Shown here in pieces: positions 1 to 46,404 of a DNA stretch of 46,404 bases. Source of the DNA: an uncultured SAR86 cluster bacterium (lineage in GTDB: Bacteria > Pseudomonadota > Gammaproteobacteria > Magnimaribacterales > AG-339-G14); contig CACESE010000009.1 of the NCBI GenBank assembly GCA_902562135.1, positions 1 to 46,404 on the forward strand, given 5' to 3'. The translations under genes were made by a program, and so were the position numbers. A model generated the notes under the pieces. The model worked only from the letters and a program-made list of their open reading frames with translations. It was not told the origin of the DNA and made no database searches. Each line of letters opens with the position of its first letter. Within the stretch, counting starts at the first letter, position 1.

Positions 1-15
1 TTTGTATCTCCATGA
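1..15 (+). CDS. probable 3' end of mreC (partial)
   Basis: The first frame reads Phe-Val-Ser-Pro and then TGA, with the stop overlapping the mreD start codon as ATGA. The gene immediately upstream of mreD is normally mreC, and ATGA coupling is common in this genome. Only four codons are visible, so the identity comes from context alone. Confidence 0.3.
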   Translation, partial: FVSP

Positions 16-518
16 CTGAATTTCTAGATCAAAAAAGAAAGACTCTTCCAATTTATTTTACTATCGGCATTTCAATATTAATTTTTTCAGTTTTTGAAAT
101 AATTTTAAGAAATTCAATTCCGCTATTTCTTAATATTCCTTTAACTTTGATGTGTCTTATTTACTGGAATATGGCATTACCAAAAAGCGTTGGTTTATTT
201 TGGGCTATATTAGCTGGCTTTATTTTAGATGTATCTCAAGACATTATTTTAGGGTCGAACGTGTTAATTTTTTTGATTAGTTCATACTTAATTCAAAGGT
301 ATTTTCATAGGTTAAGAGCTTTGTTTAGAATTCAACAATCTTTAATTGTTGCAGCGATGGTGTTTATTTATCAAATAATTTTTATTTTTTTTCTCTTAAA
401 CTTTTCATTCGAAGTCGTTAAAGAAGTAATATTTTTAACATTTATTGCTTTAATAACTTGGCCAATTGTTTATGGAATATTAAGGTTTATCAGAATTAGA
501 TTTACGTATGTAAATTAA
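12..518 (+). CDS. mreD: rod shape-determining protein MreD
   Basis: This 168-residue protein is almost entirely hydrophobic, with about five predicted membrane helices, and matches MreD in length (about 160-170 residues). The middle stretch around residues 65-105 (Gly-Phe-Ile-Leu-Asp-Val followed by a Leu-Gly helix and a Tyr-X-His-Arg-Leu-Arg loop) is the recognisable family core. MreD is an inner-membrane part of the MreBCD elongasome that guides lateral wall synthesis. The ATG start overlaps a TGA that is probably the end of mreC. The gene converges with mgtE: both stop codons are read from one palindromic TTAA at 515-518, leaving no room for a terminator. Confidence 0.9.
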   Translation: MTEFLDQKRKTLPIYFTIGISILIFSVFEIILRNSIPLFLNIPLTLMCLIYWNMALPKSVGLFWAILAGFILDVSQDIILGSNVLIFLISSYLIQRYFHRLRALFRIQQSLIVAAMVFIYQIIFIFFLLNFSFEVVKEVIFLTFIALITWPIVYGILRFIRIRFTYVN

Positions 519-1849
519 CCATAAAATAGAGTTGCTAACCCTAAAAAAGACATAAATCCAACAACGTCTGTGATAGTGGTGACTATAACGCTTCCTGCTA
601 TTGCAGGATCTAGTTTAAAGAATTTTAGTAATATTGGAATACCCATCCCGCTAATCACCGCCATAAATAAATTAATCACCATAGATAATAAAATTATTAA
701 GGTTATTGTTAATTCTCCAAACCAAAAATATGAAATCAATCCCAACACAAGAGCCCAAAAAAAACCATTTACAACTCCAACAGTAATTTCTCTTGACAGC
801 AAATATAAATAGTTTGTTGACATGATTTGACCTAATGCCAATCCTCTTACTGTTATGGTTAAAGTTTGAGTTGCCGCCACACCTCCCATACTCGCAATTA
901 TCGGCATTAATACAGCCAAAAAAATTACTTCTTCTATTGTTTCTTTAAAAAGATTAATAACAGAAGAGGCTATGATCGCAGTTAATAAATTAATGCCGAG
1001 CCAAATTCCTCTAGTTTTTATTGCAACTGAGGTTTTTTCGAAAGTGTCGCCACTCAATCCAGAGAATTGCTTTAATGAGACATCGGCATCTGATTTTATT
1101 TTATCTATGACATCATCAAAAGTGATCCTTCCAATTAAATTATTTTTTTCATCTATAACAGGAGCTGATATCAAATCATCTCTTTCAAATATTTTGATTA
1201 CTTCATCAGACTTAATTTCAGCGTTTAAAGCACTTTTTTCAACCATAATATTTTTTATGTTTTCAGTTGGAGCGCTAGTAATTAAATTTGAAATTGGCAA
1301 TACGCCTCTAAATTTATTATTTCTGCTTACAACAAATAAATTGTCTGTAGATAGAGGTATAGAGTTCTTTATTCTTAGATATCTAAGCACCAATTCTACA
1401 GAGTGATAAGGCCTTACCACTATGAAATCAGTATTCATCAAACCACCTGCCGAATCTTCTGGATACTTCAATACTCTTTCTAAAATATCCTTATTTTGAT
1501 AAGACATTTTTTCGATAACTTCTTTCATGATCTGTTCAGGAAGATCTTGCAAAATGTCAGCGATCTCATCAGGCTCTAGATCTTTTGTAACAATTGCTAC
1601 TTCTTCAGGATCCATGTATGTAAGTACAGTTTCTCTAACATCGTTTGATAAATTCTTTAAAATTTCTCCTTCTTTACTTTCTTCTATCAATTGCCAAATC
1701 AGAGCTCTTTTTTTTGGTGGACTTGATTCGATAATAAGTGCCGTTTCATAGGCGGGAAGAGAATTAAGGACATCTTTAGATTCTGCATATTTTTCAGAAC
1801 TAAGAAATGCAATTAAATTTTTACTATCTGATTTGATATCTTCATTCAT
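515..1849 (-). CDS. mgtE: magnesium transporter MgtE
   Basis: The 444 residues show the full MgtE layout: an N-terminal superhelical domain of repeated acidic Asp-Pro-Asp-Glu-Ile segments (about 20-125), two CBS domains (about 130-255) and a C-terminal block of five membrane helices (about 280-444) containing the Pro-Ile-Ile-Ala-Ser-Met-Gly-Gly stretch of the ion pore. MgtE forms a homodimeric Mg2+ channel gated by Mg2+ bound to the cytoplasmic domains. Its ATG overlaps the stop of the upstream RpoN-box ORF (ATGA at 1849-1846), so it is probably translated with the lptB transcript. mgtE is not a usual partner of the lpt genes, so this join is specific to this lineage. Confidence 0.93.
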   Translation of the reverse strand: MNEDIKSDSKNLIAFLSSEKYAESKDVLNSLPAYETALIIESSPPKKRALIWQLIEESKEGEILKNLSNDVRETVLTYMDPEEVAIVTKDLEPDEIADILQDLPEQIMKEVIEKMSYQNKDILERVLKYPEDSAGGLMNTDFIVVRPYHSVELVLRYLRIKNSIPLSTDNLFVVSRNNKFRGVLPISNLITSAPTENIKNIMVEKSALNAEIKSDEVIKIFERDDLISAPVIDEKNNLIGRITFDDVIDKIKSDADVSLKQFSGLSGDTFEKTSVAIKTRGIWLGINLLTAIIASSVINLFKETIEEVIFLAVLMPIIASMGGVAATQTLTITVRGLALGQIMSTNYLYLLSREITVGVVNGFFWALVLGLISYFWFGELTITLIILLSMVINLFMAVISGMGIPILLKFFKLDPAIAGSVIVTTITDVVGFMSFLGLATLFYG

Positions 1850-2076
1850 GATCTTAATTTTCGATCATGCGAAGAAGATATCTTTAGCTTTGTTCTATAT
1901 TTTGAAATAGTCTTTCTTGAAACTAAAACATTATGTTTTTTTTCAAAAAGATCTTTTAATTTTTCATCTGTAAGAGGATCATTTTTATTTTCTTCTAAAA
2001 TTATTTTTTGTAAAAACTCTAAAAGGAGAGTTTTTTTAGTTTTTTTTAACGTTAATTCAACTTTTTTAATTTTCAA
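1846..2076 (-). CDS. free-standing sigma-54 (RpoN) C-terminal DNA-binding domain
   Basis: The ORF codes for only about 76-80 residues. All recognisable sequence matches the last 60 or so residues of RpoN: a Leu-rich helix, Pro-Leu-Thr-Asp-Glu-Lys-Leu, then Val-Ser-Arg-Lys-Thr-Ile-Ser-Lys-Tyr-Arg. That last stretch corresponds to the RpoN box (ARRTVAKYRE) that reads the -24 promoter element. The core-binding and activator-interaction regions are absent. It sits directly after lptB, where full-length rpoN normally lies. I chose TTG at 2076 because GGAG lies six bases upstream; the frame is also open to a TTG at 2088. It overlaps lptB by a few bases and mgtE by ATGA, which argues for a translated gene rather than decaying debris. 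Function is unknown. Confidence 0.75.
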   Translation of the reverse strand: MKIKKVELTLKKTKKTLLLEFLQKIILEENKNDPLTDEKLKDLFEKKHNVLVSRKTISKYRTKLKISSSHDRKLRS

Positions 2077-2782
2077 ATGAATCTCCAAGATAAACTTTTT
2101 TTACCATTTCATTATTTAAAATCTCTTCGGATGTTCCATGAGATATGATATTTCCAGAGCTAATTACAAATATTTTCTGACATATGTCTGTTGTAGCTTT
2201 TACGTTGTGATCGCTAATTAAAATTCCTAATCCTTTTTTCTTTAATTTCTGAATTAGCATTTTTAAATCGTCTATTGCCAAAGGATCTATTCCTGCAAAA
2301 GGCTCATCAAGCATTATAAATTTTGGATTTAAAGCGATAGAACGAGCAATTTCTACTCTTCTTCTTTGCCCTCCAGAAAGTTCTCTGCCTTTTTGTTTTG
2401 CTAAAGAAGAGATTTTGAATTCTTCCATAATTTCAATAATTCTAGAATTTAATTCTTTTTTTGATGAAGTTTTAGTTTCCAGAGATGATTTAATATTTTC
2501 TTCTACAGATAAATTTCTAAAAATCGAAGGTTCTTGAGGCAAATATACTAAACCTTCTTCTGCGCGAGAGCTAAGAGAAAGAGAATTAATTTTTCTATTA
2601 TTGAAAATTACCTTTCCACTATCTGGATTAGTCAATCCTGCAAGAATATAAAAAAGTGTGGTTTTGCCAGCCCCATTAGGGCCTAGCAAACCTGTAATTT
2701 CGTCAAGGTTTATCTGGATGGAAACTTTTTTAAGAATTTCTTTTTTTCCGTAAGATTTACTTATGTTTACAGCTTCAATCAT
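2066..2782 (-). CDS. lptB: lipopolysaccharide export ATPase LptB
   Basis: This 238-residue ABC ATPase carries a Walker A loop Gly-Pro-Asn-Gly-Ala-Gly-Lys-Thr at 34-41, Q-loop Leu-Pro-Gln-Glu-Pro at 81-85, signature Leu-Ser-Gly-Gly-Gln at 135-139, Walker B ending Leu-Asp-Glu at 158-160 and an H-loop in Ser-Asp-His-Asn. The Gln-Arg-Arg-Arg-Val-Glu run after the signature and the Gly-Ile-Asp-Pro after Walker B are typical of LptB. It powers extraction of lipopolysaccharide from the inner membrane together with LptF and LptG, which are not in the window. Its start overlaps the end of lptC, and a sigma-54 remnant follows it. Confidence 0.95.
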   Translation of the reverse strand: MIEAVNISKSYGKKEILKKVSIQINLDEITGLLGPNGAGKTTLFYILAGLTNPDSGKVIFNNRKINSLSLSSRAEEGLVYLPQEPSIFRNLSVEENIKSSLETKTSSKKELNSRIIEIMEEFKISSLAKQKGRELSGGQRRRVEIARSIALNPKFIMLDEPFAGIDPLAIDDLKMLIQKLKKKGLGILISDHNVKATTDICQKIFVISSGNIISHGTSEEILNNEMVKKVYLGDSFEN

Positions 2783-3332
2783 TGGAAGTTTTAAACCTCA
2801 CATTTACACTATTCAAAATCTTTTTTAAAGACAAATCAATTAGAATTGAGTCAGCTAAATAAATATTTCCTTCGTGATATAGTTCTAACCCTTTTGAGAT
2901 TTCAGCAGTATTTTTTTTAAGATTAATTGTTAAATTACCCAAACTGCCTGAAAATTCAGTATCATTAAAAATTCCGCTAAAATTTGTAGATTCTTTGAAT
3001 TCAATAATATTAGCTTTATAAAAAAAATCTGCATTCTGTGATTTTCCAAAAATGCTTAGATCTTTATTATTATCAAAATAAATCTCTGGACTGAATAATC
3101 TCATAAAATCAGAATCTGCTAAGCTATTTAACATTTCACTTTTTATAACAAAATCAATTTCAGTATCATCAAAAGAAATTCTCAAGCTAACCTCATCCGC
3201 TTGAAAAATGTTTTTTACAATAACCTCGTTAGGGTTTACTTTAGATGAGTCCAAAAAGTTTGATGTTAAAAAAAGAGATATTCCAATTAAGCAAACGAGC
3301 AGAATTGAATAAATAATAATACTTTTTCGCAT
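2775..3332 (-). CDS. lptC: lipopolysaccharide export protein LptC
   Basis: The 185-residue protein has one N-terminal membrane helix (about residues 5-24) without a clear cleavage site, followed by a beta-rich periplasmic region, and is close to the usual LptC length of about 190. The C-terminal pattern, two short strands leading to Val-Asn-Val-Arg-Phe-Lys-Thr, resembles LptC. In the family it takes lipopolysaccharide from LptB2FG and passes it to LptA. Position between kdsD and lptB fits lptC. The expected lptA and kdsC are absent here. Sequence conservation is weak, so the call leans on position, topology and length; an LptC that also covers the LptA role cannot be excluded. Start and upstream stop overlap as TAATG. 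Confidence 0.75.
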   Translation of the reverse strand: MRKSIIIYSILLVCLIGISLFLTSNFLDSSKVNPNEVIVKNIFQADEVSLRISFDDTEIDFVIKSEMLNSLADSDFMRLFSPEIYFDNNKDLSIFGKSQNADFFYKANIIEFKESTNFSGIFNDTEFSGSLGNLTINLKKNTAEISKGLELYHEGNIYLADSILIDLSLKKILNSVNVRFKTSND

Positions 3333-4312
3333 TAAATAATTTTAGCTTCTAGTATTTCATGCATTCTTATCAAACCGACAATTTTCCCTTTTTTATTTTT
3401 AACTAATAAAGAAAATATTTTATTTTTCTCCATATGAGAAATAGCTTTAGTTATCAACTCATTTTCTTCAAGCCACTTAAAGTTTTTAGTCATTACTTCA
3501 GAAAGAGAAATTAAATTTGTATCTATTTTTCTTTCAATAGATCTTCTTAGGTCTCCGTCTGTAAAAATACCTACAACTTTATTATTTTTTTTGATTAGAG
3601 TTAGACCCAATCCTTTAGAAGATATAGGGTAAATCGCTTCATTGATTTTAGTTTTTCCAGACAAAATTGGGATGTCTTTCGCTTTAATCATAAGGTCTTT
3701 GACTTTGTAAAATTTCTTTCCAAGACTTCCTCCAGGATGATTTTCTGCAAAGTCTTTTGGTGAAAAGTTATTAGCTTCTAATAAAGAAATTGCAAGAGCA
3801 TCGCCTAAGACTAACATTGAAGTTGAACTTGTAGTTGGAGCCAAATCCATGGGGCAGGCTTCCTTGTCAATGTTTAGGGTGATTGATAATTTCGAATTTT
3901 TCGAAAGAGATGAATTTTTGTTTCCAGTTACAGAAAGAACACTTTTAACTTTTTTCTTACAGCTAGGAAGGATTTTAAGAATTTCTTCAGTCTCACCTGA
4001 AAAGGAAAAAATAACTAAAATGTCTTTTTTTGTTAAAGCTCCTAAGTCACCATGACTTGCTTCTGCTGCATTAATATATATCGATGGCGTTCCAGTCGAT
4101 GATAAAGTCGAAGAAATTTTTTCAGCAATATTTCCTGATTTACCCATTCCCATAAGAAATAGATTTCCTTTTTTCGATAAAATTTCTTTACAGAACTTAT
4201 TGTAAATATTTTGATCTAAGTCAAAAGGAATTTTTGAAAGAGAGTTTATCTCTTTAGCGAAAGTATTTTTTGCTGATTTAAAAAAATTATAATTTAAGTT
4301 TTGTTTAGTCAT
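3332..4312 (-). CDS. kdsD: D-arabinose 5-phosphate isomerase KdsD
   Basis: The 326 residues contain a SIS sugar-isomerase domain (about 35-170; Gly-Met-Gly-Lys-Ser-Gly and the Ser-X-Ser-Gly-Glu-Thr-Glu-Glu loop) followed by a pair of CBS domains (about 205-326), the standard KdsD layout. It converts ribulose 5-phosphate to arabinose 5-phosphate, the first committed precursor of Kdo for lipopolysaccharide. KdsA, which uses the product, is encoded at 36985. The gene leads the minus-strand lpt operon and diverges from mlaC across 57 bases. The phosphatase gene kdsC, normally next, is missing. Confidence 0.93.
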   Translation of the reverse strand: MTKQNLNYNFFKSAKNTFAKEINSLSKIPFDLDQNIYNKFCKEILSKKGNLFLMGMGKSGNIAEKISSTLSSTGTPSIYINAAEASHGDLGALTKKDILVIFSFSGETEEILKILPSCKKKVKSVLSVTGNKNSSLSKNSKLSITLNIDKEACPMDLAPTTSSTSMLVLGDALAISLLEANNFSPKDFAENHPGGSLGKKFYKVKDLMIKAKDIPILSGKTKINEAIYPISSKGLGLTLIKKNNKVVGIFTDGDLRRSIERKIDTNLISLSEVMTKNFKWLEENELITKAISHMEKNKIFSLLVKNKKGKIVGLIRMHEILEAKII

Positions 4313-4342
4313 ATTTCTATTTATATACGCAGCGCAGAGTTT

Positions 4343-4348
4343 TATAAT
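4343..4348 (+). promoter_or_regulatory. possible -10 box for mlaC-murA-hisGD
   Basis: TATAAT lies 22 bases before the chosen mlaC start in the short kdsD/mlaC divergent gap. The position 17 bases upstream (TTTATA, 4320-4325) is a poor -35 match, so the call is weak. Confidence 0.35.
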
Positions 4349-4369
4349 AAACTATTGCAACTTTTTTTG

Positions 4370-4972
4370 ATGCGCAAATTCTTCTTAATTTTACTGTTTC
4401 TTATACCTCCCAGTTTATTATCTGAAAACGATCTTAATGCTCTTTTAGATCAACAACATTATAAGTTGTTTGATTATATAAACAAAAATGAAGATCTAAT
4501 CGATTCAGATAATAAGTCTTTTATAAATGGTTTTGAATTAACGATTAAGGAAATAATAGACCCAATGGAGATTTCTAAGAGAGTGATGGGAAAAAAAATT
4601 CATGATGAAGCCACGGAAGCTCAAAGAGATAACTTTAATGAAAGATTTAAAAATACGTTGTTTGAATCTTATTCCTCTGCGCTTAAAGAGATAAATTATG
4701 AAGATTTAAAAATTGTTTCTCATTACCATCCTAAAGAAAATATGAATAATGCCATCGTAAGGCTGAAGGTCGATTTATCCGGCAGAAGTATTGATTTCGT
4801 TTATAAAATGAAAAAAATTAATGGTAATTGGAAAATAATCGGTTTAATCATCGACGGCATAGATTTAATATCAATTTTTCGAAAACAGTTCATAAATTTA
4901 TTTTTAGAGGGTAATAAAAGTATTAATTACGCTATAAATAATTGGGACCTGCCAAAAGAAACAAATGGATAA
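4370..4972 (+). CDS. mlaC: phospholipid-binding protein MlaC (Ttg2D family)
   Basis: The ATG at 4370 is preferred over one at 4301 because it begins a clean signal peptide (Met-Arg-Lys, then a Leu/Ile-rich core to about residue 18). The mature part has the MlaC pattern: Met-Glu-Ile-Ser-Lys-Arg-Val-Met-Gly near 65, an Asp-Phe-Asn-Glu-Arg-Phe-Lys helix and a C-terminal Asn-Gly-Asn-Trp-Lys-Ile strand ending in Asp-Gly-Ile-Asp-Leu. MlaC carries phospholipids across the periplasm between the outer membrane and the MlaFEDB complex. The usual mlaF, mlaE, mlaD and mlaB neighbours and ibaG are absent; its end overlaps murA by eight bases. Confidence 0.85.
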
Positions 4973-6227
4973 ACTTTTAATTTCTGGGGGAAGAAGCCTC
5001 GAGGGATCATTAAGAGCCTCAGGAGCAAAGAATTCTGCTTTACCAATTTTAGCTTCATCTATTTTATTGAAAGATAAAATGACTATTAGAAATATTCCTC
5101 ATTTGAACGACATTACAACTATGATTGAATTGCTAAGCTCTATGGGAGCTGAAATGACCGTTGATGAAAATATGGACCTCGAGATAAATTCATCTAATTT
5201 AGAAAATCCATTGGCTCGATATGAATTGGTAAAAACTATGAGAGCTTCTATCTTGGTTTTAGGGCCTCTATTATCTAGATATCATGAGGCTGAAGTAGCT
5301 CTCCCTGGTGGCTGCGCCATAGGAAGCAGACCTGTAAATTTGCATATCGATTGTATGCGTCAACTAGGCGCTGAAATTGATATCGTTGATGGTTACATTA
5401 AAGCTAAAGCAAAAGATGGTCTAAAGGGAGGAAATATAAATTTTTCCAACGTGACTGTAACTGGAACTGAAAACGCTATTATGGCAGGAGTGCTTGCTAA
5501 GGGGAAAACCACGATATCCAATGCTGCTAAGGAACCTGAAGTCGTAGATTTAGTTGCTTGTTTGAGGAAAATGGGCGCAAAAATTTTTGGAGAGGGAACT
5601 GATAAAATTGAAATTAATGGGGTTAATGCATTAGAACCTTGTGATTACTCTGTTATGGCAGATAGGATTGAAATTGGTACTTATCTAACCGCCGTCACAA
5701 TGACAAAAGGAAACGTTTCAATTAAATGTTCCCTCCCTTCAGTGTTGGAAACAATTTTAGATAAACTAAAAATAGCAGGAGCAAATATTCAAATTGATGA
5801 AGAAGGAATTAATCTTGAGATGGATAAAATTCCTAATCCTGTCAATGTATCGACAGCTCCATTTCCTCTTTTTCCAACAGACATGCAGGCCCAGTTTATT
5901 GCTTTGAACTCAATTTCAAAAGGTAAGTCCAAAGTTATAGAAAATGTTTTTGAAAATAGATTTATGCATGTTCAAGAACTTATAAGGATGGGAGGAAATA
6001 TAAGATTAGAAGGAAATACAGCATACATAGAGGGCAATACTGAAGGATTAACCGCTGCACCTGTTATGGCAACTGATTTGAGAGCTTCTGCAAGTTTAGT
6101 GCTCGCTGGATTAGTAGCAAAAGGTCAAACCAAAGTTGATAGAATTTATCATATTGATAGAGGTTATGAACGGATTGAAGAAAAATTGAATCTACTTGGC
6201 GCAAATATCGAGAGAGTGTCAGAATGA
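4965..6227 (+). CDS. murA: UDP-N-acetylglucosamine 1-carboxyvinyltransferase MurA
   Basis: The 420-residue protein has the typical MurA length and inside-out alpha/beta barrel repeats. The active-site loop is Pro-Gly-Gly-Cys-Ala-Ile-Gly with Cys at about 117, equivalent to E. coli Cys115 and the fosfomycin target. Lys-Asn-Ser near residues 22-24 and the Arg-Ala-Ser near the C terminus are also conserved. It transfers enolpyruvate to UDP-GlcNAc, the first step of peptidoglycan precursor synthesis. Coupling to mlaC upstream and hisG downstream (four-base overlap) is the known gammaproteobacterial arrangement. Confidence 0.97.
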
Positions 6228-6838
6228 GTTTATTAATGGCCTTGCCCAAGGGTAGATTATTGGATGAAGTAAAAGAACTTTTTAAAAAGATTGATATAGA
6301 GTTCGATACAAATTCTAGAAAATTAATAATTGATTCTTCTGAAGAATGGCTTAAATTTGCAGTTTTAAGGACTTGGGATATACCGAAATTTGTAAATTAT
6401 GGTGCAGCAGATATCGGAATTGTTGGAAAAGATATTTTATTTGAATCTAAATTAGAAAATAATTTTTATGAGCTTTTAAATTTAAGTATTGGTAAGTGCA
6501 GAATGTCTCTTGCTTCGCTTGAAAAAAAGATACCCAATCAAAAAAAAATCAAAGTTGCTTCAAAATATCCTGAATTTACAAGAAAATATTTTTCGTCTAA
6601 ATCAAAAGATTTTGACCTACTAATTTTAAAAGGTGCTATAGAAATTGCTCCTGTTTTAGGATTGTCAGACTGTATAGTCGATTTAGTACAAACTGGAAAA
6701 ACACTCAAAGAAAATGGGCTAAATGAAATAGAAATAATTTCTGAAATTAGTTCTAGACTAATTGTTAATAAGTCATCTTTTAAAGTAAAGTTTGAAAGAA
6801 TAAATCAGATTGAAAAAAAACTTAAAGAGATTCAATGA
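6224..6838 (+). CDS. hisG: ATP phosphoribosyltransferase HisG, short form
   Basis: The protein starts Ala-Leu-Pro-Lys-Gly-Arg and carries the phosphate-binding and substrate segments of HisG ([11 protein letters not shown] near 65; [12 protein letters not shown] near 150). It is only 204 residues and lacks the C-terminal histidine-binding domain, so it is the HisG-S type. That form needs the regulatory subunit HisZ, which is not in this window. It catalyses the first step of histidine synthesis from ATP and PRPP. It overlaps murA and hisD by four bases each. Confidence 0.95.
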
Positions 6839-8154
6839 AAGATAATACCCTGGACGAATTAACTTTCAGTGAATTTCTCTCTTTACAAAGAACACAAGAT
6901 CCATTGAAGGACTTAGAAGAGGTTTCAGGAGACGTTAGAAAAATAATTAAAAATGTAAAAAAAAATGGAGATGACGCTCTTCTAAAATATACTGAAAAAT
7001 TTGATAAATTAAAAATCTCAAATCTAAAAGAATTAATTTTCAACAAGAAACATATGGAGAAAGCATTCAACTCCATTGACGACGAGACAAAGAATAATTT
7101 AAGTTATTTAAAAGAAAGAATTCAGAAGTTCCATGAATCTATTCCCCAACAAGACTGGGAGAGAGAAGATGAGATTTTCGAAAAGTTTGGTCAGATTTCA
7201 CGTCCTATAAAAAGGGTAGGCCTTTATGCTCCTGGAGGAAACGCCATATATCCTTCTTCTGTGCTAATGACGTCTGTGCTAGCGAAAATGTCTGGAGTCA
7301 AAGAAATTATGCTTTCTTTTCCCCCTTCACGCAAAGAATTAACAGATCTAATGTTAGCATCGGCTTATGTAGGAGAAGTTGATGAGGTAGTTTGTTTAGG
7401 CGGAGCTCAATCTATAGCTGCAATGACTTATGGTACTGAATCTATAAAAAAAGTTGATAAGATTTTTGGTCCAGGAAATCACTATGTAGCTGAAGCTAAG
7501 AGGCAGGTTTATGGAATAGTAGGCATTGACGGAATGACAGGACCATCAGAAGTGATGATTATTGCTGATGAAACTGCAGATAGTGAAATGTTAGCTTTAG
7601 ACTTAGTTGCGCAAGCAGAACATGGTCCTAACTCAACCTGTATTCTTGTTTTGATAAATTCAAATAAAAATCAAGAAGTGCAAAAAGAAATAAATAATTG
7701 TTTTGATTATTTAAAATTTAGGGAAACTTCTAATGCTTATCATTCACTTAATAAATACGGAAAAATAATTAACGTTGATAACTTTAAAGAAGCAAAAGAT
7801 ATTTGTAATGAATTCAATCCGGAACATCTTCAGATAGTTTTAAATGATTATGATGATGTAAATCTCAAAGAACTTTATGCAGGAGCAATATTTTTAGGTC
7901 AAAATAATTCAGCAGTTCTTGGTGACTATTGCGCCGGACCCAGCCATGTAATTCCGACAAATGGAGCAACTAAATTCAGCTCACAGCTTTCCGTTCAAGA
8001 TTTTTTTGTAAATTCCTCTTTTACACAGATAAAAGATTCAAGAAGTAAAAATTTTGAGAAAGTACTTAAAACATCAAGATTTATTGCAGATCAAGAAGGT
8101 TTAATTGCACATGCAAAGGCTGTGGGATTAAGAATTAAAAAACTTTTTAATTAA
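6835..8154 (+). CDS. hisD: histidinol dehydrogenase HisD
   Basis: The 439-residue protein matches full-length HisD. Family landmarks are Tyr-Ala-Pro-Gly-Gly near 130, Gly-Pro-Gly-Asn and Gly-Pro-Ser-Glu-Val in the middle, the zinc and catalytic segment with Gln-Ala-Glu-His near 262, and Gly-Asp-Tyr-Cys-Ala-Gly-Pro-Ser-His-Val near 365. It performs the last two oxidations to histidine. The start overlaps the hisG stop by four bases; hisC, which often follows in Pseudomonas, is not here. The 3' end overlaps the convergent protease gene by eight bases. Confidence 0.97.
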   Translation: MKDNTLDELTFSEFLSLQRTQDPLKDLEEVSGDVRKIIKNVKKNGDDALLKYTEKFDKLKISNLKELIFNKKHMEKAFNSIDDETKNNLSYLKERIQKFHESIPQQDWEREDEIFEKFGQISRPIKRVGLYAPGGNAIYPSSVLMTSVLAKMSGVKEIMLSFPPSRKELTDLMLASAYVGEVDEVVCLGGAQSIAAMTYGTESIKKVDKIFGPGNHYVAEAKRQVYGIVGIDGMTGPSEVMIIADETADSEMLALDLVAQAEHGPNSTCILVLINSNKNQEVQKEINNCFDYLKFRETSNAYHSLNKYGKIINVDNFKEAKDICNEFNPEHLQIVLNDYDDVNLKELYAGAIFLGQNNSAVLGDYCAGPSHVIPTNGATKFSSQLSVQDFFVNSSFTQIKDSRSKNFEKVLKTSRFIADQEGLIAHAKAVGLRIKKLFN

Positions 8155-8896
8155 TAATTTCGTCATATATTTTAAGCACTTCATCAACTGGGATTGCAAA
8201 GTTCAATCCTTGACTGCCACCTGAAGTTGTCTCGATGAGATTAGTAATTCCTATAAGGTATCCATTTCTATCGATTAATGCTCCGCCAGAATTACCTGGA
8301 TTAATTGATGCATCAGTTTGAATGAAAGATCCATTCACATTTTTGAATTGTCTGTTAATTGCGCTAACAATTCCCATGCTAAAAGATTTACCTAAGCCTT
8401 GTGGATTCCCAATAGCAATAACTTGTTCACCAACTCTAAGCTCATCAATATTCTTTTTTATTTTAATTGGCTTTAAGTTTGGATTGTTAATAGTTTGGAT
8501 TACAGCTATGTCTGCATCCTCACTAAACCCTAAAATTATTGCCTCACTTATCTCACCATTATTAAGTTCTATGATTAAACGTTGTTGATTTTTAAACGCC
8601 TCCTTTATGACATGAAAATTAGTTACTATTTTTCCATCTTTATTTAATACAACTCCAGAGCCGTTAGGGAAAAATCCTGTTTTAATAACTTGTTGATATC
8701 TTTTAATTCCAAGTAAATTAGATTTTTCTTGCCATGCTTTCCATTTTTTGATGCTCCAGATATTAACTACAGAAGGGGAGGCGGCTTCTAGAACATCAGG
8801 TAAACTTTTCTGGTAGGTTAAGTTTAAAAAAACAAAGCCTGAAATAAGCCCTAAAACCAGCCAAAGAGAAATAGAAAAAGCATTTTTTTTATTCAT
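8147..8896 (-). CDS. DegS/AlgW-like membrane-anchored serine protease lacking a PDZ domain
   Basis: The 249 residues show an N-terminal membrane anchor (about 8-27) and a complete trypsin-like HtrA domain with triad His95 (Thr-Asn-Phe-His-Val), Asp129 (Ala-Asp-Ile-Ala-Val) and Ser203 (Gly-Asn-Ser-Gly-Gly). It ends right after Phe-Ala-Ile-Pro-Val-Asp-Glu-Val, the point where family members continue into a PDZ domain. The stop overlaps hisD, leaving no space for one. DegS and AlgW are about 350-390 residues and use PDZ to sense misfolded porins and start the sigma-E cascade. Position between his genes and rplM matches algW/degS. With no PDZ, activation must differ; degradative or signalling role is unknown. 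Confidence 0.85.
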   Translation of the reverse strand: MNKKNAFSISLWLVLGLISGFVFLNLTYQKSLPDVLEAASPSVVNIWSIKKWKAWQEKSNLLGIKRYQQVIKTGFFPNGSGVVLNKDGKIVTNFHVIKEAFKNQQRLIIELNNGEISEAIILGFSEDADIAVIQTINNPNLKPIKIKKNIDELRVGEQVIAIGNPQGLGKSFSMGIVSAINRQFKNVNGSFIQTDASINPGNSGGALIDRNGYLIGITNLIETTSGGSQGLNFAIPVDEVLKIYDEIIN

Positions 8897-8901
8897 AGAG
8901 A

Positions 8902-8931
8902 TTGGAAATTATAACTTCTCTGAGTTATTAT
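8902..8931 (+). promoter_or_regulatory. candidate rplM-rpsI promoter with overlapping inverted repeat
   Basis: TTGGAA (8902-8907) and TATTAT (8926-8931) are separated by 18 bases, putting transcription start about 20 bases before rplM. The inverted repeat ATAACT-N6-AGTTAT (8911-8928) covers the spacer and part of the -10, so it could be an operator. It lies in the 63-base gap shared with the divergent protease gene. Confidence 0.45.
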
Positions 8932-8959
8932 TCACGCCCCTAAGACATTATTTACAAGA

Positions 8960-9388
8960 ATGAAGACTAAAAGTTTTAAAACAAATGAGGTAAATCAAAA
9001 ATGGCTTCTTATTGATGCTGAGAATAAAACTTTAGGAAGATTATCTTCCAAGGTTTCTTCTATATTGATGGGAAAAAATAAGCCTCAGTATACATCTAAT
9101 AATGATTTAGGAGATTACGTCGTTATTATAAATGCTGAAAAAATTAGACTTACTGGGAATAAAGAGACACAAAAGAAATATTACAGGCACACAGGGTTTC
9201 CAGGAGGGCTGAAAACAAGATCAGTTGCTGATCTGAGGCAGGATAAACCAGAGCAAATTATTATTAAAGCTGTTAAAGGAATGCTTCCAAAAAATAAATT
9301 ATCAAATAGTATGATTTCAAAACTAAAAGTTTACAAAGGCTCAGAACATCCACATATAGGTCAAAATCCGGAACTTCTAGAATCTTAG
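8960..9388 (+). CDS. rplM: 50S ribosomal protein L13
   Basis: The 142-residue length and sequence match bacterial L13: an Asp-Ala-Xaa-Xaa-Lys-Thr-Leu-Gly-Arg-Leu motif near 20-30, Gly-Asp-Tyr-Val near 52, a Tyr-Tyr-Arg-His-Thr-Gly segment near 74 and Val-Lys-Gly-Met-Leu-Pro-Lys near 107. L13 is an early assembly protein of the large subunit. It forms the usual pair with rpsI seven bases downstream and heads a run continuing into petABC. Confidence 0.97.
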
Positions 9389-9395
9389 GTTAGAT

Positions 9396-9788
9396 ATGAA
9401 GCAAGATACTACATATGCCACAGGAAGAAGAAAAACCTCCACGGCAAGAGTCTATTTAAGTAAAGGTAAAGGAAATATATTAGTAAACGATATACCTTTA
9501 GAAGATTACTTCGGAAGAGAAGTTGCTAAAATACTTGTAATGCAACCTTTGGTTCTCCTTAATATTGTTGATGAGTTCGATATTAGCGTAAAAGTCTCTG
9601 GCGGAGGTTCTTTTGGGCAAGCTGGAGCCATCAGGCATGGAATTTCAAGAGCCCTTGAAAAATTTGATGCTGATTTTAGGAAAGACTTGAAATCTGCTGG
9701 TTATTTAACAAGAGATTCTAGACAAGTAGAACGTAAAAAAGTTGGATTAGTTAAAGCGAGAAAATCAAAACAATTTAGTAAAAGATAA
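9396..9788 (+). CDS. rpsI: 30S ribosomal protein S9
   Basis: The 130-residue protein begins near [12 protein letters not shown] and ends in the conserved basic tail with Gln-Phe-Ser-Lys-Arg, whose terminal Arg reaches the P-site tRNA in known ribosomes. It follows rplM by seven bases and precedes petA by four, so it shares their transcript. Confidence 0.97.
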
Positions 9789-9792
9789 TTCA

Positions 9793-10389
9793 ATGGTTCA
9801 GCCAATATCTCCTCCAAATCCAGGAAGAAGGAAGTTTTTAAGTTTAATTACTGGATTTATGGCCTCAGTAGGAGCTGTGTTTCTAGCTATACCTTTTCTT
9901 AGCGCTTTTAAGCCCAGTGCTAGAGCCGAAGCGGCAGGTGCTCCCGTCCAAGTCGATATTTCTTCTTTAGTGCCAGGTCAAATGAAAGTCGTCGAATGGA
10001 GAGGAAAACCTATTTTTGTGGTAAAAATGACAGAAAATACAGTTAAGCTTTTATCTTCTAATCTAGACAGGCTTGCAGATCCTAATGGAGCTAATTCCGT
10101 TCAGCCCGATTATGTAGAAAATCAAATTAGGTCAAGAAAGCAAGGAGTTGCTGTAATTACAGGTGTCTGTACTCATTTGGGTTGTTCTCCTAAATACTAC
10201 CCCGAGACAGGCTCTGTTGCTTTTGATTCAGATTGGCAAGGAGGTTTTTTTTGTCCTTGTCATGGTTCTAAATTCGATATGGTGGGCAGAGTTTATGCAG
10301 GAGTCCCAGCACCAACGAACATGGATGTTCCCCCTCATTATTTTCCAAAGGATAATATTTTAGTAATTGGTTTAGATGGAGTTTCATAA
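9793..10389 (+). CDS. petA: ubiquinol-cytochrome c reductase Rieske iron-sulfur subunit
   Basis: The 198-residue protein begins with a twin-arginine-type signal and anchor (Gly-Arg-Arg-Lys-Phe-Leu at 11-16, then a hydrophobic helix to about 38). The 2Fe-2S ligands are Cys126 and His128 in Cys-Thr-His-Leu-Gly-Cys, and Cys154 and His157 in Cys-Pro-Cys-His-Gly-Ser; Cys131 and Cys156 form the usual disulfide. It carries electrons from ubiquinol to cytochrome c1 on the periplasmic side. Its stop overlaps the petB start. Confidence 0.97.
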
Positions 10390-11612
10390 TGTTACAGTGG
10401 ATAAATAGTAGATTTCCTATTACAGATTTAGTTGAAAGACACCTTTCAAAATACCCGGCGCCGACGAATCTTAACTTCTGGTACCTATTTGGATTTTTAC
10501 TAATCATTGTTTTAGTTATGCAAATCCTTACAGGACTTTGGTTAATGATGAATTATACAAATACAGCCGAAGAAGCATTTTCTTCAGTTGAGTACATAAT
10601 GAGAGATGTAGAATATGGTTGGCTTCTGAGATATTTACATGCTGCTGGAGCCTCAGCTTTTTTTGTACTGATTTATTTACATATGTTTAGAGGCATGATG
10701 TATGGATCTTATCAAAAACCTAGAGAGTTAATTTGGCTGGGTGGTTGGGTTACATATGTACTTCTTTGTGCCGAAGGTTTCACAGGTTATGTTCTTCCTT
10801 GGGGGCAAATGTCCTTTTGGGCTGCTCAAGTAATAATATCTCTTCTAGGATCAATTCCGTTTATCGGAGAAGATCTCGCAACTTGGGTTAGAGGGGACTA
10901 TTTAATATCTGGAATTACTCTTTCCAGGCTTTTCGCTTTTCATGTTGTTTTGCTACCTATAATGCTTATTGCTGTGGTTTTTTTCCATATTCTTGCTCTT
11001 CATGAAATTGGCTCAAATAACCCTGATGGAATTGATATTAAAAAACATGTAGATGATGATGGAGTTCCATTAGATTCCAAGCCATTTTATCCTTACGATA
11101 TAACTCATGATGTATATGCTTTAGGAGTATTTTTAATATTTTTCTGCGCAATTGTATTTTTCTTTCCTGGTGGGGGCGGTTATATCTTGGAAACAGTGAA
11201 TTTTGAACCAGCCAATCCTCTTTCAACACCAGAACATATAGTGCCATCATGGTATTACACTCCTTATTATGCGATGTTGAGAGCAGTAGATTTTTCTTTG
11301 TTCGGCCTAACTGCAAAATTTTTAGGTTTTGTAACTATGGCAGCTGGTATTGCAATTTTTGCGGCATTGCCATGGCTAGATAGAAGCCCTGTGAAATCTA
11401 TTCGTTACAAAGGAATATACAGTAAAATCTTCTTGGCTGGATTTGTCGTAAGTTTCTTTGTGTTAGGTTATCTTGGATTAGTGCCACCTACAGAAATAAA
11501 AAATATTTTGGCAAAAGTTTTCACAATAATTTACTTCTCTTACTTCTTATTAATGCCAATTTATACTAGGCTTGAAAAATGTAAGCCAGTACCGGAAAGA
11601 GTTCCTACATAA
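10389..11612 (+). CDS. petB: ubiquinol-cytochrome c reductase cytochrome b subunit
   Basis: The 407-residue protein has about eight membrane helices and paired heme histidines in helices B and D (His-Ala-Ala-Gly-Ala, Tyr-Leu-His-Met-Phe-Arg; His-Val-Val-Leu-Leu-Pro, Phe-His-Ile-Leu). The Qo-site segment reads [13 protein letters not shown], close to the Pro-Val-Trp-Tyr form of proteobacteria rather than Pro-Glu-Trp-Tyr. It is the core of complex III and oxidises ubiquinol. It lies between petA (one-base overlap) and petC (three-base gap). Confidence 0.97.
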
Positions 11613-11615
11613 CGT

Positions 11616-12275
11616 ATGAAGTTTTTTTCATTTTTTTTATTAATCTTAGCTTTTAATATTTTCGGAGCAGACGAATTCAGTTGTGGCTCCATAGAATGCG
11701 ATGATTTTACAGTAAATATTTCTAATAATGCCGAATTGCAAAGTGGTCTTTCAACGTATATGAATTATTGTTATGGATGTCATTCGTTGCAATATTCTAG
11801 ATATAAAAGAGTTGCTGAAGATTTGGATATTCCAATCGACTTATATATTGAAAATCTAATTTATGATGGATCTAAGCCAGGAGAGCTTATGAAAATCAGT
11901 CTTTCGAAAGAAGATGCAATAAACTGGCTAGGGGCTTATCCTCCAGATTTAACTCTTGAAGCAAGAGTTAGAAAACCAGAATGGATATACACCTATTTAA
12001 GAAGTTATTATTTGGACTCCTCAAGGCCTTATGGAGTTAATAATCTGGTTTATAAAAATGTCTCAATGCCTCATGTGCTTGAAGATCTTCAAACCTCTCT
12101 AACTGAAGAAGATTTTGATAGAGTTATAAGTGATCTAACTAATTTCTTGGTTTATGTTTCTGATCCGTCCGCAAGAGAAAGAAAACAAATGGGTGTTTAT
12201 GTTCTTCTCTTCTTATTATTATTCACCTCTTTTGCTTTTTTACTTTACAGAGAGTATAAAAAGGAACTTAAATAA
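11616..12275 (+). CDS. petC: ubiquinol-cytochrome c reductase cytochrome c1 subunit
   Basis: The protein has a signal peptide (residues 1-17), a single heme c motif Cys52-Tyr-Gly-Cys55-His56, a likely axial Met in Val-Ser-Met-Pro-His near 150, and a C-terminal membrane anchor (about 193-211) followed by basic residues. At 219 residues it is slightly shorter than many proteobacterial c1 subunits. It receives electrons from the Rieske protein and passes them to soluble cytochrome c. Gene order petABC is complete. Confidence 0.96.
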   Translation: MKFFSFFLLILAFNIFGADEFSCGSIECDDFTVNISNNAELQSGLSTYMNYCYGCHSLQYSRYKRVAEDLDIPIDLYIENLIYDGSKPGELMKISLSKEDAINWLGAYPPDLTLEARVRKPEWIYTYLRSYYLDSSRPYGVNNLVYKNVSMPHVLEDLQTSLTEEDFDRVISDLTNFLVYVSDPSARERKQMGVYVLLFLLLFTSFAFLLYREYKKELK

Positions 12276-12286
12276 AGAAATTTTCA

Positions 12287-12925
12287 ATGAGTTTACTAAA
12301 AAATAGGTCCTCCATGGTCCTTTTTCATGACGAAATAGGTCATAGAAGTCACAAGGTTAGAATAATTCTTGAAGAGAAAGAAATCTCTTGCGATTTAGAA
12401 GCTCTAGACTCTTTAAATTTGCCAAAAGAAATTCTAGACGTTAACCCTGACGGCTCTTTACCTTTATTAATTGACAGAGAACTTTCTTTATATAATTCAT
12501 CCTTGATTGTCGAGTATCTTGATGAAAGGTTTCCTCATCCTCCCTTACTACCAGTTTACCCAGTTGCAAGAGCACAAACTAGATTGATACTGAATAGGCT
12601 TGAAAAGGACCTCTCTTATCACTTGGATGTAATTGAAAATGAAAACTCTTCAAAAAACGAACAAACAAAAAGTAAGGACTCATTGGAAACAAATTTAAAA
12701 AATTCTTTAATTTTGTTTGGAAATACATCATTTTTTAATGAAGAAGAATTTTCAATTTTAGATGCTGTCATTAGTCCAATTCTGTTTAGATTAGATTTTT
12801 ATAAAATTAAAATACCTAATTCGAAAGCTGCGATTGGAATAAAGTCTTATATGGAAAGAATATTCGATAGAGATTCATTCAAATCAAGTTTGAGCGATTC
12901 TGAGAAAGAAAAGTTTCTTATCTAG
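12287..12925 (+). CDS. sspA: stringent starvation protein A (SspA)
   Basis: This 212-residue protein has a glutathione S-transferase fold: thioredoxin-like domain (to about 85) with Ser-His-Lys-Val-Arg in place of a catalytic Cys or Ser motif and Gly-Ser-Leu-Pro-Leu-Leu-Ile-Asp, then a helical domain. The segment Phe-Pro-His-Pro-Pro-Leu-Leu-Pro-Val-Tyr-Pro near 85 is the SspA surface pocket needed for activity in E. coli. SspA binds RNA polymerase and alters promoter choice in stationary or acid stress. Location after petABC is the conserved one, but sspB, which normally follows, is missing. Confidence 0.92.
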   Translation: MSLLKNRSSMVLFHDEIGHRSHKVRIILEEKEISCDLEALDSLNLPKEILDVNPDGSLPLLIDRELSLYNSSLIVEYLDERFPHPPLLPVYPVARAQTRLILNRLEKDLSYHLDVIENENSSKNEQTKSKDSLETNLKNSLILFGNTSFFNEEEFSILDAVISPILFRLDFYKIKIPNSKAAIGIKSYMERIFDRDSFKSSLSDSEKEKFLI

Positions 12926-14070
12926 AAGCTTTGAAGAATCTTTTCTTCAAAAAAACTTAATGAAATTGGCTTTAAATTTATTTTGTTATTTTTCAAATAA
13001 TATTGACCTAAAAATCCAAAATAGTTTTGATCATTTACAACGCCTAACATATCGAATCCTAAAGAGTAGACTACTTTTTGATTTGAACTGAGAGAAGAAA
13101 ACTCTTTATCTCCAAAATTTATTTTATTGACGAGAATTGGAAATTCTAACCCTTTTGAAAAGTTTAGATCAGCAGGAGAAGAAGTGTTATTCCATGAATC
13201 ATAATGATTTGGCATATTAAAAATCTTCAAATTAAGCAAAAGATTAAATTTAAGTGCTGGTAATAGTCTTTTAGAGGATTCAGAATTTACACTAAGAATA
13301 ATAGCTTCAATATCATTTCTCTTTCTTGAAATGAATTTAAGGTCCTGATTTAAAATTTTCTCTACATTTCTATTTCTTCTTAAACTGTCTTGCTTCCCAA
13401 ATACTTCTGCAATAAAAATTTCAAAATCATTATTTTCCTTAAGAAGAATCAAATTATTATTATTTATTAAAAAATTATTTTGTTTTGCGAAGTTATGAAA
13501 CTTTTCAATTTCTTCAATTTTTGAACTGACGTAAACGAATTTATTTTGTTTTATTATTTCTAATATATTCGCATCATCAAAAAATAATTGATCTTTGATA
13601 GAAATACTTTTAACACTCTTTGAGTTAGAAATATTTGCTCCATCTAAATTGACTAAATATGTATTTGATTTTTGTAGATTACAATTTGCTTGTAATTGTT
13701 TGTATACAGTTTTATTTAAAATAATATAGGTTGAATTTATATTATTACTTTTGCAGATTTTTATCTTTTCAGATACGGTTGTAAAAAAAACTTTTTTTGT
13801 ATTTCTAGAATATTTGTTACTTAAATAATAATTAGCAAGGAAACCTTTTATAAAAGTTGTCTCTTCTTCGTTCAATTTTAAAGAATGAATTATTTCAACA
13901 TTATTTCTCATTGAAATGTTTTTAATTTCTCTAAAAATTTTTTCAGTTATGTTGTTTGATGGGAGGTTAAAATTAAATTCCCTAAAATCTTTATTATTTG
14001 TTGAGGCACAACCAAATAATACTGTAATAATTAGAATATAAATTAATATTTTGAAAGGAGAAAACATCAT
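12922..14070 (-). CDS. lpoA: short LpoA-like lipoprotein (penicillin-binding protein activator), C-terminal domain only
   Basis: From the Met at 14070 the protein begins with a lipoprotein signal ending Leu-Phe-Gly-Cys, Cys at residue 21; a longer frame to 14154 would bury this signal, so I did not use it. The C-terminal half resembles the periplasmic-binding-like domain of LpoA (Ala-Ile-Ile-Leu-Ser-Val near the middle; Ser-Leu-Gly-Phe-Asp-Met and Gly-Phe-Leu-Gly-Gln-Tyr near the end). LpoA activates PBP1a from the outer membrane. At about 382 residues it is far shorter than E. coli LpoA (about 680) and seems to lack the N-terminal TPR domain. Divergent placement beside rsmI is the conserved position. 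Similarity is low, so context matters. Confidence 0.7.
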   Translation of the reverse strand: MMFSPFKILIYILIITVLFGCASTNNKDFREFNFNLPSNNITEKIFREIKNISMRNNVEIIHSLKLNEEETTFIKGFLANYYLSNKYSRNTKKVFFTTVSEKIKICKSNNINSTYIILNKTVYKQLQANCNLQKSNTYLVNLDGANISNSKSVKSISIKDQLFFDDANILEIIKQNKFVYVSSKIEEIEKFHNFAKQNNFLINNNNLILLKENNDFEIFIAEVFGKQDSLRRNRNVEKILNQDLKFISRKRNDIEAIILSVNSESSKRLLPALKFNLLLNLKIFNMPNHYDSWNNTSSPADLNFSKGLEFPILVNKINFGDKEFSSLSSNQKVVYSLGFDMLGVVNDQNYFGFLGQYYLKNNKINLKPISLSFFEEKILQSF

Positions 14071-14902
14071 TAACACCAAAAGTACATTATATTTAGTTGC
14101 AACTCCTATTGGAAATTTAAAAGATTTTTCACGTCGAGGGGTGGAAATACTCAATCAAGTGGATATTGTTTTGGCAGAAAGTACCAAAAAGACAAGAATT
14201 TTATTTGATAAATTTAATATTAAAAATAAGATCTCTTTGTTTAATGATTTTTCTTCCAAAAAAAAAATTGATTCATTAGTTAAAAACATTTTAAGTGGGC
14301 AGAATATTGCGCTGGTATCTGATGCTGGTACGCCTTTAATATCTGATCCGGGGAGTGAGTTGATTAAAGCGGTATTAAAGGAGAATATTAGAGTAGTGCC
14401 TGTGCCAGGTCCAAGTTCACCAATAAGCGCGCTGATTGCATCAGGCCTTTCAACTGAAAAATTTTCATTTCATGGATTTCTTCCAAAAAAAGAAGGAGCG
14501 TTAAAAAGTTTTTTAAAAGAAATAAATTTAGATAGTAAAACGCAAATTTTTTTTGAGTCTCCCAAGAGAATTAAAAAAACGCTCTTAACTTTTCAGCAAT
14601 TAATTGATTACGATCGCAAAATAGTGATTGCTAGAGAATTGACAAAAATTTATGAGGAATTTTATAGAGGAAAGATTTCGGATTTAAAAAAAATTATTGA
14701 TGAAGTTCCTGAAATTGAAAAAGGGGAGTTGGTATTACTTTTAGAGGGATCTAAAGATAAATTTTTAATAGATACTCATCTTGAGAGAATTTTATTCAAC
14801 GAATTGAAACCTTTTCTATCTCTTAGACAAATCTCTAAGATAATATCTAAAATATCAACTAAAGATTCCAAAGAAATTTATAACATTTTTAAAAAAAAAT
14901 AA
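14051..14902 (+). CDS. rsmI: 16S rRNA (cytidine1402-2'-O)-methyltransferase RsmI
   Basis: The protein has the RsmI hallmark Tyr-Leu-Val-Ala-Thr-Pro-Ile-Gly-Asn-Leu near the start, Ser-Asp-Ala-Gly-Thr-Pro-Leu-Ile-Ser-Asp-Pro-Gly near 95, and Pro-Gly-Pro-Ser-Ser near 122, all SAM-site motifs of this methylase class. It 2'-O-methylates C1402 in the decoding centre. Start is uncertain: TTG at 14051 has no ribosome-binding site, whereas GGAG at 14057-14060 lies eight bases before an in-frame ATT at 14069, which would give a more typical N terminus. The start region overlaps that of lpoA on the other strand. Confidence 0.95.
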   Translation: MKGENIINTKSTLYLVATPIGNLKDFSRRGVEILNQVDIVLAESTKKTRILFDKFNIKNKISLFNDFSSKKKIDSLVKNILSGQNIALVSDAGTPLISDPGSELIKAVLKENIRVVPVPGPSSPISALIASGLSTEKFSFHGFLPKKEGALKSFLKEINLDSKTQIFFESPKRIKKTLLTFQQLIDYDRKIVIARELTKIYEEFYRGKISDLKKIIDEVPEIEKGELVLLLEGSKDKFLIDTHLERILFNELKPFLSLRQISKIISKISTKDSKEIYNIFKKK

Positions 14903-14908
14903 TATAAT
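14880..14908 (+). promoter_or_regulatory. rnpB promoter
   Basis: A perfect TATAAT at 14903-14908 is preceded after 17 bases by ATAACA (14880-14885, four of six matches to TTGACA). The expected start, seven bases downstream at 14915, is exactly where the P1 helix of RNase P RNA begins. The promoter lies over the end of rsmI. Confidence 0.75.
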
Positions 14909-14914
14909 CTTTCC

Positions 14915-15244
14915 GAGCTGACCGAGTAATCGCTGACATAGTCAGAGGAAAGTCCGGGCTCCACAGGATGAAACGCCAGGTAACCCCTGGGGATAGCAAT
15001 GCTATTACGGAAAGTGCAACAGAAAATATACCGCCGAAAGGTAAGGGTGAAAAGGTGTGGTAAGAGCGCACCGAATATTCGGAAACGAATATTGCTTTGC
15101 AAACCCCGTTTGGAGCAAGACTAAATAGGGATTCTATAATGTGATCCGCATTGAATCCGGGTAAGTTGCTAGAGATTTATGGCGACATAAATTCAAGATG
15201 AATGATTACATAAAACAGAACCCGGCTTACGGGTCAGCTCCCTC
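14915..15244 (+). ncRNA. rnpB: RNase P RNA (bacterial type A), compact
   Basis: The terminal P1 helix is GAGCTGACC (14915-14923) pairing with GGTCAGCTC (15232-15240). Conserved core sequences are all present: GAGGAAAGTCCGGGCTCC near 14945, CCAGG-TAACC-CCTGG, AGTGCAACAGA, GGTAAGGGTGAAA, GGTAAGAGCGCACC, GGAGCAAGACTAAATAGGG, and the 3' ACAGAACCCGGCTTA. About 330 nucleotides, against 377 in E. coli: P3 is cut to a small CTGAC-ATA-GTCAG hairpin and P12 is reduced to a few bases. It is the catalytic RNA that matures tRNA 5' ends. Location between rsmI and mraZ is typical. No intrinsic terminator follows. Confidence 0.97.
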
Positions 15245-15300
15245 ATATAATTTCTTAAGATTCTAAAAAAATAAAATAAATACTGTCCTTAGCGCTTTTA

Positions 15301-15337
15301 AAGTGTGAAAAAGTGTGTAAAAATACGAATAAGTGTA
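15301..15337 (+). promoter_or_regulatory. candidate MraZ operator: 10-bp-phased GTGTR repeats
   Basis: GTGTG occurs at 15303-15307 and 15313-15317, separated by exactly five bases, and GTGTA occurs at 15333-15337, two 10-bp turns further; the slot at 15323 (ATACG) is degenerate. Each unit is preceded by AA. E. coli MraZ binds TGGGN repeats with the same five-base spacing upstream of mraZ, so these are probably the equivalent autoregulatory boxes with a diverged core. The rest of the 110-base rnpB-mraZ spacer is A/T-rich with no other clear signal. Confidence 0.55.
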
Positions 15338-15354
15338 CAGAATAGGGACAAAAT

Positions 15355-15831
15355 ATGGCTGGTATATACGGCTTCAGCAGTTTAGTTTTAGATACTAAGG
15401 GAAGAATTTCTATGCCAGCAAAATACAAGGACCAGTTAAAAAATTTAGCTGGCGGCTCCATCATTGTTACTAGAGATCCTCAATATCCTTCTTTATTGAT
15501 TTATCCAGGAAACTTGTGGAAAAAAATATCTGAATCATTTGAGGAACTTTCTGGATTGAACCCTGAGATAAGAAATCTGCAATGGAATTTTCTCGGAAAT
15601 GCTCATTACATCGACTTTGAAATAACTGATCGTATGACTATTCTTCTTCCTTCACCCTTAAGGAATTATGCTCAACTGAAAGAAAAAGCCAAAGTTGTTC
15701 TAATTGGTATGGGTCAAAAATTTGAGTTGTGGAGTGAAAAAAACTGGAAAATAAAAGAATCAGGAAAAAAATTAAATTCAGAGAGGATCGACATAAATCT
15801 TCCTGATGAAGTAAAGGACATACCGTTTTGA
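15355..15831 (+). CDS. mraZ: transcriptional regulator MraZ
   Basis: The 158-residue protein has two tandem AbrB-like SpoVT folds; the first holds Asp-Thr-Lys-Gly-Arg-Ile-Ser-Met-Pro-Ala-Lys-Tyr near residues 13-24, the conserved MraZ DNA-binding motif, and the second the Ile-Asp-Phe-Glu-Ile-Thr-Asp-Arg-Met-Thr-Ile-Leu-Leu-Pro variant near 85-98. MraZ is the conserved first gene of the dcw cluster and represses its own operon. AGGGAC upstream serves as ribosome-binding site, and phased repeats lie further upstream. Its stop overlaps the TTG start of rsmH. Confidence 0.95.
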   Translation: MAGIYGFSSLVLDTKGRISMPAKYKDQLKNLAGGSIIVTRDPQYPSLLIYPGNLWKKISESFEELSGLNPEIRNLQWNFLGNAHYIDFEITDRMTILLPSPLRNYAQLKEKAKVVLIGMGQKFELWSEKNWKIKESGKKLNSERIDINLPDEVKDIPF

Positions 15832-16688
15832 ATCATATTTCAGTTATGCCAACCGAGGTAATAGAAAATCTTATTCATTCGAAAAGTGGTGACTATTTAG
15901 ACTGCACTTTTGGAGTAGGAGGCCACTCAAAAAAAATTCTCGAAAATTTAAATAATGATGGTTCTTTAAATTCCATCGATAAAGATCCGAAAGTGTTTAA
16001 ATTTGTTAATCAAATAAAAGATACAAGATTTAAATTTAATAATATTAGCTTTTCGGACATAAACAATTTTTATCCTCCTTCTTCTTTTGATGGAATTCTG
16101 ATGGACTTAGGAATTTCCTCTTTTCAATTGGATGATAGTTCGAGAGGTTTTAGTTTTCAAACAGATTCTTCTTTGGATATGAGAATGAATCAGTCTAGCG
16201 GATTAACTGCATATGAATGGCTTAATCAAGCAAAGGAAAAAGAAATTGCTGACGTATTTTTTTATTTAGGTGAAGAAAGAAAATCTAGATCTCTTGCAAG
16301 GCAAATAGTAGAAAATAGGAAAATAAAAAAAATATCTTCGACTTCTGATCTTTCTAACCTTTACTTTCGTAACAATCGTTCAAAAAAACATCCAGCCACT
16401 AATATTTTTAGAGCAGTGCGAATGTTTATAAATGACGAAATTGAGGAGCTAATTTCAGCTTTAAAAAGTTCAGTCTCTCTTTTAAAAAAAGGAGGAAGGC
16501 TTGTAGTAATTTCTTTTCATTCGCTTGAAGACAGAATCGTTAAAAATTTTCTCAAAGGGAAGCTAGAAAATATTAAATTAGATACTTTTTTGGAACCAGT
16601 TGGAAAAATAATAAAACCATCTATGGAGGAAACAAAAAGCAACCCAAGATCAAGAAGTGCAATTATGCGAGTAGGAAAAAAGTCATGA
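15828..16688 (+). CDS. rsmH: 16S rRNA (cytosine1402-N4)-methyltransferase RsmH
   Basis: The 286-residue protein begins His-Ile-Ser-Val-Met-Pro-Thr-Glu-Val and contains the SAM motif Asp-Cys-Thr-Phe-Gly-Val-Gly-Gly-His-Ser near 25-35 and Leu-Met-Asp-Leu-Gly-Ile-Ser-Ser near 87. It methylates N4 of C1402, the same nucleotide RsmI modifies, and both genes lie within 2 kb here. The start is TTG, overlapping the mraZ stop as TTGA. Coupled to ftsL by a four-base overlap. Confidence 0.96.
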   Translation: MNHISVMPTEVIENLIHSKSGDYLDCTFGVGGHSKKILENLNNDGSLNSIDKDPKVFKFVNQIKDTRFKFNNISFSDINNFYPPSSFDGILMDLGISSFQLDDSSRGFSFQTDSSLDMRMNQSSGLTAYEWLNQAKEKEIADVFFYLGEERKSRSLARQIVENRKIKKISSTSDLSNLYFRNNRSKKHPATNIFRAVRMFINDEIEELISALKSSVSLLKKGGRLVVISFHSLEDRIVKNFLKGKLENIKLDTFLEPVGKIIKPSMEETKSNPRSRSAIMRVGKKS

Positions 16689-16891
16689 ATGATAAGTTTC
16701 AAATTTTTATAATTTTTGGTTTTTTAACAATCGGTATCCTTTCTACAACAATTTCTAAATCTTTAAATGTTCATGAAATACGTACTATAAATGCTCAGCT
16801 AGATGGAGAGTTTGAGAGATATGTAGTTTTAGATAATGAGAATGTAAGGATTAAAAATTTATTAGAGAGAGATTTTAAAACGACAAACTGA
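16685..16891 (+). CDS. ftsL: cell division protein FtsL (short)
   Basis: Only 68 residues: a short cytoplasmic start, one membrane helix (about 6-24) and a heptad-rich periplasmic coil with Asn-Ala-Gln-Leu and Glu-Asn-Val-Arg. This topology and the position right after rsmH fit FtsL, which pairs with FtsB to form the FtsQLB divisome complex. E. coli FtsL is about 121 residues, so both cytoplasmic tail and coil are reduced. Sequence identity of FtsL is always low, so the call rests on topology and place. Unusually the next gene is ftsA rather than ftsI. Confidence 0.8.
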   Translation: MNDKFQIFIIFGFLTIGILSTTISKSLNVHEIRTINAQLDGEFERYVVLDNENVRIKNLLERDFKTTN

Positions 16892-16894
16892 AGT

Positions 16895-18115
16895 ATGAAT
16901 AATCAAAATATAAAAGTAGGCATTGATATTGGAACTTCAAAAGTGGTTTGCTTGATCGTGGAGTCTACCTCAGAGGGATTAAAGGTTTTAGGACTGGGAA
17001 CGCATCCTTCAAAAGGATTAAAAAACGGAGTGGTGGTCGATATCGAATCAACCGTTTTGGCTATTCAAGAAGCGACAAATAAAGCTGAATTAATGTCTGG
17101 TGTAAGAGTTCATCAGGCTTATGTGGGTATTTCGGGCGGTAGTTCAAATGGCTTAAATTCAGAGGGAGTTGTTCCAATTAAGGATAAGAAGGTAAAAATA
17201 AGTGATGTTGAGAAAGTGATAACTGCTGCAAAAGCTCAAAGTATTCCTGATGGATATAAATTATTGCATATTTTAGCTAGAGAGTATGCGATAGATCAGC
17301 AGAATGGAATTAAAGAACCTTTGGGGATGGCAGGGGTAAGACTCGAAGCAAAAGTTCATTTAGTCTCATGTGATAAAAATGCTGCAGAAAATATTTCATC
17401 ATGCATGAAAGCTTGTGGAATATCAGTTCAAGATTATGTGTTAGAACAGCTAGCTTCAAGTTATTCAGTGCTCTCTCAGGATGAAAAAAAATTGGGGGTA
17501 TGTCTGATAGATTTAGGTGGCGGAACATCGGATGTCGCAATATTCATGGATGATTCAATTAGTCATACGATCAATATTCCAGTTGGTGGAGATCATGTCA
17601 CGAATGATATCGCTAGAGCAATTCAAACTCCTACAAACCAAGCAGAAGAATTGAAGAAAAAATACGGATGTGCATCAAGCTCACTTACAAATGAGGGAGA
17701 AAAGATTTCCACTCCCTCGATAAATAGAAGGTCTGAAAAAATATTCTCTCGTCAAGCTTTAGCAGACGTAATTGAGCACAGATACGCAGAGATCTTTCAA
17801 ATGATAAAACAAAGATTAGAAATAAATGATCTTTCACAATATCTTCCTGCAGGAATTGTACTCACCGGAGGTGCTTCTAAAATTGAGGGAATCTCTCAGT
17901 TAGGTGAGGAGATATTTCAAGTCCCTGTCAGAGTTGGTAAACCAAAGGGTTTAGTTGGTTTGACAGATATATTAAAAAACCCAGTTTATTCAACCTCAGT
18001 AGGTCTAATTTTGTATGGTCAAAAAGTTTCTGAAGAAGAATTAATAGATTTTGCTTTTATTAGAGAAAAAGGATTATTTAATAAAGCATTTAAATGGATT
18101 CAAAATAATTTTTAG
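16895..18115 (+). CDS. ftsA: cell division protein FtsA
   Basis: The 406-residue actin-like ATPase has Gly-Ile-Asp-Ile-Gly-Thr-Ser-Lys near the start (phosphate 1), Ile-Asp-Leu-Gly-Gly-Gly-Thr-Ser-Asp near 206 (phosphate 2) and Leu-Thr-Gly-Gly-Ala-Ser near 325 (adenosine motif). Its C-terminal helix (Phe-Asn-Lys-Ala-Phe-Lys-Trp-Ile) is the amphipathic membrane anchor. FtsA tethers FtsZ to the membrane. It stays paired with ftsZ but the pair lies between ftsL and ftsI instead of after ddl-ftsQ at the far end of the cluster. Confidence 0.96.
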   Translation: MNNQNIKVGIDIGTSKVVCLIVESTSEGLKVLGLGTHPSKGLKNGVVVDIESTVLAIQEATNKAELMSGVRVHQAYVGISGGSSNGLNSEGVVPIKDKKVKISDVEKVITAAKAQSIPDGYKLLHILAREYAIDQQNGIKEPLGMAGVRLEAKVHLVSCDKNAAENISSCMKACGISVQDYVLEQLASSYSVLSQDEKKLGVCLIDLGGGTSDVAIFMDDSISHTINIPVGGDHVTNDIARAIQTPTNQAEELKKKYGCASSSLTNEGEKISTPSINRRSEKIFSRQALADVIEHRYAEIFQMIKQRLEINDLSQYLPAGIVLTGGASKIEGISQLGEEIFQVPVRVGKPKGLVGLTDILKNPVYSTSVGLILYGQKVSEEELIDFAFIREKGLFNKAFKWIQNNF

Positions 18116-18118
18116 TTT

Positions 18119-18124
18119 AGGAGG
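18119..18124 (+). promoter_or_regulatory. strong Shine-Dalgarno site of ftsZ
   Basis: AGGAGG stands five bases before the ftsZ ATG. It is the strongest ribosome-binding site I noticed in the window, where many genes have weak or no site, consistent with a need for high FtsZ levels. Confidence 0.8.
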
Positions 18125-18129
18125 CAATT

Positions 18130-19257
18130 ATGAACTGGAAGGTAGTTGAAAAAGGAAATAATCTCGGAGCTTTGATAAAAGTTGTTGGGGTTGGTGGATG
18201 CGGTGGAAACGCTGTAGATCACATGGTCAAAAGTGGATTAGAAAATGTTGAGACTATTTCCATCAATACGGATAGCCAAGCTCTTGACGCAAGCGTTGCC
18301 GAAGTTAAACACTGTTTAGGAGAAATAAGTAATTCAGGACAAGGAGCTGGTGCTAATCCAGATATTGGAAGAGATACAGCTTTAGATGATTATGAAAGAC
18401 TAGAAGCTCTATTAGATGGATCTGATATGGTTTTTATTGCCGCAGGAATGGGCGGAGGAACAGGGACTGGAGCATCTCCTATAATTGCCAGAGTTGCTAA
18501 ATCAGTTGGTGCTTTAACGGTAGCGGTAGTTACAAAGCCACTTAATTTAGAAAGAAAAGAAAAGGTTGCAGATGAAGGTATAAAAGCTCTGAGAGATGAA
18601 GTTGATTCTTTAATAACAATACCAAACCAAAAATTAGCAGAAGTTTTTGGAGATGATATAGATTTTCAAGATGCCTTCGCACATGGAAATGATGTTTTAT
18701 TGGGTGCTGTAAGAGGTATTTCAGACATTATTACTAATGTAGGAACTATTAATGTTGATTTTCAAGATGTTAAAGCAGTAATGTCTGAAAAGGGAACAGC
18801 CATGATGGGTACGGGAATTGCCAATGGACCTAGTCGAGCTGTAGAGGCCGCTTCTGCTGCTGTTGGAAGTCCACTCTTAGAGGATATTAATCTTGAAAAT
18901 GCTAAAGGTGTCTTAGTAAATATCTCTGCTAAAGATAAAATAGGTATGAAAGAAATTGATAAAGTTTTAGAACAAGTCAATCAGTTTTCTTCAGAAGGCG
19001 CTCTCATTATTCCAGGAGTTGCAATTGATAAATCTATGGAATCTGGAGATTTAAAAGTCACAATCGTAGCCACAGGATTGGGCGATGCTAGACAATCAAA
19101 GGTATCAATGGCAGACGATCCATTTGGTTTTAAAGTCGCAAATAGTTCCGGACAAACTAAGGTTAAACCTATAACTGATTTCGAAACGGTAGAAAAAAAG
19201 GTTTCTTCTTCAGATTACCTAGATATTCCCTCTTTCGTAAAAAGGCAGATAGATTGA
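18130..19257 (+). CDS. ftsZ: cell division GTPase FtsZ
   Basis: The 375-residue tubulin homologue has Gly-Val-Gly-Gly-Cys-Gly-Gly-Asn near 20, the GTP signature Gly-Gly-Gly-Thr-Gly-Thr-Gly near 107, and Asn-Leu-Glu-Arg-Lys. A short linker leads to the conserved C-terminal peptide Asp-Tyr-Leu-Asp-Ile-Pro-Ser-Phe, which binds FtsA and ZipA in known systems. It forms the Z ring. The gene is followed after one base by ftsI, a junction not seen in standard gammaproteobacterial dcw clusters, where lpxC usually follows ftsZ. Confidence 0.97.
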   Translation: MNWKVVEKGNNLGALIKVVGVGGCGGNAVDHMVKSGLENVETISINTDSQALDASVAEVKHCLGEISNSGQGAGANPDIGRDTALDDYERLEALLDGSDMVFIAAGMGGGTGTGASPIIARVAKSVGALTVAVVTKPLNLERKEKVADEGIKALRDEVDSLITIPNQKLAEVFGDDIDFQDAFAHGNDVLLGAVRGISDIITNVGTINVDFQDVKAVMSEKGTAMMGTGIANGPSRAVEAASAAVGSPLLEDINLENAKGVLVNISAKDKIGMKEIDKVLEQVNQFSSEGALIIPGVAIDKSMESGDLKVTIVATGLGDARQSKVSMADDPFGFKVANSSGQTKVKPITDFETVEKKVSSSDYLDIPSFVKRQID

Positions 19258-19258
19258 T

Positions 19259-20881
19259 TTGTATTTTGAATTTTCAAATAAGTACAGAGAATTAACTATA
19301 TGGTCTATAGTTTTTCTTTTATTAATATCACTCCCAATAAGATTTTATTTTTTAGAAAAATATCATTCTGAAACTGCAATAAAAAAATCGGTTTCCATTT
19401 CTGAAAGATCAACAAATCTTTTAGCAAGAAGAGGCAAAATTTTGGATCGAAATGGATCTGTTTTGGCTGAAGACATTCCATCCTATGAAATTGGTTTAGA
19501 TTTGAATAATTTTTCTTTTAACCCGAAAGAAATTAAGAAAATTTCTTATCTTTTGGATATTGATAGAAAAACATTTACAAAAAGACTTTCAGATAAAAAA
19601 AAGAAATATTTAGTATTAAAGAGAAATGCAACGAGTGAATTATTCTCACAAATAAATAATCAAAAAATAAATGGAATAGTAGGCTATAAAAAATATACGA
19701 GAAGTTATCCAAAAGGCGCAGCTTTTTCTCAGTTAGTTGGATTAGTAAATACTTTTAATAATGAAGGAATCCAAGGAGTTGAGTTAAGTCTAGATGACTT
19801 ACTTACCGGAAAAAATGGCAAAAAAGATTATCTAAAAACAAGAAAAAATAAAACTATAGAATCTGAGGTAATAAATCCTGCTCATGGAAAAGATATTTAT
19901 TTAACAATAGATGCAGATTTACAATTTTTGGCATATTCTATTCTTGAAAACACAGTAATGCATCATAACGCAAGCTCGGCTTCTTTAGTTGTTATTGAGC
20001 CAGAAAGCCAAGAAATATTGGCGATGTCAAATTACCCAAGTTTTAATCCGAACGACAGAAAGAATATCAATCTTAGTAATTTAGAAAATAAAGCTGCAAC
20101 AGAGCTATTTGAGCCTGGATCAACTGTTAAGCCAATAATAATGGCTGCAGTTTTAGAGAGTGATAGTTCTTTTTCTGATCAATTAATTAATACCAGCCCG
20201 GGTTTTGTAGATTATGAAGGATTTATTACTGAGGATTTTAAAGATTATGGTATTCAAAATTTATCTCAAATTATCTCTAATTCAAGTAATGTAGGTATGG
20301 TAAAAATTTGCGATGGTGTTGAGCCAGAAATAATTTTAAATGGATTTCATAAAGTGGGATTTGGAAAGTATATGAATGAGATATTTATATCTTCTAGAGA
20401 AGGATACCTTCCGCCAATGAGCAATCTCAGTAAAAGAGACAAAGTTAGTCTATGTTATGGTTACGGTCTTCAAACAACCTTAATTGAGTTGGTCAATGCC
20501 TATTCCATATTTTATTCAGAGGGTAAGTTAAGACCTTTGAGTTTAATAGTTAATAATTCTTCAGAAGATACAGAACAAATCATTTCTCCTGATTTATCTA
20601 TAAAAATGAAAGATATGCTTACAGATGCTGTTAGAAAGGGAACTGGAAGTAAAGCAAAAGTAAAAGGTATAGATATCTCTGGTAAAACGGGAACTGTGCA
20701 GAAGCTAGGCGAAAAGGGTTACAAGGAAGTTTCGCATAATGCTCTTTTTATTGGACAAGCTTCTTCGGAAAATAGAAATTTAATTGTTGGCATAATAGTT
20801 AGAGATGCACAGAAAAATGGAAGTGGTGGAGGCGATGTCGCAGCTCCTTCATTTGCTAGATTTATAAATAAGGTATATTAA
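19259..20881 (+). CDS. ftsI: septal peptidoglycan transpeptidase FtsI (PBP3)
   Basis: The 540-residue class B PBP has an N-terminal membrane helix (about 12-30), a pedestal domain with Arg-Arg-Gly-Lys-Ile-Leu-Asp-Arg-Asn-Gly near 57-66, and a transpeptidase domain with Ser288-Thr-Val-Lys291, Ser342-Ser-Asn344 and Lys476-Thr-Gly478. It crosslinks septal wall with FtsW. Start is TTG one base after the ftsZ stop; an AAGG lies 13 bases upstream within ftsZ, a loose ribosome-binding site. In most gammaproteobacteria ftsI follows ftsL directly. Confidence 0.96.
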   Translation: MYFEFSNKYRELTIWSIVFLLLISLPIRFYFLEKYHSETAIKKSVSISERSTNLLARRGKILDRNGSVLAEDIPSYEIGLDLNNFSFNPKEIKKISYLLDIDRKTFTKRLSDKKKKYLVLKRNATSELFSQINNQKINGIVGYKKYTRSYPKGAAFSQLVGLVNTFNNEGIQGVELSLDDLLTGKNGKKDYLKTRKNKTIESEVINPAHGKDIYLTIDADLQFLAYSILENTVMHHNASSASLVVIEPESQEILAMSNYPSFNPNDRKNINLSNLENKAATELFEPGSTVKPIIMAAVLESDSSFSDQLINTSPGFVDYEGFITEDFKDYGIQNLSQIISNSSNVGMVKICDGVEPEIILNGFHKVGFGKYMNEIFISSREGYLPPMSNLSKRDKVSLCYGYGLQTTLIELVNAYSIFYSEGKLRPLSLIVNNSSEDTEQIISPDLSIKMKDMLTDAVRKGTGSKAKVKGIDISGKTGTVQKLGEKGYKEVSHNALFIGQASSENRNLIVGIIVRDAQKNGSGGGDVAAPSFARFINKVY

Positions 20882-20894
20882 AATCAAATTTGCT

Positions 20895-22307
20895 ATGAAT
20901 TTTAAGGAGTTAATTGAAACAATCTTAAAATTTAAAAAAGAATTTGATTCTAAATCAATTACTTTAAATTCAAAGATGGTAAAAAAGAATGACATTTTCC
21001 TAGCAATTTCAAAAGATCGTGATAAAAATTTTCAGAATATTTTAGAGGCTATAAGCAAAGGCGCCTGTTTAATAATTGTAGAAAAAAAAATTACAATAAA
21101 AAATTTTCCCTCAATAGTTTATTTTTCAAATATTAAAAATAAGTTAAGTAATATTTCTAACATTTTTTATAATTTTCCATCAAAAAACATAGAACTTTAT
21201 GGCGTTACTGGCACTAATGGAAAATCTTCAGTATCAAGTTTTTTACATCAAATTTTAAAAAAAAATAATAAAAAAACTGCATTATTAACCTCAATAAAAA
21301 GCAGAAAAAAAGGAATATTTTTTTCAGGGTTGACTACTCCTGATACTTTTTTTTTGAATGATTTTTTTTCTAAAGCGAATTTAGAAAATTATCAATCCGC
21401 CATAATAGAAGTATCATCACATGGTATCCATCAAGATAGAGTCAAAGGATTAAATTTTAATTATGGATGCTTTACCAATATTAGTAGGGATCATTTGGAC
21501 TATCATAAATCTATGCAGGATTACTCTAATGTTAAAGAAAGCTTTTTTTTAAATAACTCTTTTGATGCAGCTTTAATAAACATTGACACTTCTTTAGGCG
21601 AGAGGATAAAAAAAATTGATAAGAATTTTCTTTCATTTTCTTCGGTCAAAAAAAATGCTGACTTCTTTTTTAATAAAAAAAACATTTTGTTTCATAACAA
21701 TGATTCTTATGATTTAAATTTTTTTGATGGACCGAGATTTATGAAATTAAATCTCGCGATGGCTATTTCTCTAGCAAAATGCACCGAATTATCAATAGAG
21801 CCAAAAACCATCAAAAATTTTTACTCTCCCGCGGGAAGATTTGAGAAGCGAAAAACCTTCAAAGGAAAATCATGCATTATAGATTATGCTCATAGCCCTA
21901 AAGCTCTTGAGATAGTTTTGAAATCCATTCGATCATTCTCATCAGGAAACATCATTTGTATTTTTGGTTGCGGCGGCGAAAGAGATAAAGGAAAGAGACC
22001 AAATATGGGAAAAATAGCCGAGAAATTTTCAAATAAATTGATTATAACGAACGATAATCCTCGATTGGAAGATCCAAATAAAATTAAAGAAGATATCTTA
22101 AAGGGTATTTCAAAAGTTTCTAAAACTCATTTCATTCCAGATAGAAAAGAGGCGATTCAATTCGGTTTAAAACTATTAAAGAAGTCTAAAAAAGGCTCTA
22201 CTTTACTCATTGCAGGTAAAGGACATGAAAATTATCAAGAAATGAAAGATAAAAGAATTTATTTTAGTGACAAAAATGCAATTGAGGAAATAATAAATGT
22301 TAGTTGA
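20895..22307 (+). CDS. murE: UDP-MurNAc-tripeptide synthetase MurE
   Basis: The 470-residue Mur ligase has ATP loop Gly-Thr-Asn-Gly-Lys-Ser (106-111), the carbamylated-Lys region near 215 and Asp387-Asn-Pro-Arg390, the motif that selects meso-diaminopimelate. It adds the third amino acid to the peptidoglycan stem, so the wall is probably of DAP type. It overlaps murF by 11 bases. The gene is extremely A-rich, with many poly-A runs inside Lys/Asn-rich loops. Confidence 0.96.
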   Translation: MNFKELIETILKFKKEFDSKSITLNSKMVKKNDIFLAISKDRDKNFQNILEAISKGACLIIVEKKITIKNFPSIVYFSNIKNKLSNISNIFYNFPSKNIELYGVTGTNGKSSVSSFLHQILKKNNKKTALLTSIKSRKKGIFFSGLTTPDTFFLNDFFSKANLENYQSAIIEVSSHGIHQDRVKGLNFNYGCFTNISRDHLDYHKSMQDYSNVKESFFLNNSFDAALINIDTSLGERIKKIDKNFLSFSSVKKNADFFFNKKNILFHNNDSYDLNFFDGPRFMKLNLAMAISLAKCTELSIEPKTIKNFYSPAGRFEKRKTFKGKSCIIDYAHSPKALEIVLKSIRSFSSGNIICIFGCGGERDKGKRPNMGKIAEKFSNKLIITNDNPRLEDPNKIKEDILKGISKVSKTHFIPDRKEAIQFGLKLLKKSKKGSTLLIAGKGHENYQEMKDKRIYFSDKNAIEEIINVS

Positions 22308-23544
22308 AAAAAAGCTTTCAAAGATTGCTAAAGTAGCCGGTGCTAAATTAATCGGAAAAGACTTGGGTTTTAATAAAATCTCAACTGACACTAGGACTAT
22401 AAAAAAAGGGGATATATTTTTAGCGCTTAAAGGGGAAAACTTTGACGGTCATGATTTTATAGAAACTGCTATTGAAAAAGGAGCGAGCTCAATAATTTCT
22501 GAAAGAGAGCTTGGCGACAAGATAAATTATATTAAAACAAAAAATAATTTTAAATTTTTAAAACTTCTCGCAAAAAAAATTAGATCAAACTTTAAAGGGA
22601 CAGTATTTGCTATTACAGGAAGTAATGGAAAAACTTCAACAAAAGAAATTACTTATGAATTATTAAATCATTATTTTAAAGGAAAAAAGGTTTTTAAATC
22701 TCCAAAAAACTGGAATAACGAATTAGGATTATATTTTTCTTTATTAAGTTTGGAAACTTCTCATGAAATTGCGGTTTTTGAATTAGGTACAAATTTCCCT
22801 GGAGAAATTTTTACTCTTTCAGATTTTCTTAAGCCAGATCATGGGGTAATAACAAACATTGGGCATTCGCATCTTGAAAATCTTAAAAGCCTAGAAGGAG
22901 TTGTTAATGAAAAATCTGACTTATTTTTAAATGTGAAAAATCATGGAAGTTGTATAGCAAGAGTTGAGAACAAGTTTAGAAAAATTATTACAAAAAAATC
23001 TGAAGGAAAAAAATTAACTTTTCTAAGTAAAACAAAAAAAGATATTTTCAGCGCAAATTTTGATATTTCTTTTAAATGTATTACTAATGCTTTAGGTCTA
23101 AAGATATCAACTCAAGAAAAAAATAAGTTAAAAAAATTACTTTCTGAAAAGGTAAACGTTTCTGGAAGAATGGAAAGAAAGATTGGGCCAAAAAAGACTA
23201 CTTTTCTTGACGATACTTACAATGCTAATCCAGATTCTTTTCTTGCTGCTTTTGAAGAGATTTCTAGCTTAGATTTTAAGAAAAAAATTTGTGTCATGGG
23301 GAAAATGGGTGAGCTTGGAGCAAATTCCAAAAAATTGCATGACAAAATAATTCATAAAGCATTGGAGTATTTTGATCATATATTTTGCGTAGAAATTAAC
23401 TCAAGAATAATAGACAGAAAAATAAAATATATATCAAAAAATAATGTAAAAAAAAATATTGAAAATTTCTTTGATGAGGATACTTTAATTTTATTTAAAG
23501 CTTCAAGATCAGTTAAAATGGAAACGGTCATCAAAGACATTTAA
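22297..23544 (+). CDS. murF: UDP-MurNAc-tripeptide:D-Ala-D-Ala ligase MurF
   Basis: This 415-residue Mur ligase has Asp-Thr-Arg-Thr-Ile-Lys near 31, ATP loop Thr-Gly-Ser-Asn-Gly-Lys-Thr (107-113), Asn-Trp-Asn-Asn-Glu-Leu-Gly near 141, and Asp-Asp-Thr-Tyr-Asn-Ala-Asn-Pro-Asp-Ser near 306. It adds D-Ala-D-Ala made by Ddl (29453) from D-Ala made by Alr (33054). Slightly shorter than E. coli MurF (452), with a compact C-terminal domain. Confidence 0.96.
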   Translation: MLVEKKLSKIAKVAGAKLIGKDLGFNKISTDTRTIKKGDIFLALKGENFDGHDFIETAIEKGASSIISERELGDKINYIKTKNNFKFLKLLAKKIRSNFKGTVFAITGSNGKTSTKEITYELLNHYFKGKKVFKSPKNWNNELGLYFSLLSLETSHEIAVFELGTNFPGEIFTLSDFLKPDHGVITNIGHSHLENLKSLEGVVNEKSDLFLNVKNHGSCIARVENKFRKIITKKSEGKKLTFLSKTKKDIFSANFDISFKCITNALGLKISTQEKNKLKKLLSEKVNVSGRMERKIGPKKTTFLDDTYNANPDSFLAAFEEISSLDFKKKICVMGKMGELGANSKKLHDKIIHKALEYFDHIFCVEINSRIIDRKIKYISKNNVKKNIENFFDEDTLILFKASRSVKMETVIKDI

Positions 23545-23545
23545 T

Positions 23546-24628
23546 ATGCTTTTACCTTTTTTAGATTTTTTAGCCGAAAGTTATGGGCCTTTTAGAGTAT
23601 TTAATTATTTTACATTTAGAGCAATACTTTCTACTTTAACATCTTTAATCTTTTGTCTTATTTTTGGAAATTATTTTATTTCTTTTCTTCAAAGAAATAG
23701 ATTTGGTCAGGTAATCAGAGAGTTAGGACCAGAAAAACATTACGAAAAAAAGGGTACACCAACCATGGGGGGCTTATTAATTTTGGGGGGAATACTTTTT
23801 TCATGTTTATGTTGGGGGGATTTAAATAATAGATATTTATGGATAGTTATATTTTTAATTTTCTCTTTTGGGGTTCTAGGGTTTTTAGATGATTATTTAA
23901 AACTCAAGTATGCTTCCAGCGACGGCCTTTCAGCGAAAATGAAAATTTTTTGGCAAATATTATTCGCCTCTATAGCTGCTTCCTATCTTTATTATTCGCA
24001 CTCAATTCCAGCAGAAATAAGTTTATTTTTGCCATTTTTAAAGGACTTTGCTTTCAATTTGGGCGTCATATTTATTTTTACTTCAATTTTCGTAATTATT
24101 GGGACAAGTAATGCAGTTAATCTCACCGATGGATTAGATGGATTGGCAATTCTGCCCTCAGTTATGGTGGCTGGCGGATTAGGAATAATTGCTTATATTT
24201 CAGGAAATATTATTTTTGCTGATTATCTGAATATTGCTTATTTACCAGGTTCTGAGGAATTACTCATCATTTGTGGGGCAATAATTGGAGCTGGTATTGG
24301 GTTTCTCTGGTTTAACACTTATCCTGCACAAGTCTTTATGGGAGATGTAGGGTCGTTATCTTTGGGAGCAGCATTAGGGGGAATGGCAATAATTTTAAGA
24401 CAGGAGATAATTTTAGCAATTATGGGCGGAGTTTTTGTAATGGAAGCTCTATCAGTAATCATTCAAGTCACGTCTTACAAACTTACAGGAAAAAGAGTAT
24501 TTAAGATGTCGCCAATTCATCATCACTTTGAACTTTCTGGTTGGGCAGAGCCAAAAATAATAGTTCGCTTTTGGATTATCACACTCATACTTGTCTTAAT
24601 CGCTTTGGCAACTTTTAGACTGCGTTAG
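23546..24628 (+). CDS. mraY: phospho-MurNAc-pentapeptide translocase MraY
   Basis: The 360-residue protein has ten predicted membrane helices and the family motifs Lys-Lys-Gly-Thr-Pro-Thr-Met-Gly-Gly near 70, Phe-Leu-Asp-Asp-Tyr near 114, Asn-Leu-Thr-Asp-Gly-Leu-Asp-Gly near 190 and Pro-Ile-His-His-His-Phe near 325. It attaches the MurNAc-pentapeptide to undecaprenyl phosphate, making lipid I. One base separates it from murF and two from murD. Confidence 0.97.
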   Translation: MLLPFLDFLAESYGPFRVFNYFTFRAILSTLTSLIFCLIFGNYFISFLQRNRFGQVIRELGPEKHYEKKGTPTMGGLLILGGILFSCLCWGDLNNRYLWIVIFLIFSFGVLGFLDDYLKLKYASSDGLSAKMKIFWQILFASIAASYLYYSHSIPAEISLFLPFLKDFAFNLGVIFIFTSIFVIIGTSNAVNLTDGLDGLAILPSVMVAGGLGIIAYISGNIIFADYLNIAYLPGSEELLIICGAIIGAGIGFLWFNTYPAQVFMGDVGSLSLGAALGGMAIILRQEIILAIMGGVFVMEALSVIIQVTSYKLTGKRVFKMSPIHHHFELSGWAEPKIIVRFWIITLILVLIALATFRLR

Positions 24629-24630
24629 AA

Positions 24631-25851
24631 ATGCCATTGAATGAAAAGTATGTTCTTATTCTTGGCGCAGGAAAGACAGGACTTTCATCCGCAATTTTTT
24701 TAAAAAAAAATAATTTTAAAATATTCGATACAAGGAAAATAAAGGACTTATTACCAGAGATAAAAAAAAATGATTTCATTTTAAAAAATTTAATTCTTGA
24801 AAAAGAAATAGACTTTAAACTCGTTGATTATGCAATTTGTTCTCCTGGATTTGATTTAACTCATAGTCTAGTAAAAAAGCTACTTAAGAATAAAATAACC
24901 ATTAAAAGTGACATTGAAGTTTTTATAGAAAACAATGATTCAAAGATCATTTTAGTGTCTGGGACAAATGGAAAAACTACAGTTTCCTTACTTCTAGAAA
25001 AATTTATATCCCAGAAAGGACTAACATCTAAAGCGATAGGTAACTTAGGCAATCCAGTTTTAGAATATGTTAATGAACGCAAAGATTATTTTGTAATTGA
25101 AGTATCTAGTTTCCACTTAGATATTTCAAAAAGTTTAAAATCTGAATTATCTTTGTTATTGAATATTTCTGAAGATCATCTAGACAGACATAAAACATTT
25201 GATAATTATGTAAGAATTAAAAATTCAATCTTTAAAAACTGCAAGATATCTATTGGTAATAAAGATGATCAAAACATCAAGAGAGGGCTTAGTGATTATT
25301 TTGAGTCTAATCCAGACATAGATACTCAAAATCTAAAAGCTGTGAAAAAAACCTTAGATAACTTAGGTCTTCATTATTCTTTCAAAGAACTGGAAGAGAA
25401 TAAGTTTAAGCCGATGCATAGAATGGAAGAGTTTTATAAAGATGAGTTGAATAGAATTTATTTTAATGACTCTAAGGCTACGAATTGTGGTGCAACTATA
25501 GCTGCGATTAATTCTTTAAAAGGAAAAACTAAGATTTATCTTATTTGCGGCGGGCAAGGGAAAGGAGCTGATTTTTCAGAACTGGCGGAAAAGATTAAAA
25601 AATATTGTAGTGCTGTAGTCATATTTGGTGAAGATAAAGAAAAAATAGAAAAAAAATTAGATAATTTTAATAAATACCTTGCAAATAGCTTCGAGGAGGC
25701 AATTTCAACTTGTTTAAAAATTTCTGAGCCTTGTTCATCTATTTTATTCTCTCCCGCTTGTGCTAGCTTTGATATGTTTAAAAATTTTGAAGAAAGAGGG
25801 GAAAGATTTAAAAAAATAATTATTGATGAGAGAAACTTTAACTCAATCTAA
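24631..25851 (+). CDS. murD: UDP-MurNAc-L-alanine:D-glutamate ligase MurD
   Basis: The protein (406 residues) begins with a Rossmann-like Gly-Ala-Gly-Lys-Thr-Gly, then has ATP loop Gly-Thr-Asn-Gly-Lys-Thr-Thr (111-117), Glu-Val-Ser-Ser-Phe near 157, Asp-His-Leu-Asp-Arg-His near 184 and Asn-Asp-Ser-Lys-Ala-Thr-Asn near 283. It is shorter than E. coli MurD (438). Its last codons overlap ftsW by 26-29 bases. Confidence 0.96.
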   Translation: MPLNEKYVLILGAGKTGLSSAIFLKKNNFKIFDTRKIKDLLPEIKKNDFILKNLILEKEIDFKLVDYAICSPGFDLTHSLVKKLLKNKITIKSDIEVFIENNDSKIILVSGTNGKTTVSLLLEKFISQKGLTSKAIGNLGNPVLEYVNERKDYFVIEVSSFHLDISKSLKSELSLLLNISEDHLDRHKTFDNYVRIKNSIFKNCKISIGNKDDQNIKRGLSDYFESNPDIDTQNLKAVKKTLDNLGLHYSFKELEENKFKPMHRMEEFYKDELNRIYFNDSKATNCGATIAAINSLKGKTKIYLICGGQGKGADFSELAEKIKKYCSAVVIFGEDKEKIEKKLDNFNKYLANSFEEAISTCLKISEPCSSILFSPACASFDMFKNFEERGERFKKIIIDERNFNSI

Positions 25852-27013
25852 ACTTCAAAGAATTTTTTTTGGAGAATTTTATAGAGATCTAAAATTTTCA
25901 GATTTTGATCTAGGAATCTCAATATCAGTATTCTTTTTAAGTATGTTAGGAATCATTATGGTAGCTTCTGTTACGATTCCTTTGACTGAAGGGTCTTTGT
26001 CAATGACTTTCAATCATATCTTTAAGCTAATTTTATCTTTGATAGTGGGCTTATTTGTTTTTAGGTTCTCATTAGAAATATGGAAATCTGTTGATATCGT
26101 TTTAGTATTATTTTCTTTTTTGCTATTAACATTAGTTTTTTTCCCAATAATAGGATTTGAAGCTAATGGAGCTTCAAGATGGATAAGGATTTTAGGTTTT
26201 TCTTTTCAACCATCTGAATTAATGAAATTTGCTTTGATTATTTATATTTCATCTTACTGTTTTAGAAGAATGACAGAATTTAAAGAACAATGGTTAGGGT
26301 TTTGGAAACCAGTATGCGTTGTAGTTTCTGCTATCGCTTTAGTTTTACTTGAACCAGATCTTGGCTCCTCTGCTGTAATTTTTCTAATATCTTTATCAAT
26401 AATGTTTATTGCCGGAGCGCCAGTTAAACATATGTTAATAATCTTGATTATGGGATTATCTGTCTTTGTCAGTATGATCATATTAGTACCTTGGAGAATG
26501 CAAAGAATTTTAAGCTTTGTTGATCCTTGGAGCGCATACGGTGAAGGAGGATATCAACTTTCGCAAGCTTTAATTGCCTTTAGTAGAGGAGATTTATTTG
26601 GAGTAGGTCTGGGAGAAAGTTTACAAAAATATCATTACTTACCTGATGCACAAACGGATTTTATCTTTGCAATTATTGCAGAAGAACTAGGTTTAATATT
26701 TTGTATCTTTCTAATTGGCGTTTATGGATACTTGATATTTAAGTCTTTTGCTTTGGGAAGGAATTCGAGATTAAAAGAAAATTATTTTGAATCTTTTGTT
26801 TCCTATGGCGTGGGAGTTTGTTTAGCATTTCATGTTTTTATTAATGTTGGTGTTTCAAGTGGCATGCTTCCAACAAAAGGTATCACATTGCCTTTCATCA
26901 GTTTTGGAGGTACAAATTTAATGTTAATGTTTGCTTTAGTAGCTTTACTTCTTAGAATTAATTTAGAGCTTAAAGAAAGTTCAGAAATTAATAGAAAGGT
27001 GATGAGTGGCTGA
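25826..27013 (+). CDS. ftsW: septal peptidoglycan glycosyltransferase FtsW
   Basis: A SEDS-family protein with about ten membrane helices. Conserved stretches include Asn-Gly-Ala-Ser-Arg-Trp-Ile near 114, Gln-Pro-Ser-Glu near 129, Glu-Pro-Asp-Leu-Gly near 175 and the Pro-Asp-Ala-Gln-Thr-Asp-Phe-Ile-Phe loop near 275. It polymerises lipid II at the septum with FtsI. I chose ATG at 25826 over the adjacent TTG at 25823; no ribosome-binding site is evident, so translation probably depends on coupling to murD. It overlaps murG by eight bases. Confidence 0.96.
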   Translation: MRETLTQSKLQRIFFGEFYRDLKFSDFDLGISISVFFLSMLGIIMVASVTIPLTEGSLSMTFNHIFKLILSLIVGLFVFRFSLEIWKSVDIVLVLFSFLLLTLVFFPIIGFEANGASRWIRILGFSFQPSELMKFALIIYISSYCFRRMTEFKEQWLGFWKPVCVVVSAIALVLLEPDLGSSAVIFLISLSIMFIAGAPVKHMLIILIMGLSVFVSMIILVPWRMQRILSFVDPWSAYGEGGYQLSQALIAFSRGDLFGVGLGESLQKYHYLPDAQTDFIFAIIAEELGLIFCIFLIGVYGYLIFKSFALGRNSRLKENYFESFVSYGVGVCLAFHVFINVGVSSGMLPTKGITLPFISFGGTNLMLMFALVALLLRINLELKESSEINRKVMSG

Positions 27014-28097
27014 TCTAAAAACAATTTATATTGTTGCTGGAGGCACAGGAGGGCATGTTTTTCCAGCTAAACGGGTAGCTCAAAAATACCTTAATAACGG
27101 ATTTAAAATTAATTGGATAGGTACTAGTCGAGGTCCTGAAAAAAAGATTTGCAAAGACTTAGGAATAAATTTTATACAAGTTCCGTTATATGGATTTAGA
27201 GGAAAAGGTTTTTTTACAAAATTAAAAGCCTTGATAGCTTTTATCCTAAGCGGTTTAATTTTTATTTTTTATTCAAATCCATTTAATAAACAAAATTCTC
27301 CAATGATAGTTTTTGGAGGATATGTATCTTTGATTGCTTTCTTTTATTTCAAAGGTCCAGTTTTTCTTCAAGAACAAAATACAATCCCTGGTTCAGTATC
27401 AAGGTTACTTTTATCTACCAATAAAGTATCAAAGATATTTTGTGGATTTGAAAAGACAAAAAATTTTTTTGAAAAATATGAAAAAAATTTTATAGATTTA
27501 ATAAACACCGGTAATCCAGTTGGAAAAATAAAAGAAAAAGAAAATAACTTGAACAATTCTTCTTGCTTAAAAGTATTAGTTCTTGGTGGAAGCCAGGGTT
27601 CAATGTTTCTAAATGAATTAATTCCTGAAACGTTTAAAGAATTTATAGAGAACAACTCATTAGAAGTTAAGCATCAATCTGGATACAAAAATGAGACTAA
27701 AGTAAAAGATAATTATTCTACATTCACAGAGGAAGTAACCGTTCAAGCATTTATAGAAGATATTGAAAGCGCTTATCAGTGGGCAGATATCATAATATGT
27801 CGTTCAGGAGCATTAACTGTTTCGGAAATAATTGCTTCTAGATCAGTTGGAATTTTTGTTCCTATAAAAGTTTCTATAGACGATCATCAAAAAGAAAATG
27901 CAAGTTACTTATTGTCCCTAGATGCTGCATGGCTTATAGAAGAATCAGAAAATTTCAAAAATGAATTAAGAGAGCTTTTAGTTGAAATTATAAATAATAA
28001 AAATTTGATTTATGAAAAAAGAGAAAATATAAAAAAAATAGAATTGAAAGATGCTGAATCAATAATATTTAATGAAATAAATGCTTGGTACAAATAA
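27006..28097 (+). CDS. murG: lipid II synthase MurG
   Basis: This 363-residue GT-B glycosyltransferase starts (GTG codon, AAGGTG upstream) with a Gly-Gly-Thr-Gly-Gly-His-Val-Phe-Pro-Ala loop, and has Gly-Gly-Ser-Gln-Gly-Ser near 196 and Cys-Arg-Ser-Gly-Ala-Leu-Thr-Val near 264. It adds GlcNAc to lipid I. The stretch Gln-Glu-Gln-Asn near 121 is typical. It overlaps ftsW by 8 and murC by 17 bases. Confidence 0.96.
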   Translation: MADLKTIYIVAGGTGGHVFPAKRVAQKYLNNGFKINWIGTSRGPEKKICKDLGINFIQVPLYGFRGKGFFTKLKALIAFILSGLIFIFYSNPFNKQNSPMIVFGGYVSLIAFFYFKGPVFLQEQNTIPGSVSRLLLSTNKVSKIFCGFEKTKNFFEKYEKNFIDLINTGNPVGKIKEKENNLNNSSCLKVLVLGGSQGSMFLNELIPETFKEFIENNSLEVKHQSGYKNETKVKDNYSTFTEEVTVQAFIEDIESAYQWADIIICRSGALTVSEIIASRSVGIFVPIKVSIDDHQKENASYLLSLDAAWLIEESENFKNELRELLVEIINNKNLIYEKRENIKKIELKDAESIIFNEINAWYK

Positions 28098-29448
28098 TTT
28101 AAAAAAAATTCATTTCATAGGAGTTGGAGGGGCTGGAATGAGTGGTATTGCTGAGATATTGCTCAATATGAATTACAAAATATCTGGATCTGATAATACT
28201 CCATCAACTATAACCAAAAGACTTGAAAAAATAGGATTAGATTTTTATGATTTCCATAGCGCAGAAAATCTAAATGATGTCGATTTGGTTGTCTTTTCTT
28301 CGGCAATTAAAATCAATAATCCTGAGCTTGTAGAGGCTGAAAAAAAAGGTATTAAGATAATTCAAAGAGCAGAAATGTTAGCTTTTTTATCTGAGCTCAG
28401 AGAAAGCATAATTTTTGCTGGAAGCCATGGTAAAACTACAACAACTTGTATTACCGCTCATATTTTTAAAGAAAATAAACTAGACCCCACTTATATAATT
28501 GGTGGGAAGGTTAGCTCATTCGAGTCGAATGCGAAATTAGGAAATGGCAAACATATTCTTGCTGAGGCAGATGAGAGCGATGGAAGTTTTTTATTATTTA
28601 GCCCAGATAAAGCAGTGGTAACCAGCATAGATAATGATCATTTAGCATCCTATAAAAACTCTTTCGAAAATTTAGTGTCTGCTTTCGAAGACTTTTTAAA
28701 AAAAGTTAAATATAAGACTCTTGTCCATGATGAAGTAATTTCTTTATTCTCTAATATTGAAACTGAGAATAATATCTTTACATATGGTTTCAATGAGGAA
28801 TCTGATTATCAGATTACAAATTATTCACAAAATGATGAAGGTTCATTCTTTCATTTAAAAGATAAAATCAAAAATTTGACATTTCAATTCAAAATAAAAA
28901 TTTTTGGGGAACATAACGTTCTTAACGCTGTAGCTGCAATTATTTTATCTTTTGACGAAGGGATAGATTATAAAAATATTCAAAAATCTTTGATTAGTTT
29001 TCCTCAAGTTGAAAGAAGGTTTGAAATAATCAACAAAAACGTTTTTCTAAAAAAAATAATTCTTATAGACGATTACGGGCATCATCCAACTGAGTTAATC
29101 AATACAATAAAAACAATAAAAAGAATTTGGCCTGAAAAAGAAATGGTTATGGCTTTCCAACCTCATAGATACACAAGAACTAAAGCGCTTTTTCAAGAAT
29201 TTATCGAAGTATTATCCAAAGTAGATAATTTAATTCTTCTTGAGATTTATTCAGCAAGCGAAGCACCTATTAAAAATTATTCTTCAGAAGATTTATTTAG
29301 AGAGATAAAGAAATTGAATAAGAATTCAACTTTAGTCAATGGAATTGATGAAGCCTTTCAAGAATTTAATAAATTCAAAGATGAAAAATATATTTTTCTC
29401 ACCCAAGGAGCGGGGAATACTTCACTTTTAGCTTCAAGATTTAAATAA
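28081..29448 (+). CDS. murC: UDP-N-acetylmuramate:L-alanine ligase MurC
   Basis: The 455-residue Mur ligase has Gly-Val-Gly-Gly-Ala-Gly-Met-Ser-Gly near 14, ATP loop Gly-Ser-His-Gly-Lys-Thr (114-119), Glu-Ala-Asp-Glu-Ser-Asp near 161, Asp-Asp-Tyr-Gly-His-His-Pro near 330 and Phe-Gln-Pro-His-Arg-Tyr-Thr-Arg near 350. It adds the first L-Ala to UDP-MurNAc. The murG overlap and the four-base gap to ddl follow the classic murG-murC-ddl order. Confidence 0.97.
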   Translation: MLGTNNLKKIHFIGVGGAGMSGIAEILLNMNYKISGSDNTPSTITKRLEKIGLDFYDFHSAENLNDVDLVVFSSAIKINNPELVEAEKKGIKIIQRAEMLAFLSELRESIIFAGSHGKTTTTCITAHIFKENKLDPTYIIGGKVSSFESNAKLGNGKHILAEADESDGSFLLFSPDKAVVTSIDNDHLASYKNSFENLVSAFEDFLKKVKYKTLVHDEVISLFSNIETENNIFTYGFNEESDYQITNYSQNDEGSFFHLKDKIKNLTFQFKIKIFGEHNVLNAVAAIILSFDEGIDYKNIQKSLISFPQVERRFEIINKNVFLKKIILIDDYGHHPTELINTIKTIKRIWPEKEMVMAFQPHRYTRTKALFQEFIEVLSKVDNLILLEIYSASEAPIKNYSSEDLFREIKKLNKNSTLVNGIDEAFQEFNKFKDEKYIFLTQGAGNTSLLASRFK

Positions 29449-29452
29449 AAAA

Positions 29453-30364
29453 ATGGAAATTTCGCAGAAAATAAAATTTGGTATTTTGGGAGGGGGGTAT
29501 TCTAATGAAAGAGATATTTCTTTGAAAAGTGCAAAGGCTGTAAACAATGCACTTATTAAGAAGGGGTATAAGTCTTCTATTCTTAATATAGAAAATAAGC
29601 AAAAACTTTTATCAAAAGACACTTACAAAAATTTTGATTTTATTTTTATCTTAATCCATGGGTTAGGGGGCGAAGATGGAGAGTTACAGAATTTTTTGGA
29701 TGAATCAAATATAAATTTCTCTGGAAGTGGTGCTGAAGCTTGTAAAAAAACTTTCAATAAAACTCTGGCAAAATCTTACCTACCTAAAAGTATAATTACT
29801 CCTAAACAATTTACTTGGGATTTCGATCAAAAAACAATTAATAAAAATGATAAGACAGTCAAAAAAATTGTTGTAAAACCTGTTAATGAGGGATCAAGCA
29901 TTGGAGTCTCAATAGTTGAAAATAAACAGGAATACGTTAAGGCTGCAGTCGAAAAAACTCTAAAATATGGTGAATTTATGTTGGAAGAATACATTTCAGG
30001 AAAAGAAATTACAGTCGCTCAAGTTGGTAAAGAGATTTTCCCCGCTATTGAAATAATTCCAGACGACAATTTCTATGATTTTAAAGCCAAATATAATTCA
30101 AATGATACGAAGTACATAGAAGCTACTTATTCTTCATCGAGACAAAAAAAATTAAATGAATATATTTTTTCAATTAATAAAGAATTTGGATGTAAAGGTT
30201 GGTCAAGAACCGACCTTATTGATGATGGAGAAAATTTTTATTTTCTCGAGCTTAACACCGTGCCTGGAATGACTAGTACTAGCTTAGTACCCAAAGCTGC
30301 TAAATATGCAGGCTACGAATTTGATCAATTAGTGCTAAAAATTATTACTCACTCTCTTGATTAG
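29453..30364 (+). CDS. ddl: D-alanine:D-alanine ligase
   Basis: The 303-residue ATP-grasp enzyme begins with Gly-Ile-Leu-Gly-Gly-Gly-Tyr-Ser-Asn-Glu-Arg-Asp, has His-Gly-Leu-Gly-Gly-Glu-Asp-Gly near 70, Lys-Pro-Val-Asn-Glu-Gly-Ser-Ser near 142 and Glu-Leu-Asn-Thr-Val-Pro-Gly-Met-Thr near 266. It makes the D-Ala-D-Ala dipeptide used by MurF. It is the last gene of the dcw cluster here: ftsQ, ftsA and ftsZ, which usually follow, are not downstream; rpsF follows after 77 bases. Confidence 0.97.
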   Translation: MEISQKIKFGILGGGYSNERDISLKSAKAVNNALIKKGYKSSILNIENKQKLLSKDTYKNFDFIFILIHGLGGEDGELQNFLDESNINFSGSGAEACKKTFNKTLAKSYLPKSIITPKQFTWDFDQKTINKNDKTVKKIVVKPVNEGSSIGVSIVENKQEYVKAAVEKTLKYGEFMLEEYISGKEITVAQVGKEIFPAIEIIPDDNFYDFKAKYNSNDTKYIEATYSSSRQKKLNEYIFSINKEFGCKGWSRTDLIDDGENFYFLELNTVPGMTSTSLVPKAAKYAGYEFDQLVLKIITHSLD

Positions 30365-30384
30365 ATTGTTAGCAGTATGTACAC

Positions 30385-30413
30385 TTGCGCTGTTTTCTTG
30401 AGTCTTCTATAAG
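30385..30413 (+). promoter_or_regulatory. candidate rpsF-rpsR-rplI promoter
   Basis: TTGCGC (30385-30390) and TATAAG (30408-30413) are 17 bases apart, giving a start about 22 bases before rpsF. The AAGGAG at 30426-30431 is the ribosome-binding site. The resulting leader is too short for the structured S6:S18 binding motif known upstream of rpsF in many bacteria. Confidence 0.55.
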
Positions 30414-30441
30414 ATTTAAACCCATAAGGAGACAATAAAAA

Positions 30442-30891
30442 ATGAATCATTACGAAATAGTATTTGTGGTTGATCCACAATTAGATAAAGAAGCCAAGTT
30501 ATTTAATAAATGCTTGAATACTGTTACGTCGATAAAAGGAATCACTCATAGGTCAGAAGACATTGGAATTAGAAAGCTTGCATATCCAATCAACGATAAA
30601 AATTCAGGGCATTATTTCCTTTTAAATATCGAATGCAATTCAGAAAGTTTAAAAGATATTGAATCGCTATTTAAATTCGAAGAATCTATTATGAGATCTT
30701 CTATTGTAAAAAAGAAAAGAGCTGAAACTGAACCTTCGTCTTTGTTTACCCAAACTCAAAATGTACAAAAATCTAGTGAAATGATAGATCAAACAGCGGA
30801 AGTTAAAAAAACTAATGAATCAAAAAATAATTCGAAAGAAGAAACTAACGCCTCCTCGGAATTAGAATCATCAGAATCTGATAAGGAGTAA
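30442..30891 (+). CDS. rpsF: 30S ribosomal protein S6
   Basis: Residues 1-97 form the S6 fold, starting His-Tyr-Glu-Ile-Val-Phe-Val-Val-Asp-Pro and containing Gly-Ile-Arg-Lys-Leu-Ala-Tyr-Pro-Ile. The remaining 50 or so residues are a low-complexity Ser/Glu/Asn/Lys tail; E. coli S6 also has a polyglutamate-modified tail but a shorter one. It binds S18 in the platform of the small subunit. priB, often next in gammaproteobacteria, is absent. Confidence 0.95.
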   Translation: MNHYEIVFVVDPQLDKEAKLFNKCLNTVTSIKGITHRSEDIGIRKLAYPINDKNSGHYFLLNIECNSESLKDIESLFKFEESIMRSSIVKKKRAETEPSSLFTQTQNVQKSSEMIDQTAEVKKTNESKNNSKEETNASSELESSESDKE

Positions 30892-30905
30892 ATTAAAAAA
30901 ATGTC

Positions 30906-31172
30906 ATGAGAAAAAAAACTGAAAAAAGAGGGTCTCAAAACCAAGAAACTTTGATCAAATCAAAAAGAACTTGTCAGTTTACAGCTGCTAACGTAGAGGA
31001 AATAGACTATAAAGATGTTGAGCTTTTATCAAAATTTATTAACGAAATGGGAAAAATTACTCCTGCAAGAATGACTGGAACCACTGCAAAATATCAAAGG
31101 CAATTAACCAAAGCTATAAAAAGAGCTAGACAATTAGCGCTTTTGCCCTATACGGATAGCCACAGAATTTAG
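30906..31172 (+). CDS. rpsR: 30S ribosomal protein S18
   Basis: The 88-residue basic protein contains Ile-Asp-Tyr-Lys-Asp-Val-Glu-Leu-Leu, Phe-Ile-Asn-Glu-Met-Gly-Lys-Ile and the C-terminal [11 protein letters not shown] signature. The N-terminal 12 or so residues are a Lys/Arg-rich extension. S18 pairs with S6, encoded just upstream. Confidence 0.96.
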
Positions 31173-31176
31173 AAAA

Positions 31177-31626
31177 ATGAAAGTTATTTTAAAAGAAACC
31201 ATTACAGGACTTGGTGCGCCTGGCGACCTTGTTAGCGTCAAAGCTGGATATGGGAGAAACTTTCTTATGCCATCTGGTAAAGCCATTCCAGCAACTGAAG
31301 AAAATCTAAAAGTATATGAAGCTGAAAAAGCACAGATTGCTGAGATAGAAAATAAAAAAATAGCTGAAGCAAAAGATCTCGATAATAAGTTATCTGGATT
31401 TACCTTGGAAATTCAAGTCGCAGTTACTGAAGAAGAGGTAATGTATGGATCAATTGGGACCAAAGAGATATCAGAGTCTTTAATCGAAAATGGTTTTGAA
31501 ATAGATAGACAAGCTATAAGACTTCCAGAAGGAGTTTTAAAAGATCTCGGAAATTTTGAATTGGATATAGAGCTCCACCCCGAGGTAATTTCTAAGATAA
31601 ACATTCTTTTAAAACCTGAAAAATAA
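31177..31626 (+). CDS. rplI: 50S ribosomal protein L9
   Basis: The 149-residue length matches L9. The N-terminal domain reads Gly-Ala-Pro-Gly-Asp-Leu-Val-Ser-Val-Lys-Ala-Gly-Tyr-Gly-Arg-Asn, followed by a long Glu/Lys/Ala helix (about 40-75) and a C-terminal rRNA-binding domain. L9 restrains frameshifting by bracing neighbouring ribosomes. It completes rpsF-rpsR-rplI and precedes dnaB. Confidence 0.97.
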   Translation: MKVILKETITGLGAPGDLVSVKAGYGRNFLMPSGKAIPATEENLKVYEAEKAQIAEIENKKIAEAKDLDNKLSGFTLEIQVAVTEEEVMYGSIGTKEISESLIENGFEIDRQAIRLPEGVLKDLGNFELDIELHPEVISKINILLKPEK

Positions 31627-31646
31627 AATACAAATTTGTCTAAAAC

Positions 31647-31672
31647 GGTTTGAAATGGGAGAATATCAAACC
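31647..31672 (+). promoter_or_regulatory. hairpin in the dnaB leader
   Basis: GGTTTGA (31647-31653) pairs with TCAAACC (31666-31672). The 12-base loop contains GGGAG, the only ribosome-binding-like sequence before the dnaB ATG at 31678. It could present or mask the ribosome site; there is no T-run, so it is not an intrinsic terminator. Confidence 0.35.
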
Positions 31673-31677
31673 TGTTC

Positions 31678-33057
31678 ATGAGAAAAGAATTTGACCAACC
31701 ATCCGCTTTAGAAGCTGAAAAAGCAGTACTGGGGGGTTTGTTATTAAAACCTGACTTATGGGATACTGTATCTGTTACAGTCGATGAAAAAGATTTTATC
31801 CTTTTGGAACACCAACTTATTTATCGAGCAATCAGACGCTTAAGAGATCATGGAAGTGAAATTGATACTGTCACTTTAATTGAATCTTTGACGAGTGATC
31901 CAGACATCTCCTCTTTATCAAATTTTAATCAGAATGAATATATTCGACAATTAGCTAAAGATACTCCGGGTACAGCGAATTTCGACAACTATACAGATAT
32001 AGTTAAACAGACATCAAATCTCAGGAAACTTATTTCCACAGCTTCAGATATTTCAAATATTGCTAAGGACTCAGATACTTTTGAAATAGAAGATACTTTT
32101 AGTCAAGCTGAAAATAAATTAATAAATTTAAGAGACTCTATAGATAGAAAAAAAGGTCCTACTCTAGCTAAGGATTTAATTAAACCTGTTTATGATAATA
32201 TCGAAGAAAATATAAATTCTAAAACTCCTTTAATAGGGCATTCAACAGGATTTAGAGATTTAGATAAACTTACTCTGGGGTTACAAAATGGTGATCTGAT
32301 ATTAGTTGCTGGAAGGCCAAGTATGGGAAAGACTGCTTTTGGATTAAGCATCGCTGCAAGTCTTATCGAAAATAACATTCCTGCAGTTTTTTATAGTTTG
32401 GAAATGTCTTCTAGGTCTGTCATGTATAGGCTTATTTCAATTTTATCCAAAGTTGAGTTGAAGAAAATTTTTCAGGCAAAAGAACTGACTGATTCTGATT
32501 TTGAAAAAATTGGGAAAGCTGTTGAGCTTTTAGAAAAAAGTAATTTTTTTATTGACGATACATCTGCACTAAGTCCCTCTGAAATTCTTTCTCGATCAAG
32601 AAAATTAAAAAGAGAATTTCCAGAATTAGGATTGGTTGTTTTAGATTATTTACAATTAATGAGAGCAGATAATTCTAATCCGAGTAGGGTAAACGAAATG
32701 AGTGAAATTTCGAGAGCAACTAAGGCATTGGCTAAAGAGCTAGACGTTCCAGTCATTGCATTGTCTCAATTAAATAGAGCTTCGGAGACCAGAACTAATA
32801 AAGAACCAATAATGGCAGATTTAAGAGATTCAGGAGCTTTGGAACAAGATGCAGACTTAGTAATTTTCCCTTTTAGACCAGAATTCCACGAGCCTACACC
32901 TGAAAACAAGGGTATTGCTAAAGTTATTGTCGCAAAACACAGGAATGGAGAAACAGGTAATATTTTGCTTCATTGGGCTGCAAGATATACCTCTTTCGAA
33001 GATCTTGCATTAAATGATCCAGCCTACGATAATTTTTCATCTAATAATCAAAATTGA
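31678..33057 (+). CDS. dnaB: replicative DNA helicase DnaB
   Basis: The 459-residue protein has an N-terminal helical domain starting Ser-Ala-Leu-Glu-Ala-Glu-Lys-Ala-Val-Leu-Gly-Gly, a linker helix, and a RecA-like motor with Walker A Gly-Arg-Pro-Ser-Met-Gly-Lys-Thr (212-219), Walker B with Leu-Val-Val-Leu-Asp-Tyr-Leu-Gln and Ala-Leu-Ser-Gln-Leu-Asn-Arg. It unwinds DNA at the fork. The TTGA overlap with alr keeps the common dnaB-alr pairing. No intein or insertion is present. Confidence 0.97.
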   Translation: MRKEFDQPSALEAEKAVLGGLLLKPDLWDTVSVTVDEKDFILLEHQLIYRAIRRLRDHGSEIDTVTLIESLTSDPDISSLSNFNQNEYIRQLAKDTPGTANFDNYTDIVKQTSNLRKLISTASDISNIAKDSDTFEIEDTFSQAENKLINLRDSIDRKKGPTLAKDLIKPVYDNIEENINSKTPLIGHSTGFRDLDKLTLGLQNGDLILVAGRPSMGKTAFGLSIAASLIENNIPAVFYSLEMSSRSVMYRLISILSKVELKKIFQAKELTDSDFEKIGKAVELLEKSNFFIDDTSALSPSEILSRSRKLKREFPELGLVVLDYLQLMRADNSNPSRVNEMSEISRATKALAKELDVPVIALSQLNRASETRTNKEPIMADLRDSGALEQDADLVIFPFRPEFHEPTPENKGIAKVIVAKHRNGETGNILLHWAARYTSFEDLALNDPAYDNFSSNNQN

Positions 33058-34148
33058 GTAGACCAACCATCGCCGAGATAAATCTTCAAGCGTTAAAAAA
33101 TAACGTAAAGAAGTTAAAAAAAATATCAACTTCAAAACTTTACCCTGTAGTAAAGGCAAATGCTTATGGTCATGGATTAAAACAGGTAATAAAAACAATC
33201 AATAATTTAGTATCAGGATTTTGTGTCGCTACTTTTGAGGAAGCTATAGAACTTAAAAAGTTAACGACCAAAAGTGTCTTATGTATGGAGGGGCCTTATG
33301 ATTTGAAAGAATTAAATATTTTTGAAAAAAATCATATCGACTATGTAATTCATTCTTCCTATCAAATTGCTTTGCTTAAAAAATTCAATAAATCATTTCT
33401 TTCAAAGAAAAATAAAATTTGGATTAAATTTGATACTGGAATGAATCGGTTAGGTTTCATAGAAAGCGAAATAATCAATGCCTTTTCAAATATTCTAGAG
33501 TTTAAAAAAAATTTAGTCTTAATGAGTCACTTTTCCTCTGCAGCTTCAACAAAATCTTCAAAAAAAGAATCAAAAAACCAAATTAAAATTTTCAAAAAAT
33601 ATGAAACAAAAATAAAAAGGAACAAGCCAAATATTTTATTAAGTTTATGCAATTCTGGAGGCTTGCTTTTTTATAAAGAGTCTCATAAGGATATAGCAAG
33701 ACCAGGAATAAGTATTTATGGTAGTCAAGAAGGCTTGAAAAGAAATTATTTAGATTTAGAGCAAGTTATGACTTTGAAATCAAAATTTATAACTATCAAA
33801 AATGTTTCCAAAGGTTCTAGGGTTGGCTACGACGGAACTTGGAAAGCTAATACCGATTCAAAAATTGGAATTTTACCGATAGGTTATGCTGATGGTTATT
33901 CAACAGGTATGAGCAATCAGGCATATGTATTAGTAGACAATCAAAAAGCTCCGGTAGTTGGCAGAGTGTCTATGGATCTTACTGCCATTGATTTAACTTT
34001 GTTAAAAAAAGTAGACTATGACTCTAATGTTGTTCTCTGGGGCCCTGAATTAAAAATAGACAAGGTTGCAAAGTTTTGTGGAACTATTCCATATGAATTA
34101 ATGACATCTGTTTCTGAGAGGGTAAGAAGAAAGTTCATAGAAAAATAA
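33054..34148 (+). CDS. alr: alanine racemase Alr
   Basis: The 364-residue fold-type III PLP enzyme has the PLP lysine at Lys34 in Val-Lys-Ala-Asn-Ala-Tyr-Gly-His-Gly and the catalytic Tyr at about 259 in Gly-Tyr-Asp-Gly-Thr-Trp; Gly-Arg-Val-Ser-Met-Asp lies near 302. It makes D-Ala for Ddl. The TTG start overlaps the dnaB stop (TTGA), so translation is coupled. Some racemases use Gly-Gly-Thr-Trp where this one has Asp-Gly-Thr-Trp; otherwise typical. Confidence 0.96.
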   Translation: MSRPTIAEINLQALKNNVKKLKKISTSKLYPVVKANAYGHGLKQVIKTINNLVSGFCVATFEEAIELKKLTTKSVLCMEGPYDLKELNIFEKNHIDYVIHSSYQIALLKKFNKSFLSKKNKIWIKFDTGMNRLGFIESEIINAFSNILEFKKNLVLMSHFSSAASTKSSKKESKNQIKIFKKYETKIKRNKPNILLSLCNSGGLLFYKESHKDIARPGISIYGSQEGLKRNYLDLEQVMTLKSKFITIKNVSKGSRVGYDGTWKANTDSKIGILPIGYADGYSTGMSNQAYVLVDNQKAPVVGRVSMDLTAIDLTLLKKVDYDSNVVLWGPELKIDKVAKFCGTIPYELMTSVSERVRRKFIEK

Positions 34149-34181
34149 GGTTATCTAAAAAAATTATAAAGGACATTAATC

Positions 34182-34211
34182 TTTACAAAAAATATGCAAA
34201 TAGAAGATAAT
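34182..34211 (+). promoter_or_regulatory. candidate promoter for a leaderless transcript
   Basis: TTTACA (34182-34187) and GATAAT (34206-34211) are 18 bases apart. A start six or seven bases after the -10 falls on the ATG at 34217, and no Shine-Dalgarno precedes that ATG, so the mRNA is probably leaderless. Confidence 0.45.
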
Positions 34212-34216
34212 TAGTT

Positions 34217-35305
34217 ATGAAAATTGATTACCTAAAAGAAACTCCAAGAAAACTTAAAGAATTTCCAGTAGAAAATGACTTAAATTTGTCCGAACAGGAA
34301 GTCCATGATGTGGCTGAAATTTTTCAAACTCCTTTGACAGGTGCCTACAACTGGGATTACACAGTTCAAGATAATAGGATAAAAAAACTTTACGAACTTG
34401 GTAAAGAACTTAATTGGAATGTAGAAAAAGATATTGATTGGAATAGGCCTCTTCCTGAAAAAGCAGAAACGCCTCCTGAAATTTTTTGGGATCAATATGA
34501 ACCTTATCAAAAACTTTCTAACGAAGAAAAATTCGAATTTTTAAGACATAGAGGAGCTTGGTCATTAAGTCAATTTCTTCATGGCGAGCAAGGAGCGCTG
34601 CTAGTTGCTTCTCAACTAGTATCTTGTGCTCCTACTTTCAATGCTAAATTATATGCGGCTTCACAAACTTTTGATGAAGCTAGACACGTAGAAGCTTTTA
34701 ATAAATATTTACAAACTAGACAAGGATTAATGTATCCAGTTGGACATGGCTTAAAATCTCTTTTAGATAAAATCTTAACTGATCCAAGATGGGACTTAAA
34801 ATTTATAGGTATGCAGATAATAATTGAAGGTCTAGCGCTCGCTGCATTTAATTTAGCCAAACAAACCTCAAATGATCCAGTATTTAGAGATATGCTTTAC
34901 TTAATAATTAGAGACGAAGCAAGGCATGTAACTTTTGGTGTTAATTATCTTGAAGAATATTTGAAAAATTTATCCCAAGATGAGTTAGAAGAAAGAGCGC
35001 TTTTTGCTTACGAAGCCTGTGTTGTGATGCGAGGCAGACTGCTTTCAGCAGAAGTGTATGAAAAATTTGGTTGGAATGTCGAGGAAGCTCTTGAATTTCA
35101 ATCTAAAACAGATGTAACCAATAATTTCCAACATTTGCTTTTTACCCGCGTAGTTCCAAATCTTTCAAGGATAGGTTTAATTACTGAAAAAGTAAGACCT
35201 CTTTATGAAGAGCTTGGAGTATTAGAATATGAAAGTTGGCCAACTGATGGAGATATTGATTGGGTTTCTTTAAAACAGCCTCTGGATTTATCTGAATCTG
35301 CATAA
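34217..35305 (+). CDS. ferritin-like diiron-carboxylate protein (R2/desaturase type), function unknown
   Basis: The 362-residue helical protein carries two copies of the diiron motif Glu-X29-Glu-X2-His: Glu124, Glu154, His157 and Glu204, Glu234, His237, the second Glu of each lying in Asp-Glu-Ala-Arg-His. This spacing is that of ribonucleotide reductase R2, acyl-ACP desaturase and related oxygenases. There is no membrane segment, so it is cytoplasmic. Known members of the superfamily oxidise amines, fatty acids or protein radicals; I cannot tell which applies. It stands alone between alr and pyrG with its own promoter. A true R2 would be expected near an R1 gene, and none is visible in this window. 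Confidence 0.8.
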   Translation: MKIDYLKETPRKLKEFPVENDLNLSEQEVHDVAEIFQTPLTGAYNWDYTVQDNRIKKLYELGKELNWNVEKDIDWNRPLPEKAETPPEIFWDQYEPYQKLSNEEKFEFLRHRGAWSLSQFLHGEQGALLVASQLVSCAPTFNAKLYAASQTFDEARHVEAFNKYLQTRQGLMYPVGHGLKSLLDKILTDPRWDLKFIGMQIIIEGLALAAFNLAKQTSNDPVFRDMLYLIIRDEARHVTFGVNYLEEYLKNLSQDELEERALFAYEACVVMRGRLLSAEVYEKFGWNVEEALEFQSKTDVTNNFQHLLFTRVVPNLSRIGLITEKVRPLYEELGVLEYESWPTDGDIDWVSLKQPLDLSESA

Positions 35306-35322
35306 TAGTTTTAATTGAAGCA

Positions 35323-37802
<2,480 letters not shown>

Positions 37803-37806
<4 letters not shown>

Positions 37807-39080
37807 AAATTAAAAATATAAGATCTTTCGAAATCTTAGATTCTAGAGGTACGCCAACTGTTATGACCTCGTTAGAATTAGAAGATGGTACGTTAGAATT
37901 TGGTTATGTCCCTTCTGGAGCATCGACAGGTTCTAGAGAAGCAATCGAAAAAAGAGACGGAGGAAATAGCTTTGATGGAAAAGGTTTAAATCTTACGATT
38001 AAAAATGCAACTGATATTCTATTTCCTGAACTTATTGGTATGGATTTATCCAGTCTATTTGAATTTGATGCTAAATTAATTGAATTAGATGGTTCCGAAA
38101 ATAAAGAGCATTTTGGAGCTAACATCCTTCTTTCTCTTTCCTTAGCTGCTTGTAAAGCTCTTTCTTCTCACCAAAAAAAACCGCTTTATTCATATATTAA
38201 TGAAATCGCTTCATCAATTGGAATTGAAGCTGAAATAAGAGCTCCTTTAGCTATGATGAATATTTTAAATGGAGGGGCACATGCTAATAATGGACTAGAT
38301 TTTCAGGAATTCATGATCCAACCTTCGGGATTTTCGACTTTTAAAGAAAGCATAATTTGTGGAGTAGAAGTTTTTCAAGAATTAAAAAAAATATTATCAA
38401 AAAAAGGTTTTTCTACAGCTGTTGGCGACGAAGGAGGGTTCGCTCCAAACATAAATTCATCTGAAGAGGCTTTAAATCTGATTTCCGAAGCCATCTCTTC
38501 TTCAGGGTATATAGTTGATGATCAAGTTACTTTTGCTCTTGATTGTGCGTCGACCGAAATCTATGAAGAAGGTGTTTACAATTTGAATGGTGAAAGTTTG
38601 TCTTCTAGTGAATTAATAAAATTTTTGGAAAGTTTAAGTAATAAATTCCCTTTAACCTCTATAGAGGATCCGCTAGATGAAAATGATTGGAATGGTTGGG
38701 TTGATCTCACAAACAATCTTGGAGATAAACTTCAAATTGTCGGTGATGATTTATTTGTTACGAACAAGCTTTTTTTAAAAAAGGGCATTGAATTAAAAGC
38801 AGGAAATTCAATACTGATAAAGATTAATCAAATTGGTTCTTTAAGTGAAACTTTAGAAACAATAAAATTAGCAAAAGATAATAATTATAACTGCATAATT
38901 TCTCATAGGTCAGGTGAGACAGAAGATAACTTCATCTCTGATCTAGTAGTGGGTACTGGTTTAGGTCAAATAAAAACTGGAGCTCCATCTAGATCAGATA
39001 GAACTTCAAAATACAACCGTTTACTTTATATAAATGAACTAGAAAATCTTAATTTTCGAGGGAAAAAAGAAATCACATAG
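37803..39080 (+). CDS. eno: enolase
   Basis: The 425-residue protein has the N-terminal Ser-Gly-Ala-Ser-Thr-Gly loop, Gly-Asp-Glu-Gly-Gly-Phe-Ala-Pro-Asn near 206, metal ligands in Ala-Leu-Asp-Cys-Ala, Glu-Asp-Pro and Gly-Asp-Asp, and Ser-His-Arg-Ser-Gly-Glu-Thr-Glu-Asp near 365. It interconverts 2-phosphoglycerate and phosphoenolpyruvate, the cosubstrate of KdsA and MurA encoded here. The Lys-Ile-Asn-Gln-Ile-Gly motif has Ile where many have Pro, Phe or Val. Confidence 0.97.
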
Positions 39081-39081
39081 A

Positions 39082-39300
39082 ATGATTTTTTTAAAAAAAT
39101 TTTGGACAATATTTTTACTTTTATCAATGACGTCAGTTTTTTTTTATTATACGATTAATATTTTCTTAGGAGATTATAGCTTTTCGGAAATCCGTAAGTT
39201 ATCAACAGATTTAGAAAACTTAAAAAATTCTAATGATGTTTTAGAAAATGAAAATAAAAATTTGCTAGATAATTTCAAAGAATCTGATAAAAATAAGTAA
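39082..39300 (+). CDS. ftsB: cell division protein FtsB
   Basis: A 72-residue protein with one membrane helix (about 7-25) and a periplasmic heptad coil with repeated Leu/Asn (Leu-Glu-Asn-Leu-Lys, Leu-Glu-Asn-Glu-Asn-Lys-Asn-Leu). Topology and place between eno and ispD identify FtsB (DivIC family), partner of FtsL and FtsQ. It is shorter than E. coli FtsB (103) and ends soon after the coil, so the C-terminal segment that docks on FtsQ appears trimmed, in keeping with the missing ftsQ. Confidence 0.87.
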   Translation: MIFLKKFWTIFLLLSMTSVFFYYTINIFLGDYSFSEIRKLSTDLENLKNSNDVLENENKNLLDNFKESDKNK

Positions 39301-39307
39301 ATATCCT

Positions 39308-40021
39308 ATGAGTGAAGAATATCTTGCCTTAATACCTGCAGCCGGAGTAGGTTCAAGAGCACAATTGAAGCTGGCAAAACAGTTCACTGAAATAGGATCA
39401 AAAACAATAATCGAATATGCTTTGGACCCATTTTTGGCTGACGAAAATTGTAAAAAAATATGTGTGGTAACACAGGAAGATAATGATGTTTGGACCTCGT
39501 TGCCAATTTCTGGTCATGAAAAGATTGTATCTTGCATAGGTGGAGAAACTAGAATGCAGTCAGTGCTCAAAGGACTTGAATACCTTATGGAGACCGAGGA
39601 AAAGGGCACCTTAGTTGCCATTCACGACGCCGCAAGACCGTGTCTTTTGAATTCAGATTTAAAAAAGTTAATTGACTTTGCTGCGGATGAAATGAAAGAT
39701 GAAGGGCAAGGAGTATTTCTAGCTCATCAACCTCCAGAAAGCGTAAGTTTAGGTGATAAGAATAAGGTAACAAAGAGTTTGGACCGTTCAAAAGTCTGGT
39801 TATCTGCAACTCCTCAAGTATTTTTTTTAGAAGATATTCTTAAAGCAGTTGAAAATGCAAAAGAAACAGATAAGTTCTTTTCTGATGAAGTTGGCGCTGC
39901 TTTCAGCTTTTATAAAAGCAACATAACTCCAATCTTATCTGACAGGATGAATATAAAGGTTACAAAAAAAGAAGATTTAGTTCTTGTTGAGCAGTATCTC
40001 AAGCTCTCTGGAAGGTTGTGA
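39308..40021 (+). CDS. ispD: MEP cytidylyltransferase IspD
   Basis: The 237-residue nucleotidyltransferase has Pro-Ala-Ala-Gly-Val-Gly-Ser-Arg at 9-16, Ile-His-Asp-Ala-Ala-Arg-Pro-Cys near 102 and Asp-Glu-Val-Gly-Ala near 195. It activates methylerythritol phosphate with CTP in isoprenoid synthesis. In the family motif Pro-Lys-Gln the Pro is replaced by Ala (Leu-Ala-Lys-Gln), a mild oddity. Its stop overlaps the GTG start of ispF. Confidence 0.95.
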   Translation: MSEEYLALIPAAGVGSRAQLKLAKQFTEIGSKTIIEYALDPFLADENCKKICVVTQEDNDVWTSLPISGHEKIVSCIGGETRMQSVLKGLEYLMETEEKGTLVAIHDAARPCLLNSDLKKLIDFAADEMKDEGQGVFLAHQPPESVSLGDKNKVTKSLDRSKVWLSATPQVFFLEDILKAVENAKETDKFFSDEVGAAFSFYKSNITPILSDRMNIKVTKKEDLVLVEQYLKLSGRL

Positions 40022-40497
40022 CTAGTTTTAGGATCGGAAGTGGTTTTGATGCTCATAAAATTGAGAGGGGGAAAGGGTTTACCCTTGCAGGAGTTTTTAT
40101 TTCTTGCTCGCATAAAATAATTGCTCATTCAGATGGAGACATAATTTCACACTCAGTTTGTGATGCCTTACTGGGAGCAGCCAATTTAGGAGATATTGGA
40201 CAACACTTTCCAAATACACTAGATTTTAAAAATGTTTCAGGCGAGAAAATGATTCGTTCGGTTTTAAAAAAAATAAAAGAAAAAAATTACAAAATTTCTA
40301 ATATAGATATTACTTATATTGGAGAGATTCCAAATATAAGTAATTCTAAAAATAAAATTGTTAAAAATCTTTCCAAGTATCTTAAAATAAATGAGGAGCT
40401 AATTTCTTTAAAAGCTACCACAACTGATAAGTTAGGATTCATAGGAAAAAAAGAAGGGGTAGCTTGTTTGTCAAATGTTCTCATTTATAAGGCTTAA
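40018..40497 (+). CDS. ispF: 2-C-methyl-D-erythritol 2,4-cyclodiphosphate synthase IspF
   Basis: The 159-residue protein has Gly-Ser-Gly-Phe-Asp-Ala-His near 7 (zinc ligands Asp and His), His-Ser-Asp-Gly-Asp near 38, Gly-Asp-Ile-Gly-Gln-His-Phe-Pro near 60 and Ala-Thr-Thr-Thr-Asp-Lys-Leu-Gly near 133. It catalyses the cyclisation step after IspD and IspE. Start is GTG. truD, which follows ispF in E. coli, is absent, so surE is coupled directly. Confidence 0.96.
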   Translation: MTSFRIGSGFDAHKIERGKGFTLAGVFISCSHKIIAHSDGDIISHSVCDALLGAANLGDIGQHFPNTLDFKNVSGEKMIRSVLKKIKEKNYKISNIDITYIGEIPNISNSKNKIVKNLSKYLKINEELISLKATTTDKLGFIGKKEGVACLSNVLIYKA

Positions 40498-41177
40498 TGA
40501 ACATACTTTTAACTAACGACGATGGAATTGATCACTCTGGTATTAAATCTCTTTTTCTTGAGTTAGATAAAAATCATAATGTTTTTGTTATGGCGCCTGA
40601 TAGGAATAGAAGTGGATTTGGAAGTGCTATTACTTTTTTAACTGAAACAAATGCTAAAAAATTAGAGGAAAATATTTATTCTTTAGACGGAACGCCTGTA
40701 GATTGTGTAAAGAATGCTCTGGAATATTTCTGTCCTTTCACTCCAGACATTGTAGTTTCAGGAATTAATCCAGGACCTAATTTAGGACCCGTCTTACTAT
40801 ATTCTGGTACGGTAGGAGCAGCTTTTGAGGGAAGAAATTTAAAATTTCCTCCAATAGCTGTATCGGTTGCTTCTTTTGAAATTAGTGATTACAGTTTTGC
40901 AGCAAGTATAGTAAGTCAAATATTAAAAAAAATTAACACTATTGATTTAGAGCCTGGTTCAATTTTAAATTTGAATGTTCCTGATCATAATAAGTTTAAA
41001 ACTCCAGAATTGAAGATCACTAAAACTTATTTGGAAGAACAATATCAAATTGAAGAAATTTTTTTAAACGACCAGAAATGTATAGAGGAAGGTTTCATTT
41101 CACTTTCTCCTATAAAATTGGAAACTGTCTCGTCAAAAAATTTTAGTTCTCTTTCTAGTTTATTAGATGAGTTTTGA
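40497..41177 (+). CDS. surE: 5'/3'-nucleotidase SurE
   Basis: The 226-residue protein begins with Asn-Ile-Leu-Leu-Thr-Asn-Asp-Asp-Gly-Ile, whose Asp-Asp pair binds the metal, then Ala-Pro-Asp-Arg-Asn-Arg-Ser-Gly near 36 and Ser-Gly-Ile-Asn-Pro-Gly-Pro-Asn near 90. It dephosphorylates nucleoside monophosphates. It is shorter than E. coli SurE (253). It shares one base with ispF and overlaps pcm by 11 bases. Confidence 0.95.
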   Translation: MNILLTNDDGIDHSGIKSLFLELDKNHNVFVMAPDRNRSGFGSAITFLTETNAKKLEENIYSLDGTPVDCVKNALEYFCPFTPDIVVSGINPGPNLGPVLLYSGTVGAAFEGRNLKFPPIAVSVASFEISDYSFAASIVSQILKKINTIDLEPGSILNLNVPDHNKFKTPELKITKTYLEEQYQIEEIFLNDQKCIEEGFISLSPIKLETVSSKNFSSLSSLLDEF

Positions 41178-41859
41178 AAAAAAAACAGATCTAAATTATC
41201 AGAGGGCAAGACAGTCTATGGTTGAAGAAATTTCTTCTAAAGGAATTTCTGATTTAAGAGTGTTAGAAGCCTTTTTGAAGACCCCAAGACATATGTTTAT
41301 CGACGGTGCTTTTTCTTCAAGAGCTTATCAGGACATGTCTTTGCCTATTGGGTACCACCAAACAATCTCTCAGCCATTTGTCGTAGCGAGAATGGTTGAG
41401 TTGATTTTAAAAGGAAATATCTTTCAAAAGTCACCACTTGGCACTATTTTAGAAATTGGCACTGGATGTGGGTATCAAACTGCTATTCTTTCAAATTTTT
41501 GCAGAAAAGTTTTTTCTATTGAGAGAATTTCCCCTCTGGCCGAAAGAGCTAAGGCTAACTTGCAATCTGCTGGCATAAAAAACTATCTTATTAGATGTGC
41601 TGATGGATCATTAGGTTGGCCAACATTTAAAAAATTCGATGCAATAATTTGCTCTGCTGTTTCTAATAATGTTCCTGATCCGTTGATAAAACAATTAAAT
41701 GTTTCTGGAAAGCTAATCTGCCCAGTAGGAAATGAAAAAAATCAAAATTTAGTGCTAATTGAAAAAAAGGAAAAAAAAGAAATAATTAGAAAAGTTTTGG
41801 ACCCAGTTTTATTTGTGCCAATGCTTCCAGGTATTGTAAATGACGATAAGGTCAAGTAA
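41167..41859 (+). CDS. pcm: protein-L-isoaspartate O-methyltransferase
   Basis: This 230-residue SAM methyltransferase has Leu-Pro-Ile-Gly-Tyr-His-Gln-Thr-Ile-Ser-Gln-Pro near 60 and the SAM loop Glu-Ile-Gly-Thr-Gly-Cys-Gly-Tyr-Gln-Thr near 96. It starts repair of isoaspartyl residues in aged proteins. surE-pcm is conserved, but nlpD and rpoS, normally next in gammaproteobacteria, do not follow. Confidence 0.95.
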   Translation: MSFEKKTDLNYQRARQSMVEEISSKGISDLRVLEAFLKTPRHMFIDGAFSSRAYQDMSLPIGYHQTISQPFVVARMVELILKGNIFQKSPLGTILEIGTGCGYQTAILSNFCRKVFSIERISPLAERAKANLQSAGIKNYLIRCADGSLGWPTFKKFDAIICSAVSNNVPDPLIKQLNVSGKLICPVGNEKNQNLVLIEKKEKKEIIRKVLDPVLFVPMLPGIVNDDKVK

Positions 41860-41903
41860 TAAAGTATAGAAACTAAATGAAGTGAGATGTAAAATAAACC
41901 ATT

Positions 41904-42113
41904 ATGCAGCATTTAAACAATTTCTTTAAAGATCATCTTTCAAAATGGGCCTCAGTCTGGTTTGGGCTTCTCTTTTGGGGAAGTATTTTTAGCGCTTTTC
42001 TAATATTATTTTTTCAAAATATAGACAATAACTATTTATACGTAGTTGGTTATTTTTTTGGATTTTTATTTGGAATTATTTCTAAAATTAATAAATGGTC
42101 ATGGATAAACTAG
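41904..42113 (+). CDS. hypothetical two-helix membrane peptide
   Basis: I do not recognise this 69-residue protein. It has an N-terminal amphipathic stretch with His and Lys, a membrane helix at about 18-38 and another at about 45-61, with a short Asn-rich loop between and a Lys/Trp C terminus. Its last 19 bases overlap the following histidine-box gene, suggesting coupled translation and perhaps a shared membrane complex. No clear Shine-Dalgarno is seen at its ATG. Confidence 0.65.
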   Translation: MQHLNNFFKDHLSKWASVWFGLLFWGSIFSAFLILFFQNIDNNYLYVVGYFFGFLFGIISKINKWSWIN

Positions 42114-43039
42114 CATTTCAAGAAAATTTAAATCAGCAAGATTTTATTCAAGATCATGACCTTTCTTTGGAGGCTGAGAAGAAAATAGCTCGATCTTTCA
42201 TGGGAAGAATTGAATGGGAGATGATCGTAATTGGTCTTTCTCAATTTATTGTTTGGCTTGGAGTCTGGGGATTAGTTCTAAATGGGTTAATGCCTCTTTG
42301 GCTCGGCTTTTTCATTTTATTGATATCAACTACTTTTGCATATCTACCTTCTCATGCTGGTCAGCATGGACATCTTTCTGGTAATAAAAAAAATTTAGAG
42401 TGGTTAGATTTTGTAGTTGGTCAAATTTCTTTAATTCCGCTCGCTCAATCCCATGACATCCTAAAAGTTACTCATTTAAAACATCATGCACACACCAACG
42501 ACCCCAGTCGTGATCCTGACTACACACATACTCATACAAGAAGTTGGTTTGAATCAGCACTTATAGTTCATAATCAAACCGGAGATAGAAGTGAGAGTCT
42601 CAATCAAATGATAGAAACTTGGATGGATACTGAACCTAAATTTAAAGAGGCTGTTGATAGAGGAACTTTATTTTCTCTAGGATTTTTTGTGATTCAAATT
42701 GTAATGGCAATTAATTTTCCCTTAGAAACTTTATTTTTGTGGTGGTTGCCTAGAAAATTTACCGTTTCGTATTTAGGAGTAATTTTTTCTCACATGCCTC
42801 ATCGTGATTTACCCATTGGAAGGCATGCAGATACAAGGTTTTGGGCAAATGGGATTATTAGATTTTTTAACCACTCGATGCAGATTCATGCAATGCATCA
42901 TATGTACCCAAAAATTTGTCATCATGACGAACCGAAAGCAATAGAAGCTTTAAGACCTTTCATGATAGAAAGGGGGATACCAGGAGCAGATAAAATTCCT
43001 GAGAAGATTACTAATAATCCTCTTACAAGCTTAAGTTAA
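42095..43039 (+). CDS. membrane histidine-box oxygenase (fatty acid desaturase / carotenoid ketolase-hydroxylase superfamily)
   Basis: The 314-residue protein has two hydrophobic hairpins and the three di-iron histidine clusters of this superfamily: His-Ala-Gly-Gln-His-Gly-His near 93-99, His-Leu-Lys-His-His-Ala-His near 129-135 and His-Ala-Met-His-His near 268-272; an extra His-Met-Pro-His-Arg lies between the last two. The second box followed by Thr-Asn-Asp-Pro-Ser-Arg-Asp-Pro-Asp recalls beta-carotene ketolases, but a lipid desaturase is equally possible. It is translationally linked to the small membrane ORF before it. Start is ATG 42095 or 42101. Confidence 0.8.
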   Translation: MVMDKLAFQENLNQQDFIQDHDLSLEAEKKIARSFMGRIEWEMIVIGLSQFIVWLGVWGLVLNGLMPLWLGFFILLISTTFAYLPSHAGQHGHLSGNKKNLEWLDFVVGQISLIPLAQSHDILKVTHLKHHAHTNDPSRDPDYTHTHTRSWFESALIVHNQTGDRSESLNQMIETWMDTEPKFKEAVDRGTLFSLGFFVIQIVMAINFPLETLFLWWLPRKFTVSYLGVIFSHMPHRDLPIGRHADTRFWANGIIRFFNHSMQIHAMHHMYPKICHHDEPKAIEALRPFMIERGIPGADKIPEKITNNPLTSLS

Positions 43040-43041
43040 TT

Positions 43042-43476
43042 TTAAATCTTGTCTAAAGGGGTTGCTCCATCAGCAACTTCGGTTGGTTGTATCGTATGAA
43101 GTAAAGTTGCGGCAAGCTTGTTTTCAGAATTAAATAGCTTTCCTTCAACCGTAGCAAGTTTTTTACCCAATTTTATTATTTTAACTTCTATAGTGGCTTC
43201 ACCTAAGGGCACGGGTCTATGAAAAAGGACATGTAAATCAGTTGTGAGTGGTCTAAATTTAAATTCGTATGCACTAATGATTACCATAGCTGTAGCATCA
43301 TCAAGCGCAGCGGTTATCATCCCACCTTGAACCATATTCATTGGGTTTGAAGTTTCTTTGGGAAAGGTAACTTTAAATTTATAAATATCACCCTCAGTTT
43401 CAATATATTCTAAATTTAAAAATTCAGCTGTTTTTCCTGGCTTTTTTTTATTTAACCAATCAAGTGATATGTCCAT
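43042..43476 (-). CDS. hotdog-fold thioesterase (PaaI/YbgC-like)
   Basis: The 144 residues fit a single hotdog domain with the 4HBT/PaaI signature Asn-Met-Val-Gln-Gly-Gly-Met-Ile-Thr-Ala-Ala-Leu-Asp-Asp-Ala near 49-63 and a following Thr-Asp-Leu-His-Val-Leu-Phe-His-Arg-Pro strand. Such enzymes hydrolyse acyl-CoA esters; the substrate is not evident. A good GAGGAG ribosome site precedes the ATG. It lies 22 bases downstream of fdxA, so the two are probably cotranscribed. Confidence 0.85.
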   Translation of the reverse strand: MDISLDWLNKKKPGKTAEFLNLEYIETEGDIYKFKVTFPKETSNPMNMVQGGMITAALDDATAMVIISAYEFKFRPLTTDLHVLFHRPVPLGEATIEVKIIKLGKKLATVEGKLFNSENKLAATLLHTIQPTEVADGATPLDKI

Positions 43477-43498
43477 TTGTCTCCTCGTTGCTGATAAA

Positions 43499-43825
43499 TT
43501 AATCTAAAATTAATGCTTCTATTTTATTTTTAGATTGTGCCCAGTTTTCAGCATCTGGAAGAGCATCTTTTTTTTCTGAGATATTTGGCCAAATTTTTGA
43601 ATATTTTTCATTTATCTTTATAAATTCAATTTCGTCTGCGGGAACTTCGTCTTCTGCATATATTGCATTTACAGGGCATTCAGGTTCACATAAACCACAA
43701 TCAATGCATTCTTCTGGATCAATAACTAGTGTATTTTCACCTTCATAAAAACAATCTACAGGACAAACTTCAACACAGTCTGTGTGCTTACAATTTATGC
43801 AAGCTTGCCCAACAATAAAAGTCAT
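43499..43825 (-). CDS. fdxA: 7Fe ferredoxin FdxA
   Basis: From the ATG at 43825 the protein is 108 residues, the normal FdxA length; an upstream extension to 43894 is open but overlaps pncC and looks unlike the family. Cysteines at 9, 12, 17, 21 and 40, 43, 46, 50 (Cys-Ile-Asn-Cys, Cys-Val-Glu-Val-Cys-Pro, Cys-Ile-Asp-Cys-Gly-Leu-Cys) supply one 3Fe-4S and one 4Fe-4S cluster. It is a cytosolic electron carrier; partner unknown. It diverges from pncC across 20 bases, which hold a single symmetric -10-like palindrome. Confidence 0.93.
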
Positions 43826-43828
43826 AGA

Positions 43829-43842
43829 TAAATTATAATTTA
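43829..43842. promoter_or_regulatory. symmetric divergent -10 element of fdxA and pncC
   Basis: TAAATTATAATTTA is a perfect 14-base palindrome that contains TATAAT on both strands. On each strand exactly six bases separate TATAAT from the ATG (pncC at 43846, fdxA at 43825), so transcripts in both directions would be leaderless. No Shine-Dalgarno precedes either gene. No good -35 was found on either side. Confidence 0.5.
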
Positions 43843-43845
43843 AAT

Positions 43846-44337
43846 ATGGATATATCAGAGAGCGTTTTAAACACCTTAGCAGAAAAAGTTGCAACCTTAT
43901 TATCAGAAAGAAAACTCACTATTTCTACAGCTGAGTCTTGCACAGGTGGTTGGGTTGGAAAAGAATTAACCGGAATTCCGGGAAGTTCTAAATGGTACGG
44001 AACAGGATTTATAACATATTCAAATCATGCGAAACATAATTTACTAAACGTTCCTAAAGAATCTTTAATAAATCATGGAGCAGTTTCTAAAGTTGTTGTT
44101 GAAGAGATGGCTAAAGGAGCAAAAGAACAAAGTAAATCAGATTTAAGCATAGCCGTAAGTGGAATAGCTGGACCTACTGGAGGCACAGAAGATAAGCCAG
44201 TAGGATCAGTTTGTTTTGCATATTCTGATAATAAGGGTACAAAAAGCTTTGAAAAAATATTCTCAGGTTCAAGAGATGAGGTAAGAAGGGAAAGTGTAAA
44301 ATTTATTCTTGAGGAAATTATTAATAATTTAAATTGA
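43846..44337 (+). CDS. pncC: nicotinamide-nucleotide amidase PncC (CinA C-terminal family)
   Basis: The 163-residue protein has Thr-Ala-Glu-Ser-Cys-Thr-Gly-Gly near 29-36, [10 protein letters not shown] near 60 and Ser-Gly-Ile-Ala-Gly-Pro-Thr-Gly-Gly near 106. It deamidates nicotinamide mononucleotide to recycle NAD. The single-domain form directly before recA is the known gammaproteobacterial order (pncC-recA). Confidence 0.94.
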
Positions 44338-44386
44338 TTGCAAAAAAAATAAAAATAAAGTTATAATACTGTAAATTTATACAGTA
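44338..44386 (+). promoter_or_regulatory. recA: recA promoter with LexA (SOS) box
   Basis: TTGCAA (44338-44343) and TATAAT (44362-44367) are 18 bases apart. TACTGTAAATTTATACAGTA at 44367-44386 is a LexA box with perfect CTGT/ACAG arms of the E. coli type; it begins at the last base of the -10 and covers the start site. recA is therefore very likely repressed by LexA and induced by DNA damage. No Shine-Dalgarno is seen between the box and the ATG at 44393. Confidence 0.9.
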
Positions 44387-44392
44387 AAAATT

Positions 44393-45421
44393 ATGTCAAC
44401 AAAAAATACAAAAAAAGAAGAAGTATCTTCAGATAAATCAAAAAATTTAGCTTCAGCAATCAATCAAATTGAAAGTCAGTTTGGTAGTGGAACAATTATG
44501 AGAATGGGGGATAAAAAAGTTGAAGATATTCCTAGCATTTCTACCGGATCTTTAGGATTAGATTTGGCGCTCGGCGTAATGGGTCTTCCGCGAGGAAGAG
44601 TGGTTGAAATATTCGGTCCCGAATCTTCAGGTAAAACCACACTTACACTTCAAGTTATTGCTGAGTGCCAAAAACTAGGCGGTACCGCAGCTTTTGTTGA
44701 TGCTGAGCATGCTTTAGATCCAATTTACGCAGCAAAACTAGGTGTGAAAGTTGATGATTTACTCTTATCTCAACCTGATACTGGTGAGCAAGCCTTAGAG
44801 GTCGCAGATATTATGGTTAAGTCAGGAGGTGTAGATGTTTTGGTTATTGATTCAGTTGCAGCTTTGACACCAAGGGCTGAAATTGAAGGTGAAATGGGCG
44901 ATCATCATGTTGGACTGCAAGCTCGATTAATGTCTCAAGCCTTAAGAAAGATTACAGGAAACATAAAGAGATCTAATACTCTTGTAATTTTCATAAACCA
45001 AATAAGAATGAAAATCGGTGTCATGTTTGGTAACCCAGAAACAACCTCAGGAGGTAATGCTTTAAAATTTTATTCATCAGTTAGACTGGATATTAGAAGA
45101 ATTGGAACAGTAAAAGATGGTGATGAAGTAAGTGGAAACGAAACAAGAGTGAAAGTAGTTAAAAACAAAGTTGCACCTCCATTTAGACAAGCAGAATTTC
45201 AGATTTTATATGGAAAAGGTATAAACAAAGCAGGAGAGCTTTTGGATATAGGGGCAGAGCATAAGATTGTTGAGAAATCAGGAGCTTGGTATTCTTATAA
45301 CGATGAAAAAATAGGTCAGGGTAAAGTTAATGCTAGTGAATATCTCAAACAAAATCCCAAAATAATGAGGGAAATTGAAGATAAAATTTATAAAGCTATT
45401 AAAGATTCTGAATTAAACTAG
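44393..45421 (+). CDS. recA: recombinase RecA
   Basis: The 342-residue protein has Walker A Gly-Pro-Glu-Ser-Ser-Gly-Lys-Thr (75-82), Walker B with Val-Leu-Val-Ile-Asp-Ser, loop L1 Met-Gly-Asp-His-His-Val-Gly-Leu and loop L2 Gly-Asn-Pro-Glu-Thr-Thr-Ser-Gly-Gly. It drives strand exchange and LexA self-cleavage. The C-terminal acidic tail is short, ending Ile-Lys-Asp-Ser-Glu-Leu-Asn, compared with E. coli. recX does not follow; proS converges four bases away. Confidence 0.98.
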
Positions 45422-45425
45422 ATGT

Positions 45426-46404
45426 TTATTTAATCCTATCAATAATCTGATCAATTTTTAAAATTTCTTTTTTTTGATTTTTTCTATTTATTAATTCTAC
45501 TGAATCATTATTAATCTTATCACTTATAACTAATTGAAAAGGGACGCCCATCAAATTAGCATCTCTGAATTTAATACCTGGATTTAAATCTCTGTCATCG
45601 AGGAAAACTTCAATTCCACACTTTATTAATTTTGAGTAAATTTTATCTATTTTTTTACTCAAATCTTTATTACTTTTTGGATTAATCGAAACAATGTAAC
45701 AATTAAAAGGAGAAATAGCTTTTGGAAATATAATGCCTTCATCATCAAAATTTTGCTCTATGGCTGCAGCTACAATCCTTGAAACACCGATCCCATAGCA
45801 CCCCATGAATACATCTTGAAGTTTATTATCTTTTTGAACTTTTAAGTTCATGGCTTTACTATATTTAGTACCTAGTTCAAATATATGACCAACTTCTATT
45901 CCCTTCTTTAAACTTAACTTGCCTTTTCCATCGGGACTGTTCATGCCCTCAATTTTATCGGGGTCTTTTTCATCAAGAAGTTCAATATTTATTGCAAAAT
46001 CACTTTCATTGCTGAAAGCTAAAGTATCTTCTCCTGAATTAGCTAACACATGAAATTCCTCAGATTTGTCTCCACCAATAGAGCCAGAATCAGCAGAAAC
46101 TATTTTGTAATCAAGGCCTATTAAATCAAAGATATTTTTGTATATTTTTTTCATGTTAGAGTAAATATCATGCATAGAGTCTTCATCTAGACTGAAAGAA
46201 TAAGCATCTTTCATCAGAAATTCTCTTGCCCTCATCACACCGAATCTTGGTCTAATTTCATCTCTAAATTTGTTTTGAATTTGATAGAAAGTCTTAGGTA
46301 AATCTTTATGACTAGTTATTTCCTTTTTTGCAATATCAGTAATAATTTCTTCGTGTGTTGGACCTAGGAAAAAATCTCTCTGATTTCTATCTTTAAAGCC
46401 TAAA
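45426..46404 (-). CDS. proS: prolyl-tRNA synthetase, 3' portion, lacking the INS editing domain
   Basis: The frame is open past the window end (5' part missing). Visible are Phe-Leu-Gly-Pro-Thr-His-Glu-Glu near 46365, Arg-Pro-Arg-Phe-Gly-Val-Met-Arg-Ala-Arg-Glu-Phe (motif 2), Gly-Gly-Asp-Lys-Ser-Glu-Glu-Phe, Gly-Ile-Glu-Val-Gly-His-Ile-Phe, Gly-Cys-Tyr-Gly-Ile-Gly-Val-Ser-Arg (motif 3) and the anticodon-binding domain. Between Asn-Ile-Glu-Leu and Gly-Ile-Glu-Val only about 25 residues occur, where E. coli ProRS has an insertion of about 180 that clears Ala-tRNA(Pro). This short form is typical of alphaproteobacteria and mitochondria. Confidence 0.95.
   Translation of the reverse strand, partial: LGFKDRNQRDFFLGPTHEEIITDIAKKEITSHKDLPKTFYQIQNKFRDEIRPRFGVMRAREFLMKDAYSFSLDEDSMHDIYSNMKKIYKNIFDLIGLDYKIVSADSGSIGGDKSEEFHVLANSGEDTLAFSNESDFAINIELLDEKDPDKIEGMNSPDGKGKLSLKKGIEVGHIFELGTKYSKAMNLKVQKDNKLQDVFMGCYGIGVSRIVAAAIEQNFDDEGIIFPKAISPFNCYIVSINPKSNKDLSKKIDKIYSKLIKCGIEVFLDDRDLNPGIKFRDANLMGVPFQLVISDKINNDSVELINRKNQKKEILKIDQIIDRIK

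Follow-up and report, generated by a model that had tools for sequence, protein, structure and literature searches.

Genes at the lptB locus

The window, by which we mean the whole stretch of 46,404 nucleotides analysed here, belongs to the genome of an uncultured SAR86 cluster bacterium (0.99 Mb, 76% complete). Between lptB and an mgtE-type transporter gene it carries a short gene for a stand-alone RpoN domain, referred to below as the box gene (Table 1). The original prediction of a short RpoN-box reading frame after lptB, intact and overlapping both neighbours, agrees with what lies there: the frame is undisturbed and shares bases 2066-2076 with lptB and the usual ATGA, at 1846-1849, with mgtE. 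A length of 76 to 80 codons with a GGAG site before a TTG had also been claimed, and this holds for the 76-codon reading from the TTG at 2076, but not for the 80-codon reading from the TTG at 2088. As the GGAG is placed 6 bases ahead of TTG 2076, and as this start is common to all five genomes of genus g1, it is the better of the two; TTG 2088 is not common to those genomes, and the GGAG falls downstream of that start codon. The encoded protein has a mass of 9 kDa and a pI of about 10.

Table 1. Features of the region between mgtE and lptB, in window coordinates.
Feature	Position	Strand	Remarks
mgtE-type divalent cation transporter, downstream neighbour	515..1849	minus	ATGA overlap with the box gene
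Stand-alone RpoN-domain gene (box gene)	1846..2076	minus	76 codons, TTG start at 2076, TGA stop at 1846-1848
RpoN-box helix, Ser-Arg-Lys-Thr-Ile-Ser-Lys-Tyr-Arg	1894..1920	minus	8/9 positions invariant in 10 orthologues
Basic N-terminal arm, about 16 residues, net charge +6	2029..2076	minus	Low-confidence model, no structure there
lptB, ABC transporter ATPase, upstream neighbour	2066..2782	minus	11-base overlap with the box gene
GGAG ribosome-binding site within the end of lptB	2083..2086	minus	

On the other side of lptB, a reading frame of 185 residues (2775-3332, minus strand) separates it from a kdsD-like gene and occupies the place of lptC/lptA; it gave no Pfam match at E 1.

Domain identity and fold

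Residues 18-77 of the 80-residue reading match positions 101-159 of the 160 positions of the Pfam model Sigma54_DBD (PF04552), with an E-value of 8e-13 and 48.9 bits against a cut-off of 22.8, and this is the sole domain above cut-off in the protein. Chains of the PDB named sigma-54 also match by sequence (2mt3, E 3e-7). The structure model (pLDDT 76.7) displays three core-domain helices and a short C-terminal helix. Compared with the PDB by Foldseek, it matches sigma-54 RpoN domains best; one of these is 2o8k, a complex of the domain with the -24 element (TM 0.72 on the target, probability 1.00). The Foldseek E-values are weak (0.05-0.1), as expected at such short length, and the identity of the protein rests mainly on the sequence profile. 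By sequence and fold together, the box protein is a member of the RpoN-domain module.

Three defining parts of sigma-54 were looked for in the protein and not found. The Pfam search detected neither the activator-interacting domain (region I, PF00309) nor the core-RNA-polymerase-binding domain (PF04963), and the extra-long helix with the helix-turn-helix for the -12 element is absent, the match starting at position 101 of PF04552. The box protein is therefore not a sigma factor. Both the claim that only the C-terminal DNA-binding domain of sigma-54 is kept, free of its polymerase-binding parts, and the proposed comparison of a predicted structure with that domain were borne out by these results.

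Orthology and distribution in the SAR86 order

The order comprises four families, and the window's own family (f1) was sampled as 40 genomes, one of them a single contig that is 97% complete. Full-length rpoN, of about 425 residues, is found in families f2 and f3 with the exception of genus g11, and in most loci read there the gene order is lptB-rpoN-mgtE. This shared position makes the box gene the positional orthologue of rpoN, shortened at its N-terminus by about 350 residues. In family f1 it is confined to genera g1 and g4, with five genomes each; genera g2 and g3 lack it. Its lptB neighbour was recovered in 11 genomes of g1 and g4, 10 of which have the box gene, while the g4 genome G030 lacks it; in G001 and G009 the lptB locus is missing. 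A search of related genomes for the same short frame after lptB had been proposed, and intact copies are present in ten genomes and two genera. Relatives with named database records comprise SAR86 cluster genomes plus a single MAG that bears the label Gammaproteobacteria.

The surroundings of lptB differ among the genomes without a box gene. In g2 (L065-L068, L073) and in G030 (L064), mgtE has disappeared from the locus along with the box, and lptB faces mreD; in g3 (L069-L072), mgtE directly follows lptB with no box between them. Neither a detectable RpoN nor a high-scoring NtrC-type activator was observed in genus g11 of f3 and in family f4, so the whole sigma-54/NtrC system has been lost more than once in the SAR86 order.

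In the f3 genome G171 (C1:584114-584565), sigma-54 is divided over two open frames (positions 4-97 and 102-158). The break lies at the RpoN-domain border, where the f1 gene is truncated as well, and reflects either a frameshift or an error of sequencing. Among 370 sampled gammaproteobacterial genomes, two g1 SAR86 genomes aside, only G563 has its best Sigma54_DBD match at a similarly weak level (1.9e-8); this 99% complete genome from outside SAR86 may hold a second partial sigma-54. An origin from viruses or mobile elements was rejected: no box gene was found in viral contigs, and phage and plasmid hits cover the box only and are sigma-54 where annotated.

Selection and conservation

The reading frame is intact in all ten box orthologues of g1 and g4, and pairwise dN/dS among them ranges from 0.02 to 0.26, with synonymous differences of about 1 per site or above in most pairs, that is, near saturation. 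Most conserved is the RpoN-box helix (Ser-Arg-Lys-Thr-Ile-X-Lys-Tyr-Arg), where 8 of 9 positions are invariant against 13 of 67 elsewhere (p = 8e-5). Low dN/dS and survival across two genera indicate that the gene is under purifying selection and not a recent remnant. This disposes of one option left by the original prediction, which had named a near-neutral dN/dS or frequent frameshifts as the result that would speak against it; neither was seen.

One change is fixed relative to full-length SAR86 RpoN. Position 456 (E. coli numbering) is Arg in 34/34 full-length boxes read and Lys in 10/10 stand-alone boxes, all ten of which keep Arg455. In sigma-54, alanine at 455 or 456 abolishes binding to the -24 element (PMC7175178). 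Lys456 could still contact guanine, and the DNA specificity of the box protein may be kept or shifted.

Search for the remaining parts of sigma-54

A full-length rpoN elsewhere in the genome would have spoken against a stand-alone module; none was found in the window's assembly (76% complete) or in any of the 40 f1 genomes, the 97% complete single contig included. The core-binding domain PF04963 was found in 71 of the 151 genomes searched across the order and in none of f1, and the activator-interacting domain PF00309 gave sub-threshold noise only in the f1 genomes; both searches had built-in positive controls. A SAR86-specific RpoN profile with the box removed, a search run with no such control, returned nothing at E 10 in f1. 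A full-length or split sigma-54 elsewhere in f1 was accordingly rejected, PF04552, PF04963, PF00309 and the SAR86 RpoN profile all being negative except for the box gene itself. The box of the window genome scores 46.1 bits, as high as the box fragment of the G171 sigma-54 with 44.0, and a co-evolving N-terminal piece should therefore be visible. Judged by these profiles, a hidden split sigma-54 is unlikely.

NtrC and its GAFTGA loop

An NtrC encoded in a glnA-ntrB-ntrC operon is present in g1, g4 and g2 (loci L054-L057, L063, L074-L097) and was not found in g3. Its GAFTGA loop is the part that contacts region I of sigma-54 (PMC7057263). The loop is intact in 12/12 NtrC sequences of g1 and the main g4 group, and the lost or broken GAFTGA of a sigma-70-type NtrC was thus not seen in the box-bearing genomes. 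In g2 it reads GAFKGA in 15/15 sequences (T to K), and in the g4 pair G030/G027 it reads GAFAGA (T to A). The absence of the box was read at the locus for G030 and derives from a search only for G027, the lptB locus of which was not recovered. The NtrC tree places G030/G027 within the g1 and g4 side, as sister to the other g4 sequences, which means that NtrC-bearing genomes became box-less on at least two occasions. In f1 NtrC, the threonine that contacts sigma-54 has been lost repeatedly.

There are 172 columns that are invariant in the NtrC sequences of box-bearing and full-rpoN genomes; eight of them are changed in g2 and one in G030/G027, and the GAFTGA threonine is the sole column changed in both box-less lineages. 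For random change among the 172 columns, the probability of a joint hit on the threonine is roughly 8/172 x 1/172 (3 in 10,000), and for a site evolving at the mean NtrC rate, change on both stems has a chance of about 1%, figures that refer to a correlation of two independent events only. Genera g3 and g11 and family f4 lack NtrC as well as RpoN in any form. Retention of the box therefore seems to be tied to the sigma-54-contact threonine of NtrC, a tie which the original prediction had missed.

Promoters and candidate target sites

Relatives that have sigma-54 carry -24/-12 motifs upstream of glnA (in G092, TGGCATAGGAATTGC) and of glnK (in G043, TGGCATTTGGATTGC). Upstream of glnA in f1 (loci L054-L057, L063, L162-L178; the coordinates tried did not yield this promoter for G030/G027), a pair of conserved NtrC-like sites (TAGTGCA ... 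TGCACTA) precedes an extended -10 element (TTTGnTAnnAT) at a fixed distance, a layout that is the same in box-bearing g1 and g4 and in box-less g2. With NtrC-like sites and an extended -10 in place of a -24/-12 motif, f1 glnA has the appearance of a sigma-70 promoter that NtrC controls. There has apparently been a switch of glnA from sigma-54 to sigma-70 control in f1.

It had been suggested that the box protein acts at former -24 sites, and this found no confirmation. At glnA there is neither a -24/-12 motif nor a GG element specific to box genomes as opposed to box-less ones, and g1 glnK has no -24/-12 motif; action at glnA or glnK was rejected on these grounds. Counted genome-wide as the exact motif TGGCAYN5TTGCW, a strict form to which sites consisting of the GG element only are invisible, -24/-12 sites number 2-6 per genome in box genomes, 2-8 in the box-less genera of f1 and 5-18 in the sigma-54-bearing families, and 20/20 sites examined in g1 and g4 fall inside open frames. 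Surviving -24/-12 promoters were likewise rejected, the counts being at background in all f1 genera and the examined g1 and g4 sites intragenic.

Comparison with known systems

In sequence, fold, box helix and locus (lptB-rpoN-mgtE), the box protein resembles the RpoN domain of sigma-54 (PF04552, about positions 100-160; 2o8k, 2mt3). It differs from sigma-54 by lacking the activator-interacting, core-binding and extra-long-helix/helix-turn-helix parts, by Lys in place of Arg456, and by being encoded separately, from a start of its own, and carrying a basic arm. RpoN* is an engineered, isolated RpoN domain of about 60 residues from Aquifex that alters transcription even in cells that lack native RpoN (PMC5626770). 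Like the RpoN* roadblock, the box protein is an RpoN domain alone with no other domain; RpoN*, however, is man-made and used in cells with sigma-54 promoters, whereas the box protein is natural, selected and found in genomes with no detectable sigma-54.

A natural truncation of rpoN has been described in Neisseria, where the gene lacks its DNA-binding end and is described as inactive (PMC2784325, citing Laskos 1998). The SAR86 box is the opposite case, with only the DNA-binding end kept and under selection. Within the searched literature, that of Neisseria was the sole natural truncated rpoN met, and the search returned no paper with rpoN or sigma-54 in SAR86 as its subject. Sigma-70-dependent NtrC is known from Rhodobacter capsulatus and Caulobacter (PMC10274813). 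The f1 NtrC resembles these in apparently controlling a glnA promoter that is not of the sigma-54 type and, in g2 and G030/G027, in its broken GAFTGA; unlike them, box-bearing SAR86 keep GAFTGA intact, although the searches revealed no region I as its contact partner.

Interpretation

The reading we prefer, the chances for and against which seem to us evenly balanced, is that the box gene encodes a selected stand-alone DNA-binding regulator tied to NtrC and resembling the RpoN* roadblock. It builds on the observed domain, its truncation, the selection acting on it, the lack of a detectable sigma-54 and the co-retention with the NtrC threonine. An ancestral sigma-54 has lost about 350 N-terminal residues with the activator-interacting, core-binding and -12-binding parts, leaving a helix-turn-helix protein with a basic arm that would work outside RNA polymerase. 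Such a protein may bind a GG-containing, -24-like site, possibly with altered specificity due to the change of Arg456 to Lys, and in the cell it may block or mark that site, with repression or co-activation as the outcome. It would belong to the NtrC pathway, where as a small regulator it most likely blocks a site, and NtrC may relieve or use this effect through its L1 loop. Against this reading stand the searches of promoters, which found no -24/-12 motif or GG element particular to box genomes at glnA and no -24/-12 motif at g1 glnK, and the basis of the NtrC link in two independent events. GAFTGA is moreover known to touch region I, which the box protein lacks, and box and mgtE vanish together from the locus in g2 and G030. 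It is possible, if doubtful, that NtrC with its intact loop acts directly on the box protein, or on a sigma-70 polymerase complex that this protein marks, in a pathway without sigma-54; NtrC could then grip the flexible basic arm and thereby evict or reposition the box protein on the DNA.

The evidence on domain, fold and selection also fits an independent small repressor or roadblock that represses sigma-70 promoters at sites of its own, the correlation with NtrC being coincidence, and the identical glnA promoter layout with and without the box agrees with it; we consider it unlikely, as the two box-less lineages share a change in just one conserved NtrC column, that of the threonine, and as g3, g11 and f4 lack NtrC along with every form of RpoN. 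Repurposing away from promoters, as a nucleoid-associated or RNA-binding basic protein or in a role in the lipopolysaccharide/magnesium operon, would suit the pI of about 10, the basic arm and the joint loss of box and mgtE in g2 and G030. What is invariant, however, is a set of specific RpoN-box residues and not a general basic character, and g3 has mgtE adjoining lptB without a box, which makes such a role decidedly improbable. That NtrC keeps GAFTGA would be directly explained if diverged activator-interacting and core-binding parts were encoded elsewhere and the box protein were the DNA-binding subunit of a split sigma-54, yet the negative searches with PF04963, PF00309 and the SAR86 RpoN profile in 40 genomes, the 97% complete contig among them, the box score on a par with the f3 fragment and -24/-12 promoters at background render this very improbable. 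Least credible of all is a decaying, functionless remnant of rpoN; detectable RpoN is indeed gone from g2, g3, G030 and other SAR86 groups, but the low dN/dS at nearly saturated synonymous sites, ten intact frames over two genera, a start signal conserved in g1 and the invariant box residues all speak against decay.

Implications

Sigma-54 is commonly regarded as forming one unit with its AAA+ activators. Here, small-genome ocean bacteria have apparently been caught between keeping and losing sigma-54 while two genera diverged: the DNA-reading end of sigma-54 survives by itself under selection, and the activator retains a loop known to touch a sigma-54 part that has vanished. It may be asked, then, whether region I is the only route by which the GAFTGA threonine acts. 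The box protein would be a natural counterpart of the engineered RpoN* and may offer a direct test case of a sigma factor turning into an ordinary transcription factor, in a lineage in which a known regulatory system seems to persist without its core component.
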